Shown here piece by piece: positions 1-64,000 of a stretch of DNA of 64,000 nucleotides (positions are counted from its first letter, which is position 1; the number at the start of each line of letters is the position of its first letter). The notes beneath the pieces were generated by a model, which was not told the origin of the DNA, searched no databases, and saw only the letters and a list, made by a program, of their open reading frames with translations. This stretch comes from Apostichopus japonicus. Lineage: Eukaryota; Echinodermata; Holothuroidea; Aspidochirotida; Stichopodidae. A program made the position numbers and the translations under genes. The DNA lies in the NCBI RefSeq assembly GCF_037975245.1, contig NC_092572.1, forward strand, positions 8,075,501-8,139,500. The letters run 5' to 3'.

Positions 1-2650
1 AATATTTGATTATTATAGTTATGGAGAGGTTGTGGTTAATGTTAGAGAAAACGGGTACGCATAATCGGTCACTCGTTATATAATATTCTATTTCCCATTC
101 CAAAATACGTTATGTTCATTAAAAATTCATTGTAATAATTTTAAAATTTAAATGATATCAAGAAATTATACATTTTAAAAAACAATGTTATGACGCTTTC
201 ATAAACAGGACATGCTTAAAATGTAATGAACTGCATTTTGCATTTTGACCATATAATCTCGCACAATAACCAAAAGCGGTGAAGGACAATAAACATATTG
301 TTTGAAGAAAAATCAAGAATATGTAGTTTTTAAAAGTTGTAATAGTTTTCAGTGTTTCTAACATACGTTCAGGCGTGCATCGTTTGAAACTTTATTTTTA
401 TAACAGAGAGAGTTAAAACATAGAACAAAAATAAACAGTAATCATGTCGAATGGAATTTGACTTAATCTGTTAGCGACTAAATGCGTTTTAAAAACCGGA
501 ATACATTTTACCTATTTTACCATTTTACCTGAGTCGTGTGAAAATACGTGTTTTAATAACTATTATAATTTAATTTAATCGTTTCCTACCTGAAAATGGT
601 GGTTTAATTTCTTCCTCACTCTTTTTTCTACTATTTTATTAAGTGATATGCATTTACATTTCATACACTTGACAATAATTTAAACGGTGGCGTTATTGCC
701 TGAATACGTTTAGTAAAATTTGGTAATGTATAAATCATTTAGCAAATTTCAATCATTTGAAAACCTTGGATGTTTTAATAATCTTCAAATCATTTGCAAT
801 CTCTTCAAAGACTGCCAAACATGTCGACGCTAAATTATTATGTCATAAACATAAAGAGGTTATAAATGCACAGCTCTAGTCAAAATTAAACAATTATACA
901 TCAACTATGGAGACAATTTTTTTTTTTGATTTTCCATTAATTTGGGGTTTACATACCCATATTCAACATGTCTCAAAAAAAAAATCGAAAACCTACTATA
1001 ACCTATCAACAAACGACCACGAAAATGGACATTTTGGGTAGTCACGTGACATGTACCTCTGGAATGTCTGAAAACAGAGATCGACCCAAAGGAGCATCTG
1101 GTCACCGTGTGACGTCATCTTTGGTATACCGCGAAAATCAAACGCTGAAATAGGTACTGTTTATATACAGGAAGCAAACAATTGTACTGTATTTGATTTC
1201 CAATTTCCAGCGTTTGAAGAGCTATTAGCTTGAAACAAGAACACATGAAGGTAAACAACTAGTTATAAGACAATTTTAAGGAGAAATTTAGTAAAAAAAA
1301 ATTAGTAAAATGGGTTATTTTTTTAAATTTCCACTCAAATGGAGGCATCGTTTACATAGCGGAGCGTCAATAGGTACGTACGGTACAATATACTGTACTG
1401 TTGAACATGCAAGCAGCATACCGATTCCGTAATACAATTGGATCGCAAGATACCGCAAATTAAACAGAAGAAGAGACCTAAAAGATGCCTCATGCGTGAT
1501 ATGTGACGTGAAATGGTTTACGTTACTATCACCGAATTACCAAAAAAAAACACTAAACATAATCGAACTACGAGGAGACGATGGCCATAATCAACCAGGG
1601 TAGCATATACATGACTAAGCTTCAGCTGAACATAGTACTTACTCGTTTTAATATCTTAGAGTACAAACACAGAAAAAGTATCCTGGTAATAAACCAAATT
1701 TAGCAGTGAATATCCAAATCCACGTTTCTCGTTCAATCGTGGGCGAAATACTACCGTGACTTTGCGTAATTCCATAGAGTTAGGTCTAGTTGTAACAGGC
1801 CTTGACCAGTAACATCCCACAATCACAAGATAGTCACTAACGAAATAAAACGTCCGATCGATAATACCGTTTTATTCCACTCATTGGACCATGTAGATGC
1901 CGGACGAAATAATAACAGACAATATGACACATGTTTCACGAACTCAAGATACTGGAATACAACAAATGAAATGGATAAATGCAATGAAATCCTAACATGA
2001 CTATTTACACATGCTGTGAACCAACCCCGGCGGGAGCTGTTACTCACTACATGTACTAACAATGCTATCCTAGACACGGTCTACATGGTCTGCATACGGT
2101 CATCTCAAACAGTAAATAGTATACTGTCAATTACGTGATATAATGCTACATGTAAGGACGTCCAGGGAGTGTTTACGAGGAGACTTGAATGGGTCAATTT
2201 CACATCAGCTATGTCCGCCACAGCTGTCGAAAGTAAGTTCGCAGAATGAGACATTTGCGGCATACACAGAGGCAAGATCATGCATGTAGACTCATGGGCA
2301 TGAGATGCTCCGGGTGCTGAAAAATCTTTTGGCGTGGATCTCTCAAAATTGATCCAAAGTCTACGGCGTTTTACGTCGGTTCCTCTACTCGGAAAGCTAA
2401 AAAAGCTGATTCTTTTGTTGGCTGAGGTATAACTGCAACTCCAACAAAACAGAATTGTGGCATTTCGGGGGAATAAAAGGGAGTAATATCGTTGATGTTT
2501 TGGCAGCTTAAGCAGGGGCGGCGATTTGTTTCAAAAATTGGGGGACATTTGCTTGGGGGCAGGCGCGTAGCAACTACATCCCCCAAATTGTTCGCGAGCT
2601 TCGTGATATTTTGTATGTATACCAAATTCCATAACGGAAGCGGTCCGTCT
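1..2650. other. AT-rich sequence without recognisable gene
   Basis: I see no exon-like reading frame with splice signals, no RNA gene and no clear repeat end here. The signal-peptide exon that the downstream Ig receptor (gene A) must have is expected upstream of 3577, but no candidate with a hydrophobic leader and a phase-1 donor could be recognised. Short open frames look random. Confidence 0.5.
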
Positions 2651-3206
2651 CATGGGCGCAGATCAGTCTTGATAATGGTGGGGACGCGTATCTGTTCTCT
2701 GATACTATCTAAGCGGAGCGCGACCTGCTCGTGTGTAGCGTACAAGATTTTTTTGGGCAAATATACCTCACAGATCGCCGGAAATAACAATTCCCAGACC
2801 CAATAATGTTCCAAAACCTCCTTAAATTGAGATCTCATGACTTAGAAATTTAAGTTGGGAGAAACACATGGGCTTCTGCAGAATAAAAAAAAATCAGGGG
2901 ACAAATGATCCAAGCAGACTTTTGTATACGATGAGTCTGGGTACTCTCCCAGAAAACAATTATAGACTGGCGCAAATGCGATTTCTTTCCAAAATTTAAC
3001 AACTGTGGATAAATGTAATAAAGTGAGATTTGCTGCATGTCATTTGCACAATGCTGGATCAGACTGCGCCAAAGTTCAATATATGAAAATTTGCAATGCA
3101 GCGTTTGGTCAAGACAACTTGGTGGGGTCACGGTATATCATGTCTCCACCACTAAAAAAGTTGGTGGGGACGCGTCCTGCTGTCCCCACCAGGATCTGCG
3201 CCAATG
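2651..3206 (+). mobile_element. hAT-like MITE, copy 1
   Basis: A non-autonomous element of about 556 bp. It begins CATGGGCGCAGATC and ends with the near inverted complement GATCTGCGCCAATG; a GGTGGGGACGCGT block lies just inside both ends. The flanks GTCCGTCT and GCTCGTCT match at 6 of 8 positions, which fits an old 8-bp target duplication. A second full copy lies inverted at 14345-14909 and a truncated copy at 53934-54210. TIRs starting CA.GGGCG with 8-bp duplications are typical of hAT elements, so the assignment is by structure only. No transposase frame is present. Confidence 0.75.
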
Positions 3207-3300
3207 GCTCGTCTAGCTAATTCATTTCGAAAATAAGTAAAAACTACTCTCGGTGGAAGTCTGTGTCTTTTTTGGTGATATTAAGTAACAAAATGTGACA

Positions 3301-3520
3301 CGATTAGACATGCGCGTAGCGAGGAATTTGCCAAGGGAGGGGCGAAGCTTGTAGGCAAACTATCTAAGCGTGGCGCTACTATGGGTTGGCGCGAAGCGTG
3401 AAAGCAAATTTGGGCCGAAAATACCTCCCAGATCACTGGAAATGGCACTTCTGAGGCCTTGTAAGTTGCATCTAAACATTTTCTATTTTGAAATTACTAG
3501 CGATATCATAAAAAATATGT
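3301..3520 (+). repeat. Repeat fragment carrying the shared GCG-rich core
   Basis: About 200 bp ending just before gene A exon 1. It matches the reverse complement of 12140-12345, including the stretch around TACTAGCGATATCATAAAAAATAT. It contains one copy of the core (ATCTAAGCG-GGCGC, GGTTGGCGCG, then CCTCCCAGATCACTGGAAAT) that recurs about eight times in the window. No ends or target duplication were identified. Confidence 0.6.
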
Positions 3521-3576
3521 ATTATAGCCACAAAAAATGGGTGAAAATTCCAATGCTGACGGACATGTGACTACAG

Positions 3577-3852
3577 CAGTGAAAGTTAAGCCGAACGAAA
3601 ACGCTTGCTTGAAATGCCCTATCAGACGCATTCCTGGTAATACAGGGATTAATTGGAAGCACGGAGAAAACCTGATATTTAGAGACTACATACGGCGTCC
3701 AGACGATAAGCACCTCCAGGTATCTAAGAATACCTGCAGTGAACCTTATGAAACACTGCAATTGGTAAACGCTTCGAAATCCGTTAATTATGCAAAATTT
3801 ACGTGTTGGAATAAAAGTGTTCTGGCTGCAACATTTGAAATAGACGTAAAAG
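3577..3852 (+). pseudogene. Gene A exon 1: N-terminal Ig-like domain
   Basis: The acceptor is ACTACAG and the donor AAAAG/GTAGGT; 276 nt, with a phase-1 border at both ends. The translation has the Ig hallmarks: a first cysteine in ACLKCP, a core tryptophan in INWKHGE and a second cysteine in YAKFTCWNKS. Gene B has a homologous exon of exactly the same length at 45694-45969 (VCLKCP, LIWRLG, VRYTCWRK). An ATG at 3537 lies upstream of the acceptor, but the start inside the exon fits the paralogue better. Ligand unknown. Confidence 0.75.
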
Positions 3853-4407
3853 GTAGGTGAATATGCTGATATACCTTGATTATTGAGACCATCGTTACTG
3901 TCAAACTAGAGCTGCACTAATAGCATGATATTGCTGTTCTAACAAGGATTCATAGGTCATGAGTTTGGAATGACCCTGTTACTAAATCACAAATGCAGAT
4001 TAAATATATTAGGCATCATTAAACTATAGTTGATATTACTTTAAGTTAGTATCGTGGTCTCTTGTATTCGTTACTATCTGTGTAAGCAACATCTAGTATT
4101 ACGGTTATCTCATCAAGTAACAATGCTTGAAAGTACTTAATTATTATTATTAATATTATCAATGATAAATGTATTTAAATACATCTAGTAGTTCTTGCCA
4201 TCTAAATACCACTACATATGTCGTGCATTATATGCTACTTTGTTCAAGAATAATCTTACAGTTGAATGTTGTTATGTAAATTTAACAACTTCCGATTAGC
4301 AATACGCGTTTGTTTATTGTTTGTTTACTTTTCATTCTTGAATAAGGAATACCATCCGTGAAGATCGTGCATGATAACCGGTTGATTTCTATTAAACGTT
4401 CAACCAG

Positions 4408-4646
4408 GATCAAATGAAACTTTGCAATGTGATGTCAATGATGCTATCGCACCTTTCAATATTACATGGGCTATAAATGGCACCGTCAACAGAACTAATA
4501 CGGAAGAGGATGACACTCATTTGACATAAAATTTAGGTCTTCACCTGATCGACAGTCCTCTTTTAATCAGGTGACAGGACTCTGGATAAGAAAAGTGTTT
4601 TCAAACATATCGATTATTCCCGTAAATGTGGACAAACATACAACAG
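4408..4646 (+). pseudogene. Gene A exon 2: second Ig-like domain, frameshifted
   Basis: Acceptor AACCAG, donor CAACAG/GTATTT. It starts in phase 1 with GSNETLQCDV, then NITWAING, resembling strands B and C of an Ig domain, with several N-glycosylation sequons (NETL, NITW, NGTV). At 4526 the frame runs into TAA; the frame that joins correctly to exon 3 resumes two bases later. The exon is 239 nt where 240 would keep the phase, so one base is lost (or two gained). The expected second cysteine is not obvious. The gene B equivalent is 46295-46644. Confidence 0.7.
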
Positions 4647-5290
4647 GTATTTCTTTTCTTTTTTTAATTTGGTATTAATTATGTGTTATAATTAGTATTA
4701 ACGTAATGATACACAACTGCAACGCTTTTTCAAAAAGAATTTCGGAAAAATGATGATATCAATAATTACTAAATCAGTTTAAGTTTGAAAAATGAAAAAA
4801 ATAGTCTTGTAAAGTGGATTTTTATCGAATACGATTTAAGTAAACGTAAAGCATGGTAAGAAAAATATGTTCAAGCGTTTCACCATAACTATGTTAAAGA
4901 ATCGAAAAGTATAGACGTTGATCAATATTAAGGTTACAGGTTCGTAGGAATAGATGCAATAACTTGAACAAGAGGTGATGCATACCTGTGTCGAAATTAC
5001 AGTGTTGCAGTGACAAAATGTATGTAGGCATTTAGAGAACTAGATTTTATATGTGAAGTGTTAACAACACATGTATCAATACATTCCTAAAGTCAGAAAT
5101 TCTCTTACAATCCAACCAACTATTGTTTGGAAGGTTGTTGTATTTTCAACAACAAACGTTTAAAGTAAAAATGTGTCATACGTTAATTACACAACTTTCA
5201 CTTTATCTAATTGTCCCTATGTTTGTTTTAAGATAAAAGTTGTGCATAAGTTTGAAATGTATCTAACAAAGCACCTTTACTCTGTTGCAG

Positions 5291-5389
5291 ACGAAAAGGA
5301 TAATGCTTTTATTGCATTGTACATTACAGTACCTGTCCTTTTCCTAGCGTCTATTTTTACAAGTGTCGGTCTTTATCGCAGAATGCAAA
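5291..5389 (+). pseudogene. Gene A exon 3: transmembrane segment
   Basis: Exon of 99 nt between TGTTGCAG and GTAAGT, phase 1 to phase 1. It encodes DEKDN, then a hydrophobic stretch (ALYITVPVLFLASIFTSVG) and the basic stop-transfer sequence LYRRMQ. This places the ectodomain outside and the kinase-like part inside. The gene B exon at 46941-47039 is also 99 nt and aligns through VPILFTISTLTS. This exon has no lesion. Confidence 0.8.
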
Positions 5390-5910
5390 GTAAGTGCCTC
5401 AAGAACGATTATGAGCAAGATAATCGTGGACACGGGAAACTATTCCTTTTATGTTTCTTTTTATGTAAAAACAAGTCGGAAGTACCTTGTTTTTATCTCA
5501 CTTGATTGATATTTATTGAACATGACCACGCAGGAATGGTAAATGCAATGAGTCAGGGTCAGTCATGACAGCTTATGAGCCTACCATCATAATATGCTCT
5601 TTTGTTTGCATTGTTAGAAAGACGGTTTCATAATGATATAGCGTTGATTAGTACAGTTACTTATCCATCTGTCAAGTATTGCAAACTCTATATAGTCTTG
5701 CAGTTGAATAATTTGTGAACGATTCCTCATTCAAGGTTGTTTCATCTACACTGTTCGTAACGCAATATGGCCTGTACCTTATGCAAAGTACTGAAGCCTA
5801 AATGAATTTATCGACATAAACCTAAGAATGACCACCGCAGTCAAGCCCTCTTTCTTTCAAATATATTAATGTGTGAAGCAAATTCTAAACAACGATTTTC
5901 TTTCTAACAG

Positions 5911-6804
5911 GGCACAGCAGGAACTCCCTTAACATTAAGTAAGTAACGTATTCAGTATAACGCAAAGTCCTCTTTTGTTTTCATCGACAATGTAACTATA
6001 GGAGTTACTTATTTTATTCATTCTTTTCTTTTTGAGATCCATAATGACTTCATTCTATAATAAACCATGTAACAATGTTTCAGTTACTTGTAGAATTGTA
6101 ACTTTGGGATTGCACTTGGAATGAATCAATTGAGATCGTGATGTCTCATTTGTTCATACTCTGTAGTAATCTGTAGACTCCGTACTAAAGATGACTTGTA
6201 TTGATTCCGTACTAGCATTTGTATTCAAGTATAGCTTCATGTACTCGTACTTGTCCTGGTGAATTTATACCAGAAATCGTATGCACATTGAAATATAACA
6301 GATAGATACTAGTTCAGATAAAAAATACTCTTACTCGTCTTTAGAGCCTTCTTTTAATACACCTGTAAAAGTAAACTTGGTACATTATTACCTCATAAGT
6401 ACCAGTCACTCGAAAAGTGAACAAAATACCCGAGTGAAAAAACTGGAACTTCCAATATACCTTAGATTCTCTAAGTCGAGATCCAAAACAACACAGCACA
6501 GGGCTCGATGTTTCTACTATTAAATAGAATTATTGTTACCACTGGCTATACATTATAAGTAAAATAATCATGGTGATACTGTACTCAAATCATGTTATCA
6601 TCACCACTGTGTTCTAATGCACACTTCAAATAAGTCACAATTTGATTCCGCGTTTACACCTGTGTTTTAATCTAAAAAGGCCTCCATCAAGACAAACCAA
6701 CACTGACAATGTTGACACCGCTCAGGGTATGACCGACATTCCTGTGTATGATGACGTTAGCGATCATGACGAAAATCCAAACAAAGATTCACCAACAGAC
6801 AACG
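5911..6804 (+). pseudogene. Gene A exons 4-5: juxtamembrane region
   Basis: Exon 4 (5911-5938) is only 28 nt, after TTTCTAACAG and before GTAAGT, and encodes RHSRNSLNI. Exon 5 (6680-6804, 125 nt) follows in phase 2 with PPSRQTNTDN and reaches TDIPVYDDVSDHDENP, an acidic stretch with one tyrosine; the donor is AACG/GTAGTG. Reading through that donor meets a TAA at 6837, so a short secreted or kinase-less form is possible in principle. Gene B keeps the exon-5 equivalent at 48070-48152 (NIPVSEEVQDESPDD). Exon 4 has no recognised counterpart in B. Confidence 0.65.
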
Positions 6805-7204
6805 GTAGTGGTACTATTGACACTATATGCATTATGTAAAAACTTTTGATGAATGAATTAATGTGTTTTATTACTCACATCATTACTAGTTACCTTCAAA
6901 CCACAATCACATCATACAGATACGGATCTATTTTGTGCTCCATCAAATGACATGTTAAAAATAGTGTGAAAAATGAATGTTAAGCAAAATGGCGTCGGGT
7001 CTCATTCATTGATGATATGTTTCTTACAAGATGCAAAAACAATCGGCATTGTTTTATAGTTTATGCAACAAGAGATTAACACCAAACAATTTAGTCTGCA
7101 CTAACAGTCGGCTTCGTTATGGGAATAAAGCATTCCCTCCAAGCATCTCTATTTTTAATATACTTAACAAGTAGGAGAAAGTCGATGTTTACCTTTCTTT
7201 TAAG

Positions 7205-7666
7205 TGAATGCTCAAGATGGCTACCACACTACATTAGCAATTTGCTTGAAAACTAGTCGAATGTTTGAATACTGGAGTGCTACGTACACCAAAGGGGAAA
7301 ACAAAGATGTAAAATGTTTTGCAAAAACATTGTCAGGTAAGAAAATATTCTTTCAGTTTCGACTCATCTAAACTTGAGCTGTATCAACAAAAACAAATTA
7401 GTGTTTGCATACCAATGTTCTGCACAATGAAAAATCATCGCCTAATTAAGTGTACCTGTGACTCTAATGTAAAGCTTTATATTGCAGTGCATAACTTGCT
7501 CGTAAGCTAACAACCAGCCAACGAATACATTTTCTATTGATTTCACTTTCTGAAGGATCAGCTACAATGAACGATGCGAGATCCTTCCAGGAGCTGGCAA
7601 TTGCCTTGAACTCTCTCCGGGCACATTCCAGTATTGTTAAGTTACTTTGCATCTCCGTCGACGAAC
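7205..7666 (+). pseudogene. Gene A exons 6-7: kinase N-lobe
   Basis: Exon 6 (7205-7336, 132 nt) ends with DVKCFAKTLSG; CFAK occupies the place of the VAIK lysine, which is kept. The preceding segment ICLKTSRMFEYWSATY is where a GxGxFG loop should be, and no glycine loop is visible. Exon 7 (7556-7666, 111 nt) gives the alpha-C helix to beta-4 region, with FQELAIALNSLRAHSSIV and VKLLCISVDE, resembling the usual HPNIVKLLG stretch. Both exons are phase 1 at both ends. An exon of the same 111 nt exists in gene B at 49322-49432. Confidence 0.75.
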
Positions 7667-7964
7667 GTAAGTGTCTCTCAAACTCATTCTCTATTCCCCA
7701 ACCAAAAGGTTTGTCATTTGTTTTGTGTAGAGGGGGAAGGAGGGGGGGGCAACCGATTTTTTTAAGGCCATCAAAGGATTTATGTGAAGTACGTGTGCCT
7801 TATATGAATAACTTTGCTGGAAACTCAGATAAAGGGACCAAATACATTCTTGAAAATAAAATGCATTAGACGAAAGGGAAGAAAGTCAAACCGACGCCTG
7901 ACCTTTCCCCCACACTCTTCCGAGCACCAACCAATTGTTTGATATCTTTGCTGATATTTTGCAG

Positions 7965-8176
7965 TACCTTATTCAATCTTTTACGAGCAGTTGGATGGTG
8001 GATCTTTAAGGGATTTCATGATGACACATTACCAAGGTGCAAGGGAGTCCCATGCGGCGTCAACGGGCACTGGTAATGAAGACTTCTTACAAGAAAAGAT
8101 GAAAACGGAGCTGCAAGAACTGATGTATTTTGCATCAAATATAAATAAAGGATTGCGTTTTCTTTCGGGGAAAAAG
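7965..8176 (+). pseudogene. Gene A exon 8: kinase hinge, insert and alpha-E
   Basis: Acceptor TTTTGCAG, donor AAAAAG/GTACAC, 212 nt, phase 1 to phase 0. It contains the hinge PYSIFYEQLDGGSLRDFM, a short hydrophilic kinase insert, and the alpha-E helix LMYFASNINKGLRFLSGKK, which lines up with the receptor tyrosine kinase pattern (FASQIAKGMEYL type). The gene B equivalent, 49604-49794, has a different insert but the same borders. Confidence 0.78.
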
Positions 8177-8235
8177 GTACACCAACTGAACATTTTCCGT
8201 CTGTGTTTATTGTTAACAATTATTTAACGTTTCAG

Positions 8236-8705
8236 GTGCCATCATATTAAGTACTTAAACGTATACACTACATTCTACATATTATATTGGATCATTTGAG
8301 TGTCTACGTTTCTTAGAGTCCCACTTTTCCTGTCAATGTATAACTGCTTGAAGTGCACATCGGTTTCATAACGATAGCAACCCAACAGCTGTACGTATAA
8401 GTCAAAACACTGCTACTTGACCTCACATCATATTTTTATGATATGTAATACTACAAGGGTAAAGATTATGTTATACTAACATATCAACACATAAAGTGAC
8501 GTGGTATAACGTCAATTGTCCCGTGCTTAGATATAGGGAAGTTTTAGAAAATGTTCCCAACACTTTATGAAAGCTTTATTTGAATCATCTTAAGTACTTA
8601 AACGTGTAGACATCTACTCCACTTACGTATATTGGACCATTTGTGTGTCTAGGTGTTTTTAAAGTTTAACTTTTCCTGTCAATTTATTACTTCTTGAAGT
8701 GCAAT
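8236..8705 (+). repeat. Imperfect direct duplication in intron 8 of gene A
   Basis: Two stretches about 345 bp apart (8240-8360 and 8583-8703) share TTAAGTACTTAAACGT, TATATTGGA.CATTTG and TTTTCCTGTCAAT.TAT.ACT in order. They are diverged and non-coding. Confidence 0.55.
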
Positions 8706-8917
8706 AAGAAGTTTCAAAACGTTACTAACTTCACACAATTCCCCTATATCAAAATATCGTTAACATTTTTGTTATATATTGTCGTATGTAATTAATGTCC
8801 TTAGCTGTAACTAAGACACAATTACGTCCTCTTATGATACCGTAGTTGAAGATCATTCTTTTGCTATTCAGTTGCCTAACTAAATATATTTCTTTATCGC
8901 TTTTCATCCTGCCTAAG

Positions 8918-9037
8918 TTCTGTCACCCAGCGTTGTGCCTAAAGAAAGTTCTTCTCTCTAGTATTGGACAGTGCAAGCTCTATGATATCTGTCCTTTGAC
9001 CTCAGCTATGAGAAAGGTTGAAGAACTCATGAAAAAG
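8918..9037 (+). pseudogene. Gene A exon 9: degenerate catalytic loop (HPA)
   Basis: 120 nt, phase 0 at both ends, acceptor CTGCCTAAG and donor AAAAAG/GTAACC. It reads CHPALCLKKVLLSSIGQCK then LYDICPLTSA. Against the active pattern HRDLAARNVLL...DFG, HRD is HPA (no catalytic Asp), the loop Asn is Lys, and DFG is DIC, which keeps only the metal-binding Asp. Gene B has a 120-nt counterpart at 49993-50112 reading DHPAICSRKVFL and YDFN. The shared HPA shows that the catalytic residue was lost before the two genes separated. Confidence 0.8.
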
Positions 9038-9327
9038 GTAACCTAATTCGTAACATGAATGAGGGACATATGACGAAATATTGGAAGTTTAGTGGTTGGA
9101 ACGAGTTCGATGAAATGTAGTAGCTTTCATGTTGTACTAAAGATATGATGTAAATATATGCGAAGTCAGAGAAATGGCCACTGTAAGTGCAAACGATTCC
9201 GTCGTTAAATATTATTCAATATATGATCTCGCCATCCTAAATAACTCATTTTGGCATTTCTATCGAATCCAGGATCCTGTAAGTACCTTTTTTTTATTTC
9301 GTTTAACTGCTTAAGATAACTTTGCAG

Positions 9328-9454
9328 TTTTCCACTTCAACAGGAACGTCCACCATTGCATGGATGCTTCCCGGGACAATTTTCATTCAGGAATATTATC
9401 AAGCTAGCGATGTATGGGGATATGCAGTACTATTATGGGAGTTATTTTCTTTCG
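9328..9454 (+). pseudogene. Gene A exon 10: activation segment end and alpha-F
   Basis: 127 nt, phase 0 to phase 1, acceptor TTTGCAG and donor TTCG/GTAAGA. It encodes IAWMLPGTIFIQEYY followed by ASDVWGYAVLLWELFSFG. The latter is a textbook alpha-F signature (SDVW...LLWE.FS.G) and the strongest single proof of the kinase fold. The APE motif that anchors the activation segment is LPG here, while gene B keeps SPE (WFSPETIF). Confidence 0.82.
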
Positions 9455-9921
9455 GTAAGAACAATAGTCTACGTATTACTATTTCTGATATAGCAATAAA
9501 TGGGGTGGTTCGGATAATCGATTCTTAAGCATTCTCTCTATTGTTCATTTGTAAAAAAATTGTTTGTTTTCAATTTCGTATGTAAGTTATCTAAAATCAT
9601 TGCTTGTTAATATTAACTTGTGTTGGGGAGGCATGCAAGATAAGTTAGATAACCATTACTGTTATGTTAGGCTTTACAGTATTTACAATTCTCCAAATGG
9701 CAGGTAATGCGATAACCACTAACTTGTTGACATTTCCACGAACTCGTATTAGGACAAAGGTCGATGGCAACTAATAACATTAAAGGTATATATTCTCATG
9801 TAGAAGATCACATGTGTTAAAGCATAAAAGACCTACTTTATATTGTCATTCTCAGAATTGAAAGTGAGAAATAGAAACCAATTAATACATATAATGTCTA
9901 ACTTGATTTATTTATCTTAAG

Positions 9922-10018
9922 GTGAAATCCCACTTGCAAGATTTAGCGACTCTGAGATCGAATAGCAAATCAGAGGAGGTTTCATCTTACCACAACCTCT
10001 TTGTTGTCCTGGAGCTGT
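9922..10018 (+). pseudogene. Gene A exon 11: alpha-G region with in-frame TAG
   Basis: 97 nt after TTATCTTAAG, phase 1 in and phase 2 out, donor GCTGT/GTAAGA. It reads GEIPLARFSDSEIE, then TAG at 9963-9965, then QIRGGFILPQPLCCPGAV, matching the kinase C-lobe pattern GEIPY...GGFLPQP..CP. The nonsense codon is one base from CAG. The homologous exon in gene B is also 97 nt once its 7-kb insertion is removed. Confidence 0.75.
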
Positions 10019-10730
10019 GTAAGACATCTACAATTTTCAATTTGAACATTTTGCAAAATTTTCTTCGGCACAACCACTCCCTGCCATTAGTGGAACAAAT
10101 TGAAACTACTTGCAATCTTATACGATCCTCTGACAAGTTATCCATGTCAGATCTGTAAGTTGAGTTTAAACCAAAAAACAAACAAACAGTAAAACGGAAA
10201 GGGTATTTTATCTGGATATAATTCACATCGATATTTATGAGAGGCCCTCCCTTCAACGTTTCCAACGCTCCCCTCCTACAATTCCCCTCCACAAAACCAC
10301 TCCATATCATGATATAATAAAGGAATTCGCTGCAGAGTCAGCGACCCCGAAATCTACAAGGTATAAAATTAAAAAGGAAACTCCATGTACGATGTAAGTA
10401 TATGATGATTATGATTTCTTGACCTTCGGTTACAGACAGTTAGGGCCTTTAAGACTACTAGTCATTAATATTCACGTTCCTGCATAAAACACAGCTTTTA
10501 TAAGATGATGAGTGCTGCCAAAAGACAGCTTTCGGGTAAACACTTGCGAGACTATTAAGTATCCTACCAGCAACTTTTTTCCTCTTTTGAAATTTAATAC
10601 TAATAATTCTCGACGTATGTTAAATTCGAGCGTACAACTTATTAGGAGCAAATTCGAAACCTTTTCATCAACACAATACAGAAACTGATGTTCATGAATT
10701 TCAAAATTTTATTCCACATTTCCTTCACAG

Positions 10731-10833
10731 GTATGGTATTATGCAATCTTCTTGGAGCAACAGAAAAAGGGAGCGACCTAATTTTAGTACAATAGCTACT
10801 AAACTCAAAAATATGGTGAAAAAATTAGAACAG
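10731..10833 (+). pseudogene. Gene A exon 12: kinase C-terminal helices
   Basis: 103 nt, acceptor CTTCACAG, donor GAACAG/GTAAGA, phase 2 to phase 0. It encodes YGIMQSSW, then RERPNFSTIATKL, corresponding to the Y.IM..CW and RP.F signatures at the end of a tyrosine kinase domain. The Cys before Trp is Ser. The gene B counterpart is 58703-58802. Confidence 0.78.
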
Positions 10834-11328
10834 GTAAGAACTGTAGGTTATATTGATACAGCCCTTTATATAGGTATAATTAGTTAACAGGTTTTATATA
10901 TGAACTACTCTGAAGGCTTTTGGCAAGTGTAGTAAGATAATATATGTACCGGGAACACTCGATGTACCAGTGACACTTCCAAAAGAAATGCAGAGATGCT
11001 TATTGCTTTCTTTGGCTCACCAATGACTATTAATAAGAAAGAAGGTTACAATAAGTAACATGTAATACAACTGTGCTATGGAATCAAGCGGCTTGAAATA
11101 AAGTCAACCAGAGATGCTGTTCATTTTGATTGATTTGTGGGAGTCAGGTTACACTTTCGCGGGCCCTTTGTCAATTTGGCTCTGGTTCTCGGAGCATCTG
11201 ACGACGACAGGAGGTTATTTATTATTGGAAATTATGTCTTGTTTCAAAGTAGTAACGTTAACACATACGGTATGCTATATAACAACGTACTTTAAAACTA
11301 CATGCACTTTGGTTGTTTCCATATATAG

Positions 11329-11466
11329 AGGGAACAACCACCGCTACCCGCTGAAAGGAACCAAGACACAACCGAAATTAACCCAGTGACCGATGTAGAG
11401 GAATCTGCCCATTCGACGTCATACTTCGTCCTCGAGTCAAAGTTCCAAACAAATGATTATGTCTAG
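11329..11466 (+). pseudogene. Gene A exon 13: C-terminal tail and stop
   Basis: Acceptor ATATATAG, then a phase-0 frame of 45 codons ending in TAG at 11464. It begins REQPPLPAERNQDTTE and ends SYFVLESKFQTNDYV. The tail is polar with two tyrosines near the end (SYF and DYV), possible phosphorylation or adaptor sites, although phosphorylation would have to come from another kinase. There is no equivalent in gene B, whose exon 12 runs into a stop. Confidence 0.65.
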
Positions 11467-11659
11467 TTAACTAAATCAGAAAAGCAATAATGGTAACTGA
11501 TAATATGCCAATATTAGATCATTTGAACTCTTTTGTTTTAGAGTGGATGAACATTAATCACGTCGGGGTATGGTACCTATATAAGAGTAGGTCCATGCAG
11601 TGACGCAATAGGCCTACTCGCCTTAACACTTACGGTAGGGATTACAATTATAACTGCAT

Positions 11660-12350
11660 ATACATGTGCGTATCCAGGGGGGCGTTGGGGGCGCGCCCCC
11701 CCCGGGTAAGAAAAAGAGGAGAGGAAAAAAAGAGAAGAAAAAAAAGGAAAAAAGAAGGGGAAAAGAGGAGGAGGAAGGAAGGGAAAAGAAAAAGAAGAAA
11801 GAGAGAAAAAAGAGGAGGGAGTAGAATAAATATGCCAAGACACCGGGAAGAGAAAGACGAACAGTGACATCAATACAGCGCTGATCCATATTATATACAC
11901 ATGGTAGCCAGTGACGGATCGAGGATGTCGGAAGGGGCGGGCGCATCACCCTACCCCTTTCACCGACAACTCCATTTTTGACGTTTCCATTTTTCCTCTC
12001 TCACTAATACTATATATACTATATATGGTCTACCATAACGCGTGTGTGCGTATGGACGCCTTAAACCATTGTGCTATGAAACCAACTGTGGCTGGTCGGA
12101 GTCGTCGGAGAACATGACGCATTTCGGGAAGGGGGCGACCGCCCCCGAGCATATTTTTTTATGATATCGCTAGTAAATTCAAAATAGAATATGCTTAGAT
12201 GCAACTTACAAGGCAGTGGAAGTGTCATATCCAGCGATCTGGGAGGCATTTTCGGCCAAAATTTTCTTGTACGCTTCGCGCCAACTCGTGGTGGCGCTAC
12301 GCTTAGATAGTTTGCCTACAGGCTTCGCCCCTCCCTCGCGCCTGTTCGAA
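11660..12350 (-). repeat. Composite repeat with GC-rich end and purine tract
   Basis: It starts near 11665 with TGCGTATCCAGGGGGGCG and a C/G-rich palindrome, followed by about 130 bases of almost pure A/G (11708-11822). It continues through GTGGCTGGTCGGAGTCGTCGG and the shared GCG core (inverted, about 12228-12314) to CTCGCGCCTG at 12345. The same blocks appear in opposite orientation in 53356-54826, so it is a relative of that hAT-like element. Ends and target duplication could not be fixed. The long frames read through the purine tract are low-complexity artefacts. Confidence 0.55.
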
Positions 12351-13761
12351 TTTGTAAACCACACAGCAGATATCACATCATATATCAGTGAGCATGAAAA
12401 TCGAGGTTCCAGGATGAACAGCTTCAAAACTGTCGATGTGTGTAGTCATAGTAACCCATTTGATTTTGGGACTGTAACGACTTTACCCGAAAAATATAAC
12501 CTACATTTTTCGCGCGCTCCGCGCGCGTTTAATGCGTTAATATCAATATCATATAGGTAAGCATCGGTTATTACCTCGCATGTCATTGTGTACCGTACGG
12601 TTCGTGGAAATTGCGCAGTATACCGCGGGATGCTGTAAACAACGAAATGTCTTATGTAGATGGAGAAAAAGCATGGAGGTCCAATTATGTCAAATTCTCT
12701 TTTACATTCGTAATGTCGAATTAGTCGGCCAAGCTTACAACTTTATCAAGGAGATATTTTTTAAACTATTCATTTCCTTTAGCTACATCATTGCAATTTA
12801 TTTTTCTTTCAGTAGGAGCCCCTGCCTCCTACGCCTATGTGTGTATTGTTCGGTTGAAGGAAATATCTGGTATTTCTTCATTTCCTTCAACCAAGTTTTA
12901 AAATAGCCGTTATAAGAGGTTTTAATATTTCTACACCAATAAATTAGTGTGTCTGAATTTTCAAAAATTTCCTGACCAACATTCTTCATCATACTTCCCT
13001 CTACTAGTGTAATTTTGACCGGTCTGTTAGGGGTTCAAGGACGTTTTTCTATATAAACCTGCATAAATTTATCTGAACTGAAAATCTCCTGGTTATCGGC
13101 GACTGTCCAGGATTATCGATCGATTACTGGTCATTTGACTTGCCACACACGTCCAAATGATCTTCCAATCACACTCCCTTCTTGTCCGTCCTAACGGCAC
13201 TTGCCTAGATATATTATGAATATGTTCGCGTTCCCAGTTCGTGTGTATTTTTGAAATATAGAAAGGCAGACTCCTGCTAAATGAAACATGACAAATTAAA
13301 AAAAAAACAGAAGCACAAACAGAGGTTATATTAATTGAAATCATCAGCTTTTTTATCCTTTAAAAAATAACTTACCCTTCAGGAAATGGCCACTGTGTAT
13401 TCACTTGTATTTCAGCACAGTTTACGCGTGTACACAAAAATTTATTCAAAATGGCGACGCGGCCAGCTGCTAGTCTCGTGACAATGCCTGCACAAAAGGG
13501 AATTCCCGATGCGTGTGCACTTCTGCTCAATATTTATGTTTGAATGTACATAATCGTGTCGTGCAAGTGGAATATGTCTCGCTGAAATAAAGGGAGAATC
13601 TGGTATCACTCTAAAGACACTGCAGTATGTAAATTGGTTAGGGGTCTTTAGGAGAATAAGTAACATGAACAATGCATATTTAATACGTGGTTATTTTCTT
13701 ATTTTTGTTAACGTTTTTAAACAAATGTGCACATATATCTTATGTAAAGTAGGCTATATGA
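12351..13761. other. Repeat-derived and unannotated sequence
   Basis: The first 100 bases (CAGCAGATATCACATCAT through CAAAACTGTCGATGTGTG) recur at 14270-14340 and 14910-14935, where they flank the second MITE copy, so this is an older repeat. CGCGCGCTCCGCGCGCG at 12510 is a near-palindrome also seen at 18553. No gene recognised. Confidence 0.5.
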
Positions 13762-14344
13762 CAGTGGCGGAGAAACAGGGGGGGTTGGGGGGTTTTAATC
13801 CCCCCACTTTTTGAAGAGGGGGGGTTGGCCCACACAATCAACCCCCCTAGTTTTTGCCAGTAATGTTCTGTTATAGCCTATGTTATGTGCTCCAAATGGC
13901 ATAATAAATCAAATTATTAAATTTGAAATTGTTAAAGTCATTTCAACCTTTTACCTGGTAGGCTACATCAACAATTAACGACCGAAAACCGAGTTAGAAT
14001 TGACCCACACATTATTTCTAGCCCCTTTCCCCCACCTTGCGCATTGGAACTTGTAGCTCATAGCGCTAACTTCACCCCACAACAGACATACATAAAATAA
14101 CGTTTTGTTGCTGTTGAATAGCTTTGGAACTGTAAACACTTGCCAACTTCAACGAGGTGAAGGAAGGAAAAGAAAAAGAAGAAAGAGAGAAAAGGAGAAA
14201 AGGATGGAGTAGAAAATAAGGCAAGAAAACGGGAAGAGAAAGAGGAACAGTGACAAAATTATTCGAATTTGTAAAGCAAACAGCAGATATCACATCATAT
14301 CAGTGAGCATGAAAATGGCGTTCCACGATAAACAGCCTCCAAAC

Positions 14345-14909
14345 CATGGGCGCAGATCCTGGTGAAGACAGCGGGACGCGTCCCCACCAACTTTTTCAGT
14401 AGTGGGGACATGATATACCGTGTCCCCACCAATTTGTCTTGACCAATAGCTGCATTTCAAGTTTCCCTGTATTGAACTTTGGCGCAGTTTGATCCAGCAT
14501 TGTGCAAATGACATGCAGCAGTTCTCATTTTATTGTATTTTATCCACAGTTGACAGTTGTTAAATATAGGACGGAAATCGCATTTGCGGCAGTCTATATT
14601 TGTTTTCTGGGAGAGGACCCCAGACCCATCGTATATACAAAAGTCTACTTGGATTATTTGTCCCCTGATTTTCTTTCTGCAGACGCCCATGTATTTCTCC
14701 AAACTAAATTTCTAAGCCATGAGATCTAAAACTTAAGGAGGTTTAGGAGCATGATTAGGTCTGGGAAGTGTTATTTCCGGCGATCTGGGAGGTATATTTG
14801 CCCAAAAAAATCGTACGCTACGCGCGAACCCATGGTCGCGCTCCACTTAGAAAGTATCAGAGAGCATACACGCGTCCCCACCATTATCCAAGACTGATCT
14901 GCGCCCATG
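14345..14909 (-). mobile_element. hAT-like MITE, copy 2, nested
   Basis: Inverted relative to copy 1 at 2651-3206, with perfect 14-bp termini CATGGGCGCAGATC / GATCTGCGCCCATG. It interrupts an older repeat whose uninterrupted form is at 12411-12440 (CAGCTTCAAAACTGTCGATG). The flanks are CTCCAAAC and CTCAAAAC, 7 of 8 identical, and the empty site at 12413 carries one copy. This gives an unusually clear filled/empty site comparison for an 8-bp duplication. Confidence 0.85.
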
Positions 14910-15379
14910 CTCAAAACTGTCGATGTGTGTAGTGTTCGGTTTCGGAAATATCTGGTATATTTTTATTACCTTCAACGAAATTTTTTAGTAGCCGTCTGAA
15001 TTTTCGAAAATTCCCTAACCAACATTCTTCATCATACTCGTGCAATTTTGACCAGTCTGTTAGGGTTTGAAGGAGGTTTTTCTATATCGGTTGTCCATAG
15101 ATGATATTTTGTGCAACATTATGAGTATGTTTTGAAGTGAATTTATTCACGAGAATTGTGAATTTTCAAATTCTGAACAGTGGGGCTGACGGATACTGTG
15201 GGCCGCGATGAAGAATCACCTAAAAAAGCAATGATCCACAGGATATGTGATGAAGTCGAACATGATGTGTGACTGGTGACAATCTTCAAAAAGGTTATAG
15301 ATGAGAAAAAAAGTATTTGGAAATACTTGGTTCTCAGGCAAAAGTGTACACATGGTTGCTCAGTTTCAAGCCCGAGAAG

Positions 15380-15640
15380 TGCCATTTCCGGTGATCTGGG
15401 GGTACCAAAACCAGAAATTTGCTTGTACGCTGCGCGCCAACCAATGGTGGCGCTCCGCTTAGATAGTAATACGCACCTCCGGGTTAGAAAATCTTGCATA
15501 CGCCCCTGGTTAAATGCAGCTTTTCAAGGCCTGGGCAGTGCCATTTACTGCAATCTGGGAGGCAATATTTGCCAAAAGATTCTTGTGCACTACGCGCCAA
15601 CTTATGGTGTAGCTCCACTTAGATAGTGAGCCAGGAGTTA
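15380..15640 (-). repeat. Two tandem copies of the shared GCG core
   Basis: Both copies read (inverted) TATCTAAG, a GGAGC or CCACC segment, GGTTGGCGCGCAGCGTAC-like sequence, then a CCCAGATCACCGGAAAT-like sequence. They differ enough (about 15385-15468 and 15543-15630) to come from two separate insertions. They lie inside the hAT-like element 13762-15712. Confidence 0.6.
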
Positions 15641-15712
15641 TGACTTTTTATTTCATCAATGGCCTGCGACCCCCCCCCCCCCCCCACTTCTGACAAGAAA
15701 TCTCCGCCACTG

Positions 15713-17800
15713 CTAGATGACATAGATACTAGTGTTACTTTTACAAGACATACTTTCCTAATCGCTTCTTCTACTTTGTATATAACTGTAATCAAAATAG
15801 GGTATTAATCCCACGTTTAGAAGTGACAATTTTGGACATTCAAATGTTTCATAGATGTGGTAGGTATAAGTCGTTCTGAGGTCAGGAAAAACACTTCATA
15901 TTAAAACATCCTGTCAGAATAGAAAGTTGTATGGCTGAGTGTCACTGGTGTGGCAAGTATCGCGATTGGGAAATGATGAGAAGTTTGATATCTCACCAGA
16001 GGTTGTCATTCAAAGTTAATTTATTGAGCTGATCTTTTGCGGTACGCTTAATAAAAACATTGCAATATGGATTATTAAAATAATAAGGGAAGTTTTAAGG
16101 CATAAACATTTTAATCATTTGGAAAACAGTCTGATTCGCTTTCTCATCATGTGTTTGACAAGATGTGACTGAGGGTTTCCAGAGAAAGAAATGTTATGAT
16201 TGCCTTAACTTCATCAATACTTGATACTATCAAGATTTTGGGTGAAAATGCAGCAAAGTGGTAATCGAACGTTCAAAGTTGTATGAATATAATACGTACA
16301 CAGTGACCGAGTAGAGCCTGGGGTTTGTGGCACCTCCACTCCCCTGTCCATTGAAGAAATTCCCCACTTCATACATAAAAAGTGTGCCATTCTTTGTTAA
16401 TGAAAGGGACTTTTTTATGAATCTTAATTATTCTATCTTTATATGCAAATCTAGTATTTCTGTATTTTAGCACCATTTCGAACAATAAATACAAATATCA
16501 CCTATCGTATATGTTCTTGTTCATAAAGCAAAAATATAATCACGCATTAATCCGCGAATGCTTCAATACGCCTACATGACAGATATTCAGAATAAAGCCC
16601 CCTTTAAGGACTCAAGACTTCCAACAGAGCCAGTACACCGGATCTTTCAACCTCCCGAAATGGCAGCTGTCGGTCTCCCCCCCCCCCCCACACACACACA
16701 CATACGCACATACCCTACGTACCGAATAGAGACAAAGACAAAGAAACATATTTCTTTTCTTTTCAATAACATTAACATGTAATGACAGAATATACATCCA
16801 TACATATGAAGGAATGTAATTACACACATAACAATATAGTTAATAACCCAAAGCAAAATTTCCTTTCCCTCCAAATTAGCACTTTCCCAGTATCCACAGT
16901 CATCTATCCAAATGATACAAACACTGGCGTAGCTAGGTTGTTGTGAATGCCAGGATTGAGGGAGGAAGGGGGGTGGAACGGTGGTACCAAACACCGGAAA
17001 GAAATAACCGCTCATCTGTTGCATATCAAATGGGTCACTCGTTCTCTTCAGAGCCACATCCTGGAGTTTAGTGGTATCAGAAATCAATCACTGATCACAA
17101 TGGTTGTGCTTAAGTGAATGTGGACTTTTCTTTGGGCCCTTTTTAGTTGCTGCAATTGGGCACCATTGCTCTTTGCTACGTCATTGCATACAAACCTACC
17201 ACTTACATAGAGAGAAATAATTCATTCAAATTGTGATGGATTTGTTGTTAGGACAGGTTCATGGAAAAACATAGTGACAAATGAAACAGGATTAAAAAAA
17301 AACAGTCTAAACTAGAAATAAAGAGAGAAGTACTATCACGTAAGACATAGTATTTAAACCCTAGTGTAAGATATGTTATACAAAGTGAATAATATCCACT
17401 TTATATTTAAATTTAAGATAGTGGGTGCGTCTAACCACTAAGCAGACGTGTAGTAGAGTACAACAGCAGAGTACAACGTACAATTAGAGTCTTTCTTTGG
17501 ATGAGTATGAGCAAAAGGCTCTAGTGAGTAGGGGATCTTTGTCGTGCAACAATATTTAAACTATACTGTATATCACAATGCCCCTAGTGCAAGTACAAAC
17601 CCATTACGGTGAGTAAGAGTATGATACAAGTAGGACACAATACAAATGTCACTGATGTCACAAAGTATCGATGAAACGTTTATACTAATTTAATGTAGAA
17701 TGAATAGGACATTACGTAGTGAGAGATATGAACAGACATGAATATACTATATCGAAGATGATGTAGAACTGAACAACATCAGACAATAAATCAACATGCC
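15713..17800. other. Unannotated AT-rich sequence with short simple repeats
   Basis: Contains a C-run plus (CA)n tract at 16677-16704 and a CACTGGCGTAGCTAGG motif at 16922 that looks like a single hAT-type end without a partner. No coding or RNA feature supported. Confidence 0.5.
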
Positions 17801-18920
17801 TGGTAATATATTCGTACATAGAGCACGGTATCTTCTGCTGTACCTATATCTTTTCAAATATCTGGTAATAACAGACAGTAAAGAGCAGATACTATACTAT
17901 GACATGGAAAAACAGTGAAGTATCAATAGTTTATATAAAAATATTGACACACCATGTCTTGTATTAGCAGTCAGGACAGAGCAGATAGTATACTATAACA
18001 ATGGACAAAACAGTGAAGTATCAATAGTATACACAGACACATCATGCCTTGTATGAACATATAGGATACTATGATATAGACATGGACAGAACAGTAAAGT
18101 ATCAATAGTATACACAGACATCATGTCTTGTATTAGCAGACATTACAGGGCATATACTATGCTATAGACATGTACAAAACAGTGAAGTATCCATAGCAGA
18201 AACAGAAATATCATGTATTGTTATATAATGCAGGACAGAGCAGATACTATGTTATGACGTCGAAAAACTGTGAAGCATCAATAGTATACACCAGGGTTGT
18301 CCAACCTACGGCCCGCGGGCCACAGTCCGGCCCGCCGCAGGGTTGCGTCCGGCCGGCCAGAGATGCTCTACGGTGCGAAATTTTAGTGAGCAGATTTATT
18401 GATAACAATTTGAAGCTATATAATCAATCATTCGAACCTTCTGGGTCCAAAAAACTGCATACAGGTCAGTTTGTGTGACACTCTCTCAGCGGAGGGGGGG
18501 GGGGGCGGCTGAACTTTATTCATCTGTTTTATCAGGAAGGAAAATAAATCAGTGCGCTCCGCGCGCAGTGCTCACATTTTGTTGCCTTGGGCTTCGGGCA
18601 AAATGTCGAAAGTAGGGTTCATGCGGCCCCCTCCTTCATCATAATCATTCCATGTGGCCCTCCTCTGCAAAAGGTTGGACAACCCTGGTATACACAGACA
18701 TATCAGGTCTTGTCTGAACAGACAGGACAGAGAACATACTATGCTACTAAGCAGTGAAGCATCTGAAATATCATGTATTGAATTAACAGTCAGGACAGAA
18801 TGGATGTTATGCTATAGACATGGGGGGAAAATGGAATATCCATATCAAAAACAGATATATCATGTATTGTATTCAACAAACTAACCAGAGAAAAGCTATG
18901 AAATACACATGGAAAATCAG
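17800..18920 (+). repeat. Imperfect satellite, unit about 85-100 bp
   Basis: Degenerate tandem units carry the recurring words CATGTCTTGTATTAGCAG, GACAGAGCAGATACTATG, TATAGACATGGA.AAAACAG, and TGAAGTATCAATAGTATACAC. About eight or nine units can be followed, more diverged at the ends. The array is split by a hAT-like element at 18292-18687, which duplicated GTATACAC, a word of the satellite itself. Confidence 0.75.
18292..18687 (+). mobile_element. hAT-like MITE with perfect 8-bp target duplication
   Basis: 396 bp bounded by CAGGGTTGTCCAACCT and AGGTTGGACAACCCTG, perfect 16-bp TIRs. The flanks are GTATACAC at 18284-18291 and 18688-18695, identical over 8 bp. The CAGGG.TGTCCAACC type of end is well known from hAT families. 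The interior is GC-rich with a G-run and a GCGCTCCGCGCGC palindrome; it has no transposase. Low divergence of the termini suggests a fairly recent insertion. Confidence 0.9.
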
Positions 18921-19647
18921 TACACTATCAATAGCAATCACAAACAGGTCTTTCAGTACAACAACCACTACATAGATATCTATCTTGATAATACTGTCCA
19001 CACTTTCAAACATAACATCTGTTTTGATGTATCTTGGTTATGCTTTCCTTATCATGGCTGTATAATGTATGGTCTCTAGGTGTAAGATACGTGTTACGCT
19101 GTTGCCACTGTGGTGTGAAATTTGTGATTGCTAATGGTATGACTATAACGAAATTGGTACACGCTAACAAGCGTGTAGTGTTTAACAGGTTTTCCAGCTT
19201 GCAGTATAGCTGTACAGGAGTATGTATTTACCATCACATGTGTTAGAATATTCACATTTGCTGGTAGGATTGATAACAATTGGATGAAAGTGAACTACAA
19301 GAAATTTACTTACACAAAATACTTAGTTCACAAGTGCTTGCCATAGAACGAAAAATGATACTCAGATGTCATCTTATATTCTATTACTAAGAACACATTT
19401 TTTAATTACATAAACCATTCACAAATATCTATATTTACTCTATTCATAATTTCACCAAATCTGTTGTGTACTAAATAGAACAAATATGCAAATGATGAAC
19501 TGCTGAATGAAACTTGTACTGAAATATATTGATACTTTATCATATTATACTATAGTCCACAAACAAAAATCAATCACATTTTTTTCTAAATACTCGACAT
19601 AAATATTGCCAAACATAATTCTTTAACACTAGAGATAGAAAAAAAAA
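18921..19647. other. Unannotated; 3' flank of the V-ATPase copy
   Basis: Lies downstream of the last exon of the minus-strand ATP6V1A copy and would hold its 3' UTR. AATAAA-like words are common in such AT-rich sequence, so no single poly(A) site can be named. Confidence 0.4.
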
Positions 19648-19740
19648 TCAGTCTTCAAGATTGCGGAAGCTTTGCTGCATATTTTCGTAAAGTTCACTAA
19701 AGTCAGCTTTGATTTTGGCTTCACCATCTTTCACAGGGTC
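19648..19740 (-). pseudogene. ATP6V1A: ATP6V1A terminal exon
   Basis: Acceptor CATTTTCAG, phase 0, 30 codons and TGA. It starts [19 protein letters not shown] and ends SFRNLED, the characteristic C-terminus of the animal subunit. No lesion. Confidence 0.9.
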
Positions 19741-20955
19741 CTGAAAATGAAAGAGAGGAAGGAACTCATATATTACACAGTGTCAACCAACCTTTGATGA
19801 TATAATAAATATTTAAGCAATGAAGTTTATGACTAAGGAGGTCACTGAAAGAGAAAGCAATCTTGATCTTAACAGTTGCTTTGTTGGCAATCACATAGTA
19901 CTAAAATCTCAAATTGAGATTGTAGTTGCTCAAAGTATATGACTTTCCAAGTCTTTTCAACAACGTGATTGATGAAACTTGAACAAATGTGATCCTAAAT
20001 ATGATTGTCGCTCATAATATTCTTCCCCATTAGTATGAATTTAACACCCAAAGAGAAAAATTAAAAACTATTTCCCTTGATTTTTACTTCAATGTTGCAT
20101 TAACAATTGATATGTTACAAAACATGCTTCATAATACATACCTTATAAAATATAGTATACATTATATATGTTATATATAATACAGAGTATGCATAATATA
20201 TGCTATACAAAATACATTACATATGCTAAATAATATACTATGTAGCGTACACTTTATAATATATACATTACTATATACAGTATGTACTCAACAATATATA
20301 ATATATAATGTAATGTATTAGCATCTATACTATATAATGTGTTGTAAACATTGTATAATATATACCATACACACTACATAATAAACTATCTATAAACTAT
20401 ACCATACAATAAACTATACACTGTAAGCTTTACTATGTAGTATTGAATGTATAATAAATACAATACTATATAGTAAACATACATTATATACTTACTGTGA
20501 ACAATATACCATACTATTTACTTTTACTATTATATAATACTGTCACAAACTATAATAGCCAAATTCTTTAAGCAGTAACTGTTTTCTTAATTCAAAGGGC
20601 TGATGGATTACATTTTTACAGAGCTCTTTAACAAGTTATGTCACATGATACAAACTGAAACTGAAATTATGAAAACTACAAGGCAACAAACACAAAACAA
20701 AAGGTTCAATAATGGGAAGGCTTATTGCACTTTTATGGTGGTAATACCTTATGCTCAGAGACTCACAAGTCACACATGTAAAGTGCTCTTAAATTGTACT
20801 TAAAGATCCAAGAGAGGACTAATTCAAATGAAAATTAGGTTAAGTTCTTCAATGTTGGAAAGGTTATTCAATTTGAAGCAAAGATATTACACCAAAAAAG
20901 TACTGTACAAAACAAGCTCTCTAGGTGCAGTTTCTACATTAAGCTTTAAACTACT
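19741..20955. repeat. Intron sequence with TA-rich simple repeat
   Basis: From about 20130 to 20560 the sequence is a degenerate TATA/ATAC-rich array (TATATAATATA, CTATACAATA and similar). The same type of array followed by the same unique sequence (AGATCCAAG.GAGG, GTTAAGTTCTT..) is found at 38990-39440, marking one edge of the local duplication. Confidence 0.65.
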
Positions 20956-20959
20956 AATG

Positions 20960-21217
20960 TGTTGACACATATCTCACCATACACTTCATACTACTGAGTT
21001 GATACATATATCCTACCTTAAACTTCATACTCTTGAGTTCATACATATCTTACCTTAAACTTCACACAACTGAGTTGATACATATCTTACCTTCAAAATT
21101 TTATACTACTGAGTTGATACATATCTTACCTTCATTTTACACTACTAAGTTGCTACATATCTTACCTAAAACTTCATATTACTGAGTTGAAACATATCTT
21201 ACCTAAACTTCATACTA
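20960..21217 (-). repeat. Exon/splice-donor minisatellite, distal part
   Basis: About seven units of 36-40 bp, on the plus strand ACTTCATACTACTGAGTTGA followed by TACATATCTTACCTT. Read on the minus strand each unit is TATCAACTCAGTAGTATGAA.TTTAAG/GTAAGATATG, i.e. codons for YQLSSMKFK and the GTAAGA donor of the exon at 25134-25305. The array is interrupted at 21217 by a DNA element and resumes at 24729. Confidence 0.85.
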
Positions 21218-21922
21218 GGACAGGTCCAAGCTTTTGTATCCCTAGAAGCCAAATTTCAAACTTTACTGAAGCACCCAAAATGTGGTGTCATGTTAAAGCT
21301 GAATTATTGAAGTTTCAGATTTTCATAATTTTTGGGAATTTTTTTGCCTATTCCAACAATTGCAGCCAGCTAATTTGCATAAATTCAAATTGCAGTGTGA
21401 CGTACGGGACATTTGGAATCCTATTTCCCTGCCAGTAATATGAACTTATTGAATATAAGTTATGTGGGACATGATACACCCTTCCTTCCAATAATTTTGA
21501 CATATTATGTTTGGGGGTTCATCAATTAAATATGCTAATTAGCTAGTGTCCAAATACTGATGTCCCATACGTCACAATTTTTAGCTCTTTTTTTCAAGGT
21601 TTGATATGAAGGAACAATTTTTTTTTTTTGTGATATTCTATTCTAATTAAGAACATTGCTCAAAAATATCCATCCCAAAAAACTTGAAAAAATATTTACT
21701 GCAAATCTAATTATCAAATTTTAAAATGTGACGTACAGGACAAAATGTGACGTACGGGACATAGTGTGGTGGAAACCCTGTATTTATACACAATAAATAT
21801 GCATGGGCATTGGGCTCCAATGGGGACCTCTACTGGAAACCTTCCAATGCTTACAAGTTTATTTTGTTGAACGCTGGTAGTTGCAACTTGTAATCCCTGC
21901 ATGCCTGAAGAGCACATCATGG

Positions 21923-23019
21923 TGTTACGTTGGAATGCGAGAGGTCTCGATAATTAATTTTTAACGAGACACAAGCCTGGGTTTGTTTCCGTAAGGAACA
22001 CAGACAAATTGACGAGTCTAGAGATTTTAAACGAGAACGTAAACTATATTGAACAATGGATTTCGAACCAACAACAACAAGTGGTGATTACAAATATATA
22101 GAAAATTACTCACAAACTTAACAAGATAGGATACACTTTAAAACACGCTGGTCTCTTCCAACGGCGATATCCCTCAGCGGCCACGACCTTGATGACGACG
22201 ATTCTCGGTCCGTTGTACCGCGAAATTCACTGGTCCTCGACGAAGTTTCTCGCGATCCCAGAAACAGCAGTCACCTTCTTTCCGGCGATGCTCCAAAATA
22301 GAAGACGGACATCCAGCCACAATCGAGTGAAGCACAAGTCGAACTTCTCGCCGACTAAATATTACCAGAGTCAGTCCAAAATCAGCTTTATAGCCACCAA
22401 CTCCTGGCGTAACGAACTTCCTCAACGGAGACAGAAATTCTTCACCTTCTCCGAAATAAAGACTGGAAAACTGTACTTTCACAGCAAAGTCCTCTTCAAA
22501 CTTCTGAATGGAAGTGTAGAATCAATCTTGGTATCGATATCTCAATCCTTCAGAAACTACTGGCAGTTGAGCACTGACGATATATAGTAGAATGGTATAA
22601 TATGCGTCGTCGCTTGTATTCGTTCAGAAACTGAGAAACTCTCCGATCTGGGCGGGTTTTTATACGATTCGCCATGTCAAGAATCATCTAGATCTTTTTC
22701 GATACACTTGACCCAGTTTCTCTATTCTTGGAAGTCCTTTGCATATCTCGCGAACATTCCAGAGACTCCACGAAGATGTGTGCACAGCGCAACGGGACTT
22801 CACGTAAACCGACGTTAACCCGAGACCAGCGCGTCATCATAAGGAATATACCAGAACAATCATGTATTGCTCATTACATAAATAACATCCTGACGTTAAC
22901 CCGACCTTATTTCTCAAATATTGATTGTCACGTAGGCCATTTCAAATACTTTCTATATAATAACATTAGGTTCCTCACTAGCAGTAGCTAGCGTTAGGCT
23001 ACAATGGGCCCTCGTAACA
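21923..23019. mobile_element. Solo LTR
   Basis: 1,097 bp starting TGTTACG and ending CGTAACA, with ATGG on both sides (21919-21922 and 23020-23023). Without it the flanks join as CACATC-ATGG-CACCAAAT. The internal part is GC-richer than the surroundings and contains open frames of up to 132 codons that match nothing I recognise. The size, TG...CA ends and 4-bp duplication fit a Ty3/Gypsy-type LTR left after recombination. Confidence 0.8.
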
Positions 23020-23346
23020 ATGGCACCAAATAAACTATTGACTGATGACCACCAACAGCCCGGGTGTTGTTTGACTATCGGGAATTCAATTGTGTGTGTG
23101 TGTGGGGGATACAGAATCATCTACAATGCTATTCAACATTGACATTGAATGAGGACGACTTCAAGAATGTTGAGTTTTCATTTCAAAAATTAGTAGGCAT
23201 ATTGTGACGTGTGACTATGATAATGTGCAACAATGTTCTTGTGTCCTGATCTTAGATAGTAGACATTGAGATTTTTAGTTACGATTGTAGAGTTTCGCTC
23301 GCCCAATTTTTGCAGAGGACAATCACTCATGAGTTTGTACAATATC

Positions 23347-24090
23347 CAGTATTAGGTCTATAGTGTTTTCTTGGTTGTACTAGTTTCATAGATGGACATT
23401 ACGTGGCATTACTGTGGACATTTGGTATATTTTGAATGGGATGGATCATATTTCAACTTCAGGGTCATTATTAGTGCGGAGTATGATAAAGTGTTGTACA
23501 GTATACACCAAAACAGTTTTGCACCAAAACTTTGCATCTTGAATCATTTGTGGTCTAAAGTAGCTAGAATTGATGTTATGACTATTTGGTCTGGTAACCA
23601 GTATTAGGTCTATAGAGTTTTCTTTGTTGTACTAGTTTAATAGATGGACATTACGTGGACGTTACTGTGGACGTTTTGGTATGTTTTGAATGGGATGGAT
23701 CATATTTCAACTTCAGGGTCAATAGTGGGGAGTATGATACAGTGTCGTACAGTGTATACCAAAACAGTTTTGCACCAAAACTTTGCATCTTGAATCATTT
23801 TTGGTCTAAAGTAGCTAGAGTTGATGTTATGACTATCTGGTCTGGTAACCAGTATTAGGTCTATAGAGTTTTCTTTGTTGTACTAGTTTAATAGATGGAC
23901 ATTACATGGACGTTACTGTGGACGTTTTGGTATGTTTTGAATGGGATGGATCATATTTCAACTTCAGGGTCAATAGTGGGGAGTATGATACAGTGTCGTA
24001 CAGTGTATACCAAAACAGTTTTGCACCAAAACTTTGCATCTTGAATCATTTGTGGTCTAACAAAGCTAGAATTGATGTTATGAGTATTTG
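23347..24090 (+). repeat. Three tandem copies of a 251-bp unit
   Basis: Units start with CAGTATTAGGTCTATAG at 23347, 23599 and 23850; copies 2 and 3 are nearly identical, and copy 1 is slightly more diverged. Each unit has an open frame of about 61-71 codons (FEWDGSYFNFRV, QNSFAPKLCILNH). Because 251 is not a multiple of three the frames do not join, and each ends in a stop. It lies inside the 3.5-kb element. Confidence 0.85.
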
Positions 24091-24728
24091 ATGTATGTGT
24101 ACATTAGATTAATACTTTACGCATTCCATGTTTTACGTGGAATGATCTCACAAGTACAGTCACTGCTCTTTTCAGTATCCCAGAAAGAAGGAAATATGGC
24201 ATGAAATTACCAATGACATTGTTCTGGCTTATCCAAATTAATTTTTTTTATGTAGAAATCAGCTTGTTATGACCTATTCAGGAATAAAAATATGAGTTTT
24301 CATAGTAAATTTGTATATGGACAAATTGTCCCGTACGTCACATGTCCCATACGTCACAGGACAATTTTCATTTGTGTAATCACTGTACTGGAATGGCTTC
24401 ATATATTTTTTTCTAATATGTTACAGCTTAGCCCTTGGAAGGTTAGGCTATTCAAAAGTGATAACAGCTTGATCACTGCCCTCCTAATTTCAGAGGGGTT
24501 TCAGCTTTGCTCGTTAGTAAAAAAAACACAAAATTCTCTGGTCCCGTACGTCACAATGTACATTAATTAAGATGGGACCTAATTAAAGCAAGTGAAGGAA
24601 ATCTTCATGAGTTTGTAATAAAGTAGCAGCAATAACAAATATGAAAACTTGAAAACGTTTCTGGAAAATAGATTTTTTATAACTTTGAGACACTTAGACA
24701 CTTTTAGGCAAATAGCTTGGACCTGCCC

Positions 24729-25133
24729 ACTACTGAGTTGATATATATCTTACCTTTAACTTCATACTTCTGACATATTTTACGTTCAATTTCATACTAC
24801 AGACTTGATACATATCTTACCTAAAACTTCATATTACTGAGTTGATACATATCTTACCTTTAACTTCATACTTCTGACATATTTTACCTTCAATTTCATA
24901 CTACTGAGTTGATACATATCTTACCTAAAACTTCATATTACTGAGTTGATACGTATCTTACCTAAAACTTCATATAACTGAGTTGATACATATCTTACCT
25001 TTAACTTCATACTACTGACATATTTTACCTTCAATTTTATACTACTGAGTTGATACATATCTTACGTTCACCGCCATACAGTTGATATATATTTTACCTC
25101 TGACTTACCCAACTGAGTTGATACATATCTTAC
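24729..25133 (-). repeat. Exon/splice-donor minisatellite, proximal part
   Basis: About eleven further units directly adjoining the donor of the ATP6V1A exon, so that the real exon end is the first unit of the array. Some units keep the GTAAG donor, some have it changed (CTAAA or CGTAA variants). Together with 20960-21217 the intron holds on the order of eighteen donor-like copies. Confidence 0.88.
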
Positions 25134-25305
25134 CTTAAATTTCATACTACTGAGTTGATACATGATGTCATTCATATTCTCCCTGATAATAGCCCAGGTA
25201 ATCTTATTTTCACTTTGAGCTGTTGTCTCGACTGCATGCCTAACCATATCGTAGAAAGCAATCATGTTCTGAAGCATGCCGACTGTCTTGTAGAATGGAC
25301 AATAC
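25134..25305 (-). pseudogene. ATP6V1A: ATP6V1A penultimate exon, frame intact
   Basis: 172 nt, acceptor GCTTCAG, donor TTTAAG/GTAAGA, 57 codons with no lesion. It contains [38 protein letters not shown] and, at the 3' end, YQLSSMKFK. The last 25 or so bases of this exon plus the first bases of the intron are the unit of the minisatellite that fills the following intron. Confidence 0.9.
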
Positions 25306-26584
25306 CTGAAGCATCAAGGAACAAATTAACAAGATATTACTGAATAAACGATGTTATTGAAACTAGGTTGAAATTACATAACAGTACATTCTCACCTTCT
25401 TTGGTAATTTTAGGCCAAGAAAGTAGCTTTAATATACAGGAACAATGTACCAATTAATATCAAATCCATTCCAAGCTAACTGTGGTTAAAGAAAAGTATT
25501 TAACTACTGTACAGCCTGGGTCAAAGTAATTACAGTGAGGGACAATATTCTATCTAAAGTCCTAAGTGAAAACAGTAAAAGCTAAATCTGCTGTACAGGG
25601 TGTTCTAAAGATTAATGTTGACAAGCTCAATATTGGTTTTTGGGAAGCAGATGACTACTACGTGTAGGAGCGGAAAATAAGTAATCCAGTATCACACTTT
25701 AAAAATAATGCTTTTACAAAATGGTCAAATTGCTATATAAATAATACAAAGAGGTGTAGCAGTTTTTGTACACAGAAACCTTGATATTCTAAAGAGAATA
25801 ATTTCAGAACCTTCAAAATTGACACACAAATTTGAGCACTAAGCCATACAACTCAACAGATGCCCACTCCTCAGCATTAGTAAAAGCATACTTGGTTTAC
25901 ACATATACATGTTATGTAGATATTAATTGCATTAGTTTGTGAACGTACCACTCAGCTATTATATAAGGTGAAAGTTATTTGCTACTGAAAGTACATTCCA
26001 CCAAGCATGACTGCAGTTATAACATCACATGACATCAAGTGGCAATTATGAAACACTTAAACAGACTATTCACCATAGATCTCTGCAGTTCAATAAATAA
26101 ATGAAACCGATTTTTGCCATTACTTAATTAGTTGTTTGTTTTAATAAACAAATGGAACATATCATAACTACTTAAAGTAATAGAACAGATGCTTATTTCA
26201 ATAACTTCCCTAGTAAATATTTTACCTATCAACTTAACTGTTTGCTAAAATATAACTTGATGCTGTCACAAGTGATTTTTTGTATAATCTAGTAAAGGTT
26301 TGAAATCATGACAAATTTAAAGTAGTTAGTGAATCTACTTTCACTCATTTAGTTTCTTCTATCAAATGAAATATAAATACCAAAATATTGAAATGTAGGG
26401 AAAGCACATTATTCATTTTACCTGTCTGCAAGTTACAATGCAATCTGAATTTGCTGTAAAAAACTAGGTCATTGGTCCGACAACCTTCCAAAGCTGATTT
26501 TGATTGTCCAAACACAAAGATTTTCCTAAAATTGTTAGAAGTTTGTGAAAAGATATTTCTGTTACTCGAACCCATACCACTCAC

Positions 26585-26740
26585 CTATCGTATTGTGTGT
26601 AGCCATTTTGTTGCAAGAAGTCATCCTTGATGAGCTTGGCTACCTCTAGAGTAAAACTTATCTGGCTCAGCTAGAGAACCCTTTCCAACAAGCTGGACGA
26701 TTTCTGCCAAGTCTTCTTCCTCTTGGAGAATTTCTTTGAC
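26585..26740 (-). pseudogene. ATP6V1A: ATP6V1A exon with +1 frameshift
   Basis: Encodes [20 protein letters not shown], then GSLAEPDK, a T-run with one base too many, and, in the shifted frame, [20 protein letters not shown] ending YDR at GATAG/GTGAGT. 156 nt against 155 expected. Sequence apart from the indel is close to the animal consensus. Confidence 0.85.
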
Positions 26741-28478
26741 CTATTATGTGTAAACATATTAATTTACAATTCCAAGAGCAATGTTTGTAGCACAAGTCAG
26801 GTGATTATACGTCCTCAGGTGATTTCATATATTCACCTAGGAACTGTAATTGCTCAAACAAGATTTCACCTGCATGATCATCATATTTCATCGTTTCACT
26901 TGACTATGCTCCTTTTTAAATTCTTTCAGTGCCAGTTAAGATCTGTTCATCTCTGTTTTCCAGATCCATATTTCCAATCCTTGTAACACTATGACATCAC
27001 ACATTTACAAAGTGACAGCTTCCAGACACCAACTTTTACCTACGATATATCCCAAAAGGAGCAGCTTTTTCTTATCTGTTCAGTGGAGTTGGTTATTTAA
27101 AGCACATATCAGCATAACAAAATGCTAATTTTTGTGTTCTCCTTTAACTGCAAGAAAAACGTCTTAAACTTCTCAAAATTCTCAAACTTGATCTCTGAAC
27201 AATCACCTACCACTAAGGGACCAGAAGTTAGGTAACTTTTAATTAGTTGAGATACTGTACATTGATTGTACCATTAACGTCAATATTTACCATTTCAAGT
27301 TCAATAGAGGGGGAGCATGCACCATTGGGGCAAAATTATATAAAGAAATGAGCACTAACTGCACAAGGCCCAATACACCATGTGGATAGAAGCTTAATAT
27401 TGCTGTATTTTCATCTTATATCCTCCATAAAGATTTAGAATTATTTCACTCTCTCAAGAACACATCACGGAAACAGCAGTTCACATGCCTACTGTTTCAA
27501 ACAATATCTAGCCATATTATTTTCTTAATTACTAACAGCAAAGCTCTGTTCTACAGTGACAGCTGAGGAAAGAAGCACAACTTATGAATACAAAATTTAC
27601 TAGAAGTAAACAAGATCTGAATGGAAGACCAGAACTCAAACAAGAGACATTGTGTCCAGCATTATCTGTGGTGAACGAGGCAAAGACTGTCAATCATGCG
27701 CTGATCTCTGCAGCCACAAGAGATGACTGTCAAAGATCTGACTGAAGGTGTTTTTCAACCCCAGTTGACACCGACTGATAGAGGCCTTATACTAAGTAAC
27801 AACATAGTCTTCTTTTTCATCTCTCTTAATACATCACAAAGGCAGCAGTTAACAAACCTCATACAAATCAAGTAATTATATTTATTATCAAGTAATTTAT
27901 GTCCTAATAATAACAGCAAATAAACATATCTCAGAATATATAACCTTGTAATATTTCACATCAACTATATCAAAACTTATCAAAGTGCAGTAACAATTGC
28001 TTCCTTCTTCTATACAAACTAAGAAATACATTGGGCATCAAGGTAATGAAACCGTGACCTTGAAATATATCTAGACTAAGCAAATAATGAAATCAATAAA
28101 ACAAAAGGGATTTATTCTCCCCTTGTCATGGGATCAAAACTGAAAGGCAGATAATACTTTCAATTTGTAAAATAGATATTTCTATTAATTTGGTACAACT
28201 GTATCTATTTCCTCTTTTAACAAGAATAATCAGAAACACTTGAAAAACACAATGAGTGTGTGGTTAGTTAACTAATTTATAGGACTGTGATTTCAGAATG
28301 AAGGAGTTGAGTACATTTCTCATGTTTTGATGGACATGCCAATGCCTGAAATGTTTGGCTATTTCTTACTCATTACACAACATAATAACACACACTGGTC
28401 AGATCAGGATGACAATAAAGTTTTATTCAAAGTTAATGTTAAATGATGGTCAGTTCTAACTTTTGAATTCTATCTCAC
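26741..28478. other. ATP6V1A intron, nothing recognised
   Basis: AT-rich, no repeat ends or coding signal that I can support. The same is true of 25306-26584, 28689-29336 and 29452-30832. Confidence 0.5.
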
Positions 28479-28741
<263 letters not shown>

Positions 28742-29335
28742 TCATACAAAATTGAACTAATTAATAACAACCTTAACTCGTTTAACATTTCAACAAAGCA
28801 TGTTTGCACTTGTAAACTTGTCAAGCTACATTTCAAAGGTATATAAGTTATCAATCATAATTGGCAGTCCTTACATTGTTGAATTTTCTAACCAACTGCT
28901 GCATTTTCTCTGACACTAAGAGAGTTCCACATTATACAAATTAATATATTATTGAGAAGATACTTACTGAATGTTGTTAGAAATAAACATTTAACAGCAT
29001 TCTTCTACTGAACGCCATGATAAGAGTAAAGCCAAAACAGTTTCTCATACCATGCTTTGTTGAACAATTGAACCAGAGAGGCTTCTTACTGGTATATTAC
29101 CAGTCACACTGGCTGTAATTTTTGTTGAGGTTTTTTGTCGTTGGTTATTTTGTTTGCTGTTGTTACGTTTAATAAATTGCATGGATATCAATTTTTTGAG
29201 ACAATGAACCTGACAACTTAGAGATCTGTAAACTTTTGTAAACTGTTTCATGAGGGTTTTTAAAATCCAAGATGGAGATTTCTGTAACAATGGAGAATGA
29301 GGATACCCATAACGAGACGTAATGACAGTAACTTA

Positions 29336-29647
<312 letters not shown>

Positions 29648-31743
29648 CTATAATCCCATGATATTAAATGCAAAATGTTTTCAAACTTTTTCATTCGTTT
29701 GATTCAACACCTGAAAAAGATACTCTAGTAGTTATATGGTAATTAATCAAAATTGTTGCATGATTTTCGTATTGAACAAAGCTCAACAAAGAAAATGCAT
29801 CCAAATTGATCTCAAAAAGCTGCTAAGCAATCAATAAAACCAATCAATCAATAAAGCCAATAAGTCAATCAATAGATTAATGAAACTAATATAAACAAGG
29901 AACTTAAGACAAAGAAAACACAAGATCAGTAGATAGAGTACTTAATACAAAAAACTCCATTAATGATTGATGTGTGTGCGAGAGCTTAACGTGACCAAAT
30001 TGTATTATATCAGTTAGTAGTTAGTTTCTAAAGGCAAAACAATTGTTGGGCAAACAATCTGTGAGGTTACCTTAACTAATATAAGACCTGTATTACTGCA
30101 TAATCAGCAAATATTATCAGGCTGCTATAATAAGCCTGTTGACAGTCAATGATGTGTGTTTTAATTCTAGAAAATTCCCGAAAGAAACTTGCTTTTAACC
30201 AGCAGTTGTCTAGCAATGCTATCAAGTGGGTAACATTGTGAAATTCTAGACATTTAAATGTTACATCCTAGACAGAAGTGTACACATATATTATTTACTA
30301 TACATAAGCAAAGATAATGTGGCTAGCATCCAAAGTGGTCACCAGATGATCCCTGATTAAATGCACATCATTCACTGTGCACTACATATTGTCTACTATT
30401 GTATTATATTTAGTCTAAGTTGAATATTTTCTTTGTCTTTCATTGTATTGTTTCTACCAGCTTCATTTGTTTCTTTATTTTGGTGTAACATTTGTGTATC
30501 CTGATCGACCCATGTAAAACTACATAGGTAAAGACTATTGAGCAGATCACAATAAGTAATGCTGTAAACATTAACTGTATGGCGTGACACTAACAGTAGA
30601 ACAGGAAATGCTAGTACTGTACATAATTTTTTAACTTATCTTAATCTTTCCTCAAAGTTGATAGCCAATCTGTTTTCAGTTTCTATTATAGGCCTTAAAT
30701 TTCTCTTCAAATACTGTTATATTAGAAAGTTAAACTTGGAAAGAAACCCAAATCCACCTCCATCAGCCATCTGGAGCTATTTGGACTCAGTTTCAAAAGA
30801 AATATGTTTGTAACAACTTGAAACCAACTTAATAGGCCATCAGCTGAAGCTCAAAATGTGGCTGTAAAATCAGTTTCGTTCCAGCAACACCGGGTCTAGA
30901 CTTTTAATGCATTTTTGGGTAGTTTAATGCATCACAAACATTATATCAAAAGTTCTCCAAAAAATTTCCTGCAGTATTTTTGTAACGCACCCTTGAAATT
31001 GGGTATGTTATGTAGACATTACGTGCTACGATGCTATGTATTAGGAACACATGTGCTAACGTTAGATTTGGTACAGTGGTGCATACATACCACTCTTTTC
31101 TTATATGTTTAATTACGACTGATATATATTTTTTTGTATAATAGTTGGGTCAGGGTTACAAGAATGGTGGAAGAGGATTCTGGTCTAAGGGTCAGTGAGG
31201 GTTGTTTTCAGGCATTACAAGTTGTGCCCTCCCCCCCCCCCCCTCCATTTTCGCCAAAATGGTAAAAAATCACATTTTCAACTTTGAAATATGAAATACA
31301 ATTTTTGCACATTATAACTTAAGGGTTTTAATTATAAAAATTTACCACTTTTAATAAACTCAGATATAATGCTTTGTAATAAATCAAATATTTTTAGATT
31401 TTCCCCCTATGTTATGAATGCATTTCTACTGTGCATGTATGCGTAAATATACACATATAATGAAAAGTTCCTCTCCATAATTGTTACACTCCCCATCCAA
31501 ACTGTTTTACACATGTGAACCCCCCCCCCCCTCCCTCTACTTTACATGTAGCTAAATCCCTAGTTACAGTGAGATGTGCCAATGCCCCAAGACCAGTGAG
31601 TTATATCTTTTGTATAAATCAATATATAAGTTGGCACACTAAGACATCATGGCATATCGTAGATGTGAAAAAAAGTTAGTCGGTATATATCCGTTACCTT
31701 AGTACTCTTTCTACAGTCTTCTGCAAACTAGGTACTTTCTCCA

Positions 31744-32472
31744 TGTTACGGAAACGACATCTTTATAATTCGTATTCCTGCAAAAAGTGTTTCCAAGGGA
31801 GTTAACGTATAAAAGAAAAGATCACAAGGTTTTGAATGGTATTTTGAATAATAATAGTTCTATATTCTACAAATAATATGAATAATAAAGGTGAATGGTA
31901 CAAATAAGTGAATAACGAAGACAGTTAACTTAAGCCCCAGATAGAAAGAAATAATGTATCTATTAAGACTGGGTCGATACACTCAATGGTGTAGTAGAGC
32001 TGGGCCTTTGCGATGATTCAAGATACAGGTTCTTCATCAAAAGGCGCGGCAAGGAATTAATAAGTGATTAAAAGTTCATCCAAGGACAGTTGTACTAGTT
32101 ATAACAGGATCCACTTCAATTCACTGCATGGAAGTCAGGTATGGAAAAGGGAAAGTCCATTCCGTAGTAGAGGTGAAGATAATTAGATGAAATAAAAGTC
32201 ACTAAAGACTTGAATATCCTTCAGTCAAAACTTGAACAGATGCACAAAACGTGTTAACAATATGAATAAAACAGGTAACGAAATGTTACGGCAAAACAAT
32301 AAAGAACCGTGATATTGGAACAGGGTCAGGGGCGATGGTTCCCCAACAACAGTATATAAACCTCTGACTGGTTTCAGGACGCGGTATTTGCGTCATCGTC
32401 ATCAGTAAATGTAGTTGTGAATATGCATGAGGTAAAGCATGCCCATAACACCCTCCTCCCCCCTCCCCTCTC
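31744..32472 (-). mobile_element. LTR with adjacent polypurine tract (minus strand)
   Basis: On the minus strand, a polypurine run (32451-32472 reversed: GAGAGGGGAGGGGGGAGGAG then GG) is followed directly by TGTTATGGGC, and the segment ends CCGTAACA at 31744. About 707 bp with TG...CA ends, and TTTATATACTG near its start could be the promoter TATA box. A PPT immediately before an LTR marks a 3' LTR; the rest of the retroelement has been lost. No target duplication is visible, as expected for a one-sided remnant. Confidence 0.6.
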
Positions 32473-32711
32473 AGCAAAAAAAGGGTGATTTGAAGAAAAT
32501 GTGGATATTTATCATAAGGTGTCTGTTAGGTAGGGTAATCTACGTAAAACTACTAATAGCTAAAATGAATATATGAATAAGATCATGTTTTCTGGTTCCT
32601 TTAAACTCTGGGGAACAAAATAATGACAACATGACTTTGAAAAAGTTAACCCTCTTCACAAACTTCAAACTTGATTAAAATTTCAGACTAAGATATCAAG
32701 AGTTAACACCA

Positions 32712-34646
32712 TCACAGTTCATCCTCCAAATCATCTTCCCCTGCATCAACAATCTCAACATCTTCTTGGAAGTTGCTGCAATTTCTATATTAACATAGGT
32801 CTGTACACGGTAGTTGTGCATTCATTCAGGAACATCTTCCTTTAAGACATTTGCCGACTCTACAGCTACTGCTGACACACTGAAGCAAAAAATCTGGGTC
32901 AGGTGGATTCGTTATCTAAGTGATTATAAGGTCATCATTTTCAAGTTTCCATCCATGTCCCTCTGGTAAGAGTGCATCAATCCTTTGCTGCAATGCCCTA
33001 CTGTGAATAGCAGCCTGGTTGGTGCAGCGCTTAACATGCTGGATCGGAGCATCTTTTGTTGGTGGTAAACTCTGCTCTGAGGAGGAGATGAACAGAACAC
33101 CTTGTACCATGAAATTGGATATTTTTGAGTCTCACATTTTATGATGGGGTACCAATATAATTACAATTCAGCTAGAAATATGTTGCAAATTACTTTAATA
33201 ATTTCAATGGAAAGATTAACCCGATATTGCATCTCAAAGCGTTTAGAGAATTTTTTAATTTTCCTTGGGGAGGACCCCCATATGCCAAAAGTCCTAGATC
33301 CACCCCTGAACACTCAATGAACCACACATTGAAGAGAGTACTTTACCTTTCAAGATCTGTATGTCTTCCTTGTCAAGAATTGTATCTAGTTTCTTCAACA
33401 TAGAGAGTGGTACCTCACTTCAATGGCAACACGGTCTTTTCCTCTAATATTCATAAAATCTGGGTTCATCTTTTTTCCGCTCTGCTGCTTGTCGAAGCAA
33501 TACTTTAATAAAATGGAATAAAAAAAGCAAATTGTTTTGCATTTTCTGTTGATCAAAATGTAAGTTTGAACAAATAAGAACTAAGACAATTTTATGTGAT
33601 CTGCTCATCTGCTATGGACAAACAAAGACACATTCAAATTTTGCAAACCAGTGTCATGCAAAAAAGAATTAAAACAGGCTTTTTTTGACAGTACAGTACA
33701 TTATCTCTTAATCTTATGGTTTAAATTATACAATGGTAGATTATATCTGTTACTAATAATAAAGGAGACAGATACTTGTTCATTTTGGTAAAGCTAGACA
33801 GGCTGACCATACGACCTTGCAAACCTAACCTTATTGCACCTTTGTTACACTTATTTTTCTAACTAATATAATATCTCTATCATTCAAATAAAGGGCCACA
33901 GTAAGAAAACTATGAAGCCTGTATTTAACACTTAGGCTAGTGCCCCAGATGGAGAATTTGAAACAAATTTCCGTTCCTACCACCTTATAACAAAACAAAT
34001 CAGATGACCATGCCACTAATTATATTATGTTCAGGTCCAACACTGTGCCCTTTGACTTGGATTCTATCCCTCAAGAGCTACTGATCTTGCATTATGCAAC
34101 TTCTCTTAACACTTTAACTATGCCACAGAAGTACAAGTAGAGTCGTGTACTTAGGCTTACCTCCATCGAAAGTCTCTGCTTGCTGCAGCTTTTCCTGCAC
34201 CCGTTTGCAACGCTGATAATGTATTGTTTCTTTTCCCACATATAATACATTGAACAGGCAATACACCAGAGCTTCTGCTTGGTTTCCTCGATCTTTTCCG
34301 TCAATTCTTCGTTCAAAATCATATGGGGTCTCCTCTGGAACTGTCCGTTTTCTTGCAGCAATGTGCTTGCTATCAATGAACCGCCTGTAACACTTATCGT
34401 GGAACCCCATCATACTATGCTGTTGAACACACGCTTGATCGTAGTAGGCCATGGAGTAATCAATAGTACAGCGATATCACTGTCTCCGCCGCTGAGATTA
34501 AGCCAATCTTTAGCGCAGGAAGTAACTTTAGTCCATCGTTTATTCGTCAGTGCCTTGACTGCTTCAAATTTTACAGATTCAATTTGCACTGAGCACTGTA
34601 GATTTCCGTGTGTCGGAGGCTGACTAGCGCCCGTGGGAGCCGCCAT
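32712..34646 (-). pseudogene. Decayed gene of a repeated Cys-rich protein family
   Basis: The start at 34646 is MAAPTGASQ. Next come KDWLNLSGGDSDIA, then in another frame GFHDKCYRRFIDSKHIA, then LPVQCIICGK in a third frame, and a donor GGAG/GTAAGC near 34160. A second exon around 33400-33510 has LLRQAAERKKDEPRFYEY and RGKDRVAIEVRYHSLC. A third (32712-33115) has LPPTKDAPIQHVKRCTNQAA, LLPEGHGWKLEND, then a Cys-rich tail (CVSSSCRVGKCLKGRCS, CTDLC) with stops at two places, ending EDDLEDEL. I recall the same block order from uncharacterised multi-copy proteins of many invertebrates; the tail resembles tesmin/TSO1-type CXC clusters. Function unknown; carriage inside TIRs suggests a transposon protein. 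Confidence 0.65.
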
Positions 34647-36829
34647 GTTTGTTGTTTTCTACAAAGATTGCACACAGAACTCATGGCTCATTGGACAATT
34701 CATATCACTTGGTACAGATATCTCACTGGCGCACAACTTTTGAACGTAAAACGGCAGGTTTCTTAACATACGCAATAAAAAATATAGTTCGATCTTTCGA
34801 GCGGAATTGCAAAAAAACTGCAGGAAAGTACATGGAGAACTTTTGGATCATTAATCTTAGTTAATTTATGTATTCGATGCTGTAGAGAAATTTTAGACCC
34901 GCAGTTGCTGGAACGAAACAAGCGAATTTCGACCTTCAGCTGATGGCCTATAAGTTGTGCATGCAGCGTAGGCAAAAATTATATACAAGTTTCATGAACT
35001 GAAAAAGTACTTGTGTTGAAGGTTATTACAATGTAAAACTTATATTGAAGAGAGAAATATTACACACTGCTAGTTGAAAATACCATCTTAATATCAAGCC
35101 CCTAACTAGAGATATGGTTCATTGAATGTAACCTATTTTTTCTTGCTAACTCTTCAACTACTCCAGGAAAACAAACCTTTATGATGGCATTATAATTTTC
35201 TTGTTGGTTTAAATTCTTTAAACCTGATTCATTTGGAATGTCGCTTAGCTGTTAAAGTTATGTGTGCTAAAGAATGTCATCAAATGTATCTTTTTTTGTA
35301 GAAATATACTTTACCTTTTGTGAATAAATTATTGACAAGTTACAAAGAAAAACAAGGAAATGTTCAGCTAAATTGTCCTAATGACATCGGCCATTCTGCT
35401 GTTGCCAGATGTAATTTACAACAACAAAATATCACAAAATTCATATCTTACAAAATGCCATGAGTATGTGGTTTCGGCCCAAAGATTCAGAAAACTTCCA
35501 GTCATTTTGCAAAGCAAATCATTTTCAGAGACCAGAAATTCTTTAATGGTCTGTTTGACTATTCACTGACAAACCTATGTGAGGTTCATACAAGTGGTAC
35601 TTGCACTGACTTTGGTCATTTTGTTCATTTTGTTTTGTTTTATTGTTTTGCTGTTTGATACTAAAACCTCATTTACATGGTGCAGATCTTTAGCATGACT
35701 ATACAGTCAGTTTTCAATGCAAAAATTGAAGAACCAGAAAAGCGAACTGCTTTAGTGATTCCTTGCCACATTTCATCGTAACTTAGAATATTTAATGTAA
35801 AACTGCAGTAAATGTTTTTGAGTACTAAACACTGCTTCCTTCAAGTGATTTAACGCAAAGTTCTTAAACTCATGTAGTGCTTAAATCCTTCAGGAATATT
35901 GTATTACATTAGCAAAAAGGGAAGAAATAGCCCCCATAGTAATCAAACTTCAGAACCCCTCTGCACAGAATAACGAATGCCTTTTTCTTGCCAACACACA
36001 TACAACTATTCAACCAGTGTAATTTTCTTTTGTGTGCAACATGTTAGAATATAAATTTGAATATCAAGTTAACTCTAAAGAACCTGTTATAAAGGAGCCT
36101 TACTTCACACATAATTTCATGTATAAGTCAATTACTTTCAATGCCCTATATCCATTATTATTATAATTATTACTTTCACAATCATTCTTAAGAAGGACTT
36201 CCACGAAGGCTCAATTGTATTGCCACTCAGAACATAATGATACTGAATTGTGACTACACAATACAATCCCATAGTACTCTAACTGAGGTTACAAGAAAAT
36301 ATTTTACAAAGACTTGTTAATAACTGACAACACTTTGAGGGTAATAACTTGAGGTAGCAAATTACATCAAATAGCAAGATTTGAAATGTCCTCTTGATTT
36401 GTACACACATTAAATAAAACATGGCTCCTTTCTTTACATTTTCAAAGTTGCTGACAAATATTAACCTTTCTTAACTGCAAATGCTAACAACCTTGGAATG
36501 AAACAAGCATATATATTCTATTCATTGACACAAGTTGAAGATAAAAAAGTAGTTACTGATCAATTTATTTTTATCCTTGTCTCCTTTAAAGGTAACTTTT
36601 TGCATAAAGTTAATTTCGATGCACTGTAGAATGTTTACACATGTATCTCTGTTGTCGGACCATCCCAGGGAAGTAGATAGCATATTATATTTAAAGTTGA
36701 ATATACTAAAAACCGAAATAGCTAAAGAAAGATTACTAGCACTAAATATTTTGTTTTTCTCCTGGGCTATTCAGACAAAAATAAGACTAAATTTCATTCT
36801 GTAAGTGACCTCGTGGCAGAAAAACATAC

Positions 36830-38985
<2,156 letters not shown>

Positions 38986-39439
38986 AACAGACACGTATAT
39001 AGATCCAAGAGAGGGCAGATATTTTTGCTGCTGCAATACCGTAACATATAAATAAAAGATGAAGAAAGTACTACTAACTCTTATCATACCATGTAATAGT
39101 ACTATACTGTATAATACAATATATGTAATATATGATAACAATATGCTTAATAATACATACCTTAAAAATATCATATTTATTATTTTCTTTGTAACAAAAT
39201 CTATACTTTATACTTTACAAAATACATTATATAGAGTATATTTTATACTGTAATATACTATGTACTATACACTATGTACTAAACTTTGTTATTCTTTATA
39301 ATAATACTTATAGATCCAAGTGAGGGAAATATCAAAGCAAAACTAAGTTAAGTTCTTGAGGGTTGGAAAGATGATTTTAGTTGAAGCAAAAATATCACAC
39401 CAAAAGTACATAACAAATTATCCATGTGCCTTCTTTACA

Positions 39440-39930
39440 TTAAGCAATTTACTACTGAGATGCTATATATTTTATATATTATATGCTACTGATTTGAAAG
39501 GTATCTTACTTAAAGTTCATCCACTGAATTCATACATATCTTTCATTTAACCATTATACTTCTGGGCTGACACATATCTTACCATCAACATCATACTACT
39601 GAGTTGATACACACACTACTTTTAACTTTATACTTCTGAGTTGATACATATCTTTTACCTTTTACTACATACTACTGAGCTGACACATATGTTACCATTA
39701 ACTTCATATAACTGAGTTTATACATATCTTACGTTAACCTTCATACTACTGAGTTGATACATACATAACCTTTATTTTCATAGTTCTAACTTGATACATA
39801 TCTTACCTTTAATCACCTGCTACTGAGTTCATACATGTTTTACCTTCAACTTCATACTACTGAGATGATACATATCTTAACATACACTATATACTACTGA
39901 GTTGATACATACTGCTACTGAGTTATACAT
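39440..39930 (-). repeat. Exon/splice-donor minisatellite in the second copy
   Basis: About nine degenerate units of the same 36-40 bp repeat (CATACTACTGAGTTGATACA, TATCTTACC) precede the decayed exon copy at 39930. Units are more diverged than in the first locus. Confidence 0.75.
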
Positions 39931-40066
39931 TATGTCATTCATATTCTCCATAATAGCTCAGGTAATCTTATTTTTACTTTGAGCTGTTGTTTTGGCGGCA
40001 TGCCTAGCCATATCGTAGGAAGCAATCATTTTCTAGAGGATGCGGACTGTCTTGTATGGACAATAC
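39930..40066 (-). pseudogene. ATP6V1A: Decayed copy of the ATP6V1A penultimate exon
   Basis: Homologous to 25134-25305: acceptor TTCAG/GTATTGTCC, then YKTVR, MIASYDMARHAAKTTAQSKN and ENMNDIMY. It contains a small deletion after CCA, a TAG inside the LQNM block, TGA in place of the Trp codon of ITWAII, and another short deletion near the 3' end. Clearly non-functional. Confidence 0.85.
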
Positions 40067-41699
40067 CTGAACCATCGAGTACAAAGTAAGGAGAAAGTAC
40101 TGCATAAACTGTGTAAGTGAAAATCGGTTGAAATTGCAGTACAGTACTCTCTCACCTTCTTTGGTACTTCGAAACATCATTTTTTTTGTCAATTATTGGC
40201 CGAGAACGTAACTGTGATATACTGGAAAAGTGTAGCAATTATTATCAAATTCATGTTAAATTGTGCATTGCACATCATCACTTGGTCCGGGATAGTCTAG
40301 CCAAGCTAAGAAAGGATTCTAACTACATACTGAGTCCAGGTAATGACAGTGGGAGACAACATTTATATCCAAAGTCAAAAGTGAAAAGTGATACTAAATC
40401 TGAGGTACATGGTATTCTACAGATGATAAAGATGTTGACAAGCTCAATGTTGGTTTATGAGAGGCTTGCTCAGATGGTTACTGCGTTTAAGAGCGGATAA
40501 TAATTAAAGTTTTTGCTATGTACATGAAATCAACTATGAAACACTTAAACATACTATTAACCTTTGTTATCTTTAATTCAATAAACAAATTAAACCGATC
40601 GCAAGTACTTAATTACTTGTTTGTTTTCTTTTTAATAAACAAATGAAATATATCACAACTATTTCATTTAATATAAACAATGTTTAATTCACTAACTTCC
40701 CTAAATAGTAAATATGTGACCTATCAAATGAACTGTTTGAAAAAATATATTTCGATAATGTCACACACGTGTTTTTCTAATCTAACAAAGTTTTTTATGC
40801 ATATGCTTCTTTGTGCTTGTGTTATCCATCCACATAATTATACTGAGTATGATGTAAATACTCACTGCAATGACTTCGTCTCAGCAAAATATCAATATCT
40901 CTTCTTTTTATTCGCTCAGATAGTATTCCCTCTGGAATTGCTAAAATAACTATCATATGTTGTTTATAAGTTAAAGACGCTGAGTCTTCTTCAGTGGTAA
41001 TTTTCTTTGTTTTTCTACATTCTATTTATTTCAATTGTTTTTCTTCCTTTTCTGTCATATGTACTTATTCATTTTAATCCTGTACACTAGACACATGTGT
41101 AATTTGCTTTTGTGTATATGTTAGAACATACATTTGAATATTAAGTGTCACTCTACGGCAAAGAACATTAAATGGAACCTTACTTTGTGGATAAATCAAA
41201 TTTCATCAATAATTAATAATTAATTAGCGTAGCTTCCACTGCCCTGTATCCACGAGTATTATTACTTTCACGATCATTTGACTTCAGTACTGGCTTAATT
41301 ATATTGTAACCCAGAACATGGTTTAACCGAATTGTTTCTGCACAACCCACAACACTCTAATTTAGGAGGTTACTAGAAAATATTTACAGACACTTGTGAA
41401 TAAATTAACAAGTTCCATCGAATATATCACATTTTTCCTCTAGAGTTTGTGCACAAGTTAAATAAAACTTGGCTCCTTTTCTTTTCATTACCAAAGGTGC
41501 TGACAAAAACTAACCCTTTTTAACTGCAACGTTAACAACCTTGTTATGAAACAAGAACACATATTCTATTTATTGACAATTTGAAGATACACTTAGTAAC
41601 TGATCAATTTATTTACACCCTTGTCTCATTTAAAGTCGACTTTGATATGTTGTAGAATGTTAACCCATCTCTGCTATCAGTCCAGGATGTACTTGTTAA

Positions 41700-42070
41700 C
41701 AAGGGCGTAGGAACCGGGGGGCTGGGGGCGCCAGCCCCCCAGTGAAAAATGTGGAGGGGCGGAAGTATCATTCCGCCCCCCCCCCTGGTTCGCAAGTCAG
41801 AAAACCCCTTTTTCATTTCCAAATGAGAAAAAAAATCTCATTTGGAGCACCAAATTGCATCTAAGGCCAGGTGAAAATACAAAATTAAGTTTACAAAATG
41901 GAGTGGGTTTGAAGTGTGCTATATTGCACCAAATTGCATCTGAGGCCACCTGGAAATGCAAAAAATTCCAAAGGGGAGGGGGACACCCCCTCCCCCTAGA
42001 CCCTCCCCCAGGCCGGCCATTTGTCTTCAGCCCCCCCCCCCCCACTCAAAAATACCTTCCTACGCCACTG
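41700..42070 (+). mobile_element. hAT-like MITE with perfect 8-bp target duplication
   Basis: 371 bp with ends CAAGGGCGTAGGAA and TTCCTACGCCACTG and identical flanks CTTGTTAA (41692-41699 and 42071-42078). The interior is dominated by G-runs at the left and C-runs at the right, plus two copies of CCAAATTGCATCT.AGGCCA. No coding capacity. It inserted into the duplicated ATP6V1A block. Confidence 0.88.
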
Positions 42071-43529
42071 CTTGTTAACCATTTCCTTTTTATTTTGAGA
42101 TGTGTTACTTTCAATGTCCCATCAGGTTCATCATTTAAAGTGGTTGGACTACTTAGACTAACCCACGCAGACAATTGAGTCAGTTCTTCCGAGGAAATGC
42201 AACAGAAAGCACAGACGAATGTTTACAATGTACAACAGATTAATTGTAAATATAAATATCACTGTTATGTTTGAACATCGATAGAGATATATTTAAGGTA
42301 GTGATCATGGTATGCAACGACCGACAACGTATCATCTCCGTTCAAATTTATTGTAAATATTGAACGTTACATACTTGGATTTCGAATAATACTTTCCTCT
42401 GTATCCCAGAGATAGGCAGAGCTAACAAATCTGTTATGCAAGCTTTTGTATACGGTTAATTCCCAGAATTTGAAAACTTGTCGAAAAACTATATGATAGC
42501 GCAAATTCAATTGTCTTTGAACATTCTAAGAAAAGTTTGCATTTTAATTACTTTTCAGTTTTTTAACTTAAGAAATTCTCCTTTCTCTGGGTTGAAGTTT
42601 GGTACTCGTAGGACGAGATGAGAAATCTTCTCACAGTCACTACACATTAAACAGGAAAGGAGTATCTTAAATTAATAAACACAATGCTTTGTATTCTTCG
42701 CTGAAAATATAAATTCAGAAAACATAGTATTGTAAAAAACCTTTCAAGACTGATACAAGGTGATTTGAAACGGGTACATTAAATGAAATAAGTATCTCTT
42801 GAAGAACACATCAATGAGAATCTTTGCAGTAAATTAAAATGGATTACAGTTGAAACAGATAATCAATCAAATTACGATACCCTATATGATTTCAGGGTAT
42901 AATGTTTGTTTTGTACGTGTATCTAGTCATGTCAACGATATAAATAACTCTCATTTGGGGAGTAATATATTAATTAGACAATTGTTTCTGGTGAACAATC
43001 ATAGTCTACATTTCTTTTTCTGGTACGGTATTATCTGATTCTTCTTGATTCATGGCGAAATCATCATCGGACATTAACTTTGTTTTGCCTCATCCGACAA
43101 CTCGTCTGCTGTTAGTTTACTATCCTTTTCTTCACTTTTGTTATCTTCTGGATAAATTGTTGTGATTTAGTTTTCTTAGTAACTTCACTAATGATTTTTA
43201 TCAATCTTCTCCATGTCCATCGGATTTTCATACTTAACACTTTCGGCATTGTCTCAGCCTCATTGTGTCATCGATAGACTGTCGTTATTTGATAGTTTTA
43301 TTTTAATCGACATTTGGTTTTTCGCATCCGAGTTGACTCTCGGTGTGGCGTCTATACTAGAGTCGTACACACTTGAATCAGGAATCAAGAATAGCTGGGA
43401 TATTGCTTGTAAGTCTAATATTATTTTCAAGTTTTCTGAATATACTGAATAAACCATTCAATTTTACTTTTAAATATGGTAGGGCGAACGAAAATATACT
43501 ATTGTCAACTTTACGAGACGTTGGCTATC

Positions 43530-43967
43530 AATTTTGCTTTTTATATTGAAACATGTTTATTTTATTATCGAGTAAGTTTTTGACCGTCAGATTAACACCA
43601 TGATCATTTCCCTTTTGAAGGAGATTGATACGCTCCTCTTTATCGTTAGACGGATTCTTCGTAAACATCGATAGTTCATCAAACCCATCCAGGAGTACTT
43701 GAAACTCATAAATCAAAAACATTTCGGCAATATCGTGTACCATCAAATCGATTCCAACAGGCAGCATTGTCTTACAAGTTCGGAAAGTATCTTTTAGTGA
43801 TCAACCTCCTTAAAGTCAATATATAGAGTTACTGATTATATTATTTTGCCATCTTTCGGTGGTTTCATCTTTGGAACCCAATCGCGGACCCAATGTTGAA
43901 TGTACGATGTCTTCCCGTAACCTAAATTTGCTGTAATATAGACCCGATTTTTATAGAAATTAGACTC
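43530..43967 (-). pseudogene. NACHT domain remnant (NLR-type)
   Basis: After an acceptor CCACAG the minus strand reads NFYKNRVYITANLGYGKTSY then IQHWVRDW, containing a Walker A motif (GYGKTS). In a shifted frame it continues MLPVGIDLMVHDIAEM and FQVLLDGFDELSMFTKNPS, with the Walker B-type LLDGFDE typical of NACHT NTPases. In-frame TAA codons (for example 43836-43838) and the frame change show decay. Upstream death-fold and downstream LRR parts were not recognised. NACHT proteins act as cytosolic immune sensors; here only a relic remains, between the V-ATPase copies and gene B. Confidence 0.75.
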
Positions 43968-45693
43968 CTGTGGACACCGTGTTAGTGAGGGTACACTGAC
44001 ACGTGTATCGACACAAGGTCATGTATCGGTATTGGTTCACCCTATAGAGCAACATTTCTCTCAGTGCGTTATCCATCTACTAGAAAATTGTTCTTTTCCG
44101 AAGAAAAGTGTTAAAGATGTTAGTAAATACTTGGTTTTTACACATGATGGTGTCTTAAAAGGAATGGTTTCAATGGGTATGGACTTTCTATTTTGCATCT
44201 ACATTTGACGATGACAGGTGGAGATGTCATCACTACTGAACATAAAACTGTTATTTCATGAACCATACAAGTATTATACATGTGTGTTAAAGGTATTGAT
44301 GATGCGCCATCTTTCGTTAAATGAATAAAATCTAATAGTTATAACCGTTATTTTGTGAAGTAGTCGAGTAAAGTCTCCTTGCTTTGGAATAATTATGTGG
44401 AAGAAAAAATATATACCGTACGTTCGAGAGATTTTTCTTCGTGCATTGGTTTTAGATTTTTATTTGTGGTCTACAATTCCTGATATAAGAACAGATATGG
44501 AATTTATTCAAATAAATGAATTAACAGGAACACATTGTGGACAAAGACTACGAAGTAATAAAGATATTGTGTCCTTCTTACCATGTATGGGTCCGCAAGA
44601 AGTGTGCACTCGTATATATATACGATAATAATATATAATAATAAAACTATGGTCGCTTCAACTTCTGTGCCGCTCCTCAATATACAACATTATTTGATGG
44701 AGCTTTGTAAAATACATTGTTCTTTTTATATGATTATATAAGAGGTTAATCAACGGTCTACGTGCGTCTATGGCAGCATAATTCATGAACGACGGTTTAA
44801 CGCAAGTGTTGCACGAGGGACGAGATTTGTACTTTAACGAATGGTTTGCTATTCTTTCCAGCAATACCAACAAAGCATATTGTTCATCCCAAATACCGTT
44901 TAAAGCTGGAAGATCACGTATTAATGAGAATAGCATCATCCGATGATACTGTGTAGTCCCTTTCAGGACTGGCTATTGTTCTCAAGTTCTAGTTGAGTCT
45001 TTGAGTTTGTAAGCCTAATAGGGCTGCAGATTCAGTGTTGTACTCAGTATTTTGTATTCATTTAAGTGAAAGGACCTTTGCAATACATTATAAGGGAGCA
45101 AACTAACCACAGTGTTTTTTTTACAGCATGTAGCTAAGTAAAGAGTAGCATGTAAAGAAACACACATCATTAACCGTTATAGTTAAAAGATAATTCAGGA
45201 TGAACTCAGTTTATTTCAGTATGTTAAAATTAAACGAAATATTATTAATTGTGCAGTCAGATAATCAATGCGGTTTTCAGTTTGTTTAAGTTTACATTTG
45301 GTATACAATAATCAAAGAATATCAATTCGTGATAGTTCTGCAGGATTCTCTGATCCGAACATTGTAATTTTTCTTGGTACTCTCTATACATGTGTGTATA
45401 AAATGTAATGTAACAGACTAGCATATCTTGATAAAAGTGGCAAATCTTACAGTTGAATGACAACCTTTCTTACTGGCTTCGAATGACTGCAAATGCAACC
45501 CGTTTTCAAAGCCCAATTGGTTAAGGCGACCGCACATAGAGTTGGAGGCTGAAGATTTTGCACTGTTCTGTAATTTCTAACTCATTACCGTTTCAACTAT
45601 ATTTATTTATATAATTGTTCTTTTCAGTGTTTTTGAGCATTTCAGGTTCCACAAAGAACAATATTAATGTTTAGGCGAATACAGATTCTATAG
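43968..45693. other. Unannotated region upstream of gene B
   Basis: Open frames of 77 (plus, 44395) and 93 codons (minus, 44939-44658) are present, but neither matches a family I recognise nor has convincing splice context. The signal-peptide exon of gene B, if present, would be here or further upstream; none was identified. Confidence 0.45.
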
Positions 45694-46644
45694 TAATGGC
45701 AAAACTACACGAAAATGTATGTCTAAAATGTCCTGTCTTGTTTTATGAGAATACAGGGTTAATATGGAGACTTGGATTTAATCAATCGTATTTATTTAGA
45801 GGTGAAGCTAGAACTTACGACAACAGGAGTTTTCCTTTCACGATAAACGAGTGTGAGTCGATGCACTACGCACTGTGAGTACTCAACGTCGCAATTGGTG
45901 TCAATGATGTAAGGTATACGTGTTGGAGAAAGGATCAACTGATTTCTTCATTTGTGGTTCATATCGAAGGTAAATTTAAAGCATACTTTCAGTGGTTGCT
46001 AAACAAATATAGCTATTTTTCAACAATACATTTCAAATAAGCTAATCATTGATATATATCAGAGTTTAGTTTAATCAATTTCCTTGTGCGGTACAACTTT
46101 GAATATAAATGTATAAAATTGGGCAACAATTGAGCTATGTGTTAAGAAATTTTCACATTCTAGCTAAGTCCTTACATAATTTTAAGCACTTGCTTCCTTT
46201 CCTACCAAGGACATATCTTTAATGATAACAATGGAGTTCTAAGGGTGCCCCTCATAATTAACACATTCCATGTTCTCCTTCTTATCAATTATAGTAACAC
46301 CAACAATTGAAATTGTTGGGGAAAGCGTGGTTGTGGATACGGATACTAGCAGGACACTTTCGGCTATTGAGGGTTCGGATGTTGAGATACAATGTGCTAT
46401 TTTAAACACAATTCTACCGTTAAACGTGACGTGGTTACAGAACGGAATTTATAACAGAACTGACACTTTTACTGACGTCATGAAACTAGAGATGAACAAT
46501 TTGACATCAAATTTGAAGTTCACAATGAGAGTCAATATTCAAAATTTCACACGTAAATTAATGGCAGATATGTAGTCAACCAAGAGAGTGAAATTTTAAT
46601 TCACATCCAAAATCTTAAGTCAATTACACCGGACGACACATCAG
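45694..46644 (+). pseudogene. Gene B exons 1-2: Ig-like domains
   Basis: Exon 1 (276 nt, acceptor TCTATAG, donor GAAG/GTAAAT) has NVCLKCP, LIWRLG and VRYTCWRKD, with TGA at 45876-45878. Exon 2 (46295-46644, acceptor AATTATAG, donor CAG/GTAACA) has AIEGSDVEIQCAI, NVTWLQNG and, after a 1-nt loss near 46560, NQESEILIHIQNLKSITPDD. It is 350 nt, one short of keeping the phase. It is longer at its N-terminal end than the gene A exon, which lacks the first strand. Confidence 0.75.
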
Positions 46645-46940
46645 GTAACAATTTCGTTAATTTGTGACTTCCATATAATTATAGTTTGGACTCGCAACGA
46701 GATACCTCAATGAAACGTTATTGAAGCTCGGTACAGTTGTCTTCACTCTCTCAGACAAGAAAACGTTCTATTTGATTGTTCGTTCCCTAAATCAATGGTA
46801 ATTTGGATCACGAAGAGAATATTGAATAACAACTGTAAACCGGTCGTTCATTATTTAAAGGAACAATGTAATTAATGAAGTGCCCTTAACACATGCCAAG
46901 AAAACTTAAAGAAATCTTTTTACTCATTTAATCTATACAG

Positions 46941-48152
46941 ATACTGATGAAGGCAAAATGGGCGTATATTATTTTATCGTACCAATCCTCTTCACAATAT
47001 CGACGTTGACGAGTTAACTGATGTTTTATATAGTTCAAAGTACGTAAAATATGCTATGATGGTATTGTTATTGGAGTAATCTATTCTTACTGAATTAGGA
47101 AAACAAACTACAAACTTTGAAACGTCACTGAAAACGTATTAATTTAATGGGGCAAACAAAGCTTCAGAAGTGATTTGCCACAAAATCCACAAAATTGAGA
47201 CTATATTTGTATATTTCATGTGGCAAGTATAATATTTGGAAGATCATCAAATTGCTTCAGTGTCTATTCCCTGTCGCCCTTCTAGCAATTGGTAATCTTT
47301 CAAAGGAGCTATGAATTACGTTGTGAGAATGTAAGTAGCTTAGCATTGAAGCCCACATGACTGAGATTAATTTCAAAATAAAAACAAAGTTTCAAGAGCA
47401 ACCCCCTTCTGTGAATTTTGTGTAACCAAAAATAAGTCCGACTTCGATGTGAATTCACCTCATCTTGATAAGCATTCCAAAATGAATTAAAACTCAGTTT
47501 CTGAATAAGAATAAACATTCCTGTTGGAATTAAACAAGTCAATATTTAAAAAAAGAAGAGAAAATGCAAGGATATTTTAGTTCTGCAATTAAAAATAAAA
47601 CAAACATAAAAAAAACACAAACATAAAACTTTAGCACATTTTAAAAATCAGGAGCATAACGTGATATCCTTTTCATGTCTGTGCTGTGACAGACTCACCA
47701 TGCATGATCAGAGGGATTAAATTTCACACGCTGTATTATTTTTAGGGCTTAGGTCACTTCTACTTCCTTATATGAGCAGTAAACACATATTTAAAGTTAA
47801 CATGGAGTTTCCAAATGAAGTTATACTCAGTTATACTGAGCTCGTATAAGTTTTACAATTTGGTATTTGTGTCCAAATGTATGCGTCTTTCTTCACAGAA
47901 AAAGTTACATATTTTGTCTTCATATTATCCCATTTCTAAGAACCATATTTTCTCCGTATTTTCTCCGTATGAGGTATCCGCATGCTTAAGTTTTCATAAA
48001 GCTCATTTGTAATAGTCAATATTTAGTTAATTCAATATACCGCCAATTATCTATTGTTTCTAATTCAAGCGTGACTACGACAACATTCAAAACAATCAAC
48101 ATACCTGTAAGTGAAGAAGTACAAGATGAATCTCCAGACGATATGGTTGGTG
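46941..48152 (+). pseudogene. Gene B membrane exon and juxtamembrane exon
   Basis: 46941-47039 (99 nt, donor CAAA/GTACGT) encodes YYFIVPILFTISTLTS followed by TAA at 47015-47017 and LMFYIVQ. 48070-48152 (83 nt, phase 2 to phase 1, donor GGTG/GTAAGT) encodes TTTFKTINIPVSEEVQDES, aligning with TDIPVYDDVSD of gene A. The tiny 28-nt exon of A was not found between them. Confidence 0.7.
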
Positions 48153-48882
48153 GTAAGTTCTGTTTCCCTTGTTAAACCTGCTGATTTATCAATTCCGTGC
48201 GATCAGAGCTGTGGGAAGGTCGATTATAACTATGATTCATTGTAACAAAACTAAATGAATTACTAATAAAACTATTGTAATAAAGAATGTTCGTTAAATA
48301 TGTGTTGTAACTTAAAGTGTACTAGACATATCGAGGGTTGGGGAGGGGTCCAGATTCTTCAATATTAACACTCTTTAAGACATAGGGTTTAAGATAAGTC
48401 ACTGTTAGGGGACGTTTATCTACAAGTTCCATGGTCATTTACCGTTATATGACTTCGGTAGGATATATGGGTGTACTACTGGCGGCCTTTAAACAAGTAT
48501 CGAGTACTATGCAATGTTAGTAAATTCACAGTCCATACACATAATCATCAAAGAGACTGTTGAATTTCTTCCTTGTAAATGTCAAACAAGTAAATGTTAA
48601 ACTAACTCTGGAGGTGAAACTGAATTTATCTTACAATCCCTTCCCTTCCTCTATATGGGTCTTCCCGAATGAAATTGGACATGATATCTGGTTGCACAGT
48701 ACACAAGGTACTGTGGGCTTTGACTACCCTCCCTAAACAAATAAAATGACAATATAAGAAATGAAAACAACCAATAGTTGGACAGCTCAGATAAGCAGTG
48801 TTTTATCCTTATGTCACTGCTTCGACTACCGTTCTATCAATATATGCGTTACTCTTTTCCATGTTCTCTTTAATCTTAACAG

Positions 48883-49432
48883 AGTTCTACTTCTATGGAG
48901 ACAACACTGTGTTAAATCGAGGTGACATTATACTGACAAGCTCTATACCTTGCACGGGACGCATGAAGAGATGGATAGCATCTACGAAAGGAAAAGACAG
49001 ACCCCCCGTATAGTATCAAATAGGTTGTGTGTTATGTAAATGTTTTTTGCATAGCTTCCTGGTTAATTCACTATACTCTAACAACTTTTAAGTACAAATT
49101 CTGCCTGCACTCAGCATTGTGTTTGGCTATGAGAAGAAACCGGTTTTTTACAGGGCTCCTCCAGTGTATCAGAAACAGCAGCTGGTGCTATATCAGTAAT
49201 GAGATGTAATCTAGATGCGACGTCCAACTTACTGTATGATAATCTTAGCAGCGATGAATGAAGGGTTTATATTTTACTGAACTGAAATGGAATCTCAGAG
49301 ATATATATTGTGTTATTGCAGATAGCTCAACAAATGAAGACTGGCTTCAAATCAGATTGCTGGCTGAACATCTCAGACGTATTCCGAAACACAGAAATGT
49401 AGTAGAAATTGTGGCGGCTGATACAGTACAAA
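48883..49432 (+). pseudogene. Gene B kinase N-lobe exons
   Basis: 48883-49023 (acceptor CTTAACAG, weak donor ATAG/GTTGTG) aligns with gene A exon 6. TGRMKRWIASTKGKDRPPV is followed by TAG at 49011, exactly where A has the VAIK-type lysine (A: F-A-K-T-L-S-G; B: P-V-stop-Y-Q-I-G). 49322-49432 (111 nt, acceptor TATTGCAG) has LLAEHLRRIPKHRNVVEIVA, the alpha-C to beta-4 segment. Confidence 0.65.
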
Positions 49433-49603
49433 GTAGGCAATAAATTGTTTAAAATAGTTGATAACAATTATGCACTATGATATCAATTATTTCTGCCTGA
49501 TCAAAAATGTTTTTTATTTTGTTTTTATTTCATTAATTGAAACACATTGAATTGTTTATTATAATATATTCTTGTTCCACTTTCTATGATCCAAACACTG
49601 TAG

Positions 49604-50112
49604 TTCCTTACTACATTTACACGGAATACATCACAAATGGTACTTTGACAAATGTCCTTTGTAAAGCGAAATACGACGATGTCTATTCCAAGACACTATA
49701 CATACAAGGATCCGTTCAATCAAGCGATGCAGTACGGATTGGATCATTTTTATTGGCACCTCTGAAGGCCCTATTCTTTCTTGAATCAATAGACGTGAGT
49801 AACAGTATCATATGTTACCAATCAACTTAAAGTAAGATGCATATGCGAATGGTTCTGACGTCGCCTTGAACTTCCAACTGTTTTGTTACATATCTAACCC
49901 AAAGATTGCAGGATGAGTTATCAATGATAAAATAAGTCTTTATGGAAAGTCCTAAGCACTTAAGCACACTTAAATACAATTTTATTTTACAGTGTGATCA
50001 TCCTGCCATTTGTTCGAGAAAGGTTTTTTTAACACCTAACATGGTGTGCAAACTGTACGACTTCAACTTGCGATCAGCTATCAAGAAAATGCTCTCAAAT
50101 ATCAAGTTTGAG
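49604..50112 (+). pseudogene. Gene B hinge and HPA catalytic-loop exons
   Basis: 49604-49794 (acceptor CACTGTAG, donor GAC/GTGAGT) contains the hinge PYYIYTEYITNGTLTNVL and alpha-E FLLAPLKALFFLESID. 49993-50112 (120 nt, acceptor TTTTACAG, donor GAG/GTGAGG) contains CDHPAICSRKVFLTP and CKLYDFNLRSA. HRD is HPA and DFG is DFN. Neither exon has a stop or frameshift, so the changed motif is inherited, not a result of later decay. Confidence 0.78.
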
Positions 50113-50169
50113 GTGAGGAAAAACTGTTTTGGTTTACGTTTTTTGTTTTTTGGTTAATTTGTGTAAATT

Positions 50170-50690
50170 GCAACGATGATCTAAAAGAATTTGAACTTTA
50201 ACCTACGTTGACCTTTGACCTCGATCCTTTGCAACCACATAAGTACTTTTATAAAAATTTGTCCAATATTCTCTACATAACTTATGATAAGCATGTGATG
50301 ACAAAACACGTTTGGGGTATTTTACATCTGACCGCTGACTTCACCAATCATGTATGCACTAGTTTCGATGGTCATGGACCTACATACAAAATTTGAAATT
50401 GGTTAGACCTACAGTGTAGGTGGAGTCCGCGAGACACTTTTTCAACAATTTAGGCCAACTTGACCTTTGACCTCAATTGACCCTAACCCCAAAAGTGCCC
50501 TAATTTAAAATTTCTTCTCATCATTCTTCACATATCGTGCCTTTTGGTGCTGTTGACAAGAAGAAAAAATGTTTTTTGGGTTTGTTTGACCTTTGACATA
50601 AGGCGCTTTCAATCTCGTAGACACGAGTTTACACGATCAGACACCTAGCAAACAAATTTGAACTTGATCGGACATGCGTTCTGGGAGGAG
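50170..50690 (+). repeat. TGACCTTTGACCT-containing intronic repeat
   Basis: TTGACCTTTGACCTC recurs at about 50206 and 50459, and TTTGACCTTTGACAT near 50588, embedded in similar non-coding sequence within the intron before the alpha-F exon of gene B. Probably an old dispersed repeat; ends not visible. Confidence 0.45.
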
Positions 50691-50900
50691 TTCAGACACA
50701 CTCTTCTCCTCACTTAATCACACTTATCCACGTACTCACATTTATGATGTGTGAAGTACAATCTCATATCCCTATCCATTAAATGTAGGGAGATGAGATA
50801 ATGAATGTATTTATAAATGAAAATACCATTGAATGTTTTATAAATTATCATAACATGTTCCTTATTGTTGTGAATTACATACACGTGTTCAAATTTGTAG

Positions 50901-51011
50901 GAAAATCTTCGTCTTCCATGGTTTTCCCCGGAGACCATTTTCAAGAAACATTATGACCGAGAAAGTGATGTTTGGTCCTTTGCCGTTTCATCTGGGAGAT
51001 ATTTTCTCAGG
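50901..51011 (+). pseudogene. Gene B activation-segment/alpha-F exon, frameshifted
   Basis: Acceptor AATTTGTAG, donor CAGG/GTAAAC. It encodes LPWFSPETIFKKHYDRESDV and WSFAV. The bases for I-W-E-I-F-S-Q-G then follow one base out of frame. 111 nt where 112 would keep the phase that exon 11 needs. SPE is retained, unlike the LPG of gene A. Confidence 0.78.
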
Positions 51012-51316
51012 GTAAACGTTTTCATTACTTAATTTGAATTAAACACTTCGAACGCAATATACATAAAGATAGTTGTATATTATAAATATAATATATGTTA
51101 TGTTAAATCTAATTAATATGTTTTTCCAACAATTCATTTTTAATATTAAGGTGAAATGCAAATTACTCTTACTTTTAAGGAAGAAAGTATGAATACAACA
51201 TATTATATTCCCCATTTCCTTTGAGAGAAGCAATTAATGTACATTAGCAATGGATGTACTGTAAGAACATACATTAAAGGAAGTAGTGTCTTGTAATTGT
51301 TTCTGTTTTACTCATG

Positions 51317-51391
51317 GTGCTTTTCCGTTCGATGGATTAGATATGATGAAGTTCGCTGCTCAGCCTGATGCTTTACCAGTTCTCTCAAAGC
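51317..51391 (+). pseudogene. Gene B alpha-G exon, 5' part, cut by the 7-kb element
   Basis: Reads GAFPFDGLDMMKFAAQPDAL then PVLSK and stops at the insertion. The base pair before the exon is TG instead of AG (ACTCATG/GTGCTT; gene A has CTTAAG/GTGAAA), so the acceptor is lost. The remaining 22 nt are at 58366-58387 (PDLCSDSL), followed by GCGAGT, a GC-type or mutated donor. 75 + 22 = 97 nt, the length of gene A exon 11. Confidence 0.8.
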
Positions 51392-51439
51392 TATGGAACG
51401 CGAAAAGGACCACAACATATGATGATGTTAATGATGATC

Positions 51440-51600
51440 TAATTTTATACGATCATGTACTGAAAACTTATGATCATGTACTAAAAATACACGATCATGT
51501 ACTAAAAATTTACGATCATGTACCAAACATATACGATCATGTACTACAAACGTACGATGTACATCAAAACAAATACGATCATGTACTAATAAAGTGATGT
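51440..51600 (+). repeat. Subterminal minisatellite, left arm of the 7-kb element
   Basis: Units of 18-20 bp, consensus TACGATCATGTACTAAAAA, about eight copies, some joined by TACGATGTACATCAAAACAA. Its counterpart in inverted orientation is at 58110-58320. The 60-odd codon frame it yields (repeats of YDHVLK) is a by-product of the repeat. Confidence 0.85.
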
Positions 51601-53120
51601 TCAAAAAAAGTGGCGTCTGCATACGCGTATGTATATTCATATGTGGCGTCTGCATACGCGTATGAATATTCAGTACAAACTCATTAAGAGCCACTAGGGG
51701 CGGGGCTTCGGTATCAACTTTGATATTCCTAGGGGTACGGTACTTTGTAATCAACGGGTACCGGTAGCATACTATATTATTAATTTGAAGTGTGTGATAT
51801 TCACTGAGGATTGGCTGTAATAATACTTAATAGCTATGTGTATTAATATTTAGCAGACCGCGAAAATTGTTTTGGCATTTGAACGTACGTACGTTTGGAA
51901 CGTATACAGTATACTACATGTGCGTACGAATGTACACTAAGTAACACATAGTATTAAAGGCAAAGCACATTAAAGCAGCAATTTGCGTTGATTCTCGAGA
52001 TTTTCCAATACTAGGATACTATACCAATGATGTAAACTAAGCTTACTGTAAAGTTTCAACTCAAGCTATTCCCGAAAAGTGCAAAAATATGACATTTTCT
52101 GGTTTTCGTATTTTGAAACTTTGACTTCGATAGACTCCTCCCAATCAAGGAACCTTGTGAATATGTATAACGGAAAAGTTACTTTGAATAGCAAGGTAAA
52201 ACAGTAAACAAAAATCAGCTGATGAGATGTACGTATTGCGCGAAGGGACAGTTACGGCATATCTCATTGCATACGATGCCCTAAAAACTCAAGAAAATTC
52301 GTCGCTCCGTGAAAATAAAACCTGCTTTGTAGCAAGGATACATAAGAGAGGAAGTCATTGAACGAGCAAGAACTCGATCGGTACGTAAATTTTGTATCAC
52401 TCTACTCGGTGTTACATAGGCTAGTTACTGTAGTACAATCAAACCTGTTAGTGAGTGACTTACACTGGTTAGGCCTGAATAACGTTGTGTACACGCTGTG
52501 AATTGTGCACTAAAAGCAATGTAGCTATGAGTGTAGCGCAATGGAGGCCGTTAGTTTCCGGATCCGTTAGTTTCCTCCCTTGAAAAACGTTAGCTTCCTC
52601 CTCTAACAACATGGGAGAAAATAACGTTTTTCAGGAGAGCAAAGTAACGTTTCCCATAAGGGAATGCAATAAGGCTTAGTGGCTAGGCCATGTGGAGATT
52701 TAGGTAGTGCTTTGTAGCAAGTGCTTTGCAAAACTTTAGTAATTGCAATTGATGATTTAGGCGATTTTTATGATTATGTGTGAGTGTAGTAAGTAACCTT
52801 TTTTTTAAGTTTCATGCAACAAGCATATTAGTTTCCTAACCTGAATGCCATACTTTACTATCTTGATGTTGGGGAGGAAAGTAACGTATTTAGGAGAGGA
52901 AACTAACATTTTCAGGGGAGGAACTAACAGGTCGGGAAACTGAAACCTAGGGCAACATGCAATGTCTGCTGTTCTATAAATGTTATAGTAAAGTGTACAA
53001 CCATTCCATGAAAGTGATATATAGCATGTAGTCATATGTCACCAGTAAATGAGAGCAATACATTTTAGCAGCTGATCCAAAGACACGTTTATAATTTGTA
53101 ACCTTTTGCTACCTTCTTAG

Positions 53121-53277
53121 CAACCATCTGGTGAGGAAACACCATGGAGGGCTGGCAAAAGTAGAGGACGGAGAGGTTAGCTCAGGTAACACCAGACAAA
53201 GGGACAACCCGGCTAACAGCAGCTTATCTAGGTGGCAGGTAGAAGAACACCAACAGGAGCGAATGGGAAATATAAGG
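53121..53277 (+). pseudogene. Candidate exon in the 7-kb element (left half)
   Basis: Acceptor CTTCTTAG and donor AAGG/GTACGT bound an open frame reading NHLVRKHHGGLAKVEDGEVS, then RQRDNPANSSLSRWQVEEHQ. The beginning (H-x5-H pattern in NHLVRKHH) could be the end of a C2H2-type finger, but the cysteine half was not found upstream. Unrecognised; may belong to the element's own gene or be a captured fragment. Confidence 0.4.
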
Positions 53278-53355
53278 GTACGTTTCAATATGCATAATTG
53301 TGGGATTTGGTGCAAAGTAACAGGTGGTAATTCTTTAAACATTAAACTCAGTGTA

Positions 53356-54826
53356 CAGGAGCGTATCCAGGATTTTCTAACCCGGGGGCGCGAATGACTA
53401 TCTAAGCGGAGCGCCACTATCGGTTGGCGCGCAGCGTACAATAAAATTTCTGGTTTTGACACCCCCAGATCACCGGAAATGGCACATATCGGGCTTGAAA
53501 ATGACCAACTAGATGTTCACTTTTGCCTGAGTAAACCAAGTATTTTCCCAATATTATTTATCCATCCATAACCTTCTTGAAGATTTTCACCAGTCACACA
53601 TCATGTTCGACCTCATCGCATCTCCTGTGGATCATTGCTTTTGTAGGTGATTCTACGTCGCGGCCCACAATACCCGTCAGCCCTACTTTTCAAGGTTTTA
53701 AGCTCATTATTCGTTCAGAATTTGAAAATTCACACTTCTTGTGAAATAAATTCACTTCAAAACACACCAATGTTGCACAAAATTTCATCTATGGACAGCC
53801 AATACAGAAAAACCTCCTTCAACCCCTACAGACCGGTCAAAATTGCACGAGAAGAGGGAAGAATGTGTTAGGAATGTTGGTCAGGGAAATTTCGAAAAAT
53901 CAGACACAGTTAACTTTTTGGTACATGGGCACATATCAGTCTTGGATAATGATGTGGACGCGTGTCTGTTTTCTGATATTATCTAAGCGGAGCGCGACCA
54001 TGGGTTCGCGCGTAGCGTACAAGAAAATTTTGGCAAATATACCTCCCAGATCACCGGAAATAACACTTCTCAGACCCAATGATGCTCCCAAACCTCCTTA
54101 AGTTTTAGATATCATGGGTTAGAAATTTAGTTTGGGGAAATAATGGCCATCTGCAGAAAAAAATCAGGGGACAAATAATCCAAGTATACTTTTGTATACG
54201 ATGGGTCTGGTTTCGTAACTCATCGGGAAGCGATTAGAGGGGTGGGCGTACGGTTGTGGGGCGCTTGTTTTCATGCAGGTGGGAACAATCTCAAGAAGTG
54301 ATGTGTGCGTCCGCCCAACCCCCCCCCCCCCCCCGCCGGCAATGATACACCTTTGGATCCGCTACATGATATTCATAGGAAATGTGCTCAATTCTCAAAT
54401 CGCATGCGAAATTTTTATTTTTTTATTTTAGTTTCATCGTATGAGTTACGGTTCTAGGGGTGGGGTAACGATTAGCATTCACTTCGCGTCGTACAACATT
54501 TTATCTCTGCATGACAGTGTTGCATCGAAGGACATAAATTATGTCTAGTGCGCAGTTTGCATATAGATCCTGGGCTAATACCAAAATGCGTCATGTTTCC
54601 CGACGACTCGGTCGAGTTCAAGACCAGCCACAGTTGCTTTTATAGCACACTTTTATAAGTTCTCTTCTTTTCCCTCCTTTTTCTCTTTCTTATTTTTCTT
54701 TTCCCTTCCTTCCTTCCTCCTCTTTTTTCCCCTCTTTTTCCCTTCTTCTTCTCTTTTTTTTCTCTCCATTTTATCTTACCCGGGGGGGCGCGCGCCCCCA
54801 ACGCCCCCCGCCTGGATACGCGCCTG
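53356..54826 (-). mobile_element. hAT-like element nested in the 7-kb element
   Basis: The ends are CAGGAGCGTATCCAGG and (inverted) CAGGCGCGTATCCAGG. GTGTA precedes the left end (53351-53355) and follows the right end (54827-54831), a 5-bp duplication. Contents: two copies of the shared GCG core, the truncated MITE 53934-54210, a C-run, and a pyrimidine-rich tract (54660-54775) that mirrors the purine tract at 11708-11822. No transposase. The longest frames follow the simple sequence and are not genes. Confidence 0.7.
53934..54210 (+). mobile_element. Truncated copy of the CATGGGC MITE
   Basis: Begins CATGGGCACATATCAGTCTT and matches copy 1 (2651-2940) through CTAAGCGGAGCGCGACC, CCTCCCAGATCACCGGAAAT and TTTTGTATACGATGGGTCTGG, then stops. 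The 3' half and right TIR are missing. Confidence 0.75.
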
Positions 54827-55179
54827 GTGTAATAACAGAATGGCCAGCTCAATTATAGAATACTAGCAACATAAGTAGCTGGCTAGATTGTGATACTGAA
54901 AATAGTTATTTTACAGTGACATCAATTATCAAAGGGTTATATTTGCTAATCCTCTTTGGAAGCAAAGCACAGTTTGTCTGAAAGCAAGTTTTGAAAAACA
55001 GAGCACTTCGTAGTACTTGGTGTAGTTTTCAAACAATATATTTTAAGTCTATCTTCTTATATCACATGTATATCAAACACCCGAAGCGACACAATCAATC
55101 AGTGCTGTCTATCATCAAAAGCAATGATATTGTAACTTCAACAAAATAAATGATTCTCTTTTTTCTTCACTTTTCTTCT

Positions 55180-55870
55180 TAGGCAATGGTTGGTAATGTA
55201 GATGTTCAACAGCCTCGACGACTGGTAATGCAACTGCTTGAGACCCATCCGGCACTCTTTTTTGATATATGTACACACAACATCTCAAGAAGTAAAAGTT
55301 GCTTGAATTCAAACTTGGTATATGTAGTCTTTATTGTTCCTAATTGATCCTTATTGTTTTTCATCGAGTTCAAAGGTCATTTGAGGTCAACATTTGAAAT
55401 CTGTGTAAAAACAGTATCTCAAAAAGTGTTAGTTGGTTGGACATCCAACTTGCTATGTAGATAGCACTTGGTAAGTAGATGAACCCTATTGTTTTTAATG
55501 GAGGTAAAGGGTCATTTTAGGTCAACAAATGTTCAACTCTTGAAACCTTATAAACAATATCAAGAAGTGAAAGTTGGTTGAACTTCAAACTTGCTATATA
55601 GGTGGCCCTTGGTGAGTAGGTAATACATTTTGTTAATCATGAAGGTCAGTTTGAGGACAATAGTTTATATTCCAAGAAGTGAAAGTTGGTTTCATAGCAA
55701 ATGTTGATAACACTCGGTGGGTAGATAATCCCATTGTCATGCTTACGGCCATTAGTGATAATGCCATATCTCAAGAAGAGAAGTTGGTTTACTGTTACAT
55801 TTTAATAAGTAGTCCTTGGAGAGTATTTGATTGCAATTGTTTTCCATAGGTCAAAGTTATCTTGGGTCAA
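55180..55870 (+). repeat. Degenerate tandem array, unit about 120-135 bp
   Basis: Four to five units share ATCTCAAGAAGTGAAAGTTG, TTGAACTTCAAACTTG, CCTTGGTGAGTAG and GGTCA.TTTGAGGTCAACA. Diverged, non-coding, inside the 7-kb element. Confidence 0.7.
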
Positions 55871-56634
55871 AGATAGCCTCTATTTCCTTGACTTTATCAT
55901 TCACTTGTAATTCAGTTCTGTATTTCTTGATCAGTTGTATTCCTTGCCAAATATAGACTTGTTTCCACTATGATCTAAGATAAGTAAGATTTTAGACATG
56001 TTATTAATATTACATTTTCTTTTTTTGAAAGACGTAATCATGGTTTTCTCTAGTTGTCTGTGTTCTTTGACTTAACCGTTCAGAGCTTTGAATGAACACA
56101 CAGTTTCTTTCACTGCTGTTCTTACTTCAATCTACAAAATCTTCCAATTTAATGTGCTAATTTATTCTGAAACATGGACATTAATAAGCTTCAATACACA
56201 TAACAAGTTCAATTAACTGCTCCTTTTTTATTGATGAATGTGCTTAGATTAAGTCTGCTGATCTTTACAACAACAAAAATTTAAAACAAGGAATAGTTCT
56301 TCGAGTCCAAATCTGATTCCAAACTAGTACATGCATTATGTTTTATATCAATTGGCATGACTGATGACTTTGAGAAAGAAGCCCCCCCCCCACCCCTACT
56401 TCTTTTTAAATTACTGCAAAGTTGTAGGAGACATGCAGGTTTCAATCACTCGAACCTACCCCCCACCCCCAAATAATGTTATTTGCTGAAGCGAGGAAGA
56501 TTTATAGATTTGACTTATTACAAAGTAGAACTAGGCCCCATCCTGCTCTGATGGCTTGCAACAAGCTGTGCAACATTTCCATCCCCCCCCCCCCACCAAA
56601 AAAAAAATGATATCACTTGCTGATGCAAGGAAGA

Positions 56635-56919
56635 CTAATAGATTAGACTCATTACAAAGTAGAGCTTGGTCCCATCCTGCTCTGATGACTTGCAAGATGC
56701 TATAAAAGAAGCTGATGGAGGTTGGCTCGGGCGAATTGTACCAGAGATGTGCCTTGGGTCATCCTCGGCAAGAACAACACCTCCTAGTTTAGAATTGACA
56801 TCATCAAGCCTCCGTCTAAATATGTCCTTCATCAGTTGCGGAATGTGCTTGTTACTATTCTTTTCCATAACAGGAACACATGTCCATCTGCCTGCAGACT
56901 TTGAAAATTTCTTGTAAAC
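56635..56919 (-). pseudogene. Candidate exon in the 7-kb element (right half)
   Basis: After TTTCAG the minus strand has an open frame of about 95 codons: YKKFSKSAGRWTCVPVMEKN, then HIPQLMKDIFRRRLDDVNSK and DDPRHISGTIRPSQPPSASF. It has normal complexity and a good acceptor, so it is probably real coding sequence, perhaps the element's own protein. A diverged duplicate of its 3' end (CATCCTGCTCTGATG.CTTGCAA) lies at 56510-56570. Family not recognised. Confidence 0.5.
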
Positions 56920-57597
56920 CTGAAAGTAGAATCACAAAAATAAACTATCAGGGAGGAAAGTAATGTTTCTCAGGGGAGGAATTCAAGCAAGAAGACATTT
57001 GGCTAGGCTACGTGGAAAGAGTTAGGTACTGAAGTAACTGTAATTTTAGATTTAGGAGAGAAAATAACGATTTCAATGAAAGAAACACTTTTCAAGGGAG
57101 CCAAATTGGCTAGGCTGTATGGGAAGAGATATTTGTAGTAAAGGTAGAAAGGAAAAGAAATTCCTACAGTTATTGCACTTAGGACCTAGGCCTACTAAAT
57201 GTATTCTTTCCACATAGCCTAGCCAATATGCTTTCATCAACTTCCTCCCTGCAAAAATGATAATTTCCTCCCCATGATTTAGGAGGTAAGAAACGTTTTT
57301 AGGGGAGGAAACTAACGTTATTTAGGGCAGGAAACTAACGGGAACCGCATGAACATAGGCCTCATGATTTAGGCTACAGCATACGAAATCACTGCCATCA
57401 TTCATAGCCCATGCCTTGTAAAGTCTAGTGTAAAGTATCTATGCGTGAACGTTAGTTAGCACTGTATCAAGAGCATAGACTTGTTGCAATTTGATAAGAC
57501 TATGACTGTGAAGAAAGAGTAAGAAAAGTAAGAGCGTTTAGCCTTACTGGCCTTGTTAGTGCTAGTAAATAGTAGGCTAAGTACCCTATACTAGTAC

Positions 57598-57675
57598 TAC
57601 AGACTTAGTATAGGCCCTACTACTGGCCTAGGCTACAGACTTAGTATAGGCCCTACTACTGGCCTAGGCTAAACT
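57598..57675 (+). repeat. Two perfect 36-bp tandem copies
   Basis: CTACAGACTTAGTATAGGCC followed by CTACTACTGGCCTAGG occurs twice back to back. It lies inside the 7-kb element. Confidence 0.85.
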
Positions 57676-58109
57676 AAACACTGTAGTAATAATAGTGGAG
57701 GCAGAGGTTCGTTCTCAGTTTCTCTCATCGATAATGAGAAGTAACGTTAAATCATGTAAACAAAAAAATGTAACGTTTTTCTGTAGAATCTTGGGAATCC
57801 ATTTCTTATAGCTAGTAGTACTAGTAGTATATTGTTTTATTTTAAAAATCCCGCGTAGGCTAAAGTAAAGCAGGCCTGTACACATACTTAATCTAGGCTA
57901 TCCCTAACATTACATGTATTATTATTTCGAAGAAAGTATATGACTACGTACGTTGCGACTAACCTTCGTACCAAGGAGCAAAATAATAGCGACCCCGTGT
58001 ATTCATCCAATATAAGCACCGCCCCATATATGAATATTCATACGCGTATTCAAACGACAAAAATGGATATTCATACGCCACTTTTTTGTAACTTCCGCTT
58101 TTTCATCAT

Positions 58110-58320
58110 CATCACAAGTTTTCAGTACATGATCGTATATGTTTTGATGTACATCTTACGTTTTTAGTACATCATTGGATGTTTTGATGTACATCTTAGT
58201 TTTTTAGTACATCATCGTATATGTTTTGATGTACATCTTAGTTTTTTAGTACATCATCGTATATGTTTAGTACATGATCGTAAGTTTTTAGTACATGAAC
58301 GTATAAAAATAGATCATCAT
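58110..58320 (-). repeat. Subterminal minisatellite, right arm of the 7-kb element
   Basis: Inverted counterpart of 51440-51600 with units TTTTTAGTACATCATCGTAT and TGTTTTGATGTACATCTTA. The right arm carries more of the GATGTACATCAAAACAT variant, so the two arms have expanded independently. Confidence 0.85.
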
Positions 58321-58702
58321 AAACATCATCATATATTGTGGTCCTTTTCGCGTTCCATACAAAGCCTGATTTATGTTCAGACTCTCTGCGAGTTATGTTC
58401 TATAAGTTGTTGGTTTGATACTATTGGACTGTTGAATTATATTATATATATATCACTAAATATGAAAAGGATACTTCACATGCTTAAACTCCAGTTTGGA
58501 TTTTGTAATAGTTTAAATATTATTAACAATTATTTATTCTTAATAGCAAATGTTGCTATAGAAACCATTTTATGTTTGGAACAAAATCACGCTGGAAATA
58601 CATTACGATGCATCAGCTTAATTATTTGAACACATACTGACATTTGATATATAAATGCACAATGCAATTTTACATTATCCGTAATATTTTGTTGAATTTC
58701 AG

Positions 58703-58802
58703 GTACGCAATTATGACGTCCTGCTTGAAGGTGGATCCTGCAGATCGAATTAGCCTTACATCGTTGACGACGAAACTATTTCAGCTAATAGAAAATATTT
58801 AG
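58703..58802 (+). pseudogene. Gene B kinase C-terminal exon
   Basis: Acceptor GAATTTCAG, starts with a single G that completes the split codon, then YAIMTSCLKVDPADRISLTS and LTTKLFQLIENI before TAG at 58800-58802. It aligns with gene A exon 12 (YGIMQSSW...RPNFSTIATKL). The donor seen in A is not kept and no tail exon was found. Confidence 0.78.
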
Positions 58803-61120
58803 TGAAAGTTATAAGTACAATCTACCGTTCCAAAATTCAAGGCGCTAATGACATAAATACTTTTTGGGGGGATGGGACCACAGCTGATAAAACGATGAGA
58901 TGAACAGAATATATGGGACCCGATGAAATGGATTATTCGTTGGAAAGTGTTTTGGTAATATCAGTTCTCTGTTTTTTTTTTTACATCAGTTTAGTCGTGG
59001 TCATGTACAAATGAGGTTACTTTGTTGCTGTAAGATGTATTCTCTGTCTTCACGTTTCCTTGTTCATTACCAGCATTTTAATACATATTGAGGTAGATTT
59101 CATTCTTTTATATTTATTTCTTAAGCTTAGCATAAGACTATATGTCAGAATATATGCCAAACTACTGCAACGCGGTCTCAAAGTGGTCGAGAACAACAAG
59201 GCTATAAAAAACTACATACAAATAGTTTATACTTGTCATTTGATATGACCTGAAGTTGCAATAATCTGCTTGTATCAAGTCGTTTGTACCTGTTATAAAA
59301 AGTTAACACATGCGCAGTTACCTGATTGTGTCATAAAAACGTATGAGATGGAATAATTGTAGTATTACCTCAATTTAATCTATCGATAAACAAACACTTC
59401 GACTAATCTGAAACATTTTTTTAAACAGTACATGCACAAAACAATAATTCTGAAAAAAGAAACTGTACAAATGGAAATATTGTATTTACCTTAAAAACAT
59501 GTTTAACTGCAAACAATTGTCTATAATACAAAAGCTTTAACACTGTGACGTATATTGATGATGCCGATCTTCTTTAACATATTCTCAGACAGAGAGGGAA
59601 TTAAAACAAGAACACAAACTATGCAATTGTAAATGGACACTTTTATAACCGTTCTCACCCACTTTATTAGTAAACTTTTACGTTGAATCTATTTTGATAT
59701 GTAAAACGCTTCTGTTCTTCATATTTATATCTTCTGTTGCGAGTGTAGTTTTGCACTTTTCCGTTATTTGGATAAATGCAAGTTATTTACGGTCTCCTAA
59801 GTTCCTAGACGGTATTTTTTATTAGTTTATTCTTCTCGTAATATTGATGCATATTACAATAGCTACAGATGTAGAATTGAACAAGGCAGTTTAAAAAGAA
59901 GTTAAGCAAAATGAAGACAATATTTTACTTTTTATCATGTTATCAACTCGATTGGATGAATATTAAATAGGACATGGAGATTGAAGTTATTCGATATTTA
60001 CAATATTGATAGAATAACATGTTAAAAACACACAGTTTACATTATTCACTATAATGCGTATCATAAAAAATCACTTTCGTGAATTTTTCAAAGTTCTCGC
60101 ACTATTTGTTACTAACACAAACTATAACTGTTGTAAGCTGTGATAAAGATGAAGATTAATTTTATTAATACATTTTATTTATCTTTCTTTCAATAAAGAA
60201 CTTAGCTGTTGTTATTTTGGTTAACATGTGATAAAAAAATTGTTTGTTGATACATTAACAAAAATTATTGAGCTATGAGCAATGTGTATCGGTCAATAAT
60301 GTAGGTTTGGTGATTAATGAGTAGTTGACTTCCATTACATAATTGTTACGTCATATATATGCTTTAAATATTATTCTATTATGACTCTTTGATAACATTT
60401 TGAAATTTACCCGGCTTTAAAATATATGTATATCTGCGTGAAGAATTACCAATATGTAACAAGATGAAAGAGATGATACCGGAATATGCAAATATATAGA
60501 CAAAAATTGCCAGGTATTCGTTAAGACGCCTAAAACAACTTCAACCAGCTTTATTAACGGATTGATGGTTGTTTGTTCTCTCGTGATTTGGCAAAGTCTT
60601 TCATAGACTTAAACGGATAAAACGAACTCTTGTCACTTTACCTAAATTTAAAGTCAATCATGGGGGGGGGGGGGGTAGGACGACACGTGCCCCACTTTTT
60701 GAAGGGTGGGGACACAATATCAAATGTCCCACTCCCCCCAGGTATAGTGACTGACTCGTGTAGGCACTAGGATTATCAGACTCATACTGACTCGTGTATC
60801 TCATAAAAGGAGCTCAAATATTGTGCTATGAGATGACTAGTTATTAATGTCTCATTTGCGCACCCCTGCCCCCTCCCACCGTTGGAACAAGAGTAATGGA
60901 CTTCATACCCAATAATGCTCTTTACATGTACGTGTTACATCATGGTTGCATATTGGAGACATCTGTATAACAAGGTGTTCTATTCTTGTGTGTAAACTTT
61001 AAGAATGTTTCCGACCCTGGTTTAGGTTTCAAGTTTATTAATAATAATCCATGCTGATTGATTTCCTTTTAACATTTCATATCAGTAGGTTCTAGAAATA
61101 ATACGACGGATCCATCAACA
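58803..61120. other. AT-rich intergenic sequence
   Basis: No gene recognised. A G-run with GTCCCCAC/GTGGGGAC-like inverted words at 60661-60740 looks like a fragment of a MITE of the hAT-like kind found elsewhere in the window. The rest is plain AT-rich sequence. Confidence 0.5.
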
Positions 61121-61529
61121 ATTTATAAAGTTCATTCGAGTTTGACTTTTGTGTAAAAGTAAGTTGGCCTGACGTTTCGATCCTAGCAGGATCTTCTTTA
61201 GAGGCTAAATGACAAGTTACAGTAACAGAGGGGACAAAAACACGCACAGAATACAGACAGGTTAATGAGCACGGTGAACACAATGAGATAGATGAAAGGG
61301 GATTATAAGTAGACAAGGGATGGTGAGAAGAAAGCAACAGGGGAAGAGAAGAGATAGGAGATAAACAGTGGAGGGACAAAGAGAAGATTAAAGGCACAGT
61401 GTAGGGAATAAACTGGAGAGGGACAAAGACAGAAAGGTGTGGAGAAAAAAGGAGGGGAAGAGAGCTGTAAGAAGATGAGTGAAAGGGGGGGGGGGAGAAA
61501 GGGAGAAGGAGTAGGGAACAGAGGAAGAG

Positions 61530-62430
61530 TTAGTCATGTCCTTCCTGAATGTTCAGCCCATGGGGTTGAATGGTACGAAGGCGTTGCATCCAGAGCCTAT
61601 CTCTGCTGATTCGTACTAGGTCAGGACGGCTACCTAAGGATTCAATCCCATGTAGGGACATGTCGTTAATGGTATGGTTGGGAAGGCTAAAATGTTCTCC
61701 AACTGGGGTCTCAGACTTCATGGTGTTGACTGTGGATATGTGACCATAGAATCGCTTCTTGAGGGTGGTTTTGGTTTCGCCAAAATACTAGATGCCGCAA
61801 ACTCTACAACAGATCATATAGATGACATTGGTGGTAGTGCAAGTGATGTGACCCTTAGTGTTGTGTGTGAGTTGCATGCTGTGGCTGGTGATGGAATTGG
61901 ATTCGACAATGTGGTGGCTGCAGACGATGCATCTCGAAGTACGATCACATTTGAAAGTACCATGCTGAATGGGTGTGGGGTTAGAAGTTAGAGGTGGAAC
62001 AGCAGCACGCACAAGGTCTCGTAGGTTGCGTGGTCGTCTGTAGGCGATGATGGGTTTTTCAGGGACGGCTCGTTGGAGTCTATCTGAAGTGAGGAGAATG
62101 TTGTGGTTGTTAGAGGTGATTTTCTGAAGGGGAGGAAGATTTGGGTGGAAAGTAACAACCAGGGGCAGCTTGTTGTCGCAATCTCGTCCCTTTTTGTCCT
62201 TCACTGCCAAAGTAAATGAGCTGGAAAAGGAGCGGACTCTCTGAATGGCTTCACGCACCCTTCTGGCACTATGGCCCTTGGCAGTAAGGTGTTTTTCCAA
62301 AGCATTTGTATGGCGAATGAAAGAGGAATTGTTAGAGCAAATGCGACGAAGACGAAGTGCTTGACTGTAGGCAATTCCAGACTTCCAGTGATGGGGATGG
62401 CAGCTTGAAGAATGGAGATACTGGTGTGTG
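61530..62430 (-). pseudogene. Penelope-like C-terminal part with GIY-YIG endonuclease
   Basis: Continues the RT frame after the (CA)n slip: HTNALEKHLTAKGHSARRVR, KPIIAYRRPRNLRDLVRAAV, then a Cys/His cluster (FKCDRTSRCIVCSHH) and the GIY-YIG start NVIYMICCRVCGI. The next codon is TAG (61788-61790) where the second tyrosine-type residue is expected; downstream in frame come YFGETKTTLKKRFYGHIST and EHFSLPNHTINDMSLHGIES, with RLWMQRLRTIQPHGLN to the stop at 61530. The endonuclease nicks target DNA for integration in active relatives; this copy could not make it. Confidence 0.85.
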
Positions 62431-63861
62431 TGTGGGCTTGGTGTATAAGTCTGTAGAGAGAGAACCGTGTTCCTTGCGAACAGTCACATCGAGAAAGTTA
62501 ACCTGTTGGTGAGAGTAATCAGAGGTGAATTTGATGGTGCTGTGGAAAGAATTGATGTGATTTATGAAGGTGATCAGGCTATCCTCATCACTGGTCCAAA
62601 CGAAGAAGATGTCATCAATGTAGCGCCACCAGATACGGGGACGGCAGGGAGCCGTACTGAGCATGCGTTCTTCAAGGCTAGACATAAACAGGCATGCAAA
62701 GGAAGGAGCCATCCTGGTTCCCATGGAAGTCCCGTGTCTTTGAAGGTAATGCTTGTCCATGAACGTGAAGTTGTTTTTGGTGAGAACCTGTTGCATGAGA
62801 GCTTTGATGTCAGATATGGGTGGACAAGGGTGGACCTTCTTAGACAGGGCTGCACACGTGGCTGCGATCCCTTCAGCATGGGGGATGTTAGTGTACAGAG
62901 AAGTGACGTCGAAAGTACCGATGATGGCTGTACTGGGGATTTGGTTCTTGATATCTTCAAGTTTCCTGAGGAAATCTGGAGTGTCATGGATATAAGAATT
63001 AATCTGAGGAACAAGAGGTTTGATGAAGTGGTCCACAAACAAGGATATCTTCTCGGTGGGGGACCCATTGCCTGAGATGATAGGCCTACCAGGGTTACCA
63101 GGCTTTTGAATTTTGGGCAGGAGATAAAACCTGGCTGCATTACAGTCTGTGGGAGAAAGGAAAGAAACAGCCTTCTTAGAGATCTGGTTCCGCTGGTACA
63201 TATCAGTGATGGTCTGTTTTATCTGCTGGGAGAAAATAACTGCGGGATCAGAATCAAGAAGAGTGTAAATATCACTGTTGGAGATATGACGCAAAGCTTC
63301 CTTGATGTAATCCTGTCGATCCTGGATGACAACTGCAGAACCTTTGTCGGCTGGCTTAATGATAATGTCACTGCGAGACATCAGTGAGCAGAGTGCTGTA
63401 CGCTCATCTCTTGGAAGTTTGTCGTGTGTTCTGCGGAGAGGAGAGTTTGACTGGTTAGTCTCAGAGCTGACGACTTGTGTGTAGGCTTCTAAAACAGGGA
63501 CTCTGTTCTTAGGAGGCATCCAAGAACTTTTCTTGCAGAAGAGTTCCCGTTCAGTTGGAGGATCATCTAGGAAAAAATCACGAAGGCGAATTCTGCGAAA
63601 GAAATGAGTAACATCTTGGCTCAGTTCCGCTTGGTCAAATGATGGAGGAGTGGGACAGAAGTTAAGTCCTTTGGAGAGAAGCCTAAGGTCTGCACTGGTA
63701 AGAGTAGAAGAAGATAAGTTAACAACTGCAGTTGAGGATGGTGGTTCAGACTCAGGTGGAGTCTGGGGCCTTCTAAAACGGTGGCAAGCGGTACGTTTGC
63801 ATTTTTTCTGAAGGTCATTCATTTTCTTATTTCTTCTTTCTGTGAGTTCAATGTTCTGCTA
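62332..63861 (-). pseudogene. Penelope-like reverse transcriptase, frame broken at both ends
   Basis: From the ATG at 63822 the frame has 496 codons. RT motifs in order: IIIKPADKGSAVVIQDR (fingers), FYLLPKIQKPGNPGRPIISG, TFDVTSLYTNIPH (motif A with catalytic Asp), HGTSMGTRMAPSFACLFM (motif B), RYIDDIFFVW (motif C), NFLDVTV. The coding frame extends upstream of that ATG with a polar, probably coiled-coil segment (LNDDILRLKLELQ) separated by TAG at 63859-63861. At the 3' end a (CA)n run (62424-62434) has lost one dinucleotide relative to the frame needed to reach the endonuclease, so the last 30 codons (after KPTH) are out of frame. Confidence 0.88.
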
Positions 63862-64000
63862 AGACAAACACAAGTTAATTTTGTTAGTGTACTGAGTCCA
63901 TTCGTCATTGGTGCAGCATGACTGTAATTCAAGCTTCAGCCTCAGGATATCATCGTTGAGGCTATCTAAGGACGATTGGCAGTGTTTGGTGAGGATGTTG

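What the first reader, a model, noticed from the sequence alone, without database searches (positions are those of the whole stretch)
20960..25133. Minisatellite made of a gene's own exon end and 5' splice site
The intron after the ATP6V1A exon 25134-25305 begins with about 18 copies of a 36-40 bp unit that is the last ~25 nt of that exon (YQLSSMKFK) plus GTAAGATATG. Many units keep the GTAAG donor. The exon end is therefore the first unit of an array of donor decoys, a situation I do not know to be described. It could promote exon lengthening or mis-splicing, and may be linked to decay of this copy.
Basis: seen in the sequence. Interest (0 to 1): 0.8.

Follow-up and report, generated by a model that had tools for sequence, protein, structure and literature searches.

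The report
Exon-end splice-donor minisatellite in V-ATPase gene
The end of one coding exon and its splice signal in an essential proton-pump gene has been copied in tandem about fifteen times into the next intron, in the apparently working gene as well as in its broken copies; it is most likely a neutral repeat, but it leaves a natural test of how cells pick the right splice site among identical decoys.

Summary
The unit is 37 bp: the last 27 nt of the ATP6V1A penultimate exon plus the first 10 nt of the intron. In this copy 19 units follow the exon, split by a 3.5 kb dispersed transposon-like insertion (21218-24728). The unit is not a dispersed satellite: 74 of 74 genome matches (up to 3 mismatches) lie in one 0.5 Mb cluster of ATP6V1A copies. 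The only complete ATP6V1A gene found, about 28 kb outside the window, carries the array too. There, 14 of 15 decoy junctions keep GT and 6 of 15 have the same 9-mer as the real donor (AAG|GTAAGA). So the array predates the partial duplications and is not linked to decay of this copy. Use of any of those six decoys would meet a stop at the seventh added codon and lose the last 30 residues. Decoy donors are kept no better in the intact gene than in its broken copies: no sign of selection either way, on small counts. Best reading: a neutral boundary minisatellite, founded by one short duplication, with the exon-adjacent donor still used. Closest known case: the human ABCA7 intron 18 VNTR. No RNA evidence was available.

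The parts
25134..25305 (-). Penultimate coding exon (exon 12 by my count) of the ATP6V1A partial copy A; open; 97.7% identical to the exon of the intact gene
25134..25160 (-). Last 27 nt of the exon (YQLSSMKFK), the founder part of the repeat unit
   Evidence: 26 of 27 nt match the unit consensus
24729..25133 (-). Exon-adjacent part of the array: donor AAG|GTAAGA, then 12 units (the last cut by the insertion)
21218..24728 (.). Dispersed repeat inserted into the array; ends GG(A/G)CAGGTCCAAGC in inverted orientation, 4-bp target duplication ACTA at 21214-21217 and 24729-24732; contains a 251-bp x3 tandem repeat
   Evidence: (left 387 bp: 40 matches, own place included, from 40 scored of 124 candidates, on many contigs)
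20952..21217 (-). Distal part of the same array, 7 units (its first 16 nt complete the split unit)
19648..19740 (-). Last coding exon of copy A, 93 of 93 nt identical to the intact gene
26585..26740 (-). Exon 11 of copy A, with a 1-nt length difference (frameshift)
28480..28689 (-). Exon 10 of copy A, with a 2-nt length difference (frameshift)
29338..29452 (-). Exon 9 of copy A
36829..36968 (-). Exon 8 of copy A, with an in-frame stop
39914..40068 (-). Decayed copy of the same penultimate exon (copy B), in-frame stops
39450..39911 (-). Array of the same 37-bp unit behind copy B

Best explanation
This is a minisatellite founded at an exon boundary of the V-ATPase catalytic subunit A gene. A tandem duplication took the last 27 nt of the penultimate exon and the first 10 nt of the last intron as its unit, probably by slippage between a TATG in the exon and a TATG at intron positions +7 to +10 (inferred). 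The array then grew by ordinary minisatellite turnover. It was already present before the 3' half of the gene was duplicated repeatedly downstream, and it has kept turning over in the copies since. The units look like donors because they are copies of one, not because donors are kept by selection. In the intact gene the exon-adjacent donor is presumably still chosen (exon definition, first donor transcribed, exonic enhancers), because use of the decoys would truncate an essential protein. Shown: unit make-up, genomic confinement to ATP6V1A copies as far as the searches see, presence in the complete gene, ordered kinship of units between copies, no excess of intact decoys in the intact gene. 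Inferred: founding slippage, donor choice, neutrality.
For: Unit confined to ATP6V1A: 74 of 74 matches to GTAAGATATGTATCAACTCAGTAG (up to 3 mismatches) on C12:7.65-8.17 Mb, all on one strand; the reversed control pattern gives 1. An array query gives 12 rows at 10 loci, all in that cluster. The exon is conserved protein, so the coding sequence came first. The complete gene at C12:8167781-8186538 has exons covering TIGR01042 positions 9-571 plus the last exon, and has 15 units. Units keep order between copies: intact units 1, 2 and 4 have units 1, 2 and 4 as best match in copy A, L003 and L004 (unit 1 tied with unit 9 in L003); unit 3 does so in copy A, is tied in L003 and fails in L004; of 13 rows of copy B, 12 run in order in L009 and 11 in L013. 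Local turnover: a 74-bp double unit repeated several times in the intact gene has a single close counterpart, in L004. Donor junctions with GT: 14 of 15 in the intact gene, 40 of 47 in the four array pieces of copy A, L003 and L004, 55 of 63 in the six other arrays; Fisher p 0.67 against the first group, 0.69 against all 110. GTAAG: 7 of 15 against 25 of 47 (p 0.77) and 50 of 110 (p 1.0). AAGGTAAGA: 6 of 15 against 17 of 47 (p 1.0) and 29 of 110 (p 0.36). The GTAAG columns rank 16th of 37 runs of five in conservation.
Against: The GT column pair ranks 2nd of 37 adjacent pairs in conservation (0.931); by column it is 0.967 in the intact gene and 0.926 and 0.928 in the two groups of broken copies, a small difference in the direction of selection. 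With 15 junctions in the intact gene the tests have little power. No RNA evidence shows which donor is used. No related species was examined, so the age of the array is known only relative to the duplications. The division into younger and older copies is not clean: in the exon tree L009 groups with L003 (85/86), although its array runs with copy B. The TATG microhomology is 4 nt and could be chance.
Confidence: 0.77

Rival explanations
1. The ladder of donors is a regulatory device: choice of decoys lengthens the exon, brings in a stop and sends the mRNA to decay, tuning ATP6V1A output.
For: In the intact gene all six decoys identical to the real donor 9-mer, if used, give the same early stop ([14 protein letters not shown]), 114 to 455 nt before the junction, which by the recalled 50-55 nt rule would trigger nonsense-mediated decay. 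Donor 9-mers at or above the authentic score: 7 (authentic included) in the 559-bp array against 0.41 per kb in the rest of the gene; shuffles mean 0.16, largest 3 (weights recalled).
Against: Decoy donors are not significantly better kept in the intact gene than in broken copies; the array turns over locally, and in the double unit of the intact gene every second junction is weaker (AAT|GTAAAA).
Confidence: 0.09
2. The decoys are a harmful load: leaky use lowers functional mRNA in the working gene, and the array persists by drift or recurrent expansion.
For: Same decoy inventory and frame outcomes. In the human ABCA7 VNTR use of the next donor, lengthening the exon by one unit, was observed (PMC5954066, passages).
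Against: No depletion of decoy GTs in the intact gene relative to broken copies, as selection against them would give (14 of 15 against 40 of 47).
Confidence: 0.1
3. The unit is a dispersed satellite that landed beside the exon, and the exon similarity is secondary.
For: None found.
Against: 0 of 74 pattern matches and 0 of 12 array matches outside the ATP6V1A cluster; 26 of 27 nt agree with a conserved coding end.
Confidence: 0.01
4. The array drove the repeated partial duplication of the gene by unequal crossing-over between arrays.
For: All ten loci carry the array, but they were found through it or the exon beside it, so this is partly circular.
Against: The one junction examined, behind copy B, joins sequence about 70 nt past the array (gene position 19058) to the exon 7 region (9215), not array to array. 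Only this junction was looked at.
Confidence: 0.03

Closest known systems
Human ABCA7 intron 18 VNTR (25-bp unit, Alzheimer risk; PMC5954066, passages read)
   Same: Tandem array at the 5' end of an intron, beginning with the exon's own splice donor, so that units can carry a donor; the paper reports a cryptic donor one unit downstream that puts the transcript out of frame
   Different: There, as described in the passages, the unit begins at the GT; here 27 of 37 nt are coding exon end. Here the array also sits in a cluster of partial gene copies. Length polymorphism and splicing were shown there, not here
[quoted passage not shown] 2010, PMC2891723, passages; Zhuo et al. 2007 PNAS, seen only as a reference, content recalled)
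   Same: A short tandem duplication across a splice-site-bearing coding stretch
   Different: There a new intron with both ends in duplicated sequence arises; here only the donor is multiplied, and the acceptor of the intron lies outside the array
TERT intron 6 VNTR6-1 (38-bp unit; PMC11830802, search listing and start of abstract only)
   Same: Intronic minisatellite of similar unit length, in a paper on splicing of its gene
   Different: No claim seen that its unit is derived from an exon end or donor

Membership tests
Minisatellite / VNTR | Head-to-tail array of units of about 10-100 bp | tested here: met
   TRF, period 37; unit parse
Minisatellite / VNTR | Copy number varies between individuals | not testable with these tools
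   One assembly only; unit number and order differ between paralogous copies
Donor-bearing exon-flanking VNTR (ABCA7 type) | Array abuts the exon and includes its donor | tested here: met
   First junction AAG|GTAAGA continuous with the array in the intact gene and in this copy
Donor-bearing exon-flanking VNTR (ABCA7 type) | Donor repeated in the units | tested here: met
   14 of 15 decoy junctions GT, 6 of 15 identical 9-mer in the intact gene
Donor-bearing exon-flanking VNTR (ABCA7 type) | Alters splicing of the host gene | not testable with these tools
   No RNA data
Introns born from tandem arrays | Both donor and acceptor of the intron lie in the repeated sequence | tested here: not met
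   Acceptor TTTTCAG|GACCCT lies outside the array in the 1295-bp intron
Dispersed satellite | Unit present at unrelated loci | tested here: not met
   (the searches score best candidates only and do not see N stretches)

The most novel reading that the evidence does not exclude
An essential gene carries a working ladder of donor decoys made from its own coding exon end, used to switch off part of its output by exon lengthening and premature stop.
Probability: 0.07. Interest if true: 0.8.

Novelty: new variant of a known kind. Interest (0 to 1): 0.45.

Why it matters
In the only complete copy found of an essential gene, six decoys downstream of the real donor have its 9-mer, and three of them also 25 of 27 nt of its exonic flank (rows). 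If the exon-adjacent site is the one used, donor strength and immediate exonic context can hardly explain the choice; position or sequence further upstream in the exon must. From the paper passages seen (PMC5585400), SRSF1 favours the intron-proximal donor (here the decoys) and hnRNP A1 the intron-distal one (here the real site). RNA from this species, or a minigene with units removed one by one, would test these rules on a natural array. It also shows that an exon end can be the first unit of a minisatellite, so that repeat mutation can reach into coding sequence.

Tried and rejected
Dispersed satellite origin: rejected. Link to decay of this copy: rejected, since the complete gene has the array. 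Selection on donors: no significant signal either way. Second donor array in the same gene: a 41-bp array in intron 3 (L015:5357-5668) has GGTGAGT in its consensus, but there are only 3 GTRAGT in the 700 nt around it (one of them the exon 3 donor), so it is not a comparable donor ladder. No other array in L014 or L015 was examined closely. PMC3045353 (Sparus myostatin-2 intron 1, passages): a 150-bp repeat at the 5' end of intron 1, no donor array described in the passages seen. PMC8724738 and PMC3488318 (passages) gave references only. Other species: not searched; the collections on offer are viral or prokaryotic, and metagenome scans were capped at 0.

Rows dropped and limits: junctions with gaps in the last three or first two positions, and units with more than 8 gaps, were left out; the junction across the insertion was not counted; the first row of each array was left out of its column counts except for the distal piece of this copy (in one search the column counts included first rows). 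Donor weights are recalled human-like values, and exon ends of the other exons there were placed by eye; 4 of the 12 donors so placed score above the array donor and one scores -4.2. The shuffles there are first-order Markov samples.

Full report
What was claimed and what is there. The window is G000 C12:8075501-8139500 of an unnamed 671.6 Mb genome, probably of an animal (inference). The exon at 25134-25305 (-) encodes [20 protein letters not shown]...[12 protein letters not shown] and matches V-ATPase catalytic subunit A, residues 530-587 of chain 6wlz_A. Immediately after it comes an array with consensus GTAAGATATG + TATCAACTCAGTAGTATGAAGTTTAAG, that is, the donor and first 10 intronic nt followed by the last 27 exonic nt. 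The exon end agrees with the unit consensus at 26 of 27 positions; the one difference is synonymous (AAA/AAG). The chance test in the window gives 20 matches of a 20-mer (up to 3 mismatches) against 0.02 expected.

The array in this copy is split. Units lie at 24729-25133 (12) and 20952-21217 (7). Between them, 21218-24728 is a dispersed repeat with short inverted ends and a 4-bp target duplication. A search with its left 387 bp gave 40 matches, own place included, from 40 scored of 124 candidates, on many contigs, the others at about 95-96% identity.

The array is specific to ATP6V1A as far as the searches see. A DNA search with the exon and array edge gave 88 matches; a pattern search with up to 3 mismatches gave 74; the array of the intact gene gave 12. 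All lie on C12 between 7.65 and 8.17 Mb on one strand. They fall into ten loci: the intact gene, copy A and copy B of the window, and seven others (L003-L007, L009, L013). Nine of the ten keep the exon as well; L013 has the array without an exon match. The reversed-pattern control gave one match. These searches score best candidates only and do not see N stretches.

The complete gene carries it too. Matches to TIGR01042 run in order from C12:8186538 down to 8169167, covering model positions 9-571 of 591. The last exon is at 8167781-8167875 with [30 protein letters not shown] and a stop. No other set among the 36 matches covers the whole model; 1 of 36 lies off C12, at 34.7 bits. Its 1295-bp last intron starts with 15 units. 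The last exon is found at 4 loci: the intact gene, copy A, and near L003 and L004. The array is therefore older than the duplications. The lesions seen in copy A are elsewhere: a stop in exon 8, length differences of 2 and 1 nt in exons 10 and 11; exons 12 and 13 are open.

Order of events. Identity of exon 12 with some upstream intron is 97% between the intact gene and copy A, 90-92% with L003 and L004, and 80-86% with the five other copies. In the tree the intact gene and copy A pair (100/99); support elsewhere is mixed, and L009 falls with L003 (85/86) although its array runs with that of copy B, so copies may be mosaic. Behind the exon, intact units 1, 2 and 4 have units 1, 2 and 4 as best match in copy A, L003 and L004 (unit 1 tied in L003); unit 3 fits in copy A, is tied in L003 and fails in L004. 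Of 13 rows of copy B, 12 run in order in L009 and 11 in L013. Middle units have turned over: a 74-bp double unit repeated several times in the intact gene has one close counterpart, in L004. The sequence before the exonic 27 nt ends in TATG (ATTATG in the intact gene, ATCATG in copy A, which shares only ATG) and the intronic 10 nt end in GATATG. The shared TATG of the intact gene would explain the 37-bp period by one slippage event. This is inference.

Consequences for splicing. In the intact gene 14 of 15 decoy junctions keep GT, 7 keep GTAAG, and 6 are AAGGTAAGA, identical to the real donor over nine positions. With recalled donor weights, the array holds 7 sites at or above the authentic score (the authentic one included) in 559 bp, against 0.41 per kb in the rest of the gene; Markov shuffles give 0.16 on average and 3 at most. 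Splicing from any of the six identical decoys (extensions of 135 to 476 nt) to the last exon meets the same stop, the seventh codon past the exon, 114 to 455 nt before the junction. By the recalled 50-55 nt rule these mRNAs would be decay targets. They would also lack the last 30 residues.

Is there selection on the decoys? GT is kept at 14 of 15 junctions in the intact gene, 40 of 47 in copy A, L003 and L004 together, and 55 of 63 in the six other arrays (Fisher p 0.67 against the first group, 0.69 against all 110). GTAAG is kept at 7 of 15, 25 of 47 and 25 of 63 (p 0.77 and 1.0), the full 9-mer at 6 of 15, 17 of 47 and 12 of 63 (p 1.0 and 0.36). Column conservation over 132 units puts the GTAAG run at rank 16 of 37, but the GT pair at rank 2 of 37. 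That second figure speaks against a wholly unremarkable donor, but it is nearly as high in the broken copies (0.926 and 0.928) as in the intact gene (0.967). With such counts a modest effect either way would be missed.

Comparison with what is known. The human ABCA7 intron 18 VNTR is the closest case: its 25-bp array begins with the GT of exon 18, and donor use one unit downstream was seen, out of frame (PMC5954066, passages). The present array differs in that most of the unit is coding exon end. Tandem duplication of proto-splice sites as a source of introns (PMC2891723, passages) works with both splice sites in duplicated sequence; here the acceptor is outside. Six text searches (two of them returned no paper) showed no report of an array whose unit is an exon end plus donor; most papers of subscription journals are not held.

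Verdict. The structure is real, unusual and exon-derived, and it sits in an apparently intact essential gene. The simplest account is a neutral boundary minisatellite with continued use of the exon-adjacent donor. Its value is as a natural experiment on donor choice, for which RNA data are needed.

Noticed in passing
window 19504-41635 and G000 C12:7.65-8.19 Mb: The 3' half of ATP6V1A (about exon 7 or 8 to the end) has been duplicated repeatedly in one orientation downstream of the only complete copy found; in four places a decayed exon-12 copy or its array is followed, about 2.8-3.9 kb further on, by an exon-8 match.
   Followed up: partly
window 19648-19740, 25134-25305, 28480-28689, 29338-29452: Exons 9, 10, 12 and 13 of copy A are 97-100% identical to the intact gene (exon 11 96%, exon 8 91%; gaps left out) while most matched intron stretches are about 82-89% (gaps counted), so this copy may have been under coding constraint, or converted, until recently despite its stop and frameshifts.
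   Followed up: partly
L009 (C12:7935938): Mosaic look: the intron end before the exon is like L003 and L004, while the exon and array are like copy B.
   Followed up: no
window 38776-38964: Two tandem pieces of the exon 7 region sit at the junction behind copy B, past its array.
   Followed up: no
window 21218-24728: Dispersed repeat with short inverted ends, internal 251-bp triple repeat and several copies of a TGTCCCGTACGTCACA-like motif, inserted into the array.
   Followed up: partly
L015:2729-3891 (intron 4 of the intact gene): Further 51-bp and 145-bp minisatellites sharing TGTTGTCATAATGGCCAGCACAT.
   Followed up: no
L004 exon end (C12:7696448 onward): This exon copy has a short deletion inside the repeated 27 nt of the exon.
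   Followed up: no
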